From positions 1,116,001-1,180,000 of the forward strand of contig NZ_JONU01000007.1 of assembly GCF_000711985.1 (NCBI RefSeq): 64,000 nt of DNA, given 5' to 3'. The notes beneath the pieces are model-generated. The model was not told the DNA's origin, searched no databases, and saw only the letters and a program-made list of their open reading frames with translations. Source of the stretch: Rheinheimera texasensis DSM 17496. GTDB lineage: Bacteria; Pseudomonadota; Gammaproteobacteria; Enterobacterales; Alteromonadaceae. Of this stretch, positions 1-64,000 are shown piece after piece (within the stretch, counting starts at the first letter, position 1; every line of letters begins with the position of its first letter). Made by a program: the position numbers and the translations under genes.

Positions 1-393
1 CAGACCGTTTCAGGTTATAAACACAAAGGGCTGTTGGCGGAAGTCAGCACTCTGGCACAGCGCCTGCGCGAACATGGTTTTGCCGTGACGTTGGAAGGCG
101 AAGTGCCAAAGCTGGCGGCGCGCGAAGAGTCGGCCTTGATCCTGGTACTGACTGAACTGGTCACCAACATTTTGCGTCACAGCAAAGGTGACAGCTGCCG
201 CATTAGTTTTCGTGAACAGGATCAAGGTGTTGTGATGGAAGTGGCCGACAATGGCGAAGTGAAAAACTTCGGCTTTGGCAACGGTCTGACCGGGGTCACT
301 GAACGGCTGCACGCGCTGCAGGCTAAGCTGGACTATCAACTGGATGCCGGCTGTCAGTTAAAAATCTGGCTGCCAAACGCCAACAGCCGCTAA
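1..393 (+). CDS. Sensor histidine kinase, C-terminal part (DesK/NarL-partner type)
   Basis: Last 130 codons of a sensor kinase; the frame is open from base 1, so the start lies outside the window. It should autophosphorylate and pass phosphate to the regulator encoded 11 bases downstream. In view are the tail of the dimerisation region (residues about 4-12, SGYKHKGLL, as in DesK-type kinases) and a full HATPase_c domain. The domain has an N-box E-L-V-T-N with a following RHS near residues 50-60, a G1 box DNG near 84, and a G2 box GNGLTGVTERL near 95. The phospho-accepting histidine and sensor part are not visible. The family call is firm; the signal sensed is unknown. Confidence 0.85.
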   Translation, partial: QTVSGYKHKGLLAEVSTLAQRLREHGFAVTLEGEVPKLAAREESALILVLTELVTNILRHSKGDSCRISFREQDQGVVMEVADNGEVKNFGFGNGLTGVTERLHALQAKLDYQLDAGCQLKIWLPNANSR

Positions 394-404
394 GGGAACT
401 AAAT

Positions 405-1001
405 ATGCGAATTTTACTGGCGGAAGATCAGGCTATGGTGCGCGGCGCGTTGGCCTCGCTGTTAAAACTATCCAGCAATCATGAACTGGTCGAAGCGGCC
501 GACGGCGACAGTGCACTAAAGTTACTCAAAGCCGAACATTTTGATGTGTTGCTGACCGACATTGAGATGCCGGGCCGCAGCGGGCTGGAACTCGCAGCCT
601 GGCTGCAGCAACAACAGAGTAAAACCAAGGTTATCGTCATTACCACTTTTGGCCGCAGCGGTTATGTGCGCCGTGCGCTGGATTGCGGCGTCAGCGGTTT
701 TTTGCTCAAAGACGCGCCGGTGGATGATTTACTGGCGGCTATCGACAAAGTACTGGCCGGTAAACGTGTGATCGACAGCGAACTGGCGCTGCTGGCGCTG
801 GGTGAACAGGACCCGCTCAGCGACAAAGAACGCCGCGCGCTGCGGCTGGCCGGTGAAGGCAAATCCACCGCGGAAATTGCCGGTATATTGTTTATTGCCG
901 AAGGCACAGTGCGCAATTATCTGTCTGAGGCGATGGCGAAACTCAATGCAGTGAACCGGGTGGAAGCTGCCCGCATCGCCCAGCAAAAAGGCTGGCTCTG
1001 A
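405..1001 (+). CDS. NarL/LuxR-family response regulator (DesR-like)
   Basis: 198-residue two-domain regulator, 11 bases after the kinase gene and surely its partner. The N-terminal receiver domain (about 1-120) has acidic residues in AEDQ, a phospho-acceptor Asp in LLTDIEMPG (about residue 53), a conserved Thr in VITTFG and a Lys in LLKDAP. The C-terminal helix-turn-helix (about 138-198) shows the GerE/LuxR pattern, with LSDKERRALRLAGEG followed by TAEIAGILFIAEGTVRNYL. DesK/DesR pairs in Bacillus sense membrane fluidity and control a desaturase, but no desaturase gene is near here, so that role is only a family analogy. Confidence 0.9.
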   Translation: MRILLAEDQAMVRGALASLLKLSSNHELVEAADGDSALKLLKAEHFDVLLTDIEMPGRSGLELAAWLQQQQSKTKVIVITTFGRSGYVRRALDCGVSGFLLKDAPVDDLLAAIDKVLAGKRVIDSELALLALGEQDPLSDKERRALRLAGEGKSTAEIAGILFIAEGTVRNYLSEAMAKLNAVNRVEAARIAQQKGWL

Positions 1002-1058
1002 GTAGTCAAATGGCGCGCCCCGTGTTAACTTGAAGTTAATATAATGCAGGGGTAAGCC

Positions 1059-3320
1059 ATGTTGATTTCTTCACTGGCAGCCGTCTGGCTGAATGCCGGA
1101 CTGGCTGCAGCGCCGCACCAATCCGCCGCGCAGCTGCAGCAGTTACAACAACTGAGCAGCGACAATGCCCGCATCGTCCGTTTTGCCAGCCCGGAACAAG
1201 CCCGGCTGGCGGCGATCAGTCTGCATGACGCGCTGCTTGGCGGGCGCTGGCAGGACAGTAGTCTGATCCTGCAGCTGGATGCTGCAACAGAGGCCCGGTT
1301 AGCGCCTTATGCCGAGTCGATCCATCCTGCTTATCTCTGGCAACAGCAACAGGCTGCCACAGCGGCGCAACCGCTGACAGACAGCGCCCAGAGCATTCCG
1401 GGCTACGCCTGTTATCCCACGGTGGAAGAAACCTACAGTCAGGCCGAACAGCTGGTGCGCGATTATCCCGACTACGCCAGCTGGCACAAGATCGGCAGTG
1501 GCTGGGCTAAAACCAAAACCGGCACTGGTTATGACCTGTATGTGCTGAAAATTACCAATCGCAACAGCGGCGCGGCCAACAAAGCCAAGTTGCTGGTCAA
1601 TAGCGCCATCCATGCCCGCGAATATGCCACAGCAGCGCTGACGCTGGAATTTGCCAAAGACCTGCTGGGTAAAGCCGGCAAAGATGCGGATGTCGACTGG
1701 ATGCTGGCACAAAACGAAGTGCATCTGGTGCTGCAGACCAATCCGGAAGGGCGGAAAATTGCCGAAACCGGTGTGTCCTGGCGCAAAAATATCAACGATA
1801 CCGCCTGTAACAGCGCCACCTTTGGTGTCGATCTGAACCGCAATTTCAGCTTTGGCTGGTTCGCTATCCCGAATGGCAGCAGCGGCAACAGCTGCGATTT
1901 AACCTACCGTGGGGTCAGTGCCGGTTCAGAGCCTGAAGTACAGGCGCTGGAGCAATATGCCCGCAGCCTGTACCCGGATAAACGCGGGCCGGCGCGCACC
2001 GACGCGGCGCCGGACAATACTGCCGGCATCCATATCGACGTGCATAGTTACAGCGAACTGGTGTTGTGGCCCTGGGGCGATACCACTACCCCAGCGCCCA
2101 ATGGCCCTGCATTAAAAGCATTGGGGCACAAACTTGCGTGGTTTAATAACTATGTACCGACCCAGTCGATTGGTTTATATCCGACTGACGGCACCAGCGA
2201 TGGGGTCAGTTATGGTGAGCTCGGCGTGGCCGCCATCACTTTTGAAATTGGCACAGCGTTTTTTGAATCTTGCGCCAACTATCAGGCAAATGTGCTGCCG
2301 GACAATCTGCGTGCGCTGTATTATGCGCTGCGTGTCAATACAGCCCCTTATTTGTTACCGGCCGGGCCTGATGTCAGTCAGCTCAGTCTCAATACCACCG
2401 CAAACCAGATCCCGCGCAACGTGCCGCTACAGCTCAAAGCGCTGGTCAGCGACAGTCAAAGCAGCGGTTACAATGGCGGTGTGGCCAGCCAGGTTATCCA
2501 AAGTGTCGAACTGACGCTGGACCAGTGGCCGGATCTGGCAGGGAGCAGCAGTATCAGCATCAATGCCACCGACGGCAAATTTGATTCTGCCAATGAAACT
2601 ATCAGCCACTCATTGGATGTCTCCGGCCTTAGTGAAGGCCGCCACACGCTGTACCTGCGTGCCAAAGATAGTGCCGGCAACAGCGGCCCGGTATACGCCG
2701 GTTATTTTAATGTGACAGCGCCGGTGGTAGTTAAACCGCCGCTACCGGATTTTACGGTCGAATGTCAGTTCCTGCGCTGCCAGTTCCGCAATACCACGCC
2801 AGGCGATGCAACTTTGCCATTGGAGTTCAGCTGGACCTTCGCTGAAGGGGCGACCAGCACGGCGAAAGATCCGGTGTATACCTACAGCGCGGCCGGCACA
2901 TATCAGCCGGTGTTGCGGGTGACCATGGCCGGGCAAACCGAACAACGCAGCAAAGCTCTGCAAGTCTTTGCTGAACCGCAGTTACAGCTCAGCAGCAATT
3001 GTCAGAACCTGAGTTGTACCCTGACTGCCAGTGCCAGCAGCGCCAATGGTCCGGTGGGGACTGTGCAATGGAGTGTGAATAATCAGACGCTCAATGGCCA
3101 AAGCGTCAATGTGACTTTTGGGGCCGCCGGGACTTATCAGGCGCTGGCAGAAGTCAGCGACAGCGCCGGGCAAAAAGTGCAGAAGACACTGAGTGTCACA
3201 GTCACAGCGCCGGTGGTGGTGACGCCAGCTGAACCTGCGGCGAAATCCTCGTCGTCCGGCGGCAGTGTTGGTTATGTAAGCTTACTGTTGCTGTGCATTT
3301 TACGGCGGCGGCTGGTTTAA
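1059..3320 (+). CDS. Secreted M14-family zinc carboxypeptidase with PKD domains and GlyGly-CTERM tail
   Basis: 753-residue secreted metallopeptidase expected to trim C-terminal residues from peptides outside the cell. A short signal peptide (about 1-18) and a propeptide-like stretch precede the M14 catalytic domain (about 115-410). Zinc ligands are the His and Glu of HAREY (about residue 184) and the His of DVHSYSE (about 328); the catalytic Glu is in ITFEIG (about 395). Two PKD-like beta domains follow (about 565-640 and 645-725). The C-terminus is SSSGGS, a hydrophobic stretch, then CILRRR, the layout of a GlyGly-CTERM sorting signal processed by rhombosortase. The gene stands alone; the start has AGGGG just upstream. 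Confidence 0.9.
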   Translation: MLISSLAAVWLNAGLAAAPHQSAAQLQQLQQLSSDNARIVRFASPEQARLAAISLHDALLGGRWQDSSLILQLDAATEARLAPYAESIHPAYLWQQQQAATAAQPLTDSAQSIPGYACYPTVEETYSQAEQLVRDYPDYASWHKIGSGWAKTKTGTGYDLYVLKITNRNSGAANKAKLLVNSAIHAREYATAALTLEFAKDLLGKAGKDADVDWMLAQNEVHLVLQTNPEGRKIAETGVSWRKNINDTACNSATFGVDLNRNFSFGWFAIPNGSSGNSCDLTYRGVSAGSEPEVQALEQYARSLYPDKRGPARTDAAPDNTAGIHIDVHSYSELVLWPWGDTTTPAPNGPALKALGHKLAWFNNYVPTQSIGLYPTDGTSDGVSYGELGVAAITFEIGTAFFESCANYQANVLPDNLRALYYALRVNTAPYLLPAGPDVSQLSLNTTANQIPRNVPLQLKALVSDSQSSGYNGGVASQVIQSVELTLDQWPDLAGSSSISINATDGKFDSANETISHSLDVSGLSEGRHTLYLRAKDSAGNSGPVYAGYFNVTAPVVVKPPLPDFTVECQFLRCQFRNTTPGDATLPLEFSWTFAEGATSTAKDPVYTYSAAGTYQPVLRVTMAGQTEQRSKALQVFAEPQLQLSSNCQNLSCTLTASASSANGPVGTVQWSVNNQTLNGQSVNVTFGAAGTYQALAEVSDSAGQKVQKTLSVTVTAPVVVTPAEPAAKSSSSGGSVGYVSLLLLCILRRRLV

Positions 3321-3371
3321 CACAGTGTGAGGGCTGCCGATGAAGGGCTGCCCTGTTCTGTATGGCTCCGC

Positions 3372-6300
3372 TCAGGGGACCAGTTGCAGTGCCAACGCCC
3401 GCTGTTGCTGCTCCAATAACAACTGGAATTTGTCAGCCGGGATCGGCGGACTGCACAAATAGCCCTGATAGCGGTCACAGCGCTGTACCTTCAGGAATTC
3501 CAGCTGTTGCGCCGTTTCCACGCCTTCAGCCAGCACTTTAAAACCCAGGGTATGGGCGATGCCGATAATCGCAGTGGCGATCGCCATATCATCCTGGCTA
3601 TGAGGAATATCATCGATAAATTTCTTATCGATTTTCAGTACATCCAGTGGGAAACGTTTCAGGTACGCCAAAGACGAATAACCGGTGCCAAAATCATCAA
3701 TTGCCAGCCGGATACCGAGCCGGCGCAAATCGTCCAGCACCTGTACCACCAGTTCTTGATTTTCCATCAGTGCACTTTCGGTCAGTTCCAGTTCCAGGCA
3801 ATGTGGCGGAAAGCCGGTGTCGTTCAGTACCTGAGTGACCTGTTTGCGCATGTCATAGCGCTTAAACTGCGCCGGTGACACGTTGACCGCCAGTGTCAGG
3901 CGGGGCAGGCCGGCTTCCAGCCATTGCTGGCCTTGCCGGCAGGTTTCGGTCAGCACAAATTCACCGATATCATTAATCAGCCCACAAGCTTCGGCGACCG
4001 GGATAAACCGCATTGGCGAGATCATGCCCTGTTCAGGGTCAAACCAGCGCACTAAGGCTTCAGCGCCGATGATACGGCCGCTGAAAATATCAATTTGCGG
4101 TTGGTAATAGACCCGCAAGTGATTGGCTTTAATCGCTTTACGCAGTTGAGCTTCAATTGTCAGCCGATCGCGCGCAGCCTGAGTGTAAGCATCTGAGTAG
4201 AAAGTAAAAGTATTACGCCCGGCCGCCTTGGCTTTATAAAGCGCCGCGTCGGCGCCCTGCAGTAGCGCTGTGGTGTTGTCACCATGATCCGGAAACACTG
4301 CGATACCAATGCTGGCTCCCAGCGACACTTCGACCTGGTCACTGAGGCTCCAGGATTGCCCCATATGTTGCAGCAACTTTGTGGCGACAATAGCCGCGTC
4401 CCCGCTATCCGGTAGCGCCGTCAGCAAAATGGCAAATTCGTCGCCGCCCAGCCGTGCCAGCACATCAGTGTCCCGCACTTTTTGTTTAAGCCGGGCGGCG
4501 ACTTGCAGCAACAATTCATCGCCATATTGGTGACCGTAGGAGTCGTTGACATCTTTAAAGTGGTCTAAATCCAGTACTAACACTGCGGCGTAGGCGTGAT
4601 CCCGTCGTGCGGTTTTAATCGCCTGTTCGGCAATTTGCATAAACAGCTGCCGGTTTGGCAGATGGGTGAGCTCGTCATGTTCACTGAGGAACATCATCTC
4701 CGCTTCAGTGGCGCGGATCTCGGACAAATCAGTAAACACGGCCGCATAATGGCTTATTTGCCTCGCCTCATTAAATACTGCACTGATACTGAGTTGCACC
4801 GGCAGCACAGTGCCATTTTTGTGTTTGTTCACCACCTCGCCCTGCCAGTAATTTTGATCAGTCAGCTGTTGCCACATCTGCTGATAAAACTCCTCACTGT
4901 GTTGGCCTGAGCGCAGCATCGATGGTGTTTGACCCAGTAATTCAGCTTCACTGTAGCCAAAAAGACTCACCAGCGCCGGATTGACCGAAATAATGACTTT
5001 GTCGGTATCGGTGATCAAAATGCCTTCGCGGCTGCTGTTAAACACCGCGTCAGCCAACCGCAGATTGGCTTCTTGTTGCTTACGGACTGATAAGTCGATG
5101 TCCATGCAGAAGATTTGCGACGGCCGCCCCGGTAACTGCACCACGGCATGACCGGAGAACACATGCACCGGTTCGCCGCCTTTGCGCTGTAAGACCAGTT
5201 CGCCCGCTGGGATCGGTACGCCACTGTCGGCCATATGCTGGACGGCGGCCTGTACATCGGCGTGCATCGGTGCTGGGATAATTAAATCCAGCAGACTTTT
5301 GCCGACCGCTTCCTCTTTGCTGTAGCCATATAACACTTCACTGGCCTTGTTCCAGTAAAAAGTGGTGCCATCGGCTTCATAGCCCTGCACCGAGATCTCC
5401 GGTGTATTGTCCAGCAAAGTGCGAAAACGCAGTTCGCTTTCCATCCAGTGCTGCTCGGCTTGTTTCTGCATGGTGATGTCTTCAAGCTCAAGCAACACAT
5501 GACTGATTTGATTGTTCCGGTCGACAATGGCATACAACGAACTCTCCAGCCATTGCTGCTGCACCGGTTGCGCGGCGTGAGCCCGTTGGTCCTGCCGGCT
5601 GACCTTATGTTGGCCGCTCTGCAACTGCGCAAAGACGCTGTCCAGCCATTGCTGTTGGTCGGCCGGCAGGACGTCTTTGAGTTGTGGCAGTTCTTCCAGC
5701 TGACTGGCCGGGATTTGGCTGAGCTGAACAAAACGCTGATTAAAATACTGCACATCGCCCTGAATGCCACAAATCAGCACACCGACCGGACTTTGTTCAA
5801 TCGCCTTAGAAAACAGCTCCAGCCGGCCTTTGGCGTCACTGCGTTCAACTAAAAATGCCGCCAGGCTGGCAGTAAACTGGATGAGGTCGCGCTCATCCGG
5901 TGTCGGGTCACGTTTTTCCGCCAGATAAATACCAAAAGTGCCGAGCAACTGGCGTTCGGTGTCAAAAAAGGGTGTCGACCAGCAGGCTTGCAGCCAGTCA
6001 TAAGGAGCAATCAGGTCCTGAAAATTCAACCACAGCATGTCATTATGCACATCGGCGACATAAACCGGCTGTCCGGTGGCGGCCGCAGTGCCACAGGAGC
6101 CGTTGCCGTAACGGATCGGTAATTTGTCCACTTTTGCATTGTAATCGGCCGGCAGGCTTGGCCCGGCCAGCACGCGCATCACCTGATTCTGCTTGTCCGC
6201 TAACAAAATCGAACCACGCAGGTGAGGTAGCTGCTGCTCTATAAATTTCACCAGTTCAGTCAGCAAATCAGGTAAAGCGGCATCATCGAGCAAGCGGTGC

Positions 6301-7337
6301 AGCAGGTAACTTTGCGCCTGCTGTTTCATTTGCTGTTGTTTGCGTTCGCGGATGTTTTGCCAGCAAAGCACCAGCACAGTGCCGTCCTGCGATTTTGGTA
6401 CCGGAATGGCCCGGTAAGCAGTCGGCAGCGTTTCGCCATGCAAATTGATAAACAAATCGGCTTCGCCGCTGATAGGTTGTGGCTGCTCCAGCGCTTTGTG
6501 GATCTCCCGCCACAGCGCCAGCGCCGCTTTTTGTTTGCTGACCAGCGTTTGCACCGGTAACCCGATCAGCTGGCTGGGAGTGGCGTAGCCCAATTGTTGC
6601 TGTGCTGCCTGGTTGACAAAGGTGATTTCGGCATGCTGGTTGACGCCGATAATGGCGTCTCCGGTTGAGTCTAGCAGCAGCTGTACTTGCGCCATACTGG
6701 CCTGCAGCGCAAGCAGCGCTTGCTTGCGGGCATGAATATCTTCGATGACTGAGACAAAATAACACTGCGAACTGTCGCTGCTGCGATGATAAGACACCGA
6801 CAAATGGGCCCAGACAAACTGGCCATCACGGCGGCGGTAGCGCTTTTCCATCTCAAAGCTTTCACGCTCACCCCGCACCAGTTCATCACACATTTGTAAG
6901 TCGTCGGCCAGGTCGTCCGGATGGGTTAGGTCCTGAAAAGTACTGCCGGCGAGGTCTGCCGGGTCATACTGCAACATTTGCGCAAAACGGTGATTCACCT
7001 GAATAAAGTGGCCTGACAGGGCGACGTGCGCAATACCGACAGCGGCCTCATCGAAGGTACTGGCCAGTTTTTGCTGCATCAACCGGGCGAAGCGGTAATT
7101 GGCGCGCAACAAAGTGTAAAGCAACAGCGGAAAAAGCACGGCACAGCCGCCGAGTAACCAGCCAAGTGTCTGGCGCAAGGTCGCATGCTGGCTGGCAGAT
7201 AACCAGGCTGCGGTAGATTCAGGTTGTTGTGTCAGCCACCACAGCAAGATGATGACGAGATAAAACAGCAGCACAGACAGCAGCAGAGGCTCGGCGCGGC
7301 GCGAAAAGGCTTCAGTGTGCGGTGCAGTAAACGGCAT
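3372..7337 (-). CDS. Membrane PAS(x5)-GAF-GGDEF-EAL cyclic-di-GMP protein
   Basis: 1321-residue sensor predicted to make and/or degrade cyclic-di-GMP. Two membrane segments (about 17-38 and 55-77) precede two PAS domains (about 85-205, 215-335), a GAF domain (about 345-500), three more PAS domains (about 510-640, 650-770, 775-895), then GGDEF (about 900-1060) and EAL (about 1075-1315). The GGDEF motif is intact in [12 protein letters not shown] with an I-site RDTD five residues before it. The EAL domain keeps EALVRW, the NVSPAQF strand, ELTESALM, DDFGTGYSS and the late EGVET motif, so both catalytic units look competent. It is monocistronic and converges on the carboxypeptidase gene. Signal unknown. 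Confidence 0.93.
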   Translation of the reverse strand: MPFTAPHTEAFSRRAEPLLLSVLLFYLVIILLWWLTQQPESTAAWLSASQHATLRQTLGWLLGGCAVLFPLLLYTLLRANYRFARLMQQKLASTFDEAAVGIAHVALSGHFIQVNHRFAQMLQYDPADLAGSTFQDLTHPDDLADDLQMCDELVRGERESFEMEKRYRRRDGQFVWAHLSVSYHRSSDSSQCYFVSVIEDIHARKQALLALQASMAQVQLLLDSTGDAIIGVNQHAEITFVNQAAQQQLGYATPSQLIGLPVQTLVSKQKAALALWREIHKALEQPQPISGEADLFINLHGETLPTAYRAIPVPKSQDGTVLVLCWQNIRERKQQQMKQQAQSYLLHRLLDDAALPDLLTELVKFIEQQLPHLRGSILLADKQNQVMRVLAGPSLPADYNAKVDKLPIRYGNGSCGTAAATGQPVYVADVHNDMLWLNFQDLIAPYDWLQACWSTPFFDTERQLLGTFGIYLAEKRDPTPDERDLIQFTASLAAFLVERSDAKGRLELFSKAIEQSPVGVLICGIQGDVQYFNQRFVQLSQIPASQLEELPQLKDVLPADQQQWLDSVFAQLQSGQHKVSRQDQRAHAAQPVQQQWLESSLYAIVDRNNQISHVLLELEDITMQKQAEQHWMESELRFRTLLDNTPEISVQGYEADGTTFYWNKASEVLYGYSKEEAVGKSLLDLIIPAPMHADVQAAVQHMADSGVPIPAGELVLQRKGGEPVHVFSGHAVVQLPGRPSQIFCMDIDLSVRKQQEANLRLADAVFNSSREGILITDTDKVIISVNPALVSLFGYSEAELLGQTPSMLRSGQHSEEFYQQMWQQLTDQNYWQGEVVNKHKNGTVLPVQLSISAVFNEARQISHYAAVFTDLSEIRATEAEMMFLSEHDELTHLPNRQLFMQIAEQAIKTARRDHAYAAVLVLDLDHFKDVNDSYGHQYGDELLLQVAARLKQKVRDTDVLARLGGDEFAILLTALPDSGDAAIVATKLLQHMGQSWSLSDQVEVSLGASIGIAVFPDHGDNTTALLQGADAALYKAKAAGRNTFTFYSDAYTQAARDRLTIEAQLRKAIKANHLRVYYQPQIDIFSGRIIGAEALVRWFDPEQGMISPMRFIPVAEACGLINDIGEFVLTETCRQGQQWLEAGLPRLTLAVNVSPAQFKRYDMRKQVTQVLNDTGFPPHCLELELTESALMENQELVVQVLDDLRRLGIRLAIDDFGTGYSSLAYLKRFPLDVLKIDKKFIDDIPHSQDDMAIATAIIGIAHTLGFKVLAEGVETAQQLEFLKVQRCDRYQGYLCSPPIPADKFQLLLEQQQRALALQLVP

Positions 7338-7474
7338 CTGTCATCTTCCCTGTTGTAGGCACCCGCACGGTCTTATTGTGAAGTCGCGCCTGAACCGGCG
7401 CGCAATAATGCCCCGTGAAAGCGGGTGTTACATGTATCGATCAAGCATAGACGAAGCGAATAGAAGGGCAAATC

Positions 7475-7503
7475 GGGACAGCAGCAGCTGGGGGTGCTGT
7501 CCC
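7475..7503 (-). terminator. Possible terminator of the DUF481 gene
   Basis: A 9-bp perfect stem (GGGACAGCA with TGCTGTCCC) with an 11-base loop lies 8 bases past the stop codon of the DUF481 gene on the minus strand. The run of T after it is poor (GATTTG), so termination efficiency is uncertain. Confidence 0.45.
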
Positions 7504-7510
7504 ATTTGGA

Positions 7511-8251
7511 TTAAAACGAATAAACCAGCGTCAGTGAGGTCTGGGTGTCGGTATTCTTTTTACCGGCTGGTACTTCAGAATCATGCTGCACCGTGAATGC
7601 GGCTTTCATCTGCATACTGCCGTTAATGCGGGCACTGACCGAGGTTTCTGACTGGGTTCTTTTATTGTCCGAGCTGGCCTCTAGACTCAGCAGCTGGCGG
7701 AACGTCGCGCTGTCAGAAATCACCCAGTCCAGACTGCCGGCGGTACGGACCAAAGCGCCTTTTTCGGTGACATCTCCGGCAGTTTTGCCGGTGTAATAAC
7801 CAGGACCGATTTCGGCGTCGATACTGATGCCATCACCCTGATACAGACGGTCGCCGTAACCGGCAGAGATCAGGCTGTAGCTGGTGTAAGCGCCAAAATC
7901 ATCTTCAGTGTGTGAGCCAAAGATAAACAGCTTGGCGTGGTCAGTGTCGAGTTTGTAGCCGGCTTTGCCGGAGACAAAATAGCGTTCAGCAGATTTTTCG
8001 CTGTAGCGGTTACCGTTAACGTCGGTTTTTTCATCTTCTTTAAAAAACGCACTGAGCACATATTCATTGCTCCACTGCACCAGCTCCTGTTTGGCGTCGA
8101 TTTTACCGGTGACAGAAGTACCTTTGGTGTTACCTGATGTAGTGATAGCCCCCAGCTCTGCCGACGTTGCCCAACCCAGTTTGGTCTCATCTGCCGCCTG
8201 AGCAGACAAAGAGCTGGCCGCCAGTGCTGCCAGTAAAAATGGATATTTCAT
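7511..8251 (-). CDS. DUF481 outer-membrane beta-barrel protein (YdiY-like)
   Basis: 246-residue exported protein of the DUF481 family, which includes the salt-induced E. coli protein YdiY; a biochemical function is not established. A signal peptide (about 1-19, ending SAQA) is followed by the alternating polar/aromatic strands of a small beta-barrel and a terminal aromatic residue in LTLVYSF, the usual outer-membrane insertion signal. Its ATG overlaps the stop of the upstream mscS-type gene (ATGA), so the two are translationally coupled. An osmotic-stress link between a mechanosensitive channel and a salt-induced barrel is an attractive inference only. Confidence 0.85.
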   Translation of the reverse strand: MKYPFLLAALAASSLSAQAADETKLGWATSAELGAITTSGNTKGTSVTGKIDAKQELVQWSNEYVLSAFFKEDEKTDVNGNRYSEKSAERYFVSGKAGYKLDTDHAKLFIFGSHTEDDFGAYTSYSLISAGYGDRLYQGDGISIDAEIGPGYYTGKTAGDVTEKGALVRTAGSLDWVISDSATFRQLLSLEASSDNKRTQSETSVSARINGSMQMKAAFTVQHDSEVPAGKKNTDTQTSLTLVYSF

Positions 8252-9096
8252 GCTTCATCCTTGTTTGGTTTCATATGTAAAGACATTTGTGGAAATGGAA
8301 TTTCGATGCCGGCGTCATCAAACTGCAGTTTGACCTGTTCCAGCGTATGCCAGTAAACGTCCCAGTAATCGGCGGCTTCAACCCACGGCCGCAGTACCAG
8401 CTGCACCGAAGAATCGGCCAAAGCACCCACTGCAATTACCGGTGCCGGCTCTTTCAGCACGCGGCTGTCGGCCTCGAGGATGTCGTGCAGAATTTGTTTG
8501 GCGCGGCGTAAATCGGAGTCGTAGCTGATGCTGATTGTTAAATCGATACGGCGACGTTTTTCTGCGGAATAATTAACGATAGCACCGCCGGTAATTTGCG
8601 AATTCGGCACAATGATTTTTTTGTTATCAGCGGTTTTGAAAATGGTCTGGAAGATATCAATCCGCTCCACGATGCCGCTGATGCCGGCGACTTCCACCAT
8701 ATCACCTGACTTAAACGGCCTGAACACGATGATCAACACACCCGAGGCAAAATTGGATAACGAACCTTGCAGTGCCAATGCGACGGCTAAACCAGCGGCA
8801 CCGAGAATGGCCAGGAAAGATGCAGTCTGAATGCCCAGATGCGATAAGGCGATGAGTGCAAAGGCAATTAATACGGCGGCATAGACGATGCTCGACAGGA
8901 ACGACACCACAGCGCGGTCAACATGGCGCAGCAGTAAGGCCTTGCCAATCAGCCGGGATACACCGAGCGCAACCCAGCGGCCGACGTAAAAAATGATGAT
9001 GGCAACCACCAGTTTCAGACAGAAACTGACGATTAAGTCCTGATTTTTCTGCAAAAAAGTTAAGCTTTGTTCGATGACCTGCACTTCGGGTTGCAT
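8248..9096 (-). CDS. mscS: Small-conductance mechanosensitive channel, MscS family
   Basis: 282-residue channel that opens under membrane tension and releases solutes during osmotic downshock. Three membrane helices occupy about 25-130; the pore-lining helix has the Gly/Ala-rich run GAAGLAVALALQG (about 108-120), typical of MscS TM3, followed by the beta domain with F-R-P-F-K-S-G-D and the C-terminal alpha/beta domain. The chosen start is the ATG preceded by TTGGAGG at good spacing; an upstream in-frame ATG at 9177 would add 27 residues and has no clear ribosome binding site. It is the first gene of a two-gene operon with the DUF481 gene. Length is close to E. coli MscS (286). Confidence 0.92.
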   Translation of the reverse strand: MQPEVQVIEQSLTFLQKNQDLIVSFCLKLVVAIIIFYVGRWVALGVSRLIGKALLLRHVDRAVVSFLSSIVYAAVLIAFALIALSHLGIQTASFLAILGAAGLAVALALQGSLSNFASGVLIIVFRPFKSGDMVEVAGISGIVERIDIFQTIFKTADNKKIIVPNSQITGGAIVNYSAEKRRRIDLTISISYDSDLRRAKQILHDILEADSRVLKEPAPVIAVGALADSSVQLVLRPWVEAADYWDVYWHTLEQVKLQFDDAGIEIPFPQMSLHMKPNKDEA

Positions 9097-9189
9097 CTTG
9101 CTGACCTCCAATTGAGCGGGATAAAAAAACAGCCCTGCCAATATGCTAACATCTTCACCCGGATTTGGCAGACGCAATTCAGGTAAGAA

Positions 9190-9717
9190 ATGGATCTGTT
9201 TTCGTTACAACGTCAGCTTGGTGGCCTCACTGAATACCCGCTGGAGCTATGGCAACCGGCGTTCTGTGGCACTGTACCCATTCGGATTGACCGCGACGGC
9301 AGCTGGTATTTTCATGGCAGCCCGATCAAAAGGCCCGAGTTAGTACGGCTGTTTGCCGCGGTACTGAGTTGTGTTGATGGACGATATTTGCTGACAACAC
9401 CAGCCGAGCAGGTGCAGATTGACGTCGATGATGCGCCTTTTGTGCTGGTCGAAGCGGTGTGGCTGGAAGATGGCCGTTTGCAGCTGACCACTAACCTGCA
9501 ACAGAGTTTTATCGCGGGGCCGGATTATCCGCTGTTGCTGCAGCCGGAAGCCGGCAGTGGGCAGTTGTTGCCATATCTGCAACTCAAACGCGGCTTACGC
9601 GCCAAATTCAGCCGGACTTTGTATTACCAGCTGGCTGAACAAGCGCAGGAGCAAATCGTTGAAGGTGAGCGCCACTACGTGTTGTATAGCGGCGACTATT
9701 GCTGCCGGCTCGGCTGA
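9190..9717 (+). CDS. DUF1285 family protein
   Basis: 175-residue soluble protein without signal peptide or membrane segment. The N-terminal part with G-T-V-P-I-R-I-D-R-D-G-S-W-Y-F-H-G and IKRPELVRLFA (about residues 28-55) is the signature of DUF1285, a structurally known but functionally obscure family. It is transcribed divergently from the mscS-type gene. AGGTAAGAA just before the ATG supports the start. No function can be assigned from sequence. Confidence 0.85.
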   Translation: MDLFSLQRQLGGLTEYPLELWQPAFCGTVPIRIDRDGSWYFHGSPIKRPELVRLFAAVLSCVDGRYLLTTPAEQVQIDVDDAPFVLVEAVWLEDGRLQLTTNLQQSFIAGPDYPLLLQPEAGSGQLLPYLQLKRGLRAKFSRTLYYQLAEQAQEQIVEGERHYVLYSGDYCCRLG

Positions 9718-9739
9718 CGTATATGAGCCGCAAGACCAG

Positions 9740-11101
9740 TTAAATCACTTTTGAATAACTCTGTTGCTGCGCTACTAGATAGGCGTCAAAAGCCGCTGCA
9801 ATGATCCGCACCCATGGCCGGCCGCGCTCTGTTACTTCCAGCTTATCGCCCTGCCAGCGCACCAAGTCGTCTTCGAAGCATGGCTGCAGCTGCGCCAGCG
9901 ACGCAGCGAAATAATCCTGAAAATTTATCTGCCAGTACTGCGCCAGCGCTTTGGTATCCAGCACAAAATTACACATAATGCGGGCGATTAAGTCAGCGCG
10001 GATTTGGTCGTCGCGGCTTAAGGTCAGGCCTTTATCGATGGCGAGACTGTGCTGTTGCTCCAGCGCCTGATAATAGTGCTTCAGCTCTTTTTGTTGTTGC
10101 CAGATCAAATTGCCGACCTGACTGATGGCTGACACGCCAAGCCCGAGCAAGGCATCGCAGGCATCCACACTGTAGCCCTGAAAATTGCGGGTCAGCTGTT
10201 GCGCTTGCTGCGCTTTACAGAGTGGATCAGTCGCTTTGGCAAAATGGTCCATACCAATAGCGACAAAACCGGCCTGTTGCAGTGTTTCCAGCGCCAGTGC
10301 CAGCAGCGCGAGTTTTTCGCTGGCACCGGGTAAAGCTGCATCGGGAATTTTGCGCTGCGCCGCGAAGCGCTCCGGCAGATGCGCGTAGCTGAACAGCGAA
10401 ATCCGATCTGGGTCGAGGCTGATCACCTGCGCTAAAGTCTGACCGAAACTCTCCACCGCCTGATGCGGCAGACCGTAGACCAAATCCAGGTTCACTGAGC
10501 GGAAGTTTAAAGCCCGCGCCGCTTTGACCAGATCCTCCACCATACTGTAAGGCTGCACCCGGTTGATCGCTTGCTGTACCTGCAGGTCAAAATCCTGCAC
10601 GCCAAAGCTGACGCGGCTAAAACCCAGCTCGCGTAATAATGCCAGCTTTTCAACGTCACAACTGCGCGGGTCAATTTCGATACTGAGTTCAGCGTCCGGC
10701 AGAAACTGAAAATGCTGCCGCAGCAGCTGCATCAGGCGACGCAGCTGGGCTTCATCCAGATAAGTTGGCGTGCCGCCGCCAAAGTGCAGCTGATGCACTT
10801 GTTTGGCGGCGCAGGCGTCTTGGTACAAGGCCATTTCAGTGGCGAGTGCGTCGAGATAACGGTCGGCTTTGCTCTGATCGCGGCTGATAACTTTATTGCA
10901 GCCGCAGTAATAACAAAGTTCGCGGCAAAACGGCACATGCAAATACAGGCTCAGTGCCGGACCAGTGTCGTGCAGTGCCTGTAAGGCGCGTTCTGGCGCA
11001 AAACCGCTACGCAGCAACAACGCGGTCGGGTAAGAGGTGTAACGGGGGCCTTTGACGTTATATTTTTTAATCAGGGCTTCGTCCCAAAATGTCGTCATCA
11101 T
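9740..11101 (-). CDS. hemN: Oxygen-independent coproporphyrinogen III oxidase HemN
   Basis: 453-residue radical-SAM enzyme that decarboxylates coproporphyrinogen III to protoporphyrinogen IX when oxygen is scarce. The radical-SAM cluster motif is CRELCYYCGC (about residues 58-67), the CxxxCxxC pattern plus the HemN-specific fourth Cys. The N-terminal segment Y-N-V-K-G-P-R-Y-T-S-Y-P-T is diagnostic of true HemN rather than the HemW-like group, and the length matches E. coli HemN (457). Two tandem ATG codons make the start ambiguous by one residue. Its location near yihI parallels E. coli, although an amidohydrolase and a DUF2489 gene intervene here. No convincing FNR box was found upstream. 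Confidence 0.96.
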   Translation of the reverse strand: MMTTFWDEALIKKYNVKGPRYTSYPTALLLRSGFAPERALQALHDTGPALSLYLHVPFCRELCYYCGCNKVISRDQSKADRYLDALATEMALYQDACAAKQVHQLHFGGGTPTYLDEAQLRRLMQLLRQHFQFLPDAELSIEIDPRSCDVEKLALLRELGFSRVSFGVQDFDLQVQQAINRVQPYSMVEDLVKAARALNFRSVNLDLVYGLPHQAVESFGQTLAQVISLDPDRISLFSYAHLPERFAAQRKIPDAALPGASEKLALLALALETLQQAGFVAIGMDHFAKATDPLCKAQQAQQLTRNFQGYSVDACDALLGLGVSAISQVGNLIWQQQKELKHYYQALEQQHSLAIDKGLTLSRDDQIRADLIARIMCNFVLDTKALAQYWQINFQDYFAASLAQLQPCFEDDLVRWQGDKLEVTERGRPWVRIIAAAFDAYLVAQQQSYSKVI

Positions 11102-11220
11102 ATCGCATCTGCCACAGCGGAAATGGCGTCAGTATAAAGACTGTGTTGAAGTGCATATTGATCCAACACAACAGATTGGACTTTCAATAAGAGGCCAAGC
11201 CTCATAACCCGGGAACAACC

Positions 11221-12501
11221 ATGAACAAAATAACTACTGCAATGCTGCTGGCCGGTTTGTTACCGCTGGCCGGTCAGGCGGCCACTTTGATCCACGCCGG
11301 CACTCTGATCACCGCAGAAGGCGAACAAATTCTGCAAAAACAAACGCTGGTGATCGAAAACGATCAGATCAAAGCCATTGAAGCCGGTTATCGTCAGCCT
11401 GCCGCCACCGACACCCTGATTGATTTATCCAAACAAACGGTATTACCGGGCCTGATGGATATGCATACGCATTTTTCCTATCAGAGCAGCCCGGGCGCCT
11501 ATAGCGAAGGTTTCACGATGAATGAAGCCGACGTGGCACTGCGTGGGGCGACCTATGCCGAAAAGACGCTGCTGGCCGGTTTTACCACAGTAAGGGAATT
11601 AGGCGACAGCCATCTGATTAGTACGGCGCTGCGTAAAGCCATTAACGCCGGTTACACCAAAGGCCCGCGTATTTTCACGGCGGGTAAATCGATTGCCACC
11701 ACCGGTGGCCATGCTGATCCGACCAATGGCGTGGCTTATCTGCGAATGGGTGACCCTGGTCCGGACGATGGGGTCATTAACGGCCCCGATGATGCGCGTA
11801 AAGCCGTGCGGCAACGCTACAAAGAAGGTGCCGACCTGATTAAGATCACCGCGACCGGTGGTGTGCTCAGCGTGGCTAAAAGTGGCATGAACGCCCAGTT
11901 CAGCGACGAAGAACTGGCGGCTATTGTCAGCACGGCGAAAGACTACGGTTTCACGGTTGCCGTGCATGCGCATGGCAAAGAAGGGATGGAGCGGGCGATA
12001 AAAGCCGGTGTCACGTCGATTGAGCACGGCACTTTTATGGACGATAACACCATCAAGCTGATGAAACAGCACGGCACTTATTTTGTGCCGACCATCAGCG
12101 CCGGTAAGTTTGTCGCGGAAAAAGCCAAAGAGCCGGGTTATTTCCCGGAAATGGTGCGGTTAAAAGCCGCCACTATCGGGCCTTTGATTCAGGCCACTTT
12201 TACCAAAGCGCAAAAAGCTGGGGTGAAAATCGCTTTTGGTACTGATGCAGGCGTCGGTATGCACGGCGACAACTGGCGCGAATTTGTTTATATGACTGAA
12301 GGCGGCATGTCGGCGCATCAGGCGATTTTAAGTGCGACTATTGAAGGCGCGCGATTGCTGCAGATGGAGCAAAGCCTCGGTAGCCTGAAAGCCGGCAAAA
12401 TGGCCGATATTATTGCGGTGCCGGGCAACCCGCTGCAGGACATCAGTGTGATGGGCAAAGTTAGTTTTGTGATGAAGGCCGGCAAGGTCTATAAGCAGTA
12501 A
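11221..12501 (+). CDS. Exported metal-dependent amidohydrolase (imidazolonepropionase/prolidase-like)
   Basis: 426-residue amidohydrolase-superfamily enzyme with a signal peptide (about 1-20, ending GQA), so it probably acts in the periplasm. Metal-binding features are D-M-H-T-H in MDMHTHFS (about residues 80-85), a Lys in [11 protein letters not shown] (about 205) that is a candidate bridging ligand, His residues in [10 protein letters not shown] and SIEHGTF (about 246-270) and the catalytic Asp in FGTDAGVG (about 341). The closest recognisable subgroup is the imidazolonepropionase-like hydrolases that includes Sgx9260-type Xaa-Pro/Xaa-Arg dipeptidases; the real substrate is unknown. It is monocistronic with a clear terminator downstream. 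Confidence 0.88.
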
Positions 12502-12517
12502 CGGATTGCCGCAACTA

Positions 12518-12541
12518 AAAAGCCGCAGCGATGCGGCTTTT
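12518..12541. terminator. Bidirectional terminator between amidohydrolase and DUF2489 genes
   Basis: Perfect 10-bp stem AAAAGCCGCA/TGCGGCTTTT with a GCGA loop. A-run on one side and T-run on the other allow it to serve both convergent genes. Confidence 0.9.
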
Positions 12542-12559
12542 CGTTTTAGAGAGCAGGTT

Positions 12560-13033
12560 CTAGTGGACCGGTTTTAGAATTTCCAGTAACTGGCGGATAT
12601 CCTGTTTGATCGATGCGGCCAGCTGAATTTCCGTTTGCTGGCGGATGTGATCGAGGTGGCGCAGCTCTTTTTTGTCCAGCGCTTTGCGGGCTTCGTGCGT
12701 CGGCATCGCCTTGACGCAGTCATACATCGCAAATAATCCCGGGTAACGGCAGGCCTGTGCCAGTTCAGGTTGCAGGTTTTCCAGCAATACCCAGATACGC
12801 AAACCTGCTTCGGATAACTCACACTGGTCTTCTAACGTGGCCTGGCCAATCAGCACAATACTGTCCAGCAGATATTGCTGATGTTCAGCCTGTTTACGTT
12901 GTTGCTCAGCCTGCGCCTGTTGTTGTTGCAGCTTTTGCTTTTGCAGGAGCGACAATAAGCGGCCCAGATAAAAAGCCAAAACGCTGACAATCAACACGCC
13001 CAGCGCAAGCAGTCCCCACCAAATCGCCATCAA
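12560..13033 (-). CDS. DUF2489 family membrane-anchored protein
   Basis: 157-residue protein with one N-terminal membrane helix (about 5-28), a Gln/Lys/Glu-rich coiled coil (about 30-52) and a conserved cytoplasmic domain containing QCELSEAGLRIWVLLENLQ near residues 72-90. This is the DUF2489 family, commonly found next to yihI in Vibrio and Shewanella relatives. Function is unknown. It starts one base after the yihI stop codon and is almost certainly cotranscribed with it. Confidence 0.8.
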   Translation of the reverse strand: MMAIWWGLLALGVLIVSVLAFYLGRLLSLLQKQKLQQQQAQAEQQRKQAEHQQYLLDSIVLIGQATLEDQCELSEAGLRIWVLLENLQPELAQACRYPGLFAMYDCVKAMPTHEARKALDKKELRHLDHIRQQTEIQLAASIKQDIRQLLEILKPVH

Positions 13034-13034
13034 G

Positions 13035-13616
13035 TTATTCGCCTAATAAGTCTTTACGCCAGTCGGTACGTTCAAACTGTGCCAGCGGATCTAACTCTTC
13101 AATGTCTTCTGGGGTATCTTGTTCGGCTTCGTCTGACGCTTCTTCATCGTCCAGACCCAACAAGGTCAGTAATTCCGCGTGACGGGCGGTTTTGCTATTG
13201 AAGTATTTCGCATCTTTTCCGGTCAGAATTTCACCGTTTTCGACGCGTTCAACCAATGCCAGCAGTTTCTCATCCTGCTCCAGTGCGGCAAGTTCCTGCT
13301 CGGGCGCTAATGGGGCGATTTTAACTTTGGCCAGCTGCGCTTTGGGCTTTAAGTCGGCCATTTGTTGCAGCAGTTGCTGCTCAGTCTCATTGCCGTGCAG
13401 AGCGATAGGCTTTTTGCTGCCATGGCGCGGGTCTTTGTTGGTCTGACCGCTGTGCTGTGGTTTTTCTTGCACAGGTGCATTGCGGCTGCCGGATTTTAAC
13501 CCAGCGCCTTTTTTCTTGGTCTCGACCGGGCGCTCGCGCGATTGCCGCGCTTCGGCTGCAGGTTTATGGCGGCTGCCGATCGGGCCTGTTGTGCGGGACT
13601 TTTTGATGCGTGTCAT
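13035..13616 (-). CDS. yihI: YihI, activator of the ribosome-assembly GTPase Der
   Basis: 193-residue protein related to E. coli YihI, which stimulates the GTPase Der (EngA) and so affects late 50S ribosome maturation. The N-terminal half (about 1-90) is highly basic and low complexity, with the RIKKSRTTGPIG start typical of the family. The C-terminal half is acidic and helical, with LEQDEKLLALVERVENGE (about 111-128) and a conserved LDPLAQFERTDWRKDLLGE end. Gene order with hemN and the CsrB/C-like RNA resembles E. coli. It forms an operon with the DUF2489 gene downstream. Confidence 0.9.
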   Translation of the reverse strand: MTRIKKSRTTGPIGSRHKPAAEARQSRERPVETKKKGAGLKSGSRNAPVQEKPQHSGQTNKDPRHGSKKPIALHGNETEQQLLQQMADLKPKAQLAKVKIAPLAPEQELAALEQDEKLLALVERVENGEILTGKDAKYFNSKTARHAELLTLLGLDDEEASDEAEQDTPEDIEELDPLAQFERTDWRKDLLGE

Positions 13617-13719
13617 GGTCTGTACCTGTAGAAAAGGGCGCGTATTTTAACCAGATTTTGCCGGAAAGCCCAAGGCTTTCTCCGCAACAGTCGATTGAAG
13701 TGCGCAATGGAGCGCGTAG

Positions 13720-14016
13720 AAAAACAAAACGGCGATAACCTGAAGCCATCGCCGTCTGAAAGTTTGTGCAAGCAGCACTGAATTTTGTTATGTCATCCTA
13801 ACTGTGGCAGACACCCTGTCTGAGCAGTTTCCGTATATTGTTGCGTCGCTTCCGTGCAGAAATTGTTATTCGCGATCGTCCTAATACTTTTTTCGTCTTC
13901 CGTGGAGCTTGCGTTAATAACGCCGACATCAGTGACGATGTCCTTCCAAATGTACTAAAGCACTGCTGCTTTCCATGCAAAACTTCCGTTTTGTCGAGTT
14001 GTTACTAAAAGTAACG
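13720..14016 (-). ncRNA. CsrB/CsrC-type RNA that sequesters CsrA (predicted)
   Basis: An intergenic minus-strand unit of about 297 nt. It contains nine GGA triplets (complement of TCC at 13796, 13830, 13851, 13879, 13899, 13941, 13945, 13972 and 13985), four within ACGGAA, others as AGGA, AAGGA or ATGGA. Several lie in or beside short hairpins, such as AGACAGGGTGTCT. It ends in a stem ACGGCGAT/ATCGCCGT followed on the minus strand by TTTTGTTTTT. Upstream are a plausible promoter (14023-14050) and a GacA/UvrY-like box (14185-14202). In E. coli CsrC lies between yihA (engB) and yihI; here the unit sits next to yihI, with cytochrome c4 inserted before engB. The 5' end is estimated. Confidence 0.72.
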
Positions 14017-14022
14017 GGGTTT

Positions 14023-14050
14023 AATTTACTCTGATTGGCCGGAATGGCAA
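14023..14050 (-). promoter_or_regulatory. Predicted promoter of the CsrB/C-like RNA
   Basis: On the minus strand, TTGCCA (complement of 14045-14050) lies 16 bp before TAAATT (complement of 14023-14028). This places the RNA start near 14016, just before a GTTACT-TTT-AGTAAC hairpin. The match to sigma70 consensus is 5/6 and 4/6. Confidence 0.5.
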
Positions 14051-14184
14051 TACTATGATTAAAAAAAAATCAGAAAAAAAATGAACCAAAAATTAATGTC
14101 AAATAAATTCAGTTATTTGCCGGATTAAATACGACAAAGAGTCGGTTATTGCTGATTTGTTTTGGGTTTATTTCGCACGCAGCT

Positions 14185-14202
14185 TGTGAGACATATCTCA
14201 CA
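14185..14202. promoter_or_regulatory. GacA/UvrY-type box upstream of the CsrB/C-like RNA
   Basis: TGTGAG-N6-CTCACA, an 18-bp inverted repeat extended by one pair to TTGTGAG/CTCACAA. The known GacA/UvrY consensus is TGTAAG-N6-CTTACA, and E. coli sites start TGTGAG. The centre is about 178 bp upstream of the predicted RNA start, comparable with the far-upstream placement known for csrB/rsmZ promoters. The spacer is two bases too long for a CRP site. Confidence 0.6.
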
Positions 14203-14221
14203 AATCCAAATGGTGGAAAAT

Positions 14222-14250
14222 AAAAAAACCGGAGCGGAGTCCGGTTTTTT
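14222..14250. terminator. Terminator of the cytochrome c4 gene
   Basis: CCGGA-GCGGAG-TCCGG stem-loop flanked by A7 and T6, active on either strand. It lies 18 bases past the stop codon of the minus-strand cytochrome gene. Confidence 0.9.
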
Positions 14251-14267
14251 CCTGATGCTGACTGGGA

Positions 14268-14894
14268 TTAGTGTAAACCGCCCAGATATTTTGACAGCAC
14301 TTCGATGTCTTTATCTGTCAGCTTGTGTGCGGTATCACGCATCATACCATTGAGGTCATTGGCGCGGGTGCCGGCACGGAAGGCTTCCAGCTGCGTTTTA
14401 ATATAAGCGGCATGCTGGAACGAAATTTTCGGGAAACCTGCCAGGCTGTGACCAACACCACGTGGACCGTGGCAGGCAATACAAGCTGGAATACCACGTT
14501 GCATATCACCGGCGCGGAATAATTTTTGGCCCGCTTCCACCACGTCTTCCGGCGTGGTGCCAGATTTCATGGTCTGTGAAGCAAAATACGCGGATAAATC
14601 TTTCATATCTTCGTCAGACAACGCTGCGACCATACCAGCCATGACCGCATTGCTACGACCTTCTTTCCCGCCTGTCGCTGCGCCTTGTTTGAAGTCTTTT
14701 AACTGCTTATAGATATAACCGGCATGTTGCCCGGCGATCTTTGGATACATATCAGTTGGGCTGTTACCATCTGGTCCGTGACAGGCTGCACAGGTGGCAG
14801 ATTTCGCTTTACCTGCTTCAACATTGCCCTCAACCGCAGCTGCCTGACCGGCCAGCCCTAATAAAAGCATGAATGGAATTGCTATTTTTCTCAT
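14268..14894 (-). CDS. Diheme cytochrome c4
   Basis: 208-residue periplasmic diheme cytochrome that carries electrons toward terminal oxidases. A signal peptide (about 1-20, ending GQAAA) is followed by two homologous c-type domains with heme sites CAACH (about residue 35) and CIACH (about 135). Methionine ligands are probable in the DMYPKIAGQH-type and AGFPKI segments. The ATG chosen gives the standard MRKIAIPFMLLLG signal peptide; an upstream in-frame ATG at 14936 would add 14 residues that do not look like a leader. Cytochrome c4 beside engB is common in Pseudomonas, Vibrio and Shewanella. It is divergent from engB. Confidence 0.93.
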   Translation of the reverse strand: MRKIAIPFMLLLGLAGQAAAVEGNVEAGKAKSATCAACHGPDGNSPTDMYPKIAGQHAGYIYKQLKDFKQGAATGGKEGRSNAVMAGMVAALSDEDMKDLSAYFASQTMKSGTTPEDVVEAGQKLFRAGDMQRGIPACIACHGPRGVGHSLAGFPKISFQHAAYIKTQLEAFRAGTRANDLNGMMRDTAHKLTDKDIEVLSKYLGGLH

Positions 14895-15066
14895 GTTTAA
14901 TTGTCTCTGTTCTGCGTGACCCTGCCCAACTTGCAACAGGCTTAGAAGATAATAACCCTATTTTTTATGCCTATTTTACACGAAACCTGCTGATAGAAAA
15001 TCCCAATACTTATGCAGATTATTGATTTCCGCTAAACTATAGCCAAATTTGAGTCCGGAGTATGAC

Positions 15067-15699
15067 GTGTACAAAGCAATATTTAACTACCAGCAAACGA
15101 GATTTCTGACCAGCGCCCCCGATATCCGGGCTTTGCCGGATGATTCTGGCATTGAAGTGGCGTTCGCCGGACGCTCAAATGCCGGCAAGTCCAGTGCACT
15201 GAATACGCTGACCCGGCAAAATAGTTTAGCCCGCACCAGTAAAACGCCGGGCCGCACCCAGTTGATCAACACTTTTCATCTTACTGAAAACAAAAGACTG
15301 ATCGATTTACCAGGCTATGGTTTTGCTAAAGTGCCGCTGGAAGTCAAAGAAAAGTGGCAAAAGTCGCTCAGTGAATATCTGATGAAGCGTCAAAGCCTGA
15401 AAGGCATCGTCGTGCTGATGGATATCCGCCATCCACTGAAAGATTTGGATCAGCAACTGGTGCATTGGGCGGTTCAATCCGGCTTGTCGGTGCTCATTCT
15501 GCTGACCAAAGCAGATAAACTAAGCCCCGGTCCTCGCAAAAAGACCGTGCTGGAAGTGCGCGAAGCGTCTTTGGCCTTTATGGGGGATGTGACTGTCGAA
15601 GCATTCAGCTCATTAAACAAAATTGGTTTGGCTGAGCTGGAGCAAGTGCTGGATCGGTGGTTTAGCGGAGAAACCACCAGGGTTACCGACGCAGAATAA
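15067..15699 (+). CDS. engB: Ribosome-biogenesis GTPase EngB (YihA/YsxC)
   Basis: 210-residue essential GTPase needed for maturation of the 50S ribosomal subunit. G motifs are visible in order: G1 [10 protein letters not shown]2 in [12 protein letters not shown]3 DLPGYG and G4 LTKADKL, with a G5-like EAFSSLNK near residue 180. The preferred start is GTG at 15067, with GGAG six bases upstream and the N-terminus [13 protein letters not shown] aligning with homologues. A TTG at 15049 would add six residues. It is followed by a modest terminator at 15721. Gene order with polA and spf matches E. coli. Confidence 0.95.
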
Positions 15700-15720
15700 A
15701 TGCCACTACTCTGGTTGCGG

Positions 15721-15751
15721 CAGGACCCGGTAAGTCGCCAGGTCCTGTTTT
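15721..15751 (+). terminator. Likely engB terminator
   Basis: CAGGACC/GGTCCTG stem with a 13-base loop followed by TTTT, 21 bases after the engB stop. The stem is moderate, so the call is tentative. Confidence 0.6.
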
Positions 15752-15819
15752 CAATTTAAGCCCTGTTCAAATCCATTCATCGATACACAGCGGTGTCACC
15801 TTTGCCGCATGCGAAGCCC

Positions 15820-15919
15820 CAAAAAGAAAAAACCGGCAGTTCAGAGAACTGCCGGCATAGCAAACGGGGAGAAGCTATTCAATAAATTTCAAATCAACAG
15901 GGTGTCTTACGAAGAAGAC
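15820..15919 (-). ncRNA. Candidate new small RNA downstream of Spot 42
   Basis: On the minus strand a perfect TATAAT (complement of 15926-15931) is followed by about 60 nt of non-coding sequence. It then has a 10-bp perfect stem CCGGCAGTTC/GAACTGCCGG (15833-15855, 3-base loop) and the T-tract TTTTTTCTTTTT. A small hairpin GTCTT-CTTCGT-AAGAC lies near the predicted 5' end. The hairpin has a T-run only on the minus strand, so it does not terminate engB. It lies after the Spot 42 terminator, so it appears to be its own transcription unit of about 100 nt. It contains no convincing open reading frame. I recognise no known RNA family. Confidence 0.55.
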
Positions 15920-15925
15920 AGGGCC

Positions 15926-15953
15926 ATTATACAGCAATTTTTGTATGTTTGAA
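15926..15953 (-). promoter_or_regulatory. Predicted promoter of the candidate small RNA
   Basis: Consensus TATAAT as complement of 15926-15931. A weak -35 TTCAAA is the complement of 15948-15953 with 16-bp spacing. Start predicted near 15919. Confidence 0.5.
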
Positions 15954-15994
15954 GTATTTGCTCTAAAAAATCTAATTAATTTTCAGAAAAAGAC

Positions 15995-16112
15995 AAAAAA
16001 AAACGCCCCACTGCAAGCAGTGGGGCGGCTAAATAAGCCTACTTTCTATGTAGAATCAACGACTAACGTCTGAAACTACTGAAAGATAGAACATCTTACC
16101 TCTGTACCCTAC
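15995..16112 (-). ncRNA. spf: Spot 42 small RNA
   Basis: Minus-strand RNA of about 118 nt. Its first 34 nt, beginning GTAGGGTACAGAGG and continuing through AAGATGTTCTATCTTTCAG, are identical to my memory of E. coli Spot 42, and so is the TTTAGCCGCCCCA block before the terminator. The end is a CGCCCCACTGC/GCAGTGGGGCG stem followed by nine T. E. coli Spot 42 is 109 nt, an Hfq-dependent repressor of galK and many catabolic genes, itself repressed by cAMP-CRP. The position, downstream of polA on the same strand with engB convergent, is the same as in E. coli. The middle region differs from E. coli, so targets may differ. Confidence 0.95.
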
Positions 16113-16119
16113 GTTTTCG

Positions 16120-16147
16120 ATTTTACGCATCGCGGATTAAAAAGCAA
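16120..16147 (-). promoter_or_regulatory. Predicted Spot 42 promoter
   Basis: -10 TAAAAT (complement of 16120-16125) lies seven bases before the RNA start. A -35-like TTGCTT (complement of 16142-16147) is 16 bp further upstream. No TGTGA-N6-TCACA CRP site is visible nearby, unlike E. coli. Confidence 0.6.
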
Positions 16148-16155
16148 GCTGTTTA

Positions 16156-16216
16156 CGTAATAAAACTACAATTTTTGTTGTTTTTTTCGCCTTGATGAGG
16201 AATTTCGTAATAAAAC
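16156..16216. repeat. Paired 11-bp direct repeat upstream of Spot 42
   Basis: CGTAATAAAAC occurs at 16156-16166 and again at 16206-16216, exactly 50 bp apart. Similar flanks follow (ACTACAATTTTTGT and ACAACCTTTTGT). Relative to the Spot 42 start they are centred near -49 and -99, on the same face of the helix. They may be regulator sites; none is recognised. Confidence 0.5.
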
Positions 16217-16335
16217 AACCTTTTGTCGTAAAAATGTCTGAGTAGCACAACAGAGTATGGTGAAAATCTGGCTGACCGCAGCAGAACTAGCAGTGCACTT
16301 GGTAGTACTTTCGATTGTGACCCAATGAAAAAGGT

Positions 16336-16362
16336 AAAAAAAACCCCGGCAAATTGCCAGGG
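16336..16362 (-). terminator. polA terminator
   Basis: On the minus strand, CCCTGGC/GCCGGGG stem with an AATTT loop followed by eight T, about 160 bases after the polA stop codon. Confidence 0.85.
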
Positions 16363-16520
16363 CTAAATGGGTGTCGTACCAGGAACGGGACATGTTCACA
16401 GTTACTCTGAGTCATCATCCCGAGGAAAGTTCAGCAGCTCTCTGAAATATTTCAAAAATTTCAAAGCCTGCGATTACCCTGCCTATCGCTGTTACTGTTG
16501 TGTGAAACGTTATAGGTGCG

Positions 16521-19310
16521 CTAGTGCGCCTGATCCCAGTTATCACCGGAGCCTGCCTCAACCAGCAGCGGCACGTCCAGTTGCACCGCATTTTGCATCA
16601 GCTGTACCAGCGCTGCCTGATGCCTGACCAATTCGGTTTCGCTGACTTCAAACACCAGTTCATCGTGCACCTGCATAATCATCAGGATCCCAGCCGGATC
16701 CTGCTGTTGCAGGTAAGCGTCGACGCTGAGCATGGCACGTTTGATAATGTCTGCTGCGGTACCCTGCATCGGTGCGTTAATGGCAGCACGTTCGGCGCCT
16801 TTACGCCGTCCCATGTTTTTACTCTGGATCTCCGGCAAATAGAGCCTGCGGCCAAATAGCGTCTCTACATAGCCCAGTTCATGCGCCTGCTGCCGTGTCC
16901 TCTCCATATACGCCAGTACACCCGGGAAGCGGGCAAAATAGGTATCAACATAATGTTGTGCTTCACCGCGACTGATATCGAGTTGCTGCGCCAGACCAAA
17001 AGCTGACATACCGTAAATCAGGCCAAAGTTGACCGCCTTAGCGCGCCGGCGTTGTTCGCTGCTGACATCGGCCAGCGGCACGCCAAACACTTCTGCCGCA
17101 GTCGCACGGTGAATATCGCGGCCTTGTGCAAATGCTTCCAGCAGCGCTTTGTCCTGTGACAAATGCGCCATGATGCGTAGTTCAATTTGTGAGTAGTCCA
17201 GCGCCAGAATTTTTTTGCCGGCAGGCGCAATAAAAGCCTGACGAATGCGCCGGCCTTCTTCGGTGCGGATCGGAATATTCTGTAAATTCGGCTCAGTCGA
17301 ACTTAAACGACCGGTTGCTGCCACCGCCTGATGATAAGAGGTATGCACCCGACCGGTTTGCGGATTGATGCTTTGCGGTAACTTATCGGTATAAGTGGAT
17401 TTGAGCTTAGTCAGGCTGCGGTGCTCGATGATCACACGGGGCAATTCATATTGTTGTGCCAGTTCAACCAATACCTCTTCAGCAGTAGAAGGTACGCCGG
17501 TCGGCGTTTTCTTCAGCACCGGCAGTTTTTGCTCATCAAACAGAATTTCCTGCAGTTGCTTAGGCGAAGACAAATTAAAGACTTTACCGGCGACCTGATG
17601 TGCCTGCGCTTCCAGTTCGCTGATACGTCCGGCCAGAAATTCACTTTGTTTACCGAGCAGTGCCGCGTCAATCAGCACACCATTGCGTTCCAGCCGTGAT
17701 AACACACTGAGTAACGGCATTTCGATAGCACGAAACACCTGCGCCGGGCCTGTCGCCTGTTGCAGCTGTGGCCACATTGCTAAATGCAGCTGTAGGGTCA
17801 CATCTGCATCTTCAGCGGCGTATTCGGCAGCTTTTTCCAGCTCAATCTGATTAAAAGTCAGTTGTTTGCTGCCTTTGCCAGCGATATCCTCAAAGGAAAT
17901 TGGTTGATGCTGCAAGTGACGTTCAGACAGACTGTCCATATCATGACGGCCGGCGACACTGTTTAGAGTATAAGACTCGAGCATCGTATCGAACTCAATC
18001 CCTTGTAATTCAATGTTATAGCGGGCCAGTACACTTTTATCATACTTGAGGTTCTGCCCGACTTTGGCCGCTTTTGTATCTTCGAGCCAGGGTTTCAGAG
18101 AGTTCAGGACTTCAGCCAGCGGCAATTGCTCCGGCGCACCTAAATAATCATGGCCGACCGGCAAATACCAGGCCTGGCCCGGAGCCACGGCAAATGACAT
18201 ACCGACCAGTTCCGCCTGCATGTAATCCAGACTGGTGGTTTCGGTATCAAAGGCGACCAGTGCTGCGTTTTGTAATGTCGCCAGCAGTTGGCGGAAATCC
18301 GCGTCATTTAAAATGGTCTGGTATTGACTACGGTCAATAGCAGAGGCTGCGTTTGCCGGGATAGCACTGACGGCGCTGGCAACAGCTTCTTCAGTCGCAA
18401 CCGATGTGTTTGTTCCGGCATTTTTCTGCTGGGACAATATCTCACTGTGCCAGCGTTTAAATTCACAATGTGCAAAGAGCTCAGCCAACTGCGTCAGATC
18501 TGCAGGCTGGATATGGAGTTGATGAAAAGCTTGCGGCAAATCGACATCGATCTTGATTGTCGCCAGCCGGTACGACAGCTCCAGTTGTTCCTGATGCTCG
18601 CGTAATTTGTCTGCAATGGTTTTACTACCGCGGAAATTCAGGGTGGCGATGTCATCGAGCCGTTGGTATAGATCTGTAATACTGCCAATGCCCTGCAATA
18701 GCGCCTGTGCAGTTTTTTCACCGACGCCGGGCAGTCCGGGGATGTTGTCGGCTTTGTCGCCCATCAGCGCGAGAAAATCGATGATGAGATCTGGGCCAAC
18801 ACCAAATTTTTCTTTGACGCCTTCCGGATCCAAAATAGTGTCGGTCATGGTGTTTATCAGGGTTACATGGGCATTGACCAGCTGTGCCATGTCTTTGTCA
18901 CCGGTCGAGATCAAAACATGCCGACCTTGAGCGCTGGCTTCAGTTGCCAGCGTTCCTATCACATCGTCCGCTTCCACCCCTGAAATACACAACAGTGGTA
19001 ATCCCATCGCGCGAATGATGTGGTGTAAAGGCTCGATTTGACTGCGCAAATCATCCGGCATTGGCGGGCGATGAGCTTTGTAATCGGCGTACATTTCGTT
19101 ACGGAAGGTCGGGCCTTTCGCGTCAAAGACGACCGCCATCTGGCTTGGATTGTATTGGCGCAACAAACTTTTCAGCATGTTGACCACGCCATAGATGGCG
19201 CCGGTGGCCTCACCCCGTGAATTTGTCAGGTGCGGTGGCGAATGATAAGCGCGAAATAAATAAGAAGAACCATCAACCAGGATCAAGGGATCAGCAGGGA
19301 TCTGCGGCAT
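16521..19310 (-). CDS. polA: DNA polymerase I
   Basis: 929-residue repair and Okazaki-fragment-processing polymerase. Order of domains: 5'-3' exonuclease (about 1-290, with [13 protein letters not shown] and [11 protein letters not shown]); 3'-5' exonuclease (about 325-520, catalytic D and E in [10 protein letters not shown], so proofreading looks intact); and family A polymerase (about 530-929) with motif [15 protein letters not shown], motif [15 protein letters not shown] and motif [13 protein letters not shown]. coli Pol I is 928 residues. The gene is followed on the same strand by a terminator and then Spot 42. Confidence 0.98.
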
Positions 19311-19864
19311 AGCAGGAGCTCCGGAGAAATTTTAGCAAGAATGCCACAAGCGCAGCCGGACAACCAGCGATACAGGTTGGTCCGAGTTGTGGATATCTTG
19401 TGAATATGTCTGTGAAGAAATTTTGTGAACGAGTAAGCGAACCGTCGGATTTATCCGGCAGTTTGAGGCTAAGATGATGTTTATTAAGAAAAAACGAAGG
19501 GGGAGACAGCCAGACCCTTGTTATTATTCTTTACTTCCTGTGTGTGGAAAACAGTTTTTCCACGCCGTTGGCTGTTGTAAAAGGTGTATCGAAATTTGCG
19601 ACACAAACCAGTCAACGGGAAAACAGACTACCACAACCACAGCGAATGCAAAGCAGAAAAAACAAAAATAATTTGCTTGATTCGGAGTGCTAATTTCGAT
19701 GCGTTCGATTAGGGATCCGCCCCGATCCGAAGAAAGATCCGCTTTTTTGTTTAAGATCACCACGATGCGACAGATGTTGATTCGCAGGGCTTTCACAATT
19801 TACTGGCGCAACGCTATAATGCCCTGAATTTTGTAAGGCATTTAATCCCCGGGGACCCCGACCA
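19311..19864. other. Intergenic region between polA and cytochrome c5
   Basis: 554 bases with no convincing gene. It should hold the polA promoter on the left and carries the cytochrome c5 promoter on the right (19792-19820). A perfect inverted repeat GTGGAAAA-CAGT-TTTTCCAC sits at 19544-19563 without a T-tract. Three GATCCG copies cluster at 19713-19738. An AT-rich 65-codon frame at 19474-19671 is not credible as a gene. Confidence 0.6.
19792..19820 (+). promoter_or_regulatory. Cytochrome c5 promoter
   Basis: TTCACA (19792-19797), 17 bp, then perfect TATAAT (19815-19820). This predicts a start near 19827 and a 38-nt leader before the ATG. Confidence 0.75.
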
Positions 19865-20263
19865 ATGAAAAAAATCACTGTTGCTGTGGCCATGCTGAGT
19901 TTTGCAGTGCTGGCGCAAACACCGGCTGAAGACAAAAGCCTGGAAGAACTGAAAGCGCGCATTGCCCCAGTCGGGCAGGTTTATCTGGCAGGTGCCGAAC
20001 CTGTGGCGGCAAAACCAACGGGTCCTCGTACCGGTGAGCAGGTTTATCAGGGCGCTTGTTTTGCTTGTCACGCTACCGGCGCATTAGACGCACCGAAAAA
20101 AGGTGATGCTGCAGCCTGGAAACCGCGTTTGGCACAAGGGATGGAAACGCTGCACAAACACGCGATCGACGGGATCCGGGCGATGCCACCACGTGGTACA
20201 TGTGGTGATTGTTCAGATGATGATATCTTAAATGCCATTAAGTTTATGACTGACGGCATTTAA
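19865..20263 (+). CDS. Cytochrome c5 family monoheme protein
   Basis: 132-residue periplasmic cytochrome. A signal peptide (about 1-18) precedes a helical c-type domain with one heme site CFACH (about residues 63-67). A likely Met ligand is in RAMPPRGTCGDCSDDD, which also carries the Cys pair typical of cytochrome c5. Members shuttle electrons to terminal oxidases or anaerobic reductases. Monocistronic, with a strong promoter and a rho-independent terminator at 20283. Placement beside polA is common in Pseudomonas and Shewanella relatives. Confidence 0.92.
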   Translation: MKKITVAVAMLSFAVLAQTPAEDKSLEELKARIAPVGQVYLAGAEPVAAKPTGPRTGEQVYQGACFACHATGALDAPKKGDAAAWKPRLAQGMETLHKHAIDGIRAMPPRGTCGDCSDDDILNAIKFMTDGI

Positions 20264-20282
20264 GCTGCTGTGTTGATCAATG

Positions 20283-20306
20283 GGCTGCCCGCGGGCGGCC
20301 TTTTTT
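20283..20306 (+). terminator. Cytochrome c5 terminator
   Basis: GGCTGCCC/GGGCGGCC stem (one G-T pair) with a very short loop followed by six T, 20 bases past the stop. Confidence 0.88.
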
Positions 20307-20553
20307 ATTGTTATTGCTACGCTGCTGTCATCTATTTGTCGCAGATCGCAGCGCCATAAACTGTGAGCTGCTTGCAATCGGTTTACTGAAAACCATGTTA
20401 TTGCCAACAAGTCGTCAACAATAACTAAAACGTCTAAAAATCCAGCCGTAAAATGGCGGGCTGCTCTTTCCTCTGTTTAATCTTTGTGCATAATAGGACC
20501 GGTTCTGTATAAAGATCCGACCACCGGGTCAATAACGAAAATAAGAGCGTCCG

Positions 20554-23148
20554 TTGAAGGAATTAACTGCACACGCCACGAACCGGCAACAATCCGGCCA
20601 AATTCGTCGCCTGACATCATTACTGAAAAAGTATCAGCTCGCTTATGCTGTTCAGCAGGCTTTGCTGAAGCTGTCAGAGCTGGCCAGTACGCTGACCGAC
20701 ATGGCGCAGTTTTATCCACAAATCCATCAGCTGGTTAACCAGCACCTTGCCGCTGACAACTTCTTTGTTGTGTTACTCGACCCACCTACCGGCCGTTTTC
20801 AGCTTGAATATTATGCCGATGAAAAAGATTGTCTGGATGACTCAGCTCTGGATCCGGCTGATTTTGCCAGAGGCATGACGGGTTATGTCTGCCGCACTGG
20901 TCAGCCACTACTGTGCGACGCCGCCAGATTCCGTCAACTGATAGCCGCCGGCGATATTGAAGCCCAGGGCACTCCAAGTCATCACTGGCTGGGTGTACCG
21001 CTGCGCCGCGGCCAGTTGGTTATCGGCGTGATGGCGGTACAGCTGTATGAAGAAGGTCGTTTATACACCCAGCATGATGTCGATTTACTCACTGAAATTG
21101 CCGTTCACACAGTGACCGCCATTGACCGGGTGAAGAGCCGCGAATTACTGGAACAGACAGTTCGCGAGCGTACCCGTCAGCTCCAGAACACCAATCAGTC
21201 ACTGCAACGCGAAATTCGTGAGCGCAGCAACGCCGAAAAGCTGCAGGCTGCTTTGTACAAGATCTCAGAACTCACCGCCACCGAACTGGATATGGCGGCG
21301 TTTTACCGCCAGGTACATCAAATCCTCAGCAGCCTGATGCCGGCGGAAAACTGCTATATCGCCTTGCTCGATGAAAGTGGCAAATCGCTGAGTTTCCCAT
21401 TTTATGTCGACCAATATTGTCCGCCTGCGACGGAGAGGCCACTACGCAAAGGCTTCACAGAATATGTGTTGCGGGTGGGCGAAGCCCGGTTAATCAATAA
21501 AGAACTGTCAGATTTGTTAGTGACGCAAGGCGAAGTGATCCGGCTGGTACAGGATAATGCTGGTAGTCCGTTGCCGCACTCCACCAGCTGGCTGGGCGCA
21601 CCGTTGTTAATCGAGCAACAGGCGCTAGGTGTTATTGCCGTCCAGTCATATCATCAGGACTATATCTATGGCGATAACGAACTGAATATTTTACGGTTTG
21701 TGTCGCAGCATATCGCAGTGGCTATTCAGCGCCGACTGAATATCGAACAACAGAAACTGCACCAGGAAGATTTAGAACGGAAGATTTTTGAACGCACCCG
21801 CGAATTGCGTCAGACCAATCTATTTTTGCGCCTGCAAGTTGAAGAGCGGAAAAAAGCCGAAGAAAAGCTGTTTCATGAAGCCAACCATGATGCACTGACG
21901 GGTCTTGCTAACCGGCAGATGTTTATGCTGCAGCTCAAGCAAAAATTTGCGCTGCGTAATCGTGAAGCTAATCTGAAATTTGCGCTGTTATTCATTGATT
22001 TAGATCGCTTTAAACTGATTAACGACACGCTTGGTCATCATGCCGGTGACGCTTTCCTGATTGAGATCAGTCAACGTTTACTGCTGACGGTGCGGGAACA
22101 TGATTTAGTGGCGCGCCTTGGCGGTGACGAGTTTGTCGTGTTGCTGACCCAGTTACAGCAGGATGCTGATGCAGAAGATGTCGCAGATCGAATCATCGAA
22201 GCCGTGCGTCAGCCAATGGAATTACAGGGCCAAAGCCTGTATTCCGGTGCCTCTGTTGGGATCGCTCATTATGATGCCAGTTACACTAATGCCGATGGTA
22301 TGTTGCGAGACGCCGATGCGGCTATGTATCAGGCTAAAGCACTGGGTCGTAATCGTTTTGTAATTTTTACTGAATCGATGCGTCAGCAGTTGCTGCAGGA
22401 ACTGTCTCTGGAACAGGCACTGCATCAGGCCGTGACAGAACAGCAGTTCTCGGTTGCCTACGACCCGATTATCTGCAGCGAAAAACATCATACGCTCGGT
22501 TACGCCGCGCGTATGCAATGGTTGCATCCACAGTTAGGCCTGCAACAGGATTTCTGTCAGCAGGCGGCGCAGGCCGGTGTGCTGCCGCAAATTGAATTAC
22601 AGCTGCTGCAACAAATTCTGGATTTACTCAGTAGTCAGTCACAACCTGCGGTGATTTGCTTGCCGCTTTGTGTCCAGCACCTTACCCATCCGCAGCATTT
22701 TGACCGGCTGCACAAATTACTCGGCAGTAAACAGCAACTGCTTCACCGCTTAAGCCTGGGTTTTGCCGAATTCGAGTTGATGAAACTCAACAATACTGCA
22801 CTCAGTTATCTGCATAATCTGAAACGGCTCGGCGTGCGGCTGACGCTGGAAAATTTTGGTGCTGAGATGATGCCGCTGGGCCTGCTGACCAGCTACCCAT
22901 TTGATTTTGTCCGCTTAGAAGCCAGCTTCTGCCGCAGCTTACTGCGCCAGAGCCAAAAACGTCAGCTGCTGGATTTGTTGATCACTTTGGCGCAAAACTA
23001 CAAATTCCGCCTGATTGCCGATGGCATCGACGAGCACGCTGTGCGGGCATTATTAGTTGAAGCCGGTTGCTGTTATCTGCAAGGTGAGCTGGTGAAACAG
23101 TTACAACCAGTGCCGGAAGAATCAGTCTTTCTTCAGCAACTGGCGTAA
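20554..23148 (+). CDS. GAF-GAF-GGDEF diguanylate cyclase with degenerate EAL domain
   Basis: 864-residue cytoplasmic signalling protein. Two GAF domains (about 25-190 and 235-400), each followed by a coiled coil with the same E-R-T-R-(Q/E)-L-(Q/R)-(Q/N) pattern, suggest an internal duplication. GGDEF (about 440-600) has the intact motif [12 protein letters not shown] and an I-site REHD five residues upstream. The last 250 residues have the EAL fold outline, but the signature EAL is replaced (YAARMQWL) and the catalytic DDFGTGYSS is LENFGAEMM, so it should not hydrolyse cyclic-di-GMP. The start is a TTG at 20554; an in-frame stop 12 bases earlier limits alternatives. It overlaps the end of rep by 27 bases, tail to tail. 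Confidence 0.88.
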
Positions 23149-25137
23149 CCGGTCTAAGTGCGCGAGGCCGGTTTGCTGGCGCTGTTCTTCAGTTTTCACC
23201 GGTGCCGCTTTGGCCCATTCCAAATCGTCTTGTGGTAATTCATCGAGAAAACGGCTCGGCTCAGGCTTCACCACTTCACCATATTGCCGGCGTTCGCGGG
23301 CATAAGTAAAAATCAGTTCGCGCTGTGCCCGGGTAATGCCGACATAGGCCAGACGGCGTTCTTCCTCGACATTGTCTTCGTCAATGCTGGTCTGGTGCGG
23401 CAAAATGCCTTCTTCCATGCCGACCATAAAAACGTACGGAAACTCCAGGCCTTTGGATGCGTGCAAGGTCAGAAGCTGCACCTGATCGGCGTCATCCTGC
23501 TGTTCCTGCCGCTCCATCATGTCGCGCAGCGTCAGCTTGGTGACGACTTCAGCCAGTGTCATTGGCTCATGCTCCTCGTCGCCTTTAAGCATCTCGGTGA
23601 TCCAGCGAAACAGTTCGTTGACGTTTTTCAGTGCCATCTCAGCCGCTTTGGTACTGGCACTGGTTTCGAACAGATAAGCTTCATACTGGCTCTGGCGAAT
23701 GAGATCCCGCACAGCTTCAGCCGGTTCTGCCCGCACTGCGTTGTCCGCAATCGCGACAATCCAGTTGGCAAAATGCCGCACTGCCGCGAGACTTTTGGCT
23801 GATAATTCGTCCGACAATTCCGGCGCGCAGCAGGCATCAAATAAGCTGATATGCAGCTGATTGGCGAGGCTGCCGATTTTCTCCAGCGTCGCTGCACCAA
23901 TTTCGCGTTTGGGCGTGTTGATGATGCGCAGCAGCGCATTATCGTCGTCCTGATTCACCAAAAGGCGTAAGTAAGCCATGATGTCTTTGATTTCACTGCG
24001 CGAAAAAAACGAAGTGCCGCCGGAAATTTTGTACGGAATTCGGTTGGTCATCAGCGCTTTTTCAAACACCCGCGCCTGGTGGTTACCACGGTACAAAATC
24101 GCATAGTCTCGGTACTGACTGCGGTTTAAAAAACGATGCGAGATGATTTCGGCCACCACTTTTTCCGCTTCGTCTTCTTCGTTGCGCGTTGGCAGCACTT
24201 TGAGCGGTACGCCATAGCCCAGTTCACTGAACAGCGCTTTGTCATATTCGTGTGGATTGTTGGCGATCAGAATATTGGCTGCTTTCAGAATGCGCTCGCA
24301 GGAGCGGTAATTCTGTTCCAGTTTAATCACGCGCAGATTGGGGAAATCTTTGCCAAGCAGCACCAGATTTTGCGGTTTGGCGCCGCGCCAGGAATAAATC
24401 GACTGGTCATCGTCACCGACCACAGTAAAACGCTGGCGCTCACCGACCAGCCATTTCACCAGCTCGTACTGACTGGTGTTTGTGTCCTGATATTCATCGA
24501 CCAGCAAATATTGAATTTTCTGCTGCCAGCGGCTGCGCACTTCAACATTAGAAGCAAACAACAAAGTCGGCACCATGATCAGGTCGTCAAAATCTAGTGC
24601 GTTGTAGGCACGCAGTTGCTGGGCGTATTGCGCATAAATATTGGCAAAACTGATCGACTGAGCATCGCTGGCCCGCGCCAGCGCTTGCTGTGGCAGCATT
24701 AAGTCATTTTTCCAGCTGGAGATTTTGCTTTGTAGTGCGCGCAGTAAATCTTTGTCGCCGAGCAGTTCGTGTTCGGTCAGCTCTTTGAGCAGCGCCATGC
24801 TGTCCTGATCATCGAACAAAGTGAAATTGGCTTTATAACCAATGGCTTTGTGCTCTTTTTTGATGATCTCAAGGCCCAGGGTATGGAAGGTTGACACCGT
24901 CAGACCGCGCAATTTGCTGCGGTCCAGCTGATGGCCAATCCGTTCTTTCATTTCGCGGGCCGCTTTGTTGGTAAAAGTCACAGCTGCGATATGCCGGGCT
25001 GGCATTTCGCACTCTTCAATCAGATAGGCAATTTTATTGGTGATCACCCGGGTTTTGCCCGAGCCGGCGCCGGCCAGCACCAGGCAAGGTCCGGCAATAT
25101 ATTTCACCGCGTCATTTTGTTGCGTATTCAGTTTCAT
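23122..25137 (-). CDS. rep: ATP-dependent DNA helicase Rep
   Basis: 671-residue superfamily 1A 3'-5' helicase that helps replication forks through protein roadblocks. Walker A is AGAGSGKTR (about residues 22-30), the Q-motif is N-terminal, motif II is [10 protein letters not shown], motif III is [14 protein letters not shown], motif IV is EQNYRSC and motif VI is [11 protein letters not shown]. coli Rep is 673 residues. Rep and UvrD are close paralogues; the start [14 protein letters not shown] and the length favour Rep. Convergent with the diguanylate cyclase gene, with a 27-base overlap. Confidence 0.95.
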
Positions 25138-25213
25138 CAGAGTTTTCAGTCACTAAAAGCCGGGTGGTCCGGTCAGGCGCCGCTTGATGCAGGCAGAGGT
25201 TGCGTAGGTGGTT

Positions 25214-25237
25214 GCGCACCTTGTCGCGCACCTTGTC
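25214..25237. repeat. Perfect 12-bp tandem duplication
   Basis: GCGCACCTTGTC twice in direct succession in the region between divergent rep and ubiK. A slippage-prone microrepeat; no regulatory meaning is evident. Confidence 0.6.
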
Positions 25238-25389
25238 TCGCAAGAGGGCGCTAGTGTAGCCCAAAGCAGACAGCACCAGAAGATCCGCCATTTTAATTCA
25301 GCGTCCCAGCCTTGAAAAAACAGTCGCCAGCGCCATGTTCAGTCCTTACACTGGATGTTCTATCCTGACCTCCGACTGAGGACCCTGCT

Positions 25390-25650
25390 ATGTTAGATCC
25401 GAAAAAAATTGAAGACATCGCCCGCCAGATTGGCGCCTCAATTCCGCCCAAATTTCGTGAAGTGGCCGACGATGTTGAAGCTAAAGTCAAAGCAGTACTG
25501 CAAGCCAAACTGAGCTCGCTGGATTTTGTGTCGCGGGAAGAGTTTGATGTGCAGCGTCAGGTATTGCTGCGGACCCGCGAAAAACTTGAAGCGCTGGAAC
25601 AGCAGGTGCAACAACTGCTGGCCGCGCAAGCCGCTGAAAAAACTGAATAA
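25390..25650 (+). CDS. ubiK: Ubiquinone biosynthesis accessory factor UbiK
   Basis: 86-residue protein of the BMFP/YqiC family, which assists UbiJ and the soluble Ubi complex in aerobic ubiquinone synthesis. The sequence starts [15 protein letters not shown], the family hallmark, and contains an amphipathic helix followed by a C-terminal coiled coil (about 45-80) with [19 protein letters not shown]. Length is within the family range. It is followed nine bases later by a small gene with a strong ribosome binding site. Confidence 0.92.
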
Positions 25651-25659
25651 GGAGCCATC

Positions 25660-25812
25660 GTGGACGATTTTGACCTGGATTTAGACCATCTGGATTTTGA
25701 TGCAGCAGCGCAAAACAATGCCGCAAAACTGGCCGCAGCAGATGCTGCCGCAGCGGCCGCAGAAGCCTTACCGGATGAAGATGATTGCGCCGGTGGCGCC
25801 TGTAAAATCTGA
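25660..25812 (+). CDS. 50-residue acidic/alanine-rich protein of unknown function
   Basis: A short frame starting at GTG with AAGGAG seven bases upstream, overlapping the ubiK stop region. Its ribosome binding site is among the strongest in the window. The N-terminus repeats Asp/Leu/Phe (DDFDLDLDHLDFD), the middle is an alanine-rich helix (about 15-38), and the C-terminus is DDCAGGACKI with two Cys separated by four residues. No signal peptide or membrane segment. Transcribed with ubiK. The Cys pair could bind metal or form a disulfide; I do not recognise the family. Confidence 0.6.
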   Translation: MDDFDLDLDHLDFDAAAQNNAAKLAAADAAAAAAEALPDEDDCAGGACKI

Positions 25813-25846
25813 CATCGGCCTGCACCATCAGCCAAGGCACAGTCGT

Positions 25847-26620
25847 ATGCCGGGTATTTGCCTGCACTTCTGTGCTCTGATTACTCTGCTGGCCGCACCG
25901 TGCAATGCACTGGCAGCAGACTGGCAGCGTATTCACAGCCCGCAGCTGCAATATGACTTGCAGTACAAAGTGCTGCCAAGCCCGGGTTATCAGCCCGGCG
26001 ACCCGGTGTTGTATGCCACCGACGGCGCCTGGTATGCCGAACAGGGCCAGTTACCGGAGCTTATCAATCAGTTGCGTGCTGAAGGCAAAATCCGGCCTTT
26101 ATTGCTGGTGCTGGTCGACGCTCGCGACCCGGCTGATTTAACCGTCAACCGGCGCCATCAGCAATTTATGTGCAACAAGCAGTATGCGGCGTTTTTCCGC
26201 GACACCTTGCTGCCTGCTGTGCAACAACAATATCAGCCATCAACAGCGCGCACCGATCGGGTGATCCTCGGCCTGTCATTTGGCGCGATTAATGCTGCCT
26301 GTTTTGGTCTGTTACTGCCCAATCAGTTTGGCAATCTCGCGATGCAATCGCCCGGCAATAAAGATCATCTGGCGGTGTTAACCAAGCTCTATCAGCAACA
26401 GCCGTTGTTGCCGCTAAAAATGTCGCTGTCTTTTGGCACCCTGAACGACAACCTCGGTGCCGGCCGTAAATTCAATCAAATACTGCAGCGTAAAGGCTAT
26501 AACGTTGCCTATCAGGAAGTCCGGTTTGGTCATAACTGGCACAACTGGCAGCCACTGCTGGACGATGTGCTGCTGCATTTTTTCCCTCCAACTAATATCG
26601 CAAAAGCTAATCGTTTTTAA
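25847..26620 (+). CDS. Exported alpha/beta-hydrolase esterase (Esterase D/Fes-like family)
   Basis: 257-residue putative esterase. A signal peptide (about 1-24, ending NALA) is present when the ATG at 25847 is used; a longer frame from 25697 would run through the small upstream gene and is unlikely. The nucleophile elbow is GLSFG (about residues 141-145), the oxyanion side is consistent with LYATDGAW (about 60), and the likely catalytic His is in FGHNWHNW near the end. The family (PF00756) includes siderophore esterases and S-formylglutathione hydrolases. The substrate is unknown. It lies upstream of the catalase gene, separated by an AT-rich region. Confidence 0.82.
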   Translation: MPGICLHFCALITLLAAPCNALAADWQRIHSPQLQYDLQYKVLPSPGYQPGDPVLYATDGAWYAEQGQLPELINQLRAEGKIRPLLLVLVDARDPADLTVNRRHQQFMCNKQYAAFFRDTLLPAVQQQYQPSTARTDRVILGLSFGAINAACFGLLLPNQFGNLAMQSPGNKDHLAVLTKLYQQQPLLPLKMSLSFGTLNDNLGAGRKFNQILQRKGYNVAYQEVRFGHNWHNWQPLLDDVLLHFFPPTNIAKANRF

Positions 26621-26646
26621 CGATTATATATATTTATTTATATCAT
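26610..26646 (+). promoter_or_regulatory. Possible OxyR-like site upstream of the catalase gene
   Basis: ATCG-N7-CGAT-N7-ATTT-N7-TCAT follows the spacing of the OxyR consensus ATAG-N7-CTAT-N7-ATAG-N7-CTAT with 10 of 16 positions matching. It includes a perfect AATCGTT-TTT-AACGATT inverted repeat over the esterase stop codon. In AT-rich DNA this may be chance. Confidence 0.3.
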
Positions 26647-26716
26647 TTTTTAAATCAACATGATGTCCCTAAGCTGATCAGGCAGGAAAGAGCTGACTCA
26701 GACAGAGGGCAAACCA

Positions 26717-28237
26717 ATGAACAACAAAACAGTCGTCGCGTTAGCGGTATTGGCGCATTTAAGTGGAAGTTTCGCCTTGCAGGCGCAAACGCTGACCAAA
26801 GATAACGGCGCAGCCGTTGGTGATAACCAAAACTCTATCACCGCAGGGCCCAATGGCAGCACTTTGCTGCAAGACGTGCATTTAATTCAGAAATTACAAC
26901 GCTTTGCCCGTGAGCGTATTCCTGAACGTGTCGTGCATGCACGTGGCACCGGTGCTCATGGTGAGTTTGTGGTGAGCAAGGCCATCCCGGATTTAACCAT
27001 CGCCAGTCTGTTTGCTGAATCCGGCAAAAAGACTCCGGTATTTGTACGTTTCTCTACTGTGATCCACGGTAACCACAGCCCGGAAACGCTGCGCGACCCA
27101 CGCGGTTTTGCTACTAAGTTTTATACCGATCAGGGCAACTGGGATCTGGTTGGCAACAACCTGCCGGTATTTTTTATCCGTGACGCGATTAAATTCCCAG
27201 ACATGGTGCATTCGCTGAAGCCTTCGCCTATCGACAACATGCAGGATCCAAACCGGGTGTTTGATTTTATGTCACAAGACCCGGCATCGACGCATATGCT
27301 GACTCAAGTCTATTCCGACCTCGGTACCCCGGCCAGCTACCGCGAAATGGATGGTTTTGGTGTGCATGCGTTTAAATTCATCAATGCCAAAGGCGAAACG
27401 ACTTATGTGAAGTTTCACTGGAAATCCCAGCAAGGTATTAAGAGCCTCGACGCGGAGCAGGTTGCCAAAGTACAAAGCATGGACTTTAACCATCTGACGC
27501 GGGATTTGTACAAAGAAATCAATGCCGGCAATTTCCCGAAGTGGGATTTGTATGTGCAGACGTTAAAACCGGAGCAGCTGGACGATTTCAGTTTTAACCC
27601 GCTGGACGCGACCAAAGTCTGGCCAGACGTAGCAGAAATCAAAGTCGGCACTATGACGTTGAACCGGATGCCGGATAATTTCTTCCAGGAAACCGAACAA
27701 GCCGCCTTTGCCCCTGCCAATCTGGTGCCAGGCATTGAGCCGTCAGAAGACCGCCTGTTACAGGGCCGCATCTTTAGTTACAGCGATACCCAGATGTACC
27801 GCCTTGGTGCTAATCATCAGCAGTTGCCGATTAACCGGCCGCTGGTTGCTGTGAACAGCAACAATCAGGATGGTGCGATGAACTATGGCAACACCAAATC
27901 GAATGTGAACTACGAACCATCCAGTATCGAGCCAAAACCAGCGTTGGCGGCAGCCCGTGCTGTGGCTACGCCACTGTCAGGCACAGTGCAGCAGCAAATA
28001 ATCGCCAAAACAGACAACTTCAGTCAGGCCGGTGAGTTGTACCGCGCACTGGATAAAACCGCGAAGCAGAATCTGGTGCGCAATCTGGCCGGTGATTTGG
28101 GAGCTGTCCAAGATAGCGCCACCAAACACAAGATGCTGGCGCATTTCTATAAAGCGGATGCGGATTACGGCACTGCGCTGACGAAAGCGGTCAAAGGCGA
28201 TATCAAGACAGTGAAAGCTGTGGCAGCAACGCTCTAA
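26717..28237 (+). CDS. katB: Periplasmic monofunctional heme catalase (KatB-type)
   Basis: 506-residue catalase that dismutates hydrogen peroxide. A signal peptide (about 1-23, ending LQAQ) indicates export. Catalytic residues are the distal His in VVHARGTGAHG (about residue 74), the Asn in GNNLPVFFIRDAIKFPD (about 147) and the proximal heme Tyr in FSYSDTQMYRLG (about 353). AGGGC precedes the ATG. The next gene encodes an ankyrin-repeat protein, as in the Pseudomonas aeruginosa katB-ankB pair, where AnkB is needed for full KatB activity. Expression is probably OxyR-dependent by family analogy. Confidence 0.94.
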   Translation: MNNKTVVALAVLAHLSGSFALQAQTLTKDNGAAVGDNQNSITAGPNGSTLLQDVHLIQKLQRFARERIPERVVHARGTGAHGEFVVSKAIPDLTIASLFAESGKKTPVFVRFSTVIHGNHSPETLRDPRGFATKFYTDQGNWDLVGNNLPVFFIRDAIKFPDMVHSLKPSPIDNMQDPNRVFDFMSQDPASTHMLTQVYSDLGTPASYREMDGFGVHAFKFINAKGETTYVKFHWKSQQGIKSLDAEQVAKVQSMDFNHLTRDLYKEINAGNFPKWDLYVQTLKPEQLDDFSFNPLDATKVWPDVAEIKVGTMTLNRMPDNFFQETEQAAFAPANLVPGIEPSEDRLLQGRIFSYSDTQMYRLGANHQQLPINRPLVAVNSNNQDGAMNYGNTKSNVNYEPSSIEPKPALAAARAVATPLSGTVQQQIIAKTDNFSQAGELYRALDKTAKQNLVRNLAGDLGAVQDSATKHKMLAHFYKADADYGTALTKAVKGDIKTVKAVAATL

Positions 28238-28371
28238 GCAGGTGGTCCGGTCCCGCTACAGGCAGGAGTGGCGGGATATGCGGAAGTTAAAGTCCTGCGA
28301 GGCTCTTTGGCTCCTTCCTGCAATTAGGGTTGAGCTTCGCAGGCATTCAATTGGTTTGAGAGGATAGGTTG

Positions 28372-28959
28372 ATGAAAAATTATCGTCAGTTATTCGCAGC
28401 GACGCTGGTGTTGCTGTTTGCCGACGTGGCGGCCGATCCGTTACAGCCCGCACCGCAAACCACCACAGCTGAATCGATCTCAGCAGCGGCAGAGCCACAG
28501 CCGGAGGCTTTAACGGCGCTGAGCCAGTATTTCTTTGCCGCAGCACGCAGTGGTGAAACCGCCGTGTTGCAGGAATTTTTACAGGCTGGTTTTCCGGTGG
28601 ACCTACCCAATGAAGGCAGCTACACCGCGTTGATGATTGCCGCCTATCAGGGCCAGTCCAACGCCGTAAATGTTTTACTCAAAGCCGGTGCAGACGCCTG
28701 TATCCGTGACAAACGCGGTCACACCGCTTTAATGGGCGCGATGATTAAAGCTGAGTGGCAGATAGCCAAACAGCTCTACGCCATTGATTGTGATAAAGGC
28801 AATAACGCCGAAGCGACAGACGCCATCACCGACAAAAGCCGGATGACGGCGGCGCAGTTTGCCGAAAAGTTTGGTCAGACGGAGAAGTTTAAAGCGCTGG
28901 CAACTCAGCTGCAGGACAGCGCAGCGGCGCAGGCATCGACGACTGCAGTTCAGCCATAG
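28372..28959 (+). CDS. ankB: Exported ankyrin-repeat protein, catalase partner (AnkB-like)
   Basis: 195-residue protein with a signal peptide (about 1-22, ending ADVAA) and two to three ankyrin repeats (about 65-165), for example N-E-G-S-Y-T-A-L-M-I-A-A-Y-Q-G and RDKRGHTALMGAM. The C-terminus has SRMTAAQFAEKFGQ. It lies 134 bases behind the catalase gene on the same strand. AnkB of Pseudomonas is thought to form an antioxidant scaffold that supports KatB; the same role is inferred here from gene order. The start is the ATG with GAGG upstream; a TTG codon directly before it is less likely. Confidence 0.85.
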   Translation: MKNYRQLFAATLVLLFADVAADPLQPAPQTTTAESISAAAEPQPEALTALSQYFFAAARSGETAVLQEFLQAGFPVDLPNEGSYTALMIAAYQGQSNAVNVLLKAGADACIRDKRGHTALMGAMIKAEWQIAKQLYAIDCDKGNNAEATDAITDKSRMTAAQFAEKFGQTEKFKALATQLQDSAAAQASTTAVQP

Positions 28960-28962
28960 TAG

Positions 28963-29310
28963 TTAACCGCGAAATGCCGTCACCTTGATTTCGATTTTCC
29001 AGGCCGGATCAGCCAGTCGCGCTTCAATTGTCGCTCGCGCCGGTGCTTGTCCTGCAGCAACCCAGGCATCCCAGGCCTGATTCATGCCGGCGTAATCGGC
29101 CATATCGGCCAGATAAATCGTGGCGTCGACGATAGCCGCTTTGCTGGCGCCACATTCCGCCAACAAGGCATCGATTTGTGCCAGCACATCGGCGGTCTGA
29201 CCCTGAATATCCAGGCTGGTATCATTCGGTACCATGCCGGCGCAAAAGATAAATCCGCCGGCGATCACGGCTTCGGAATAACGGGTGCCCGGTAAAATAC
29301 GTTGAATCAT
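28963..29310 (-). CDS. RidA (YjgF/YER057c/UK114) family protein
   Basis: 115-residue member of the RidA family. RidA proteins hydrolyse reactive enamine/imine intermediates from PLP enzymes. The conserved Arg is present in APARATIEARL (about residues 88-98) and the strand G-G-F-I-F-C-A-G-M-V-P (about 18-28) is typical. The usual C-terminal Glu region is E-I-K-V-T-A-F. True RidA keeps a more standard end, so this may be a Rid1-7 subgroup member with a different role. Convergent with ankB, three bases apart. Confidence 0.88.
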   Translation of the reverse strand: MIQRILPGTRYSEAVIAGGFIFCAGMVPNDTSLDIQGQTADVLAQIDALLAECGASKAAIVDATIYLADMADYAGMNQAWDAWVAAGQAPARATIEARLADPAWKIEIKVTAFRG

Positions 29311-29494
29311 CAGTTGTTCTCCGTTGAAATTGCGCTGTTGTAGCAGGCTGAGATTTGCTTGGCAAGCAGTTGAGCGCAGTGGGTTTCAGCAGCATCGGCA
29401 ATAACAATGCCGGTAGAATCGTGGCCAGACAGTTGCAACGCAATGTCTGTCGCAACAAGATAAGCGTTTTTTAATTGCCGACTGAAGTGTGGTT

Positions 29495-29962
29495 ATGACG
29501 AATAAAACAGTCCCCAAGTTTACCCTGAACAAATGGTTGTTGTTGCTACTGACAACATTGGCTTTTGGCATCAGCGGTTATCAGCGCTGGTTACAGCAAG
29601 ACTGGCTGACGTTGGGCTCAGTGCTCGCCGCATGGCTGCTGGTGATTTGGCTGATCCAACGCCATCGCCGGGAAGATTCTGCAGTCTTGGCGGCGGAGAT
29701 CACATCGCTGCAAGCTCAGCTACAGCTGGACGATGGCACGCTGCGTATTGGCGGCGAGAGTTGGCCACAACAGGCAATTAGCCAGGTTGAAATGGGGGTG
29801 ATTGATCAGCAGCGGGCTTATGTTTATCTGACAATTGAGCACGAAGCTCCAGTGCCTGCAGAAATACGGCAGTTTTTGATTCCCTATACCGAATATGAAC
29901 CCATCCGGCAGCAACTCACTGCGGCATTAACCCAGGCGCGCTGGTTATTCCCGCAAGACTGA
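29495..29962 (+). CDS. Conserved hypothetical protein with two N-terminal membrane helices
   Basis: About 155 residues. Two hydrophobic segments (about 14-28 and 38-56) are separated by a short QRWLQQDW loop, followed by a soluble domain of about 95 residues with DDGTLRIGGESWPQQ and a C-terminal LTAALTQARWLFPQD. The architecture resembles small bacterial PH-like or DUF-type membrane proteins, but no family is recognised. It stands alone between ridA and yggN. The start could be GTG 29489 or ATG 29495. Confidence 0.65.
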   Translation: MTNKTVPKFTLNKWLLLLLTTLAFGISGYQRWLQQDWLTLGSVLAAWLLVIWLIQRHRREDSAVLAAEITSLQAQLQLDDGTLRIGGESWPQQAISQVEMGVIDQQRAYVYLTIEHEAPVPAEIRQFLIPYTEYEPIRQQLTAALTQARWLFPQD

Positions 29963-29989
29963 TCATTCGCAGGCGGCAAAATAAGACAG

Positions 29990-30014
29990 AAAAAAGCCCC
30001 GCATAACGCGGGGC
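29990..30014 (-). terminator. Terminator of the yggN-like gene
   Basis: GCCCCGC/GCGGGGC stem with a five-base loop followed on the minus strand by six T, 47 bases past the stop codon. Confidence 0.9.
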
Positions 30015-30060
30015 AACGGGTGTTGAGAGGTTTCAGCAAACTCTCGTGGGAAATAAAGGT

Positions 30061-30870
30061 TTACTCAGCGCTGCTGGCGGTGTCGTCGGCAGCTTTGTTT
30101 TCAGACACCTGAATCAAATCAAATTTTTGCATGGCCGGTACTTTGGCCTGAATTTGTGCTTCCAGACCGTCGAGCTGTTGCAGCGAGCTGCAGATCTGCT
30201 GACCACGCGTTTCCAGCTGGTCGCCACGGGCGTTCATGTCGGCTTCCAGCTCTTCGCCAAATTGGTCCATTTTTTTACCGAATGCTTCCATCCGCTGTTC
30301 AAAATTGCCTTCGCCGCTGCTCATCGCTTTACCGACCAGCATCAGCGCATTGCCGGTGATTTCGGCGACTGATTCTTCAATCGCTTTGGACATTTCGTCA
30401 TCAAAACCGTTGTCGATGCCAGCCAGTTTGCTACCGTTGATGCGGATACCGTTGTCGCTGCGTAGCATAATCTGGTCGAGGTTGGTGCGCATTTTGTTCA
30501 GGGCGCGGTCAATGTTGGCCTGCGCTTCGCCGTTATCGACTTCAAACTGCGCCATCACGCGGGTCAGTGCTTCTGATGCCATCGATACGGCGTCTGCCAC
30601 CAGCGTTACTGTGTCTTCGGCATTAGTGCGCAGGCCGGCCTGATATTTCTGTAATAAGACTGCTGTATCTGCATCTGTGTCGACGGCTTGATTGTTAATC
30701 CACAGCTGACCCTGGTCGCTGATGCGCCATAATGGCGTGTCGTTGCGCAGCAACTGCACATCGGCGCGTTGCACCAGTAAATCGTCATGTAATTCCAGCG
30801 AGCAGTTGTGGTCCGATTCGTGGGCCATGGCGATAGAGCTGAATAAAGTGGCGGCAATTAACAGTTTCAT
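30061..30870 (-). CDS. yggN: YggN family (DUF2884) periplasmic protein
   Basis: 269-residue exported protein. A signal peptide (about 1-17, ending SIAMA) precedes a conserved N-terminal block with HNCSLELHDDLLV and D-G-Q-L-W-I-N-N-style strand (about 20-62), then long alpha-helical segments rich in Asp, Glu and Met. This fits DUF2884/YggN, a widespread gammaproteobacterial family of unknown function. Monocistronic, divergent from cysJ, with a strong terminator. Confidence 0.83.
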   Translation of the reverse strand: MKLLIAATLFSSIAMAHESDHNCSLELHDDLLVQRADVQLLRNDTPLWRISDQGQLWINNQAVDTDADTAVLLQKYQAGLRTNAEDTVTLVADAVSMASEALTRVMAQFEVDNGEAQANIDRALNKMRTNLDQIMLRSDNGIRINGSKLAGIDNGFDDEMSKAIEESVAEITGNALMLVGKAMSSGEGNFEQRMEAFGKKMDQFGEELEADMNARGDQLETRGQQICSSLQQLDGLEAQIQAKVPAMQKFDLIQVSENKAADDTASSAE

Positions 30871-31185
30871 AAGTTCATTCCTTCGTCGGGTCGGTGATAA
30901 TGTCAGTCCTGGTCCGGCTGAACGGATGCTGACTGTTACAGATAATTTGCTATCGCAAAGGCTGTGCCAATCAGTATCCTTTTGATTTTGAATGATTATG
31001 TTGAATTTTCTGCTGAAAGTGAAAATACAGAGTTAGCACTTTTCACTAATAATTAGCTAAAAAAACTCTATCGCCAGACAATCTTGGCATATAACCAATT
31101 CGAATAAGTGGTGCCGATCAATTCTTTCTGGTTTAGCCGTCTATATGGATAAAATAACGACAATTTTGACAGTACAGGTGTCGTT
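30871..31185. other. Divergent control region yggN / cysJ
   Basis: 315 bases without a gene. AT-rich on the cysJ side. AGTGAAAA at 31018-31025 and TTTTCACT at 31040-31047 form an 8-bp inverted repeat. A CysB site is expected here from family knowledge, but its consensus is too loose to call. Another inverted repeat covers the cysJ start codon. Confidence 0.6.
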
Positions 31186-31187
31186 AT
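31154..31187 (+). promoter_or_regulatory. Inverted repeat covering the cysJ start codon
   Basis: ATAACGACA (31154-31162) and its exact complement TGTCGTTAT (31179-31187) flank a 16-base loop holding the Shine-Dalgarno-like AGG. The 3' arm includes the A and T of the cysJ ATG. In RNA this would mask the initiation codon; in DNA it could be an operator. Confidence 0.55.
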
Positions 31188-32997
31188 GCCGTTTACTTCA
31201 CTGATCGCACCAGCGAGCCCGCTTAGTGCGCAGCAAGTTCAGGACTTACAGAAATTGGTCAGCCAGCTTAATCCCATCCAGCAAGCCTGGGTCAGCGGTT
31301 ATCTGGCAGCGGCTGCACAGCTGGCTTCCGGCGGGAACGCGGTCAGCGCAGCGCCGGCGCCACAACAAGCCGCAGTGCTGACTATTTTGTATGCCTCGCA
31401 AACCGGTAATGCCAAAGGCGTTGCCAGCAAAATCAAAGCTGCGGCCGAAGCGCAGGGTGTGGCGGTACAATTACAAGACATTGCGTCTTATAAAACCAAT
31501 GCCTTAGCCAAAGAAAAATTCCTTATTATTGTCACTTCGACTTATGGCGAAGGTGAGCCGCCGGAAGCTGCGGTGAGTTTCCATAAATTTTTGTTTGGTA
31601 AAAAAGCGCCAAAACTGCCGGAGCTGCAATACGCGGTGCTGGGCCTCGGTGACACCAGCTATGAGTTTTTCTGTAAAACAGCAGTGGATTTTGATGAGCA
31701 ATTAGCTGCGCTGGGTGCCAAACGTTTGTTTGCCCGCGCCGATCTGGATGTTGATTACGCCGATGCCGCCGCAAACTGGCAACAAGGTGCATTAGATGTA
31801 TTCAGCCCACTGTTAAAAGCATCAGGTGCCGCCAGTGCCCAAGTCATTGCATGGCCAGGCAGTACAGCAACAGCCGGAAGTCATAGCCCTTACGACAAAC
31901 AACACCCGGCCACGGCAGAGTTGGCGGTTAATCAAAAAATCACGGCGCGCAATTCCACCAAAGACGTACGGCATATTGAAATTTCCCTGGCCGATACCGG
32001 CCTGACCTATCAGCCTGGCGATGCACTAGGCGTGTTTTTTGACAACGATCCGGCGCTGGTTGATGCCGTGCTGCAAGCGACCGGTAATGCCGGTGATGCT
32101 GAAGTCAGCCTGGGTGGTAAGACCCTGACGCTGCGCGATGCGCTGTTACGTGAATTAGAACTGACCCAGTCCTACCCGTCTTTTGTTGAGAAATATGCTG
32201 CTGCCACTGGCAATGCGGAATTACAACAACTGGCAGCGGACAAAACCGCGCTGCGCGCTTATCTGGCCGAGCGCCAGACTGCTGATGTGATTTTGCAGCA
32301 TCCGGCGGTTTTAGCGGCGCAAGCCTTGGTCGATTGCCTGCGTAAAGTGCAACCGCGCTTGTATTCGATTGCCTCCAGTCAGGCGGAAGTCGGCGAAGAA
32401 GTGCATTTAACTGTTGGTGTGGTGCTTTTTGATGCTTTTGGTCAGACCCATTTAGGCGGCGCTTCGGGCTTTTTGGCCGAGCGTCTGGAAGAAGGTGGCA
32501 AGCTGCGGGTCTTTGTTGAACACAATGACAATTTCCGCCTGCCGGACCATGACACGCCGGTCATTATGATTGGCCCGGGCACTGGTATTGCGCCGTTCCG
32601 CGCCTTTTTGCAGGAACGCGACAATGCCGGCGCCACCGGTCAGAACTGGTTATTCTTTGGCAACCCGCATTTCACCCGCGATTTCCTCTATCAGGTTGAA
32701 CTGCAGGACTACTTAAAACGCGGTGTGTTGAGCAAACTGGATGTGGCTTTTAGCCGTGACCAGGCGCAGAAAATCTACGTGCAGGATAAACTCAAAGCCA
32801 AAGGTGCCGAGGTTTGGTCCTGGCTGCAACAAGGCGCGCACCTGTATATTTGCGGCGACGGCAACCGGATGGCAAAAGACGTGCATCAGGCGCTGCTGGA
32901 GATTGCTGCCGAGTACGGTGGCCTCAGCGCAGAAGCCGCGACAGACTATTTTGAACAACTGCGTGAAAGCAAACGTTATCAGAAGGACGTGTATTAA
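31186..32997 (+). CDS. cysJ: Sulfite reductase [NADPH] flavoprotein subunit
   Basis: 603-residue alpha subunit that moves electrons from NADPH through FAD and FMN to the hemoprotein CysI. An N-terminal flavodoxin domain (about 64-205, [15 protein letters not shown]) is followed by an FAD domain with RLYSIASSQ (about 393-401) and an NADP domain with [12 protein letters not shown] (about 464-475) and [17 protein letters not shown]. The terminal Y-Q-K-D-V-Y matches E. coli CysJ (599 residues). Its stop codon overlaps the cysI start by one base (TAATG), implying coupled translation. First gene of cysJIH. Confidence 0.97.
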
Positions 32998-34715
32998 TGA
33001 GCCAATATCCGATTAACCCTGAACTGCAGGTGCAGGGCGCGTTGTCTGATAACGAACGCTTAAAAGCTGAAAGCCATCATTTACGCGGCACTATCACCAC
33101 AGATTTAAAAGACGAAATTACCGGCGGTTTCACCGGCGATAACTTCTTACTGGTGCGTTTTCACGGCATGTATCAGCAAGATGACCGCGATTTACGCGCA
33201 GAACGCGCCGAGCAAAAACTGGAACCTTTGCATAACGTGATGCTGCGGGCGCGGATGCCGGGTGGCATTATCAAGCCCGAGCAGTGGCTGGCCATCGACA
33301 AATTCGCCAGCGAAAAAACCCTGTACGGCAGTATCCGCTTAACCACGCGCCAGACGTTCCAGTTCCACGGTGTGTTTAAGCCAGAAATCAAACCAATGCA
33401 CCAGATGCTGAACAGCATTGGTATCGATTCGATTGCCACCGCAGGTGATGTAAACCGCAACGTGCTTTGTACTTCAAACCCGGTCGAATCGGTGTTGCAT
33501 CAGCAAGCCTATGAATGGGCTGTGAAAATTTCTGAGCATCTGCTGCCGAAAACCCGCGCTTATGCCGAAATCTGGCTCGATGAAGAAAAAGTTGAAACCA
33601 CGGAAACCGAACCGGTATTAGGCGATACCTATTTACCGCGTAAGTTTAAAACCACAGTGGTGATCCCGCCGCACAACGATATCGACGTGCATGCCAACGA
33701 CTTAAACTTTGTCGCTATTGCTGAGAATGGCCAGTTGGTGGGCTTTAACGTGCTGGTTGGCGGTGGTCTTGCTATGACTCACGGCGATAAAGGCACCTAT
33801 CCGCGCCGCGCCGAAGATTTTGGTTTTATTGGCCTCGAACACGTGCTGAAAGTGGCGGAACACGTGGTCACAGTGCAACGCGATTATGGTGACCGGGTGA
33901 ATCGCAAAAACGCCAAAACCAAATACACCATCGACCGCATCGGCGTGGATACTTTTAAACAAGAAGTGGAAAAACGCGTTGGCGTACAGTTCCAGCCAAG
34001 CCGGCCTTATACCTTCACCCATCGCGGGGACCGCTTTGGCTGGGTCGAAGGCATTGATGGCAAACACCATTTAACGCTGTTTATCGAAAACGGCCGTTTG
34101 CTGGATTACCCGGGCAAGCCGCTGAAAACCGGCGTGTCGGAAATTGCCAAAATCCATCAAGGCGATTTCCGCATGACGGCGAATCAGAACCTGATCATCG
34201 CAGGTGTTGCTGCTGAAGATAAAGCGCAGATTGAAGCCATTGCCCGCGCCCATGGTCTGATTGAAGACACTGTCACAGAGCAGCGCAAAAACTCGATGGC
34301 TTGCGTGTCGCTGCCGACTTGCCCGCTGGCAATGGCGGAAGCTGAGCGTTATTTGCCGACTTTGGTCACCCATGTCGAAGGCATTCTGGCCAAACACGGC
34401 GTGGCGGATGATCACATTATTTTGCGGGTAGTTGGTTGTCCGAACGGTTGTGGCCGCGCCATGCTGGCCGAGGCTGGTTTAGTCGGTCGTGGCCCTGGCA
34501 AATACAATCTGTATCTGGGTGGCAACACCGCCGGTACCCGTATTCCGAAGCTGTATTTAGACAACGTGGCGGAAGCTGAGATCCTGGCGGCGCTCGACAC
34601 CCTGATTGGCCGCTGGGCGCATGAACGCCATGCCGGCGAATGTTTTGGTGATTTTGTCATCCGGGTAGGCGTGGTTGCTGAAGTCAAAGTCAGCAAAACC
34701 GACTTCCACGCGTAA
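32997..34715 (+). CDS. cysI: Sulfite reductase [NADPH] hemoprotein subunit
   Basis: 572-residue beta subunit that reduces sulfite to sulfide with six electrons at a siroheme coupled to a [4Fe-4S] cluster. The four cluster Cys are in CVSLPTC (about residues 433-439) and GCPNGC (about 478-483). Siroheme contacts are expected in the [12 protein letters not shown] segment (about 118-129). Length matches E. coli CysI (570). It needs siroheme made by CysG, encoded about 11 kb downstream. Confidence 0.97.
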
Positions 34716-34726
34716 GGAAGCGGTAG

Positions 34727-34747
34727 GGGTAACCCTCGCGGTTACCC
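34727..34747 (+). other. Intercistronic hairpin between cysI and cysH
   Basis: GGGTAACC-CTCGC-GGTTACCC, a perfect 8-bp stem-loop without a T-run, 11 bases after the cysI stop. It may stabilise the upstream message or attenuate cysH. Confidence 0.6.
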
Positions 34748-34778
34748 GCCAAACAAACCAGGCAACACAGGTAAATAA

Positions 34779-35513
34779 ATGAGTTATCAGCAGATTTTAC
34801 AGCTGGATCCGGCCGCGCAGCAGCAAGCTTTAGCTGAGATCAACCAAAGGCTCGCCGCATTGTCGCCGGCTGAACGGGTGGCTTTTGCGCTCAACCAATT
34901 ACCCGGTCAACATATGCTGAGTTCCAGTTTTGGTATTCAGGCGGCGGTGATGCTGCATCTGGTGACCCAAGCCAAAGCTGACATTCCGGTAGTGCTGACC
35001 GATACCGGTTATTTGTTTCCGGAAACTTATCGTTTTATCGATGAATTGACCGCCCGGTTACAACTCAATCTCAAGGTCTATCGTGCCGTCATTACGCCAG
35101 CCTGGCAGGAAGCGCGTTTTGGTCAGCTATGGACCACGCCGGAAGGCCTGAAGCAATACAATCAGCTGAACAAAGTCGAACCGATGCAACGCGCCTTGCA
35201 GGAGCTGCAAGTCAGCAGCTGGTTTACCGGCCTGCGTCGTAGTCAAAGCAGCAGCCGCACTGATACGCCGATTGTCGGTATTCAGCGCGGCGTACTGAAA
35301 ATTAACCCAATTGTCGAATGGACCAACAAAGATATTTTTTATTATCTGCAGGAGCATGGTCTGCCCTATCACCCCTTGTGGGAGCAGGGTTATGCCTCAG
35401 TCGGTGACACGCATTCCAGTGCGCCAATGTCGCTGGGTATGAGCGAAGAAGACACCCGCTTTAATGGCATGGGCCGTGAATGTGGTCTGCATGTCGCCGG
35501 TGATGGCATCTGA
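34779..35513 (+). CDS. cysH: Phosphoadenylyl-sulfate (PAPS) reductase
   Basis: 244-residue thioredoxin-dependent enzyme that reduces PAPS to sulfite and PAP. The PP-loop-like segment is [17 protein letters not shown] (about 45-62). [11 protein letters not shown] binds adenosine. The catalytic Cys is in RECGLH (about 234-239). It lacks the additional CC/CxxC motifs of iron-sulfur APS reductases, so it uses PAPS, consistent with the presence of cysC. Third gene of the cysJIH operon. Confidence 0.96.
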
Positions 35514-35521
35514 AACGCAAA

Positions 35522-35547
35522 CGCCTGCGCCGGTCTGGCCGCAGGCG
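35522..35547. terminator. Possible terminator between cysH and the LolA-like gene
   Basis: CGCCTGCG/CGCAGGCG 8-bp stem with a ten-base loop, between convergent genes. The T-run is weak on both strands. Confidence 0.5.
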
Positions 35548-35566
35548 AATTCATCTTTGACTTCAG

Positions 35567-36331
35567 TTATATCGCCTGCACAGTGCTGAGCGCCTGTGGA
35601 TTAAATAGCCGTGCCGGCAGAGTTTGTGGCGTCACCATATCGTAATGCAGCACCGTCACGTCTTTACTGTGCATCCGGTCCAGTAATTCCATCGCGACGA
35701 CGCGCGGGGCTTCACCGGCTTGGCTACGAACAAATCGGGCGGATTTCGCTTGTTTGCCGGATGGCAGATAAAATTCGGCCCGAAGCGGAAATTGGTCGGT
35801 GTTGCTTACCCACAGTTCAATGCGTTGGTAACTCAGGCCTTCGCGCTTGGCCTGCAAGCTGAGCTGAATACCATCACTTTGCTCGTCAGCGGCCACCAGT
35901 TGATAATCCTGTTGCCAGTTCAGTGTCGCTACATCACCGCTGGACGCTTCACCCATCAGTTTTTGCAGTGGCGTGATGCGCAGTGCGCGGCGGCTGCCAG
36001 GCAGTTGCAGCCAGAATTGCTGGTCCTGCAACAACACTTTTTGGCCTTGGCTGGTGCCGCCGGTGAAAATCACCAGCGACTTGCGATCTTCGCCGGATAA
36101 CAACTGATACGGCTGCATTTTTTCGCTACGGCCGGCTTTGATAGTTTCTATCCGGCCCTGCAGTACAAAACTTTGTTGAGGTCCGCGAAACTGCTCGGCA
36201 GTTGCGAGGTACTGCTGTGCCTGCGGCAATGGCAGTGCAGTGGCATAGCTGCAAATAAGACTACTGCCGAGCAGCACGCATGTTGTGATTACGGTGGTAA
36301 AACGGCGAAATGTATTCAGTGTGGCTGTCAT
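35567..36331 (-). CDS. LolA-like outer-membrane lipoprotein-sorting family protein
   Basis: 254-residue exported protein, last gene of an ABC transporter operon. With the ATG at 36331 (AAGGAA upstream) it has a signal peptide (about 1-34). The mature part has alternating beta strands and the motif LMGEASSGDVATLNW (about residues 128-142), a mark of the LolA-like family that accompanies MacB/FtsX or MMPL exporters. Classical LolA carries lipoproteins across the periplasm to LolB. Here the partner is a dedicated ABC unit and a beta-barrel, so it may carry a specific lipid or lipoprotein. Cargo unknown. Confidence 0.8.
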   Translation of the reverse strand: MTATLNTFRRFTTVITTCVLLGSSLICSYATALPLPQAQQYLATAEQFRGPQQSFVLQGRIETIKAGRSEKMQPYQLLSGEDRKSLVIFTGGTSQGQKVLLQDQQFWLQLPGSRRALRITPLQKLMGEASSGDVATLNWQQDYQLVAADEQSDGIQLSLQAKREGLSYQRIELWVSNTDQFPLRAEFYLPSGKQAKSARFVRSQAGEAPRVVAMELLDRMHSKDVTVLHYDMVTPQTLPARLFNPQALSTVQAI

Positions 36332-36465
36332 GGTGCGGTTCCTTATAGCGCTGATGTTCAACAGCAGATTAATCAAGTCAGACGGTTGTTGCAGGGCGTG
36401 CTGACCAACGGTTGCTGGCGCCGCCAGATGGCAGCCGGCGCGGACCAGCTGCCAAGGTGTATTGG

Positions 36466-37683
36466 TTAAACAAACCCCAGCGCATCGACCAGTGGCTTGC
36501 GCGCCGCGCTCAGGCTGGCTTTGAGCGCGAACAACATACAAACCACCATCAGCACCAGCGCGGCATAGAGCGTCAGTTCGCTGCTGAAACTAATCATCAG
36601 CGGGTAGCCCTGGCTGGAGCCTGGCGGCGGAGGCATCATCACTTCAAACTGGCGCAACAATTCACAGCATAACAACGTCGACAGTGTTGCAGCGATGGCG
36701 CTGAAGGCGCCCAGCAATAAGGCTTCCAGCACAAAGTTGCCGACGATTCGGTGACGTCGCTCGCCCAGTGCAGCCATAGTGCCAATCTCCCTGGTGCGCT
36801 CAGTCACTACTTGTGAAATGCCATGGCCGACGGCGAATAACACCAGCAATAACATCAGGATGCCGAGGGTGCCGAAGATGCGGTTGTACAAGTCACGCAC
36901 CGCTTTAAATACAAAAGCGCGCTCCTGCCAGGGGGTCACTTTCAGCGCCGGCATGTCGGCCTGCAGCGCAGTCGCGAGCCCGGCTTGTTGTTGGTCGTCT
37001 AACAAATAGATATTCAGTTCGCTGATTTTGTCGCTTTGCAGCAATTGTTGGCCGGCTTGGATCGGCAGATATAGCTGGCGTTTATCCAAATCAGGCACGC
37101 CGCTGGAGAAGATGCCAACCACCACCACATCTAACGCATTCAGCGCGCCGGTGCTGGTGGCCGACATCAGGCTCAGTTCGCTGCCGACTTTGGCTTTTAA
37201 AATGGCGGCGAGGCCTTCACCAATCATCAGTGGAATGCTGTCGTCGGCTTTACTGAGGTAGGCCGGCGGTAATACACCGCCGGCTTTGACTTTCAGGAAC
37301 GGGCCTTTTAGCTGGAATTCGCTGCCGTCGACGCCACTGCCGAGGAAAATCGTCGACTTTTCGCCGTTCGACACTAAGCCGGAAAACTGCAGCCGCGGTA
37401 ACACTGCTTTGACGTCGTCACGTGCCAGCAGGCGTTTTTCCAACGCCGGGTTGCGGTCGATGCCATGTTGCAGCGGCACATCCTCGTTATCGAGGAAATA
37501 GTCCGGGTGGCTCAACGTCAGATGGCCCAAATCGCGAGCGGCTTTTTCGGCCAGGGACTGATAGGTAAACAGAGCAAAACCGGCACCCAACAACACCGCG
37601 GTCATCGCAGCACTGCACACCATGCCGGTGAACAGCGTGCGGCGGCGGTGACGCCATAAATTTAAACAGGCAGCATGTAACAT
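36466..37683 (-). CDS. FtsX/MacB-type ABC transporter permease
   Basis: 405-residue membrane subunit. One N-terminal helix (about 17-40), a large periplasmic MacB_PCD domain (about 45-260), and three C-terminal helices of the FtsX domain (about 280-400), with the coupling-helix region TERTREIGTMAALG (about 304-317). This is the four-helix type VII ABC topology of LolCE/MacB. These permeases extract or push substrates by mechanotransmission rather than by a transmembrane channel. The gene starts 14 bases after the ATPase gene. It is not the housekeeping LolC/E, judging by context. Confidence 0.9.
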   Translation of the reverse strand: MLHAACLNLWRHRRRTLFTGMVCSAAMTAVLLGAGFALFTYQSLAEKAARDLGHLTLSHPDYFLDNEDVPLQHGIDRNPALEKRLLARDDVKAVLPRLQFSGLVSNGEKSTIFLGSGVDGSEFQLKGPFLKVKAGGVLPPAYLSKADDSIPLMIGEGLAAILKAKVGSELSLMSATSTGALNALDVVVVGIFSSGVPDLDKRQLYLPIQAGQQLLQSDKISELNIYLLDDQQQAGLATALQADMPALKVTPWQERAFVFKAVRDLYNRIFGTLGILMLLLVLFAVGHGISQVVTERTREIGTMAALGERRHRIVGNFVLEALLLGAFSAIAATLSTLLCCELLRQFEVMMPPPPGSSQGYPLMISFSSELTLYAALVLMVVCMLFALKASLSAARKPLVDALGFV

Positions 37684-37697
37684 GATGATTCTCCTTG

Positions 37698-38399
37698 TTA
37701 ACTGGCGCGACGCGCTGATGGAAGCGTGTTGTTGTGGTTGTCCACCAGCACGCCGTCTTTGAGTGTCAACAACCGCGAGCAGCGCTCGTATAGCCTTGGG
37801 TCGTGACTGGCGATTAAAAAAGTGGTGTTGGCATCCCGCCCCAGTTGCTGCATCAAATCAATCACTTGTGCAGCGCTGACGCCATCAAGGTTGGCAGTTG
37901 GTTCGTCGGCGATCACTAAAGGTGGCGCTTTGACCAATGCGCGGGCAATCGCGACCCGTTGTTGCTGGCCACCGGAGAGTTGATCCGGCCTTTGGCTGGC
38001 AAATTTGCCAACACCGACCGCGTCCAGCAGCGCCATGGCCCGTGCGCGGCGCTCAGCTTTGGCGACGCCGAGCAATTGCAGCGGATATTCAACATTTTCC
38101 AGCGCCGTCAGCACTGGCAATAAGTTATAGCGCTGAAAGATAAAACCTATCGCCCGGCAGCGTAACTGACTGAGTGCGGCCACATCAGTGGGCACCGGTT
38201 GTTGATTGAGCCAAATCTGGCCCTGGCTTGGCGTGTCGAGCAGGCCGAGTAAATTCAGCAAAGTGGATTTGCCGCTGCCGGATGGGCCACACAACGCCAC
38301 CATCTCGCCACAGCTAATCTCGGCACTGACATCTTTTAACGCGGTGTTTTGTGCCAAACCGCTGCCGTAGGTTTTACTCAAGTGTTCGAATTTCAACAT
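37698..38399 (-). CDS. ABC transporter ATP-binding protein (LolD/MacB family)
   Basis: 233-residue ATPase partner of the adjacent permease. Walker [10 protein letters not shown] (about residues 38-46), Q-loop in [18 protein letters not shown], signature [15 protein letters not shown] (about 141-155), Walker [12 protein letters not shown] (about 161-171) and switch His in [11 protein letters not shown] (about 195). The sequence is typical of LolD/MacB/FtsE-like ATPases. Part of the minus-strand operon 38984 to 35567. Confidence 0.93.
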
Positions 38400-38423
38400 G
38401 GCCCGCTCCTTGTTATCGCTGTA

Positions 38424-38984
38424 TTACTGCGCGCTTTGCTGTTGCCAGGTTTTGGCCAGCGCTTCGTCACCGGCTTTGCTGGCGGCTTTGGCGCCGCAGC
38501 TATACAAAGCTTGTTTTGCGCCCTGAGGGGCGTACGCAAAGGCCGGGCCTTCAATCTGGTTTTTTAGCAGGGCATAACCTTCGTTAAAGCGATTAAACAG
38601 ATCTGGCAAATTGATAAAAGTACAGCCGGCGATGGTATGGACCTGCATGGTCACAGCCGCCTGTGTGCGGTCTTGCGGGTTGAGCTGGCGCAGCGTTTTG
38701 TCTAGTTTGCTCAGGCCCTGTTCGGCCGCCTTCATTTTGTTCCATGGCAGCAGAGCATGTTTGGCGGCCGCGGTCTCTACTGCGCCTAACATGGCCTGTA
38801 ACTGCAAATTGTCCGGGGCTGCAGCGCTGGCGGTGGTCAGTTTCTCAATGGCCTGTTCGTTCGCCGTGGCATCGCCCTGCACGCCCTGCTGATAAACCGA
38901 TATCCAGTTATCCGCCAGGGCTGGTGTGGCCAGCATCAGCGCGGAGGTCAGTAACAGTGGGCGGAATAAAAGAGTGGTGTTCAT
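38424..38984 (-). CDS. Small exported helical (TPR-like) protein, unknown
   Basis: 186-residue protein with a signal peptide (about 1-25, ending PALA) and a mature part made of alpha helices, compatible with TPR-like repeats (NEQAIEKLTTASAAAPDNLQ). A Cys in AGCTFINLPDLFN (about 121) and another in LYSCGAKAAS (about 163) could pair. AGGAGAG supports the ATG at 38984. It is the first gene of the transporter operon and lies downstream of the LytTR-type direct repeat. No function can be named; a periplasmic accessory of the transporter is a reasonable inference. Confidence 0.75.
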   Translation of the reverse strand: MNTTLLFRPLLLTSALMLATPALADNWISVYQQGVQGDATANEQAIEKLTTASAAAPDNLQLQAMLGAVETAAAKHALLPWNKMKAAEQGLSKLDKTLRQLNPQDRTQAAVTMQVHTIAGCTFINLPDLFNRFNEGYALLKNQIEGPAFAYAPQGAKQALYSCGAKAASKAGDEALAKTWQQQSAQ

Positions 38985-39265
38985 AAGGTCTCTCCTGAGT
39001 TGGGCCGGTCGGTAGTCGCGGCCTGATGGAGAGACAATAAGGGCTTTGTTCACAAGCCGCAGCTTGAGCTGACAGACGGGCAAAAATGGCGCTGAACGGT
39101 AAAAAGCTGCGCTGAATGGCGGACAGTAAAGTGCTGATTGGCAACAAGTGGCCTGATGAATCAACTAAACCGGGTTTTGCATGATTGCTGAGACTGGTGT
39201 TCCTGCCGGATCAGAACAAAGTGGGTGTATCCGCTACCGATGTGCTGATCCAGCTTGCTGTCAGC
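38985..39265. other. Control region of the LytTR-linked transporter operon
   Basis: 281 bases between the response regulator gene and the operon it probably controls. It contains the direct repeat at 39089-39119. No other strong element is seen. Confidence 0.6.
39089..39119 (-). promoter_or_regulatory. Direct repeat, likely LytTR regulator binding site
   Basis: On the minus strand CCATTCAGCGC and CCGTTCAGCGC lie in the same orientation with a 20-bp period (complement of 39109-39119 and 39089-39099). LytTR regulators bind pairs of about 9-bp direct repeats, often beginning CCRTT or ACCRTT. The site is about 105-135 bases upstream of the operon start codon. Confidence 0.6.
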
Positions 39266-40084
39266 TTAATGCTGCCGGAACAAATGCTGATAAGCCCGGC
39301 TGACAGCCAGTTCAGTCGGGTTATTTTTCAGCACCAGTGTCATATGGCCAAACTCGTCGCGTTCGACTTTCAGGATGCTTTTGACCTGGACTATGCAGCC
39401 GCGGTGGATGCGCCAGTACAGTTGCGGGTCGAGCTGTTGTTCCAGCGTGGCGATGGAGGTGCGGATCAGGTACTGCTGGCCGGCGCTGTCGACCGTGGTG
39501 TATTTATCCTCGGCGAGGAAAAAGTCGATATCGGCGATATCCAATAGATGAACGGTGTCGCGCTGACTGGCTTTAATCCAGCGCAATGGCTCGGCCGTTG
39601 GTGCCGTCGGAGCTTCGTGCATCGTAGCTGCGGGCGGCATAAGCTGACTCAATAGCTGTTGTAAGTGCAGTAAATCAGCCTGCGGTTTTTGCGCCAGGCT
39701 GAGCCGTTGTTTTAAGCGTGTGATGCACTGCTGCAGCCGCGCTTCTTCTAACGGTTTGAGCAAATAATCCACCGCTTCCAGCTCAAAAGCGCTGACCGCA
39801 TGCTGGTTAAAAGCCGTGCTGAACACCACTAACGGCGGCGCAGGCAACCGGCGTAGCTCACGGAGCAACTGCAGACCATCTAAGCCTGGCATCTGAATAT
39901 CAAGAAAAGCGATGTCAAAGCGCTGCTGTTGGCACAGTGCCAGCGCAGCGCTGCCGTCTTCGGCAAGAGTGGTTTGCGCTTCTGGCCAAAATTCTGTCAG
40001 CAACGCCTGCAAATGGCGACGCAACAGTGGCTCGTCATCGGCAATCAACAGGCGGGGTGCTGCGGTATTCGTAGCGGTCTTCAT
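39266..40084 (-). CDS. LytTR-family response regulator
   Basis: 272-residue regulator. The receiver domain (about 10-125) has an acidic pocket ADDE, the phospho-acceptor Asp in FLDIQMPGLDG (about residue 62), Ser/Thr in VVFSTAF and Lys in YLLKPLEE. A Gln/Leu-rich linker leads to a C-terminal LytTR DNA-binding domain (about 165-270) with FFLAEDKYTTVD and YWRIHRGCIVQ. The ATG at 40084 is chosen because the receiver domain starts immediately; an upstream extension is not family-like. It lies eight bases after the kinase gene, so the pair is one operon with the beta-barrel gene. Confidence 0.92.
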   Translation of the reverse strand: MKTATNTAAPRLLIADDEPLLRRHLQALLTEFWPEAQTTLAEDGSAALALCQQQRFDIAFLDIQMPGLDGLQLLRELRRLPAPPLVVFSTAFNQHAVSAFELEAVDYLLKPLEEARLQQCITRLKQRLSLAQKPQADLLHLQQLLSQLMPPAATMHEAPTAPTAEPLRWIKASQRDTVHLLDIADIDFFLAEDKYTTVDSAGQQYLIRTSIATLEQQLDPQLYWRIHRGCIVQVKSILKVERDEFGHMTLVLKNNPTELAVSRAYQHLFRQH

Positions 40085-40092
40085 ATCAGTAT

Positions 40093-41151
40093 TCAAAGCG
40101 GGATCTCCAGACGAACCATGGCCTGCTGGTCGGCCAGCGTTAACGTTAAACCAGCCAAATCGCCATAGCGTTGTTGCAGCCGGGTGCGGGTATTGCTGAG
40201 GCCAATGCCGTGGTCGCGCCGGCCGTCCGGAGCTTGAACCGTGGCCACTGACGGCATGGAATTTATAAGCACACAACAAAGTTTCTGCGATTCGACAAAC
40301 AGCCGTACCTGCAGCTGGCCACCACTGCGCAGTGGCTCAATGCCATGCTGCAAGGCGTTTTCTATTAAAGGTTGCAACAGTACCGGCGGCACCGGTAGTT
40401 GTAGTGGTAAGTCGTCGCTTTGTTGCCAGTCCAGTTGCAAACGTTCACCCAGGCGAATTTGCTGAATTTGCAGATAAGCGCGGCTGAAGCTGAGTTCATC
40501 GGCCAGCGGCACCAGCTGGGCGCGGGTTTGGTCGAGGCTTTGGCGCAATAAGGTGGTTAATGCGGCCAGCATCTGGCTGGCCTGCTGTGGTTCAATCCGG
40601 ATCAGTGCCTGTACATTGGCCAGCGTATTAAACAAAAAATGCGGTTCGATTTGTGACTGCAGTAGTTTCAGCTGTTGTTCCAGCAGCTGTTTTTCCTGCT
40701 CTGATTGTTTCAGCGCGGTTTGCATTAACTGTTGTTGTAATTGATGTTTTTGGTCGAGCAGATAATAAAATGCCGTCATCGCGAGGCTGACCAATGCCAC
40801 AATACCGAGCAAGGACAAATCAAAGCCCGGCCTGAATTCTTTGCCGGCAGCACTGAACTGCCACCAGGTCCAACCCATCGGCAAGCCAAACCACAACAAT
40901 CCGGCCAATGCGAGCGCGAGAAATGTATTGAGAGTCATCGACAGCGCTGGCCTGTTGCGTTGCAGCCAGCGAATCGTTGTGCGCATTGTCAGGCCAATAC
41001 CATTGGCATAGATCAATTGCAGCCACAATGGCCCCATGCCAAAGAAAGTGAACAGCAGTGCCAGCAAAGAGCAGGGCACAAACAGATTGAGCTGATCGCG
41101 CCAGAACGGTGGCGGGTCTTTGCAATCGATGGAGGGGTTGTCAGAAGGCAT
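40093..41151 (-). CDS. LytS/YehU-type sensor histidine kinase
   Basis: 352-residue kinase with about four membrane helices (about 20-150), a short coiled coil and a His_kinase domain whose phospho-accepting His is in SQIEPHFLFNTLANVQ (about 192). The HATPase_c domain has N-box LIENALQHGIEPL and G-box DHGIGLSNTRTRL. CCGGAG precedes the ATG at 41151, which overlaps the end of the beta-barrel gene by 11 bases. This coupling suggests the barrel and the kinase act in one signalling or envelope process. Ligand unknown. Confidence 0.9.
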   Translation of the reverse strand: MPSDNPSIDCKDPPPFWRDQLNLFVPCSLLALLFTFFGMGPLWLQLIYANGIGLTMRTTIRWLQRNRPALSMTLNTFLALALAGLLWFGLPMGWTWWQFSAAGKEFRPGFDLSLLGIVALVSLAMTAFYYLLDQKHQLQQQLMQTALKQSEQEKQLLEQQLKLLQSQIEPHFLFNTLANVQALIRIEPQQASQMLAALTTLLRQSLDQTRAQLVPLADELSFSRAYLQIQQIRLGERLQLDWQQSDDLPLQLPVPPVLLQPLIENALQHGIEPLRSGGQLQVRLFVESQKLCCVLINSMPSVATVQAPDGRRDHGIGLSNTRTRLQQRYGDLAGLTLTLADQQAMVRLEIPL

Positions 41152-42355
41152 ATTGGGCTCCGGCCACGACTTCGTGTTTTTTGCCAAGCAGACGGAAACT
41201 GCTGTCAGCAGGGCCAGCGAAGTGTTTGATCCCTAAGTTAATTTTGAACTTGTCACTGACACTATAACTGACAGCGCCAGAAATTAACAATCCTGTTACC
41301 GCGGGTTGATACAGCAGCGTCAGAGAGGGGTGCCAGTCTCCTTCAGCGCGCAGATGCAGCAGCCATTGCTGGCGGGTCAGCTGGCGGCCGCTGAACAGTT
41401 GCAGACTGCTTTGCCGCTCCAGGGCCTGCAACGGCAAACCTTGCAGCCGCTGTTGCAGCGCCTGCCAATGCACGTCGGCGCTGGCCTGCCCGTCATAGCT
41501 GTATTCCAGCAGCAAATTCCAGCCGGCAGTATGGGTGTAATTCAGGCCGGTACTGAGTTGCCAGGCGCCTTGTCGCTGCACGGCATCCGCCAGGGGGCGA
41601 TCGACGGTAATGCTCGCCGGCAGCCCGGGTGTGGGCCAGTGGATCCACTGATTGGTCCAATAATGCTGTTGCCACAGCAGGCTGCCCTGGAGTGCGAGGC
41701 TATCATTCAACACCCAGACCTGACTGGCACCCAGCCGCCAGCCGATGTCTGCGTCATAATGCGCCAGCGCCTGCCACTCCAAATCACCAGACTGTTGAAA
41801 ATAGCGCGCGCCACAGCCGGTGCTGGCTGGCAAAGGCCGACCATAACGACGAAATCCCAGCTCAGTCTGATTGCACAATAAAGTCCAGGCGTTGTCACTA
41901 CCAAACCAGTCGGCAGACGCTTGCCAGACGCCGGGCGCAACGACGGTATAGAGCGCAAGCGTGTCGGTTGGCGAAAATAAATCGAGCGGACGCAGGCCAT
42001 AATTGACATCAAAATCGCGTTTGCGCTTACCGGCACTGAAACTCCAGTTGCCGGCATCGATGCTCCAGTAGGCTTCTGAAAATTCCAGTTTTTGCTCTGA
42101 TGTGGCATGTGCGGGATATTGCTGATCTGTGCGCCACAAGGTGCTGGCGAGCTGAATTTGCTGGTTCGCGCCAGGCTGGTGTTGCCATTGTAAATCCAGG
42201 GTCTGGAGTAACAACTGCTGGCGCTGTGGCCCACGCAGCACACTATCGCCCTTAGCGTTACTGCCAAGCACGCGGTATTGCACATCTGGTTGTGCTGCTT
42301 CGCTTGCCAGGCCACAGCATAGCAAGATCATTATGAGTGGAAAGCGCAGAGACAT
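41141..42355 (-). CDS. Putative outer-membrane beta-barrel protein
   Basis: 404-residue exported protein with a signal peptide (about 1-21) and many amphipathic strands of alternating polar and aromatic residues (for example WSFSAGKRKRDFD and LTLLYQPAVTGLL), ending in AGAQYAF. The C-terminal Phe is the usual signal for BAM-assisted insertion. No porin family is recognised. It is immediately upstream of, and overlapping, the LytS-type kinase gene. The barrel call rests on strand pattern and C-terminus only. Confidence 0.7.
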   Translation of the reverse strand: MSLRFPLIMILLCCGLASEAAQPDVQYRVLGSNAKGDSVLRGPQRQQLLLQTLDLQWQHQPGANQQIQLASTLWRTDQQYPAHATSEQKLEFSEAYWSIDAGNWSFSAGKRKRDFDVNYGLRPLDLFSPTDTLALYTVVAPGVWQASADWFGSDNAWTLLCNQTELGFRRYGRPLPASTGCGARYFQQSGDLEWQALAHYDADIGWRLGASQVWVLNDSLALQGSLLWQQHYWTNQWIHWPTPGLPASITVDRPLADAVQRQGAWQLSTGLNYTHTAGWNLLLEYSYDGQASADVHWQALQQRLQGLPLQALERQSSLQLFSGRQLTRQQWLLHLRAEGDWHPSLTLLYQPAVTGLLISGAVSYSVSDKFKINLGIKHFAGPADSSFRLLGKKHEVVAGAQYAF

Positions 42356-42485
42356 TGAACAACCCCTTTTCTATCAGCTTCGTCCGGGCACACCGGCAAT
42401 GCTGTCAGGATAAAAGGAGTGAGTTGTTACTGCCCGGTGCGCTGACCAAAGGTCAAAAACGCCGACCAGCTGTTGATATGGCCGG

Positions 42486-43646
42486 TTACATAGTGCGCAG
42501 TACCGCCAGTTTATGTTGCAGCAAAGAGCGTTTTTCCGGCTCGTAACTGTATTCCAGCGCTTCTTCGAGCAGTTGTCGCGCAGCCTGATATTGATGATTC
42601 TTCAGATAATGTCGCACCAGCGCCTGATTGGCTTGTAACAGGTACGGTACTTTTTTCTGCAGTCGCTGATAGAAACTGATGGCCAGCGCTTCCCGTCCGG
42701 CCTGCTCTGCCTGCACCGCCTGAATATAGAGCTCAAAGGGGTCATCACTGTCGGCCATCGCCAGCTGTTGTTCTAATTGCTGTGCTAACGGCTGGTCACC
42801 AAGCTGGGTCGCTAACACCTGATAGTTATGCAATAACGCCAGGTGTTGCGGTGCGACTGCCAGGCCATATTGATACCACTGTTGTGCCAACTCAGGCTGC
42901 TGCTGGCGTCGCAACAACACCGCCATCAGATTAATTGCCGGGACAAACTGGTCGTCTTGCTGCAGGCTGGTTTGTACCAGGGCATAGGCCTGGTCCAGCT
43001 CACCGCGTAACAAGGCTTCGGCAGCTAAATTGTTGTAGACGGTGGCTCTGAAGCGGGCTTCGCTGAGAAAATCCCCCTGATAACTGAGTGGACCCCGGAA
43101 ATAATCGATATAAAGCTGGCGGAAGTTTATCGAATCGGCGCTGACTGCAGAGCTGAGATAACTGCGCACATGTGTGGCCTGTAAAAGCAGATCGCCGCGG
43201 ACGTCAATCACCGGCTCGCGGTAAGTCGCGCGAAAGCGCACGTCGATGCCGGCGACATCAGCCAGTGCTTTGGTCAGCAACGCCAGGCTAACACAGTTGG
43301 CAGAACCACTGCGCATCACTTCATGCGCCGGACTGGTGCTGCCACTGAACTGAAATACCGCTAAAACATTTTGCATGTAGCTGAACAGGCGGTATTCAGG
43401 TGTCTCATTGGCATAGCGTGGGTGCTGAAAATAGCTAAGAAAATCTTGTTTTTGCTCCGGAGTCAGGGCGAGTAAGTCCTGCATCTGCGGCACTGGTGCG
43501 GCCGCAGCAAAAATCTGTGCTGGTACCTGCGGTGCAGCAAGCCGCACTGAGGCCTGTTGAGTGGACGTCATTTCCTGAGGGAGCTGCGCGACGTGCTGCG
43601 CACAACCAGTCAAACTCAGCATCAGATATAAAGCGATCCGGTGCAT
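42486..43646 (-). CDS. Lipoprotein with transglutaminase-like and TPR domains
   Basis: 386-residue predicted lipoprotein; the lipobox LTGC (about residues 13-16) follows a short signal peptide. A transglutaminase-like core (about 95-170) shows a candidate catalytic Cys in SGSANCVSLALLTKAL (about 112) and His in QATHVRSYL (about 158). The second half (about 200-386) consists of TPR-like helical pairs with NNLAAEALLRGELDQAYALV and LLHNYQVLATQLGD. A Cys/His-type papain-like core can be hydrolytic or purely binding. It is 130 bases upstream of the beta-barrel gene on the same strand and is likely part of the same envelope cluster. Confidence 0.78.
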   Translation of the reverse strand: MHRIALYLMLSLTGCAQHVAQLPQEMTSTQQASVRLAAPQVPAQIFAAAAPVPQMQDLLALTPEQKQDFLSYFQHPRYANETPEYRLFSYMQNVLAVFQFSGSTSPAHEVMRSGSANCVSLALLTKALADVAGIDVRFRATYREPVIDVRGDLLLQATHVRSYLSSAVSADSINFRQLYIDYFRGPLSYQGDFLSEARFRATVYNNLAAEALLRGELDQAYALVQTSLQQDDQFVPAINLMAVLLRRQQQPELAQQWYQYGLAVAPQHLALLHNYQVLATQLGDQPLAQQLEQQLAMADSDDPFELYIQAVQAEQAGREALAISFYQRLQKKVPYLLQANQALVRHYLKNHQYQAARQLLEEALEYSYEPEKRSLLQHKLAVLRTM

Positions 43647-43826
43647 GTTCAGGCTCCTGAATTATTTTTCATATTGTTAACACATGAACTACAGCAAATT
43701 CCAGCGGAAAATGGCTGGTGTCTACCGCATTCGTCGCATAGTTTCTGACCGTCGCTGCTGGTCAGCCTTGCTCCAGCCGCCCGGACACGGCAGAATCAGG
43801 CAGCAACTCAAGCGGAAATCCCTATA

Positions 43827-45059
43827 ATGACAACAAAAACAACAGTAACAGGCGCTGAAATTCCGAAAAAAGGTTTTTTTGCCCATTTTGGTTTAGTGCC
43901 ACAAATTTTATTGGGCATGATTTTAGGCGTGGCGCTGGCGAGCTGGTCGACCGAGGCCGGGCAATCGGTCGCCATGCTGGGCGCTTTGTTTGTCAAAGCG
44001 TTAAAAGCGGTCGCGCCTATTCTGGTGTTTGTGCTGGTGGCATCCGCCATCGCCAACCGCAAAATCGGTGGTCAGGCGAAAATGAAACCGGTGCTGGTGT
44101 TGTATTTAGTGGGCACCTTTTTGGCGGCGTTGACTGCCGTAGGCGCCAGTTTTCTATTTCCGAGCAGTTTAGTCCTCAGCGACGCCCAACAAGCCGTCAC
44201 TGCGCCGGAAGGCATTGGGCAGGTGCTCAAGGGCATTCTGTTTCAGGCGGTCGATAATCCGGTCAATGCTTTGCTGACCGGCAACTTTATCGGCGTGTTA
44301 ACCTGGTCGATTGGCTTTGGTCTGGGTTTGCATCATGCCAACAGCACGACGAAAAAAGTCTTCAGTGATATTTCGCATGGCGTGTCGCACTTAGTGACCT
44401 TAATCATCCGTTTAGCGCCTATCGGTATTTTTGGTCTGGTGGCAGAAACAGTAGCCACCACCGGTTTTGCCGGCCTCGCCAGTTATGGCCATTTATTGGC
44501 GGTACTGGTTGGTTCAATGGCGGTGATTGCCTTTGTGGTGAATCCACTGCTGGTGTTTATCACCACCCGACGTAATCCGTACCCACTGGTGCTAACTTGT
44601 CTGCGTGAAAGCGGTATCCCGGCCTTTTTCACCAGAAGTTCTGCCGCTAATATCCCGGTCAATATGATGCTCTGTGAGAAACTGAAGCTGGATGAAGATA
44701 CCTATTCAGTGTCGATTCCACTCGGTGCCACTATCAATATGGCCGGTGCTGCTATCACGATCACAGTGCTGACATTGGCGGCCGTGCATACGCTCGGCAT
44801 TCCGGTTGATTTTGCCACCGCAATGTTATTAAGCGTGGTTGCGGCAGTCTGTGCCTGCGGCGCTTCCGGTGTCGCCGGTGGCTCTTTACTGCTGATCCCG
44901 CTCGCCTGTGGCTTGTTTGGTATTCCGGCAGAAGTGGCGATGCAGGTGGTGGCGGTTGGTTTTATCATCGGCGTGGTGCAGGATTCCTGTGAAACTGCAC
45001 TGAACAGTTCGACTGATGTGGTCTTTACCGCCGCAGTTAGTCAGCGCGCGGGTCACTGA
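43827..45059 (+). CDS. sstT: Serine/threonine:sodium symporter SstT
   Basis: 410-residue inner-membrane symporter that takes up serine and threonine with sodium (E. coli SstT 414 residues). The sequence follows the DAACS family: about eight helices plus two re-entrant loops, with a serine-rich ARSS-like hairpin in [12 protein letters not shown] (about 270-281) and the sodium/substrate region [19 protein letters not shown] (about 302-320). It has its own promoter region and a strong terminator, and stands between the two cys blocks without clear functional tie beyond serine being the precursor for cysteine. Confidence 0.95.
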
Positions 45060-45068
45060 TCTTGATAC

Positions 45069-45102
45069 CAGGGCCGGCACTTAACAGCGCCGGCCCTGTT
45101 TT
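45069..45102 (+). terminator. sstT terminator
   Basis: CAGGGCCGGC/GCCGGCCCTG 10-bp stem with a ten-base loop followed by TTTTATT, 10 bases past the stop. Confidence 0.93.
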
Positions 45103-45191
45103 ATTACTTGTCTACGCATCTGCTTAAAGTCCGAAAACCAAGCCGCTAATTCCTTTTAGTTATATCTGAGCCGATTTGCTTCTTGGATTCA

Positions 45192-45207
45192 GGACGTTTA
45201 GACGTCT
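45192..45207. promoter_or_regulatory. Tandem MetJ-type box upstream of cysG
   Basis: GGACGTTT followed directly by AGACGTCT. The second unit is a perfect 8-bp met-box and the first matches six of eight positions. MetJ binds two or more adjacent boxes. It lies between a TTGGAT (45183-45188) and a TAATAT (45207-45212) that could be -35 and -10, a classical repressor position. Confidence 0.6.
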
Positions 45208-45313
45208 AATATCGCAGCCATATTGAATCATCACACCGCGTTTTGGCAAAAATGCAGTATGGTGGGTCGACGATCTGAGCCTGATCAAGGCAGGAGCCCG
45301 TGGGGATATTAAC

Positions 45314-46726
45314 GTGCAGTATTTACCGATTTTCACTGATTTAACCGGCAAAGCCGTGTTGCTGGTCGGCGGTGGCCATGTCGCGCTGCGTAAAGCGCGG
45401 GCGCTGCTGGATGCCGGTGCGGTGCTGAGCGTCGTATCACATCAGTTTGAAACGGATTTCCACGGTTGGGCCAGCCAAGGCAGAGCCAGGCTGCTGCCAG
45501 GCGATTTTCAGCCGGCACAGATCAGCGGCCATTGGTTAGTCATTGCTGCCACTGACGACGACGCGGTCAATGCGGCGGTGCATCAGGCTGCCACGGCGCG
45601 GCAGGTCTGGGTGAATACCGTCGACGACCAGGACAAGTGCGAGTTTATTTTCCCATCCATTATTAACCGTGCGCCTATTCAAATCGCCATCTCTAGTGGT
45701 GGTGCGGCGCCGGTACTAGTGCGCCGTTTGCGTGAACAGTTAGAAACCTTATTGCCACAGCATCTCGGGCCTTTGGCGACGCTGGTTGGCAAATTCCGCA
45801 AGCAGGTGCAGCAGAAGCTGGACAACTTCGCTGCCCGTCGCCAGTTTTACGAACAGGTGTTCAGCTCAAAAGTGGTGAGCCTGCTGCAAAGCGGTCAGCC
45901 GCAGGCCGCAGAAGACACCCTGGAACAAATGCTGGACGGCCATCAGCCGCTGCGCGGTGAAGTTTTTGTCGTCGGTGCAGGTCCCGGCGACCCGGAGTTA
46001 TTGACGCTAAAAGCGCTGCAGCTGATGCAGCAGGCTGATGTGGTGGTGTACGACTATTTAGTGTCAGAACCTATTATGGCGCTGGTACGCCGCGACGCGG
46101 AACTCATCTGTGTGGGCAAAAAAGCCGGCGCGCATTCCGTCGCACAGGAAGAGACCAACGCTTTGCTGGTAAAACTGGCGCTGGAAGGTAAAAAAGTCTG
46201 CCGGTTAAAAGGTGGTGACCCCTTTATTTTTGGCCGCGGCGCGGAAGAGATTGAAGTCTTGTTGCCGCATCAAATCCCATTTCAGGTGGTGCCGGGCATC
46301 ACAGCGGCTGCGGGTTGTGCCGCTTATGCCGGCATTCCGCTAACGCACCGCGACTATGCCCAGGCCGTGCAATTTGTCACCGGTCATTGCCAGAAAGACG
46401 GTAAAGAGCCGGACTGGCACAGCCTGAGCCGGCCAAACCAAACCTTAGTGATTTATATGGGCCTGATGAAATCGGCGCATATTCAGGCGCAGCTGTTGGC
46501 CGCAGGCCGAGCGGCAGACACGCCGGTGGCGATTCTGGAGAACGGCACCCGGCCCGAGCAACGTGTTTTCACCGGCACGCTTGGCCAACTGGCGGAACTC
46601 ATTGAAACCCATCAGGTGCAATCGCCGGCCTTGCTGGTGATTGGCGAAGTGGTGGCGCTGCAAGCCAAATTAGCCTGGTATGGCGCACAGGAGCCGCGGG
46701 CGCAGTTGACGCCGCTACACGGATAA
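45314..46726 (+). CDS. cysG: Siroheme synthase CysG (multifunctional)
   Basis: 470-residue fusion enzyme making siroheme for sulfite reductase. The N-terminal part (about 1-205) is the precorrin-2 dehydrogenase/sirohydrochlorin ferrochelatase, with the NAD site VLLVGGGHVALRKA (about 14-27). The C-terminal part (about 215-470) is the SAM uroporphyrinogen III methyltransferase with VGAGPGDPELLTLKAL (about 220-235) and RLKGGDPFIFGRG (about 297-309). E. coli CysG is 457 residues. GTG start; GGGGA lies upstream. First gene of a block with cysDNCQ, whose adenylyl-sulfate route feeds the reductase that needs this cofactor. Confidence 0.96.
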   Translation: MQYLPIFTDLTGKAVLLVGGGHVALRKARALLDAGAVLSVVSHQFETDFHGWASQGRARLLPGDFQPAQISGHWLVIAATDDDAVNAAVHQAATARQVWVNTVDDQDKCEFIFPSIINRAPIQIAISSGGAAPVLVRRLREQLETLLPQHLGPLATLVGKFRKQVQQKLDNFAARRQFYEQVFSSKVVSLLQSGQPQAAEDTLEQMLDGHQPLRGEVFVVGAGPGDPELLTLKALQLMQQADVVVYDYLVSEPIMALVRRDAELICVGKKAGAHSVAQEETNALLVKLALEGKKVCRLKGGDPFIFGRGAEEIEVLLPHQIPFQVVPGITAAAGCAAYAGIPLTHRDYAQAVQFVTGHCQKDGKEPDWHSLSRPNQTLVIYMGLMKSAHIQAQLLAAGRAADTPVAILENGTRPEQRVFTGTLGQLAELIETHQVQSPALLVIGEVVALQAKLAWYGAQEPRAQLTPLHG

Positions 46727-46774
46727 CAATTTAAACAGATTGAATTTAATAAGTTTTATAGCAAGGTAACTGAT

Positions 46775-47677
46775 ATGCCGACCTTAACGCACTTACAACA
46801 GCTCGAAGCGGAAAGTATTCAGATCTTCCGTGAAGTAGCGGCCGAATTTGATAATCCGGTGATGCTGTATTCGATTGGCAAAGACTCGTCGGTGCTGCTG
46901 CATCTGGCGCGCAAAGCCTTTTACCCGGGCAAGATCCCATTCCCGCTGCTGCATGTCGACACCGACTGGAAATTCCGCGAGATGATTGAATTTCGCGACA
47001 AAGTGGCGAGGGAATACGGCTTTGACCTGCTGGTGCACAAGAACCCGGAAGGCTTGGCGATGGGCATGAATCCGTTCACCTTTGGCAGCGCCAAACATAC
47101 CGACGTGATGAAAACCGAAGGGCTGAAACAGGCGCTGAACAAATATGGTTTTGACGCCGCTTTTGGTGGTGCCCGTCGTGATGAAGAAAAATCCCGCGCC
47201 AAAGAGCGGATTTATTCGTTCCGCGACCAATATCACCGCTGGGACCCGAAAAACCAGCGCCCAGAGCTGTGGCATACCTACAACGGTCAGGTCAACAAAG
47301 GCGAAAGTATCCGCGTATTCCCGCTGTCGAACTGGACTGAGCTGGATATTTGGCAATATATCTATCAGGAAAACATCGACATAGTGCCACTGTATTTTGC
47401 CGCCTACCGCCCGGTGGTGGAGCGCAACGGCACGCTGATCATGGTCGATGATGACCGGATGCCACTTAATCCGGGCGAACAGCCGGAGCAAAAACTGGTG
47501 CGCTTCCGTACGCTGGGTTGTTATCCGCTGACCGGCGCTATCGAGTCCGACGCCGACAGCCTGACCGGCATTATCGAAGAGATGTTGTTATCGCGCTCCA
47601 GCGAACGCCAGGGCCGCGTCATTGACCACGATTCCAGTGGTTCGATGGAAAAGAAAAAACGTGAGGGGTATTTCTGA
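46775..47677 (+). CDS. cysD: Sulfate adenylyltransferase subunit 2
   Basis: 300-residue ATP sulfurylase catalytic subunit that forms adenylyl sulfate from ATP and sulfate. The PP-loop motif is [16 protein letters not shown] (about 30-45), followed by [11 protein letters not shown]. Near the C-terminus, [12 protein letters not shown] and [12 protein letters not shown] match E. coli CysD (302 residues). An AAGGT ribosome binding site precedes the ATG. The stop codon overlaps the cysN start by one base. Confidence 0.97.
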
Positions 47678-49086
47678 TGTCAGTCGCAATTGAACTGGAA
47701 CAACTGGGGATTGAAGAGTACCTCAGACAACAACAGCACAAATCGCTGCTGAAATTCCTGACCTGTGGTTCGGTCGACGACGGCAAAAGTACGCTGATCG
47801 GCCGTTTGCTGCACGATAGCCAGCAGATTTATGAAGATCAGCTGGCGGCACTGCACAAAGACAGCAAAACCCACGGCACCACGGGCGAAGCGGTCGATTT
47901 GGCGTTGCTGGTCGATGGCTTACAGGCAGAGCGCGAGCAAGGCATCACTATCGACGTAGCCTACCGCTATTTCTCCACGTCCAAACGCAAATTTATCATC
48001 GCCGACACACCGGGCCATGAGCAGTACACCCGCAATATGGCGACCGGCGCTTCAAACTGTGACCTGGCGATTATTCTGGTCGACGCGCGCTACGGCGTGC
48101 AGGTGCAGACGCGCCGCCACAGCTTCATCTGTGCGCTTTTGGGCATCAAGCAGTTTGTTGTTGCCATTAACAAGATGGATTTGGTGGGCTTCTCAGAAGC
48201 GCGTTATGACGAAATCCGCCGCGACTATTTAGCTTTTGCTGAGCAGCTGCAGGTGCCGGATATTCAGTTTGTGCCGTTGTCGGCGTTAAACGGCGACAAC
48301 GTGGTGAACCCTTCGGCACAGGCGCCCTGGTATCAGGGCCCGACTTTGCTGGCGCTGTTGGAAGATGCGCCGGTCACTGGTTTTAATCACGCCTTTGAAG
48401 CGCGTTTGCCGGTGCAGTATGTGAACCGGCCGAATCTGGACTTCCGCGGTTTTGCCGGTACTGTGGCGTCAGGCAGCTTTAAAGTTGGCGACGCCGTCGT
48501 CGCGCTGCCGTCTGGCAAAAGCTCAGTGGTGAAATCTATCGTGACTTTTGACGGCGATTTGCCCGAAGCTTTCGCCGGTCAGGCCGTGACGTTAACACTG
48601 GCCGATGAAATTGATATCAGCCGTGGTGACGTGATAGCCAAAGCACAGCATCATGCCAGCGTGTCGAACCGTATTCTGGCCAAAGTGGTGTGGATGCATG
48701 AAGAGCCGCTGGTGATCGGTAAACAATACAACATCAAACTCGGCACGAAAAAAGTACCGGGCACGGTGACCGCTATTGCGCACAGCATTGATGTCAATAC
48801 ACTGGAAGAGCATGCGGCGACTGAACTTGCGCTCAACAGTATCGCGCTGGTGGAGCTGGAGCTGACTGAAGCTGTGGTGTTTGACCCGTACAGCAAAAAC
48901 CGCGACACCGGTGGCTTTATTTTTATCGACCGCTTAAGCAATATCACCGTCGGTGCCGGTATGGTCGACAGCGCGCTGGCGTCCAGCAGCAACAAAACTG
49001 AGTTCAGTGCTTTTGAGCTGGAATTTAACGCCTTAGTGCGTAAACATTTCCCGCACTGGCAGGCGCTGGATATCAGTAAGTTGTGA
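47677..49086 (+). CDS. cysN: Sulfate adenylyltransferase subunit 1 (GTPase)
   Basis: 469-residue GTPase that powers APS synthesis by CysD. An elongation-factor-like G domain has G1 GSVDDGKST (about residues 31-39), G3 DTPGHEQYT (about 110), G4 NKMDL (about 166), followed by two beta-barrel domains. E. coli CysN is 475 residues. There is no APS-kinase fusion at the C-terminus; cysC is separate downstream. Confidence 0.97.
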
Positions 49087-49143
49087 TGTTGCAGATCCGT
49101 CAAAGAGCCTGACCAAATGATGTTGAAGGGCTCGAAGGAGCGA

Positions 49144-49242
49144 GTGGCAGCCAGCGCATAAGCAGACCCTCTGCGGCAGGGAAGCCGCAGAGGAGCCTAC
49201 AGGGATGTATTCACGGCGTGTCTGCGTTGCGCTGACTGCCAC
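49144..49242. repeat. Imperfect inverted-repeat element between cysN and cysC
   Basis: GTGGCAGCCAGCGCA (49144-) is the near-complement of the right arm ending in GCGCTGACTGCCAC (-49242). The arms are about 22 bases and enclose a perfect 10-bp hairpin CCTCTGCGGC/GCCGCAGAGG at 49168-49193 and a CAGGGATGTATTCACGGCG tract. The nested structure looks like a dispersed intergenic repeat of REP or MITE type. Only one copy occurs in this window. Confidence 0.55.
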
Positions 49243-49299
49243 CGCGATCGCCTGAAGTGATAAAGAGCAGTCTTGTCTGACAAAAGTCCGGTAGCATTA

Positions 49300-49926
49300 A
49301 TGACGCAAAACATAAATTCCCAAACCAACAACATCGTCTGGCAACAACATGCGGTTAGCCGCACCGACCGCGAGGCGCAGAAACAGCAGCAAGCGGTGGT
49401 GCTGTGGTTTACCGGTTTAAGCGGTGCCGGTAAATCGACCGTCGCCGGCGCGCTGGAACAGGCGTTGCTGCAGCGTGGCGCCCACACTTATCTGCTCGAT
49501 GGCGACAACGTGCGCCATGGTTTATGCGCCGGTTTAGGCTTCAGCGAAGCCGACCGCAATGAAAACCTGCGCCGCGTCGGCGCCGTGGCTGGTCTGATGC
49601 TGGATGCCGGTTTGATTGTATTAAGCGCTTTTGTGTCGCCGCTGCGTAGCCAGCGCGATGCCATTCGCGCCAGTCTGCCGGAAGGGCGTTTTATTGAAGT
49701 CCATGTCGCAACCTCACTCGATGTTTGTGAGCAGCGCGATGTCAAAGGCTTGTACCAAAAAGCCCGGCGGGGCGAGATCGCTAATTTCACGGGGATTTCA
49801 GACCCTTACGAAGCACCGCTTCAACCAGAAATCAGCCTGGATACCGGAATGTTGTCACTCGATGACAGCGTGCAGCAGCTGCTGCAATTGCTGGAACAAC
49901 GTGGCATTATCCGGCCACAAGCCTGA
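49300..49926 (+). CDS. cysC: Adenylyl-sulfate kinase
   Basis: 208-residue kinase converting APS to PAPS. P-loop GLSGAGKST (about 39-47), [17 protein letters not shown] (about 66-82) and the C-terminal substrate region with GISDPYEAP (about 159-167) match E. coli CysC (201 residues). The ATG at 49300 aligns with homologues; a TTG at 49273 would add nine residues. It is separated from cysN by 213 bases holding an inverted-repeat element. Confidence 0.95.
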
Positions 49927-49941
49927 CAGAGATCTTTGTAA

Positions 49942-50721
49942 ATGCTAACCACGCCCGCTGAACTCAGCCAATGGCTGCCGCACATCCGCCGTATCAGTGT
50001 CGCTGCCGGCGATGCTATTCTGACGATCTACAACCAGCCACAAGCCATTGATGTGCAACATAAAGCCGACGACAGCCCGCTGACCGCTGCGGATTTGGCT
50101 GCACATCAGCTGATTATGCGCGAACTGCAATTACTGACGCCGGACATCCCGGTGCTATCCGAAGAAGCCGCTGATATTCCCTGGAGTGAGCGCCAGCACT
50201 GGCAACGCTTCTGGCTGGTTGATCCGCTGGATGGCACCAAAGAATTTATCAAACGCAACGGCGAATTCACCGTTAATATCGCGTTGATTGATGCTGGTGA
50301 GCCGGTGCTTGGCGTGATCCATGCGCCGGTGCTGGGCAAAACCTACAGCGGTGCAGAAGGGCTCGGTGCTTTTGTCGCCGACAGCGCCGGTGAACGCCCT
50401 ATTCAGGCCGTGGCGCCTAAAGCCGGTGAAACAGTACGGCTGGTCGGCAGTAAAAGCCATTATCAGCCAGAAGTGGAGCCATACCTGGCGCAGTTCCCAC
50501 AGCATGAACTGGTCGCGGTCGGCAGTTCGTTAAAGTTCTGTCTGGTGGCGGAAGGCGCGGCGCATATCTACCCGCGTTTTGGCCCGACTATGTTATGGGA
50601 CACCGGCGCCGGCCACATCATCGCTATCGCCGCGGGTGCCAGCGTCGTGTATGACGGCATTGAAGGCCCGGCCTATCAGCGCGAAAATCTGCGCAACGGC
50701 AATTTTGTCGTGAGGGCGTAA
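49942..50721 (+). CDS. cysQ: 3'(2'),5'-bisphosphate nucleotidase CysQ
   Basis: 259-residue magnesium-dependent, lithium-sensitive phosphatase that removes PAP, the by-product of PAPS reduction. Metal-binding motifs are LSEEAAD (about residues 71-77), WLVDPLDGTKEFIKRNG (about 92-108) and the late WDTGAGHIIA (about 214-223). E. coli CysQ is 246 residues. Located 15 bases after cysC and therefore in the same operon, a sensible coupling since PAP inhibits PAPS-using enzymes. Confidence 0.95.
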   Translation: MLTTPAELSQWLPHIRRISVAAGDAILTIYNQPQAIDVQHKADDSPLTAADLAAHQLIMRELQLLTPDIPVLSEEAADIPWSERQHWQRFWLVDPLDGTKEFIKRNGEFTVNIALIDAGEPVLGVIHAPVLGKTYSGAEGLGAFVADSAGERPIQAVAPKAGETVRLVGSKSHYQPEVEPYLAQFPQHELVAVGSSLKFCLVAEGAAHIYPRFGPTMLWDTGAGHIIAIAAGASVVYDGIEGPAYQRENLRNGNFVVRA

Positions 50722-50749
50722 TCCGCTGCGGCTGGTGTTGTTGCCCGCT

Positions 50750-50777
50750 CAGTGCGGCAGCCAAGCCAGCCGCACTG
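50750..50777 (+). other. Hairpin downstream of cysQ
   Basis: CAGTGCGGC/GCCGCACTG 9-bp stem with a ten-base loop and no T-run, 28 bases after the cysQ stop; perhaps a weak terminator or an mRNA end stabiliser. Confidence 0.45.
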
Positions 50778-50967
50778 CTATCCTACAGCTGCGGTATAGT
50801 GACTTTGCGAATGCATTTTTTGTGGAGTCATGACACGCGCTGCCACTTGGTATTCACGATTTTCCAAGCCACCCCGACGTTTTTTTGCAATTTCCTGAAA
50901 GAAAGTAGCGGTTCTGCCACTCTGTATAAAATTCAATCAGACTACCGCAGCTGCAGGAAGGTGTGTT

Positions 50968-52566
50968 TTGGCTCGTTCAGGTTCAGTGAAAAGTCGTATT
51001 TTTATCGGTTATGCCGCCATTTTTTTCGTCACCCTGGTCGCTGCAGTATTGCTGATCCAAAGTAATCGCCAGCTGATGCACGAAGTGAGCGGTTTTGTTG
51101 ACCGTTCCGTGCCCGCCCTGCAAGCAGTGTCGGCCTTACAAAATGCCTCGCGGCAGCAAGTGCTGACCGGCTATGAGTTGTATGGCACTGTGATCAAAAG
51201 TGCCGAGTTCAGCGAGCAACAGCAGAAAACAGCTCAAAGCTTGCAGCCGCATCTGAGCGTTTTAAATGAAATCGGCGGGCATGCACTTCAGCAACAGCAA
51301 CAAAAACTGCAACAGGCCTTGCAGCAATTGTTGCAGGTGATGCAGGCCGAACAAGTCGATTGGGACCAGGCCCGTGTCCGGCTCAGCGATATCAATCAGA
51401 CCGCCACTGCGTTAAACCGGCAGCTTGAAACCCTCGCCAGCAAAATCACCCGGGATGCACAGACCCGCACCGACAATGTCAGCGGCGCATTATCGCAAAA
51501 CAGCAGCACCGTGGTGGTGCTGTTGCTGCTCATTGGGGGCGTGGCCGTCGGTTTTTTCCTGCTGGCACAAAAACAAATTGCCAATCCGATCATCCGTTTA
51601 TCCGACGATTTACAGCAAGTCGCCGATAGCCGAGATTTAACCAGGAGCCTGGGCACCGACACAGTTGCGGAAGTGAATAGTGTTGCCGCCAGTATCAATC
51701 AGTTGCTCCGCGTCTTTAAAAGCGGCATCGCTGATATTTACCAGGCCATCTCCGGTATCAATCAGGCGGTCACCGCGCTGGCCGGCAGTTCGGCGCAGTC
51801 TTCCAGCGCAGTGCTGCAGTTGGAACAAACTTTGTCGGTGTTAGTCCAGAGCATGGCGCTGCTGGAACAACAGATGGAAGATAGTGTCAGCCGGTCGGTG
51901 CATGCTGCACGCTCCGCACATGAAGGGGCGGCGGCGATGTCACAAAGCCAGCGTGAAGTCCGGCAGACGGCGGATAGTATCAGTCAGTTATCCGGTGATA
52001 TCGAAACCACCGGGCAGATGTTGTTAACGCTGCAAGTGACCGGGACCGAAGTGTCCGGAGTCGTCAAAACCATCGCAGATATCGCTTCTCAGACCAACCT
52101 GCTGGCGCTGAACGCTGCCATTGAAGCCGCCCGCGCCGGTGAATCCGGTCGGGGTTTTGCCGTGGTTGCAGATGAAGTCCGCACACTGGCGGTACGTACC
52201 CAACAATCGACCGCTGAAATCAACAATATGCTGGCCAAAATAGTCGATTCGATCCAGGCTGCGGTGACCAATATGCAATCGAACCGCGAAACCGCGCAAC
52301 GTTCGGTGGAACTGGCCGGGCAGTTGGTGCAGACGCTGGAAGAGGGCCGACAGGTGATCCTGACGCTGGCGGGAGTGAGTCAGGAAGCGGCTGATTTAGC
52401 CAACCAGTCTCAGCAGAAAGCCAGTGCGCTCAAGCATGACATTGCGGCCTTTGAACAAAATGGCCAGTCGGTGAGTGCGGCAAATCAGGCCGTTGCATCG
52501 ACCAGTCAGGCGCTAACCGGGCTGGCCGGACAACTGAGTAAAACGGCGGCCTTATTTAAACTGTGA
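50968..52566 (+). CDS. Methyl-accepting chemotaxis protein
   Basis: 532-residue chemoreceptor. Membrane helices at about 9-31 and 182-206 flank a helical periplasmic ligand domain (about 32-180, four-helix-bundle style, Gln-rich). A HAMP-like segment and a signalling domain follow, with the hairpin tip region [21 protein letters not shown] (about 370-390, shown in part) conserved in all receptors. No C-terminal CheR-tether pentapeptide. The TTG start at 50968 is supported by AGGAAGG six bases upstream. Ligand unknown. Confidence 0.93.
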
Positions 52567-52660
52567 TCCGGTCGTCCGGATAAAAGATCAAGGTGCAGTG
52601 AAAGCATTCGGTCACTGCGCCGGTCCGTTGCCCGTCGTCATTTGAATCAGGTTGCCCGCT

Positions 52661-53485
52661 ATGCTGCCCATCGTGTTACTCCTTCTTGCCGTTTCTGCTG
52701 CGTTGATCGCTGTGTCTGTGCAGGCGGGTCAATATGGCTCCTTCAGCGCCATCGTCGCGTTTTATACTCCGGTATCGCCCGGCTTGCTGGCGCAGGTGGC
52801 GCAACCGCAAATTTGGGGGTTGTCGGCGCTGGTCGTCCTCGCATTACTGAGCCTGCGTTGGCGGCTGGCTCAGCAACTGCTGGCGCTGAGTCTTATCCTG
52901 TTCAGTGCGCTGCCGCTCATCAGTTTATTTGGTGCGCAGCATTATATCGCTGCCCTCGGCGGCTTCCCGATGCTGGGTTCCGGCCAGGGCGTGATTAAAT
53001 ATCTGGCGCTGCTCGCTTTGGGGATCACGCTATGGCGCTGGCCGGTTGCCACTGCCACCGAGCGCTTCTGGCTGAATTTTTTCCCGGTTGGGCTGGTCTT
53101 GTTGTGGATTGGCGGGATGAAATTTTTTCCGTTTGAAGCCAAGGGTATTGTCGATTTAGTCAGTAGTTCGCCGTTGTTAAGCTGGTTGTATCTGGTCGCG
53201 GATGAGCAAATGGCTTCAAATCTGATTGGGTTGTTTGATTGGCTGGCGTTGCTGCTGTTGGCGGCCAGTTATCGCTGGCCGCGGTTATTTATTCCGGGGT
53301 TTCTGATGTGTGCTTCGGTGTTTTTGACCACGCAGACGTTTTTAATCAGCTTTCCGGCATCTTGGTCATCTCCGGGTGTACTCAGCAGCAGCGGTGTCTT
53401 TATCATCAAAGATCTGTGGTTTATCGCCAATATGCTGCTGCTGGCACAGGCATGGTGGCAACGCTCTGGCTCGCGGCTGGCTTAG
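52661..53485 (+). CDS. DUF417 / RclC-like inner-membrane protein
   Basis: 274-residue protein with about seven hydrophobic helices. The segment GMKFFPFEAKGIVDLVSSSP (residues about 153-172) followed by LLSWLY is the DUF417 signature found in E. coli RclC (YkgB), which belongs to the reactive-chlorine resistance operon. At about 274 residues it is longer than typical RclC (about 197), with additional helices at the N-terminus. An in-frame TTG nine bases upstream is an alternative start. Function unproven; no rclA or rclR is nearby. Confidence 0.75.
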   Translation: MLPIVLLLLAVSAALIAVSVQAGQYGSFSAIVAFYTPVSPGLLAQVAQPQIWGLSALVVLALLSLRWRLAQQLLALSLILFSALPLISLFGAQHYIAALGGFPMLGSGQGVIKYLALLALGITLWRWPVATATERFWLNFFPVGLVLLWIGGMKFFPFEAKGIVDLVSSSPLLSWLYLVADEQMASNLIGLFDWLALLLLAASYRWPRLFIPGFLMCASVFLTTQTFLISFPASWSSPGVLSSSGVFIIKDLWFIANMLLLAQAWWQRSGSRLA

Positions 53486-53692
53486 CAGCGCAGCTGCAGA
53501 GCCGGCACCGGCAGACGGTTCAGCAGGAAAATAGCATCAGACGATGAAGTGTCATGACTGCGACCAAAGCAGGGGTAAAAAATCAGCAAATAACACTGTT
53601 TTTCTTTACAGCAGAAGACGATAATAGCAGGTACACCCGGCCACATTTTTGATGTATCGCCTGAGGGTGTGTTGCGACCCCTGAGGATCGGA

Positions 53693-54121
53693 ATGAGACT
53701 GTTACGTCACCTGCATAAAGCGCCTGTGCGTGTGCTCCGGTTACAACGTCGCAAAAGTATGATGCGGATCCGCTTTGGCATGATCCGGCTGCAATGTGCG
53801 TTGTCGCAGGAAAAAGCTGAAACTAAGCAGATGCTGCGTATTTATCAGCAATATGTGACTGGCCAGGTCAGCAAGGCTGAGCTGCAGCAAGCCAATTCCC
53901 AACTGGCTGACGTATTGCGTGCCACAGGTCTTGGTGTATTCGCCATTTTGCCGTTTGCCCCTATCACTATTCCGCTGATTGTCAAATTAGGGCGGAAACT
54001 GGGCATTGAGGTGATGCCAAGCGCTTTTGCGCCAAAAGACAAATACCTGCATCCGGGTAAATCGAGCAAAGCGCTGTCAGGTTCTGCCGCAGCAAAGCCG
54101 GTGAAAAAGACCGACAGTTAA
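53693..54121 (+). CDS. LETM1-like domain protein
   Basis: 142-residue basic protein whose segment LGVFAILPFAPITIPLIVKL (about residues 80-99) is the short LETM1-like motif of small bacterial proteins; a family link to biofilm formation has been reported, but the biochemical role is unclear. The hydrophobic block may be a single membrane-inserted hairpin. The N-terminus (1-30) is Arg-rich. The start ATG has GAGGAT at good spacing. Monocistronic; a hairpin follows. Confidence 0.75.
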   Translation: MRLLRHLHKAPVRVLRLQRRKSMMRIRFGMIRLQCALSQEKAETKQMLRIYQQYVTGQVSKAELQQANSQLADVLRATGLGVFAILPFAPITIPLIVKLGRKLGIEVMPSAFAPKDKYLHPGKSSKALSGSAAAKPVKKTDS

Positions 54122-54152
54122 GCTGTTTGGTGTATGACCAGCGCAGAAATAA

Positions 54153-54176
54153 CAAAGCCAGCATTTGCTGGCTTTG
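54153..54176. terminator. Hairpin between convergent LETM1-like and transporter genes
   Basis: CAAAGCCAGC-ATTT-GCTGGCTTTG, perfect 10-bp stem usable on both strands; flanking T-runs are short. Confidence 0.75.
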
Positions 54177-54203
54177 TGTCAGTAAGGGCTATAGCGCCCG
54201 ACC

Positions 54204-55550
54204 TCAGCCTTTAATCGTCATGTAAGCCACAATCGCAATCAGCAACGGTGCTACCACCGCTGCCAGCAGGCGGTAACCTGACAGCACGTGTTTGTGCATT
54301 TCGTCTTGCAGAATCGGCTTGATTTTGTGCCAGATGGCCCAGCCAACAAAGACCGCAGCAAACATACCGCCTAATGGCATCAGCAGGTTAGAGGCAACGA
54401 AATCCATCAGATCAAACGGCGTTTTGCCAAAGACTTTCATGCTTTCTGCCATGCTGCCAAACGACAAAGCGGCCGGAACACCCAGGATCACATAGTTGGA
54501 TATCGCGACAATCAGTGTGGCAGTGCGACGTGCCAGCGCATATTCATCAATCAGGAAGGCGACGGCCGGTTCCAGAATTGAAATCGATGAAGTCACAGCG
54601 GCAAACAGCAATAACGAGAAAAACACCAGCGCCAGTAACTGGCCACCAGCCATCTGCGCAAACAGCGCCGGCATCGTAATAAAGGTCAGGCCAGGGCCTG
54701 CAGCCGGGTCAACGTGGAAAGCGAATACCGCCGGCAGAATCATCAGGCCAGCCAGTACAGACGCCATAGTGGCGAGGCCGGCAATCCACAAACCGGCGTT
54801 CACAATTTTGGTTTCTTCGCTTAAATAAGAGCCGTAAGCGATCATCAGACCGGCACCTACCGACAGCGAGAACACGGCAAGACCCAGCGCGTCCAGCACC
54901 ATCTTAATCGACAATTTGCTCCAGTCCGGCGTAATAAAGTACATCACACCTTCCATCGCACCCGGTAACGTCAGGCTGCGATACACCAGGAATAACATCA
55001 GGGCGAATAAGACCGGCATCAACACCTTACAGATACGTTCGATACCGGACTGCACACCGGCTACGACTATCAGCGCTGTGATCCCCATAAAACCAGCGGT
55101 GTAAATCAGCGCGGCCGTCGGGTCGGCAATAAAGTTGGTAAAGGTATCGCTGAGGACTTTAGCGTCTGTGGTCAGAATATCGCCTTTGACTGCCTCGACA
55201 ATGTAGGCAATGGTCCAGCCACCGACCACACAATAAAATCCGAGGATTAAGTAGACACATAGCACCGAGATCCAGCCGGCCCAGTGCCACTTGCCTTGTC
55301 CCAGTACCCGGTATGCCGAAGTGGCTGATTTTTTTGCACTGCGGCCAATCATCATCTCGGCCAGCATCATCACGACACCTACAGAGAACACACAAGCCAG
55401 GTACACCAGCAAAAATACGCCGCCGCCATTGGCGCCTGCGACGTAAGGGAATTTCCAGATTGCGCCGAGGCCAACGGCGGAGCCTGCGGCGGCGAGGATA
55501 AAGCCGATGCGTGAGCCCCAGTTGCCCCGGGAAGTTAATTGATCAGTCAT
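54204..55550 (-). CDS. Sodium-dependent transporter, NSS/SNF family
   Basis: 448-residue symporter of the neurotransmitter:sodium family (LeuT/MhsT-like), probably taking up amino acids. The TM1 sodium-site motif GSAVGLGAIWKFPYVAGANGG (about 23-43, in part) is conserved. TM6 to TM8 carry SLSVGAGLMIAYGSYL and the SSISILEPAVAFL segment. It has eleven predicted helices, as usual in bacterial members. The amino acid transported cannot be read from sequence; many relatives handle tyrosine, tryptophan or alanine. Confidence 0.93.
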   Translation of the reverse strand: MTDQLTSRGNWGSRIGFILAAAGSAVGLGAIWKFPYVAGANGGGVFLLVYLACVFSVGVVMMLAEMMIGRSAKKSATSAYRVLGQGKWHWAGWISVLCVYLILGFYCVVGGWTIAYIVEAVKGDILTTDAKVLSDTFTNFIADPTAALIYTAGFMGITALIVVAGVQSGIERICKVLMPVLFALMLFLVYRSLTLPGAMEGVMYFITPDWSKLSIKMVLDALGLAVFSLSVGAGLMIAYGSYLSEETKIVNAGLWIAGLATMASVLAGLMILPAVFAFHVDPAAGPGLTFITMPALFAQMAGGQLLALVFFSLLLFAAVTSSISILEPAVAFLIDEYALARRTATLIVAISNYVILGVPAALSFGSMAESMKVFGKTPFDLMDFVASNLLMPLGGMFAAVFVGWAIWHKIKPILQDEMHKHVLSGYRLLAAVVAPLLIAIVAYMTIKG

Positions 55551-55885
55551 GATGTTCTCGTCGGTGAATCATTCGTTTTAATAATTATGTGGGTTGGCGG
55601 GCAACCTCGGTCCTGCTGTTGCACAGAAGACAAACAGTGGCAGCAGCAATGTAGAGGAAAGCCGCAGGTAAATGCAACCAAAAAACGCTGAGCTATCCAC
55701 CGTTGCGGTTAGCAACAGGTTAGCAAAGCCCGGTTGACGGCAACATTGGTGCAGCATGCGTCCGGACAGGTTTCAACCCGCAACCAGGGCGCTGGCTTCG
55801 AACAAAAATGTAACATTTTCCGGGTTGGCGTAACGCAGTGATGACGGCTAAGGTTAGATCCTATGACGACGCGGAGTTCTGCGGT
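55551..55885. other. Divergent intergenic region, NSS transporter / binding protein
   Basis: 335 bases without a gene. Holds a perfect palindrome AAAATGT-A-ACATTTT at 55805-55819 that could be an operator for either gene. No clear sigma70 promoter was picked out. Confidence 0.5.
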
Positions 55886-56629
55886 ATGCGGTTTGGCTTT
55901 TTGCTGGTTTTCTTTCTTTGGTTACAAAGCGCTACAGCAAGCACTGTGGTGACTTTGTATGCCTACCATCAGGCACCGCCCTTTGTCATTAACGCCGATA
56001 CCGAGACGGGCTTAAATTACGATTTGCTGCGGGCTCTGCAGCAGGAAATGGGCGACCAGGTACAGTTGCGGTTACAGCTGTTAAGCCGTCCCGAATTGAA
56101 TCAGCGGCTGGCGGCACAGTTGCCGACTATCGCGCTCTGGACCAATCCGGCCTGGTTTGCCGCGCAGGAGCCGCCTTATCTCTGGTCCGGTACTTTGTTT
56201 TCAGACCGGGAGGTGTTTGTCTCCCCAGCGCAACATAGCCAGAAAATTCATCAGCTTAGTGAGTTAACCGGTAGCCGCATCGGCGCTATCCGCGGTTACA
56301 GCTATCCGGGTCTCAATGAATTAATTGCCGAGGGCAAAGTCCAGCGGATCGATGCAGATTCCGACAAAGAAAATCTGGCGTTGTTGCTCGAGAAACAGCT
56401 GGAGCATGTAGTGATCACCCGCTCCAGCTTTTTGTACTATGGCCGCCAGACACAATATCTTGGCAAGCTGAAAATCACCGGCCAGCCGTACCCGGCTTAT
56501 CGCCGGCAAATCCTGTTTACTCACCATTATCAGCAGCTGTATCCACGCTTTGAACAGGCGCTGCAACAACTCAGTCAGCAAAAATACTGGCTGGACCGTT
56601 TGGCCTTGTACGGCTTAAAACCGCTTTGA
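55886..56629 (+). CDS. Periplasmic substrate-binding protein, amino-acid type (SBP_bac_3)
   Basis: 247-residue exported protein with a signal peptide (about 1-18, ending ATAS) and the two-lobe SBP_bac_3 fold: YAYHQAPPFVINADTETGLNYD near the start of lobe 1 (residues about 24-45, quoted in part), then SRIGAIRGYSYPG (about 131-143) at the hinge. No permease or ATPase gene is adjacent, so it could be an orphan binding protein or a sensor-like solute binder. The ATG with CGGAG upstream gives the proper signal peptide; the frame extends to GTG at 55838. Confidence 0.85.
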   Translation: MRFGFLLVFFLWLQSATASTVVTLYAYHQAPPFVINADTETGLNYDLLRALQQEMGDQVQLRLQLLSRPELNQRLAAQLPTIALWTNPAWFAAQEPPYLWSGTLFSDREVFVSPAQHSQKIHQLSELTGSRIGAIRGYSYPGLNELIAEGKVQRIDADSDKENLALLLEKQLEHVVITRSSFLYYGRQTQYLGKLKITGQPYPAYRRQILFTHHYQQLYPRFEQALQQLSQQKYWLDRLALYGLKPL

Positions 56630-56696
56630 GTGCCTGGCTTGCAGCAGCTGCAGTGGCTCAGTAGACTGGCGCCCTGTTTCAAACGGATGGCTTTTT

Positions 56697-57389
56697 ATGC
56701 GTTTAGATAAATTTGTCTGTGATTGCACCGGGTTGACCCGCAGTCAGGCCGGTAAGCTGATCCGGCAAGGCGAAATTCAGCTCAATGGTTTGTTATGTAA
56801 ACAACCAGCCCAGCAAATCAAAGAAAGCGATGTAGTGCTGCTGGACGACGAACCGCTGCGGCTGACCGGTCCGCGTTACATCCTGCTACATAAACCTGCC
56901 GGCTACGTCTGCTCTACTGATGACCCGGACCACAATACGGTGTTTGTGCTCTTGGATGAACCCAATATCGACAAGCTGCATACCGTAGGGCGGCTGGATC
57001 TGGATACTACCGGCTTGCTGCTCATCACCGACGATGGCCAGTGGTCACATAAAATCAGCAGTCCGAAACATGAATGTGCCAAAACCTACCGGGCTTGGCT
57101 GGCTGATCCGGTCGAAGACAGCGCCATCGCCCAGTTTGCCGAAGGCGTGATGCTGCGCGGCGAAAAGACACCGACCAAACCAGCGCAGCTGGAAATAATC
57201 AACCCGACCGAATGCCTGCTGACTATTCACGAAGGCCGTTATCATCAGGTCAAACGCATGTTCGCCGCTATCGGCAACAAAGTCGTACAGCTGCACCGCG
57301 AACGGGTCGGCCCGCTGACGCTGGATACCAGCCTGGCTGAAGGTGAATATCGACAGCTCACACCGGAAGAAGTCTCTTTATTTAATTGA
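56697..57389 (+). CDS. rsuA: 16S rRNA pseudouridine(516) synthase RsuA
   Basis: 230-residue enzyme that isomerises U516 of 16S rRNA. An S4-like RNA-binding domain (about 1-58, MRLDKF start) is followed by the RsuA/RluB/E/F catalytic domain with the catalytic Asp in GRLDLDTTGLLLITDDGQW (about 101-119) and the C-terminal EGRYHQVKRMFAAIGNKV block. KPAGYVCSTDDPDH (about 66-79) is nearly the E. coli RsuA sequence. Length equals E. coli RsuA (231). A long, perfect terminator follows. Confidence 0.96.
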   Translation: MRLDKFVCDCTGLTRSQAGKLIRQGEIQLNGLLCKQPAQQIKESDVVLLDDEPLRLTGPRYILLHKPAGYVCSTDDPDHNTVFVLLDEPNIDKLHTVGRLDLDTTGLLLITDDGQWSHKISSPKHECAKTYRAWLADPVEDSAIAQFAEGVMLRGEKTPTKPAQLEIINPTECLLTIHEGRYHQVKRMFAAIGNKVVQLHRERVGPLTLDTSLAEGEYRQLTPEEVSLFN

Positions 57390-57397
57390 TAAAAATG

Positions 57398-57436
57398 AAG
57401 TATTTAACCCTGACTAAGCGTCAGGGTTAAATACTT
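57398..57436. terminator. rsuA terminator
   Basis: Perfect 17-bp stem AAGTATTTAACCCTGAC with its complement around a TAAGC loop, nine bases past the stop. AT-rich outer part and GC-rich core. Confidence 0.75.
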
Positions 57437-57527
57437 TGCGCGCCTGTCTGCTGTTCTTGCATCATCCATCATTGATTTACAACCTGTGCTGACCAGCACG
57501 CTACTGCGGCGTTGGAATGCCGGCACT

Positions 57528-57574
57528 TTCTAATTAGAATTTTCTAATATATACTTATATTAAATTTATCTAAT
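57528..57574 (+). promoter_or_regulatory. AT-rich palindromes upstream of the RND pump operon
   Basis: A perfect 12-bp palindrome TTCTAATTAGAA (57528-57539), an 18-bp element TAATATA-TACT-TATATTA (57545-57562), and three direct TCTAAT copies (57529, 57543, 57569). Likely the operator/promoter region of the efflux operon, which has no regulator gene beside it. Confidence 0.5.
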
Positions 57575-57662
57575 GCAAATTGTGGTCACTATACTGTCGC
57601 TGGCGCGTGAAACTCTTCATGGGACATGCCGTACAGCAGCACCGCAACAAATTGGAGACTTT

Positions 57663-58730
57663 ATGCAGATGAAACGACTGGGACAGCTGAACGCTTCAGT
57701 AACCGCATTGTTTACCACGCTGCTGCTGGCCGTGCAGCCTGTAGCGGCCAGCGCCACTGAGTGGTTGACGCTCGAGCCACAACAACAGTCGGTCTGGCTC
57801 GAGTTGCCGGCGTTGGTGGAAGCGGTGGCGCAATCGACTATTTCAGCGCAAACCTCGGGCCGGATCATTGAATTACCTTTTGATGTGAATGACTTAGTGC
57901 CGCAAGGCGCTGTGGTGGTGCGTTTTACCGATACCGAACAAAAAGCCCGGCTGGCGCAGGCAGAAGCCGCTTTGAGTGAAGCGCAGGTGCGGTTCGCTGA
58001 GCAGGACAAAGAACTCAAGCGTGTACAACAAATCCATCAGCAGGGGTTAGTGGCTAAAGCCGCGCTGGATTTGGCACAGGCCAATTTTAATGCCGCCAAA
58101 GCGCGGCAACAGCAAGCCAGTGCTGCTGTCAGTGCCGCCCGCGAGCAGTTAGAGCAAACCGTTGTGCGCGCGCCGTACAGCGGTATTTTGCAGCAACGGC
58201 TGGTGGAGCTGGGCGAACTGGCCACCCCGGGCAAACCTCTGTTAACCGGCCTCAGCCTCGAACATCTGCGTTTAAGCGCTCAGCTACCACAACAACAATT
58301 GGCTGCGGCGCGGCAAAGCAGCGCGGCCGAGCTGCAGTTATCTGATGGCAGTGCGCTGAGCTTAGGTGCGCCGGATTTAACCATAGCGCCACAGGGCAAC
58401 GCCCAAAGCCATAGTTTTCTGCTGCGGCTGAAATTGCCGGTCGCCGACTACAGTGCACAGCAGCTGTATCCGGGCAGCTGGACCAAACTGAAACTGCAAA
58501 CCGGCAGTTTGCCACAGTTGATGATCCCGGCGAGCGCTGTGTTGTGGCGCGGCGAAGTGGCGATGGTCTACCTGCAGCAAGCATCCCAACCCAGCCTGCA
58601 GCCGGTACGTGTACAGAAGTTGCAAAATGAACATTACCAAGTGTTATCAGGCTTAAGCGCCGGGCAACAAATCGCGGTGGATGCTAAAGCGCTGTTGCAG
58701 CAAAACAGCAGCGCGCAGGAGTCACAATAA
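57663..58730 (+). CDS. RND efflux periplasmic adaptor subunit (MFP/HlyD family)
   Basis: 355-residue membrane-fusion protein linking an inner-membrane RND pump with an outer-membrane channel. With the ATG at 57663 (TTGGAGA upstream) it has a signal peptide (about 1-32, ending VAASA). A biotinyl-lipoyl-like half at about 60-90 (FDVNDLVPQGAVVVRFTD) precedes a coiled-coil hairpin (about 95-160) and the second lipoyl half RAPYSGILQQRLVELGELA. The stop overlaps the pump gene start by one base. No outer-membrane factor gene follows, so it may share TolC. Confidence 0.92.
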   Translation: MQMKRLGQLNASVTALFTTLLLAVQPVAASATEWLTLEPQQQSVWLELPALVEAVAQSTISAQTSGRIIELPFDVNDLVPQGAVVVRFTDTEQKARLAQAEAALSEAQVRFAEQDKELKRVQQIHQQGLVAKAALDLAQANFNAAKARQQQASAAVSAAREQLEQTVVRAPYSGILQQRLVELGELATPGKPLLTGLSLEHLRLSAQLPQQQLAAARQSSAAELQLSDGSALSLGAPDLTIAPQGNAQSHSFLLRLKLPVADYSAQQLYPGSWTKLKLQTGSLPQLMIPASAVLWRGEVAMVYLQQASQPSLQPVRVQKLQNEHYQVLSGLSAGQQIAVDAKALLQQNSSAQESQ

Positions 58731-61700
58731 TGCAGCTCGGTATCTCGGGCCGTTTAGCGGCAGCCTTTAAGCAAAATCAGATCACGCCTTTGCTGGCGCT
58801 GGTCAGTTTGTTGCTGGGGCTGTTTGCGGTGCTGGTCACACCGCGTGAAGAAGAACCACAAATTGAAGTCACTTTTGCCAACGTCTTTATCGCTTATCCG
58901 GGCGCATCGGCTGCCATGGTCGAGCAGCAGGTGGCGGTGCCGGCCGAGAAAATTATCGCCGAAATCGCCGGCGTCAAACATGTGTATTCAGTGTCGGAAC
59001 CGGGCCGCACAGTATTAACAGTGCAGTTTGAAGTTGGTGAAAAACGCACCGACGCTTTAGTACGCCTCTATAACGCTTTTTATGCCAAAGCCGACTGGCA
59101 ACCGGCCGCTGCCAATATTGGCCCGGTGCTGATTAAACCCAAAGGCATCGACGATGTACCAGTGTTTGCCGTCACGCTGTGGAGCAAAAACCCGCAGCTG
59201 GGCCGCGCTGAATTACAAGCGGCCGCCAATCTGCTGGAAGAACAGCTGCAGCAGGTACCGGGTAGCCGCGATATCTACAGCATCGGCCGGCAGGCCGAAC
59301 AAATCAGCGTGCGGCTGGACCCGGCGCGGTTAAGTGCCTATCAGCTGTCATTGCCGCAATTAAGCCAGGCGCTGCAACAAGCCGGCACTGTGCGCAGCAG
59401 TCAGGCAATGCTCGCGCCGCAGCAATTAGTGCAGCTGGAAAGTGGCAGCTTTTTAACCAGCGCCGATGAAGTGGCGCAGCTGGTAGTGGCGGTGCGTAGC
59501 GGCGCCACAGGTGAATTGTTGCCGGTTTATTTGCGCGACGTGGCCGACATCAGCCGTGGTGTGGCTGAACCTGACACTTATGTGCAGCATCTGCAGCCGT
59601 CGGGGTCAACGGGTAATGCGTTGAGCTCGACCGCCGTCACTGTGGTTGTGGCGAAACAACCGGGTTTTAATGCGGTCGATGTCACGGCCGCTTTGCAGGA
59701 CAAGCTGGCGCAGCTGCAGCAGGATTATTTAAGCCGGGATATCGAACTCAGTATCAGCCGCGATTATGGCCTGACCGCTAAAGACAAAGCCGACACGCTG
59801 ATTCATAAACTGATTTTTGCCACAGCATCAGTGGTGCTGCTGGTAGGTCTTGCGCTCGGGAAACGTGAAGCCATAGTGGTTGGAGCCGCTGTGGTGATCA
59901 CACTGGCGCTGACGTTATTTGCGTCCTGGGCTTATGGTTTTACCTTAAACCGCGTGTCGTTATTTGCGCTGATTTTTTCCATCGGCATTTTGGTGGACGA
60001 TGCCATTGTGGTGGTCGAGAACCTGCACCGGCATTGGTTATTGGGGGGGAAACCACTGGCTGAAGCAGTACCGCTGGCGGTCGAGGAAGTCGGCAGCCCG
60101 ACGATTCTGGCGACTTTCACAGTCATCGCGGCGTTATTACCGATGGCTTTTGTCAGCGGCCTGATGGGGCCTTACATGAGTCCAATTCCACTGAACGCCA
60201 GCATGGGCATGCTGCTGAGCTTATTAGTGGCTTTTATTTTCACGCCCTGGTTATTCCTGAAAATGTTCGCCCACCGCACACCAGCGGCCGGCGCCCATCA
60301 CTCGCAGGATGAAAAACTGGAGCAGTTTTTCCGCCGCCTGATGCAACCGATGCTGCGCGCCCGCGCCGGCCGTAATAATCGGGTCAAATTACTGGTCGGT
60401 TTGCTTGCTGCTATTACCATGTCGGTGCTGCTGGTCACCAGTCAGCAGGTGGTGCTGAAAATGCTGCCGTTTGATAACAAATCCGAGTTTCAGGTGGTGG
60501 TGGATTTACCCGAAGGCAGCACGCTGGAACAAACCCAGGCGGTGTTAAATCAGGTGAGTCAGGCGCTTCTGACCTTACCGGAAGTCACGCATTTACAGAC
60601 GTATGCCGGCACCGCTGCGCCGATGAATTTTAATGGCCTGGTGCGGCAATATTATCTGCGCCAGCTGCCCTGGCAGGGTGACGTGCAGGTCAATTTGCAA
60701 GACCGCCATCAACGGGACGAACAAAGCCATGCCATTGCGCTGCGGGTGCGGCCACTGCTGAGCAAACTGGAACAAAGCACCGGCGCCAGCATCAAGCTGG
60801 TAGAAGTACCGCCCGGCCCGCCGGTGATGGCGCCGTTAGTGGCTGAAGTGTATGGCCCGGATTATCAGGCGCAGCTGCAAGCCGCCACGCAGTTGCAACA
60901 GCAGTTTGCCAACACGCCGCTGCTGGTTGATATCGACAGCACGGTCGAAGCGCCACAGCCGCGCTGGCAGCTGGTGGCGGATCAGCAAAAAGCCGCACTG
61001 CTTGGTGTGTCGGTCGATGCGATTAATCAAACCCTGCAAATGGCTGTAGCCGGTCAGACCGCCACTTTTATTCGGGATGACCATAAGCGCCAGCTGACGC
61101 CGGTTGAATTGCAACTGGGCGAAGGTGTGCTGGCTAACTGGACAGCGCTCGGACAGTTGCCGGTGGTGAGCCAAACCGGCCAGCTGATTGCGTTGTCAGA
61201 GCTGACGCGCAAAGTTGAAACCACAAGAGAAAACACGATTTACCGCAAAGACTTACGCCCTGTTGTCTTTGTCACCGCCGATTTGGCCGGCGGTCCGGAC
61301 AGCCCGCTGTACGGTATGCTGGATGTCAAAGCTGCGCTTTCACAGGGCGAAAACGCCATGCCACAGCAACTATTCAGTGTGCCCACCGATACCGACCACA
61401 TCAGCATCAAGTGGGACGGTGAGTGGCAAATCACTTTTGAGACTTTCCGCGACATGGGCATCGCTTATGGCGTTGGGTTAATCATGATTTACCTGCTGGT
61501 GGTGGCGCAGTTTAAATCCTATGGTGTGCCGCTGATGATCATGGCGCCTATTCCGCTGACCATCATCGGCATTATGCCGGGGCACTGGTTGCTCGGCGTG
61601 CAGTTCACCGCAACCTCGATGATTGGCATGATAGCGCTGGCCGGGATTATCGTGCGCAACTCGATTTTGCTAGTCGATGCGATTCAGCAACAAACCGCAG

Positions 61701-61930
61701 CTGGTGTTGCACTGGAGCAGGCGGTGGTGCACGCCTCGGCGATACGGGCGCGGCCCATTATCCTGACCGCACTGGCGGCGATGTTAGGCGCGATGTTTAT
61801 CCTGGACGACCCGATTTTCGGTGGTCTGGCGGTGGCGCTGATTGCCGGTTTAGGTGTGTCGACGGTGCTGACGCTCGTCGTGATCCCGGTAGTGTATTAC
61901 GCCTATCATTATCAGGACAGGCAGGCCTGA
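58730..61930 (+). CDS. RND-family efflux pump inner-membrane subunit
   Basis: 1066-residue proton-driven exporter. Twelve predicted helices and two large periplasmic loops. The proton-relay Asp pair is in GILVDDAIVVVENLHRHW (about residues 419-436) of TM4; a TM10-11 region has GIIVRNSILLVDAIQQQ. The sequence belongs to the AcrB superfamily, but the start region with VTPREEEPQIEVTFANVF is typical of the less studied efflux RND permeases rather than AcrB proper. The substrate may be drugs, solvents or metals; there is no heavy-metal signature (no CzcA-type DFG...E motif recognised). Confidence 0.93.
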   Translation: MQLGISGRLAAAFKQNQITPLLALVSLLLGLFAVLVTPREEEPQIEVTFANVFIAYPGASAAMVEQQVAVPAEKIIAEIAGVKHVYSVSEPGRTVLTVQFEVGEKRTDALVRLYNAFYAKADWQPAAANIGPVLIKPKGIDDVPVFAVTLWSKNPQLGRAELQAAANLLEEQLQQVPGSRDIYSIGRQAEQISVRLDPARLSAYQLSLPQLSQALQQAGTVRSSQAMLAPQQLVQLESGSFLTSADEVAQLVVAVRSGATGELLPVYLRDVADISRGVAEPDTYVQHLQPSGSTGNALSSTAVTVVVAKQPGFNAVDVTAALQDKLAQLQQDYLSRDIELSISRDYGLTAKDKADTLIHKLIFATASVVLLVGLALGKREAIVVGAAVVITLALTLFASWAYGFTLNRVSLFALIFSIGILVDDAIVVVENLHRHWLLGGKPLAEAVPLAVEEVGSPTILATFTVIAALLPMAFVSGLMGPYMSPIPLNASMGMLLSLLVAFIFTPWLFLKMFAHRTPAAGAHHSQDEKLEQFFRRLMQPMLRARAGRNNRVKLLVGLLAAITMSVLLVTSQQVVLKMLPFDNKSEFQVVVDLPEGSTLEQTQAVLNQVSQALLTLPEVTHLQTYAGTAAPMNFNGLVRQYYLRQLPWQGDVQVNLQDRHQRDEQSHAIALRVRPLLSKLEQSTGASIKLVEVPPGPPVMAPLVAEVYGPDYQAQLQAATQLQQQFANTPLLVDIDSTVEAPQPRWQLVADQQKAALLGVSVDAINQTLQMAVAGQTATFIRDDHKRQLTPVELQLGEGVLANWTALGQLPVVSQTGQLIALSELTRKVETTRENTIYRKDLRPVVFVTADLAGGPDSPLYGMLDVKAALSQGENAMPQQLFSVPTDTDHISIKWDGEWQITFETFRDMGIAYGVGLIMIYLLVVAQFKSYGVPLMIMAPIPLTIIGIMPGHWLLGVQFTATSMIGMIALAGIIVRNSILLVDAIQQQTAAGVALEQAVVHASAIRARPIILTALAAMLGAMFILDDPIFGGLAVALIAGLGVSTVLTLVVIPVVYYAYHYQDRQA

Positions 61931-61942
61931 ATCTGCTGTTGA

Positions 61943-61970
61943 GCCAGCCGGAGCATGTCCTCCGGCTGGC
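61943..61970 (+). terminator. RND operon terminator
   Basis: GCCAGCCGGAG-CATGTC-CTCCGGCTGGC, an 11-bp perfect stem 13 bases past the stop; T-rich tract begins about ten bases later. Confidence 0.7.
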
Positions 61971-62214
61971 TATTCTCTGATATTTTTTTGATTTTTTTCT
62001 ACATTCCTGCCTCGATTTATACCAGCCAAACCTTTGTCCAGGCTTGAAATTCGGCCTGAATAGCAGCCCATAACCGGTTTGATAAAAATCTGATAATGCT
62101 GGTTCAGCTTGCTGTGGCAGGTTATTCCGGATTGAACAAATCATTCTCTTATTGTTATTAATATGTTGCGTCTCAATGTGGCGCTGAACTTAAAAACAAT
62201 GAAAGGAGATACAA

Positions 62215-62337
62215 ATGGATCTGATGATCGAGGCAGTCAATGCGCTGGGGAACTTTGATGTAGCAATGTTTGATCCGCAAGTACTGGATCCGGTTTTTGT
62301 GATTCCAATCATCATCATTCTGACCAAAACTTTATAA
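62215..62337 (+). CDS. 40-residue peptide of unknown function (possible precursor)
   Basis: Short frame with a very strong ribosome binding site AAAGGAGAT six bases before the ATG. The N-terminal half (MDLMIEAVNALGNFD) is amphipathic and acidic. The middle has FDPQVLDPVF with two Asp-Pro pairs, and the C-terminal part VFVIPIIIILTKTL is very hydrophobic. It carries no Cys and no signal peptide. It begins a same-strand group with two unknown genes. A peptide precursor, a small membrane-associated peptide or a leader peptide are all possible. Coding strength is inferred from the ribosome binding site and context alone. Confidence 0.6.
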   Translation: MDLMIEAVNALGNFDVAMFDPQVLDPVFVIPIIIILTKTL

Positions 62338-62405
62338 GTCGCGCAGGGGCCGACAGTGTATCGGTCGGTCCCTGTATCCGGGCAGTTTTAAACAGAGAGC
62401 TGATT

Positions 62406-63125
62406 GTGAATTTTATGCAGATGTCGATTGCACAGCTGGTGCATTGGTTTGAACAGGCATTGCAGAGCGGCACTTTCCCTTATGTTTCGATGGAAGCCGG
62501 CTCTTTTGTGCTAAGTGAAAGCACCGCCGAGCGTACATTGCTTTACATGGGGCGCCGGCCTTTTCAGGGAACTTTACAGACGTTGGGTCCATTACAGGCC
62601 AGAGTACTGGTTGGCGAAGTTGAGCTGGAGCAGGTCCGATGCGAGGCGGTCATGACCTCGACACAAATCCATTACCGTTGTTGTAGCCCGCAGGTTGAAC
62701 GCCAGAGCTTTGATGCTGGCTCAGCCTTTAGTCTGGACGCCTGGCAGGCGGCGGATTTTAGTTGTAGCACGGACGCGCTGCTGATGTTGCATTTCAGCAA
62801 GTCAGAAAACAATCGCCATCACCTTTGCTTTGACAAGCAGAGCCTGCAACTGAGTCGGGTTTCGTTGCGCTCACATCAGGACGCCCGGCTGTTTAATTTT
62901 ATTGAAGTGCTGGCGCGTTCAAGCAGTGAACGCAGTGCAAAATTACTGCAACAGCTCACAATGTCTGCCGTGCCGGAGATCGCCTGGCGTGCTTTGGAAG
63001 GCGTCTCTGCCCGATCTCCACAGCAGGCCATGGCCTTATTGCAACAATATGCTCAGCATCATCCATCTGCTCTGATATCGCAGCGGTCTGCTCAGGTGCT
63101 GAAACCGACACAAGGTGTTTACTGA
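62406..63125 (+). CDS. Unknown protein, cluster gene 2
   Basis: 239-residue protein with no signal peptide. The N-terminal part (about 1-140) looks beta-rich with several Cys (VRCEAVM, YRCCSPQ, DFSCSTD). The C-terminal part (about 155-235) is all-alpha and resembles HEAT-like helical pairs (RLFNFIEVLARSSSERSAKLLQQL, quoted in words: two helices broken by SSSER). No family recognised. It starts with GTG 68 bases after the peptide gene and its stop overlaps the ATG of the next gene (TGATG), implying coupled translation. ATG codons at 62415 or 62421 are alternative starts. Confidence 0.75.
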   Translation: MNFMQMSIAQLVHWFEQALQSGTFPYVSMEAGSFVLSESTAERTLLYMGRRPFQGTLQTLGPLQARVLVGEVELEQVRCEAVMTSTQIHYRCCSPQVERQSFDAGSAFSLDAWQAADFSCSTDALLMLHFSKSENNRHHLCFDKQSLQLSRVSLRSHQDARLFNFIEVLARSSSERSAKLLQQLTMSAVPEIAWRALEGVSARSPQQAMALLQQYAQHHPSALISQRSAQVLKPTQGVY

Positions 63126-63829
63126 TGGCGGTCATTTTTCAGTATGAAGCTTTACCTGCCATAGGCCTGATTGAATTTATCAGGCAGGTCAATGCCATCT
63201 ATACAGGCCCACACCAATTAGAGCCACAAATGATTGGCCGTCTGGCTCAGTTACTCGGCAAGCTTGCCGCTGACAAACACTGGTTGACGGATCATTTGTG
63301 TGATGTGTTAGAGCATGAATTCGCCGGGCAGTCTGCGGGCAACAGTTATGGCAATGATGCATTAGTGATTTACAGCCAGCAGGAACCGTTCTTCCAAATC
63401 CGGGTTTGTTTCTGGCACCCACGGCAAGCGGTCAAACAGGCTCAGGAAAAATATGATGTATACCAGTGTCTGCACGACCACAACTTTGGTTTTCTGACCA
63501 CCAATTATTATGGGCCTGGGTATGTGTCCCGGTTTTACCGATATCAGTACCAGGATGATTTGATGTGCGGCAGTCCAGTGCCACTGGCTTTGCAATTTGA
63601 ACATCAGCTCAGCCCCGGACAGATTGTCTGGTACGAACCCAGTGTCGATGTGCATTTACAGCACCCACCACAGGCATTCAGTGTGTCACTCAATCTGATA
63701 TTTGAAACCAATGAAAATAAACAATTTGTGTTTGATGCCAGCAACCAGCGGGTGGATCAGGTGGTGTATAGCAGCCATCAGCTGGCGTTGCAGTTCTGCC
63801 GCCAGTTTTTGCAAACTTTCACGGTTTAG
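63125..63829 (+). CDS. Cupin-fold, cysteine-dioxygenase-like protein
   Basis: 234-residue soluble protein. CLHDHNFGFLTTNYYGPG (about residues 115-132) contains an HxH pair followed by a Gly-rich turn, and SVDVHLQHPPQAFSVSLNL (about 177-195) supplies a third His followed by a Ser-x-Ser-Leu strand. This is the two-motif layout of cupin metal sites, most like the three-His cysteine dioxygenase type. If functional it would bind iron and could oxidise a thiol or a peptide side chain. Sequence similarity is motif-level only, so the assignment is tentative. Translationally coupled to the gene upstream. Confidence 0.6.
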   Translation: MAVIFQYEALPAIGLIEFIRQVNAIYTGPHQLEPQMIGRLAQLLGKLAADKHWLTDHLCDVLEHEFAGQSAGNSYGNDALVIYSQQEPFFQIRVCFWHPRQAVKQAQEKYDVYQCLHDHNFGFLTTNYYGPGYVSRFYRYQYQDDLMCGSPVPLALQFEHQLSPGQIVWYEPSVDVHLQHPPQAFSVSLNLIFETNENKQFVFDASNQRVDQVVYSSHQLALQFCRQFLQTFTV

Positions 63830-64000
63830 TCTGCTTATTGTTTTGCTGGGTACATCGGGCTGTTCAGTGCTGGGGCAAGCCGCTAAAAGCACGTTACAGG
63901 GCACTACGGCTACCTGGAAGTTGCAGCCGGTGGCTGTACGGAATTCTTATCCGGATTGGGTGCGTAGCGCTTATTACAGTGCGGAATTATTGTTGTCTGA
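63735..64000 (+). CDS. Lipoprotein, N-terminal part (partial)
   Basis: An open frame runs off the window end. It contains K-L-S-R, a hydrophobic stretch and a lipobox GTSGC near 63849-63863, followed by SVLGQAAKS, a clear lipoprotein signal. The true start is not obvious: the in-frame ATG at 63735 would overlap the cupin gene by 95 bases and give a long leader, while no ATG, GTG or TTG sits just before the charged residues. The mature part begins with a Thr/Ala-rich tract and WKLQPVAVRNSYPDW. Possibly part of the cluster that starts with the peptide gene. Confidence 0.45.
   Translation, partial: MPATSGWIRWCIAAISWRCSSAASFCKLSRFSLLIVLLGTSGCSVLGQAAKSTLQGTTATWKLQPVAVRNSYPDWVRSAYYSAELLLS

Follow-up and report, generated by a model that had tools for sequence, protein, structure and literature searches.

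A short peptide gene conserved beside a predicted three-histidine cupin and its paralogue: a candidate RiPP-like pathway in Rheinheimera texasensis

Cupin proteins of other kinds have been described in the RiPP literature (PMC12257519, PMC10783134, PMC9426513). The JmjC cupin-like hydroxylases PbsQ and BpmG (PMC12257519) and the cupin-4 proteins found with NHLP precursors (PMC9426513) place a cupin protein in a peptide cluster, as in the locus reported here, but those proteins are JmjC-related or cupin-4, whereas ours has HxH rather than HxD/E. JmjC/2OG hydroxylases in general carry an HxD/E...H facial triad. The MNIO (DUF692) RiPP systems share with our locus an iron-oxygenase candidate, a non-catalytic partner and a short precursor (PMC12257519); unlike them, our candidate enzyme is predicted to have a cupin fold and not a TIM barrel (PMC12257519), and its partner is a predicted pseudo-cupin with HEAT repeats and not an RRE. 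In predicted fold and 3-His pattern the candidate enzyme resembles the thiol dioxygenases (cysteine, mercaptosuccinate and 3-mercaptopropionate dioxygenases; PCO/ADO), from which it differs in having no CDO_I match and in being encoded with a pseudo-cupin and a peptide, most of these peptides lacking Cys. PnpCD hydroquinone dioxygenase, a cupin enzyme of two subunits, one of them without metal, appears among the structural matches of the partner, but its substrate is aromatic and no peptide is involved. Darobactin is exported by the MacB/HlyD-type DarBCD, and its pathway uses a radical SAM enzyme; unlike in that system, an exporter does not adjoin our unit. We found no description of this system in the open-licence literature searched, and absence there is no proof of novelty.

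The window (the whole stretch of DNA analysed, 64,000 nucleotides) ends with a core set of merely three short genes and a lipoprotein-like frame, laid out as follows:

62202 to 62208, + strand: Shine-Dalgarno sequence AAAGGAG of the peptide gene (read from the sequence)
62215 to 62337, + strand: putative precursor peptide, 40 aa, with a hydrophobic C-terminal segment (selection, shared block)
62343 to 62375, + strand: stem-loop between the peptide and partner genes, without a T run (shuffle test)
62406 to 63125, + strand: partner, predicted pseudo-cupin barrel plus HEAT repeats, 239 aa (model, profile homology)
63125 to 63829, + strand: 3-His cupin with a predicted cysteine-dioxygenase-like fold, 234 aa (model, invariant residues)
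63735 to 64000, continuing to 64493, + strand: lipoprotein-like ORF, start codon uncertain (frame, lipobox-like LGTSGC)

A sequence-only reading had described a tiny gene with a strong ribosome binding site, two coupled genes without recognisable family, HDH and DVH motifs of cupin type, a peptide with no Cys and a very hydrophobic tail, and a lipoprotein. All but the last held in full. AAAGGAG lies 6 nt 5′ of the peptide ATG; the partner gene starts with GTG, and its stop overlaps the cupin start as TGATG at 63125. None of the three window proteins is named by Pfam or NCBIfam, a HEAT_2 match in the partner falling below the curated cut-off, and the cupin and peptide members scanned are likewise unnamed by Pfam, NCBIfam, PADLOC and PHROGs. 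The motifs are at residues 117-119 and 175-177 of the cupin, and the window peptide lacks Cys and has the tail DPVFVIPIIIILTKTL. The lipoprotein held only in part: the frame continues past 64000 to the window-equivalent position 64493, contains the lipobox-like LGTSGC and has homologues directly after the cupin in 6/7 Pseudoalteromonas loci (that of L015 is a fragment at a contig end; in the seventh, L016, the match reaches just E 0.013), but no sensibly placed ATG, GTG or TTG with a Shine-Dalgarno sequence before it was found in the window frame. The Pseudoalteromonas homologues begin beside the end of the cupin gene.

The 40-residue ORF is a real gene under purifying selection, because the window peptide and its counterpart in a second genome of the genus (G018) differ with dN 0.048 against dS 0.71. 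A similar peptide with the block LDPV(F/L)VIPIII is encoded in all seven Pseudoalteromonas loci, and this C-terminal block is nearly identical between the two genera. Several Pseudoalteromonas peptide pairs differ mainly at synonymous positions (12 synonymous to 1 nonsynonymous for L017/L020, 12 to 2 for L017/L019); L015/L016 is a counter-example, with 10 nonsynonymous and 4 synonymous differences. The possibility of a chance ORF beside ordinary genes has nothing to recommend it beyond the small size of the gene, and these tests of conservation and selection refute it so directly that it can be all but discarded.

Many relatives encode peptides of what we call the sphingomonad type. We sought homology between the window type and this type and could not show it (hhalign prob 0.8): against a best shuffled control of 8.3 bits, the sphingomonad peptide HMM gives the window peptide 2.0 bits and the peptide of G1005 26.1 bits. 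Among 57 peptides matched by this HMM, the C-terminal half is hydrophobic (mean best-12 Kyte-Doolittle value 2.29, versus 0.92 in the N-terminal half) and Cys occurs in 15, most having none. Sphingomonad-type peptides keep an N-terminal LPxLxT..G..GS and vary more in their tails, several peptides having glycine-rich ones; in the window type, the hint of a leader and core is limited to the shared DPVFVIPIII block. Some related clusters add features that the sequence-only reading did not foresee, namely transporter genes (described below), tandem precursors and, in one genome pair, a double-glycine-type leader. Three precursors stand in tandem in L070, and the tandem precursor-like peptides of L070 and L061 have a like N-terminal motif and differing tails. 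In G958 and G933 the leader ends in VSGG, followed by GIPPFIGYQEPPIEEL; such an ending is a double-glycine site. In L061 and L070 the several precursor-like peptides accompany two tandem cupin systems.

A single-sequence scan of genome contigs and a two-row alignment scan of viral contigs each found no relative. With a four-row cupin alignment, the genome contig scan returned 345 candidate stretches and 332 relatives, and we kept and read 80 loci: 62 sphingomonad-type (our own classing), 7 from Pseudoalteromonas, 4 from Photorhabdus, 3 from Legionella, and one each from Tahibacter, a Herbaspirillum MAG, Streptomyces and the G020 record. Relatives are also found on plasmids of Alteromonas stellipolaris and of a Vibrio. 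Profile searches detect the cupin in 2/22 genomes of the genus (3/22 when G018 is counted through its partner gene), 9/246 of the family, 5/394 of the order (four-row profile) and 14/398 of the phylum; it is carried by 55/149 genomes of family f51, which we take to be Sphingomonadaceae from organism names among the scan relatives. These prevalence counts hold at the E stated for each search and include the own genome or centre. Readings of the unit as a phage defence system or as phage-derived were rejected.

Within the genus, RND pump, peptide and partner are all retained in G018, whose contig then ends. G020 has a peptide ORF in the equivalent place (matched by position, not by the peptide HMM), a partner and a cupin that is 30% identical to that of the window; BLASTP finds no similarity between the two partners (E 1.5).

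The three genes are conserved together. An adjacent upstream partner ORF accompanies 89/91 cupin genes, the partners of L047 and L057 having been missed by the partner-finding rule, and at E 1e-3 the partner profile, itself built partly from these ORFs, recognises 84/90 of them. L013, which has an in-frame stop, was left out of the cupin and peptide counts and included among the 90 partner ORFs. Cupin and partner distances correlate at 0.913 over 81 pairs (Photorhabdus and L013 left out), with a null maximum of 0.164 over 500 permutations. A peptide matching the HMM lies upstream of 73/91 cupin genes, this being the union of 54 found with a Shine-Dalgarno filter and 59 found without it; an opposite-strand control gave 0 hits for the filtered search alone, the unfiltered search having no control. 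Conservation of a short precursor gene with the other genes, a criterion for RiPPs, is thus met, and the finding that would have refuted the sequence-only reading, a peptide not conserved with its neighbours, did not occur, by these counts and by the selection described above.

The remaining 18/91 cupin genes have no upstream peptide by HMM, and they include L079, which is truncated upstream. By eye, a peptide is seen in L023 and L014/L096, is likely in L048 and is doubtful in L082. The misses comprise the 3 Legionella loci, the 4 Photorhabdus loci (8 genes), L054 and the Vibrio plasmid. On that plasmid, a 59-aa ORF overlapping the cupin 3′ end was considered and rejected; it is not clearly equivalent to the peptide, and the sphingomonad HMM does not report it. 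The Photorhabdus loci (L050, L051, L053, L060) have two tandem cupins behind a protein of 605-651 aa, which has a C-terminal HEAT match in the one scanned (L050), and no peptide was detected in them; L060 also has a KAS III-like gene near the unit.

The 63125 protein is predicted to carry a cupin barrel with HxH...H, as in the 3-His thiol dioxygenase superfamily. Its AlphaFold2 model, made from the alignment of its own loci, is of high confidence (pLDDT 90.9, pTM 0.86) and thiol-dioxygenase-like; Foldseek places mercaptosuccinate dioxygenase at the top (E 5.1e-7, TM 0.56 by query), followed by human cysteine dioxygenase and 3-mercaptopropionate dioxygenase. Sequence evidence for this relationship is thin. 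A weak profile alignment with cysteine dioxygenases (prob 10.9) puts HDH and DVH on their HDH and the region of the third metal His, in a common HDH...DVH...SVSL register, but two of the nine ORFs behind the alignment (L100, L102) were wrong and its score is rough. No match to CDO_I or another cupin family was found at E up to 1 (44 members), PDB sequence searches gave no meaningful relative of the barrel, and a CDO_I profile search found 0/59 genomes of the order and 9/150 of the phylum. In many members the C-terminal part is longer and carries HEAT matches (HEAT_2 in 12/44).

H117, H119 and H177 are present in 91/91 cupins examined, as are R93, W97, Y133, Q179 and S188. The 80 kept loci were retrieved with a search pattern covering the HDH region, which in part selects for H117 and H119 and thereby for their invariance; the other six residues fall outside the pattern. 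A third His off the metal site, the other finding that would have refuted the earlier reading, did not occur: H177 is invariant, sits on strand 175-180 of the confidently predicted fold and aligns weakly to the cysteine dioxygenase His, a placement resting on fold position and that weak alignment without model distances. Beyond the three His, 11 more columns are invariant in a 44-row alignment, Met 1 included. These invariant residues, with enzymes as the nearest folds, suggest catalysis; activity itself is inferred. A JmjC/2OG hydroxylase was rejected, residue 119 being His in 91/91 (again partly selected by the search pattern); Cupin_8 and Cupin_4 are not among the families matched by the cupins. 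An MNIO was likewise rejected: both models are cupin barrels, and DUF692 is absent from the 13 Pfam families matched by cupins and the 17 matched by partners.

We considered whether the substrate of the pair is a small thiol or another metabolite, with the peptide as a regulator (leader peptide or attenuator). The closest folds are indeed small-thiol dioxygenases, and 8/12 gammaproteobacterial loci have a stable stem-loop behind the peptide gene (at most 9/300 shuffles as stable; in the window, z -3.2 and 3/300 shuffles equally stable), a comparable one being absent in L015, L016, L021 and L011. Against this stand the amino-acid selection on the peptide and its nearly identical block in two genera, the fact that the peptides can be tandem, and the gap of only ~15-20 nt between peptide and partner genes in many sphingomonad loci, which is too little for an attenuator. 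We regard this explanation as unlikely.

The second gene, which the sequence-only reading left without a family, is a paralogue of the cupin (profile comparison prob 97.0, E 8.8e-11). Its AlphaFold2 model (own-locus alignment; pLDDT 91.0, pTM 0.76) has strands in residues 33-154 and then helices in 157-232, and 3-hydroxyanthranilate, ergothioneine and PnpCD dioxygenases are among its Foldseek matches. In the PDB, the partner profile finds designed alphaRep proteins and phycobilin-lyase chains through the HEAT part, with one weak match elsewhere. The partner has no conserved His column, the maximum being 35 His in any column of 81 rows. We describe it as a pseudo-cupin plus HEAT repeats without a conserved metal site, as predicted by the model.

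The layout of a short peptide beside a possible iron oxygenase had been read as RiPP-like, and this is supported; actual modification, the metal and the function of the peptide are not. The explanation we favour, with moderate confidence and no modification shown, is a RiPP-like pathway with a tailoring enzyme of 3-His oxygenase fold and a catalytically dead partner. The short peptide would be the precursor. The 63125 protein would be an O2-using non-heme iron enzyme with a thiol-dioxygenase fold and a 3-His site, iron being inferred, and the 62406 protein a metal-free pseudo-cupin/HEAT partner that may bind or present the precursor, a function also inferred. The proposed target of oxidation by the pair is the peptide's aliphatic C-terminal segment (DPVFVIPIIII in the window subfamily); both the oxidation and the residue are inferences. 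Where relatives have complete clusters, a MacB/HlyD-type exporter would carry the product out, and an ABC-2 transporter may serve export or self-protection; secretion in the window genome is inferred.

Several points count against this reading. No modified peptide is known, and the cupin in 55/149 genomes of f51 is more than is usual for an accessory antibiotic. Detectable homology between window-type and sphingomonad-type peptides is lacking, as is the peptide by 18/91 cupin genes; further counter-points are the nonsynonymous excess of L015/L016, the dissimilar G020 partner, the weak cysteine dioxygenase alignment and the absence of an adjacent ABC exporter. A less probable rival, close to the sequence-only reading's alternative of a small membrane peptide with its handling proteins, is that the peptide is membrane-active (microcin-like) and stays unmodified, with cupin and pseudo-cupin handling it or giving immunity to it and the 3-His site being structural or a sensor of iron or oxygen. 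The hydrophobic C-terminal half of the 57 HMM peptides, the glycine-rich tails of several and the ABC-2 transporter genes near some relatives fit this rival; the 11 invariant columns beyond the three His and the enzymes as nearest folds, which suggest catalysis, argue against it, as does the fact that HEAT repeats alone could hold a peptide.

The RiPP-like reading has a bolder form, to which we give no better than an even chance: an unrecognised RiPP class of alpha- and gammaproteobacteria and of at least one Streptomyces, whose 3-His oxygenase of thiol-dioxygenase fold and catalytically dead cupin/HEAT twin form a heteromeric pair that modifies an aliphatic peptide segment without 2-oxoglutarate or radical SAM chemistry. 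If true, this would be a new enzyme class for peptide natural-product chemistry, with the architecture of small-molecule thiol dioxygenases, plus a dead twin, recruited to ribosomal peptides. The pair and peptide would also give a handle for mining hundreds of genomes with unknown products.

Transporter genes are linked to the unit in some relatives. The Alteromonas plasmid (L008) carries Yip1, HlyD and MacB parts and two small peptide ORFs, of which the HMM matches one, as well as the partner, the cupin and parts of an ABC-2 transporter. G1005 (L134) has peptide, partner and cupin, an ABC-2-like ATPase and permease, and then a membrane protein, an adaptor and MacB parts; its second ATPase reaches 227.7 bits with the NCBIfam DarD model, whose cut-off is 375, and slightly more with LolD (233.2) and MacB (231.4), again below the cut-offs. 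G1001 has three partner-cupin pairs along with two small peptides, set amid transporter genes that were identified by eye from their translations, and G247 an ABC ATPase gene near the unit, also by eye. Two sets of ABC-transporter-like genes lie within 26 kb in L132/L133 (G1001:C1:340000-366000). No transporter or protease is among the top neighbour clusters of the 62 sphingomonad-type loci, where antisense ORFs in GC-rich DNA blur the clustering, and no dedicated ABC exporter adjoins the window unit, an RND pump alone being recognised.

Another reading is a stress module, toxin-antitoxin or other, in which the hydrophobic peptide is the toxin; a small hydrophobic peptide beside larger partner genes would fit it, as would the sporadic occurrence in the genus (3/22). 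We consider it very unlikely: there is no PADLOC match (the three window proteins; cupin and partner of L094), and variable tails and transporter linkage fit it poorly.

The RND pump is also found in genomes of the genus without the unit. Among eight other RND loci, G017, G019 and G011 have the RND gene and then a catalase-like gene with the unit absent between them, G013 has a 2OG oxygenase gene and then a catalase-like gene, in G018 the unit is in place, and no reference gene showed up at the remaining three. Either some members of the genus gained the unit or others lost it. After the unit, at L002:5097-5819 (window-equivalent 65096-65818), we noted by eye a putative 2OG-Fe(II)-like oxygenase and, at L002 5946-6923, a catalase-like gene, which in three further species of the genus is the neighbour of the RND gene. 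In L136/L137 (G958, G933), a long ORF that by eye is nonribosomal-peptide-synthetase (NRPS)-like lies a few kilobases from the unit.
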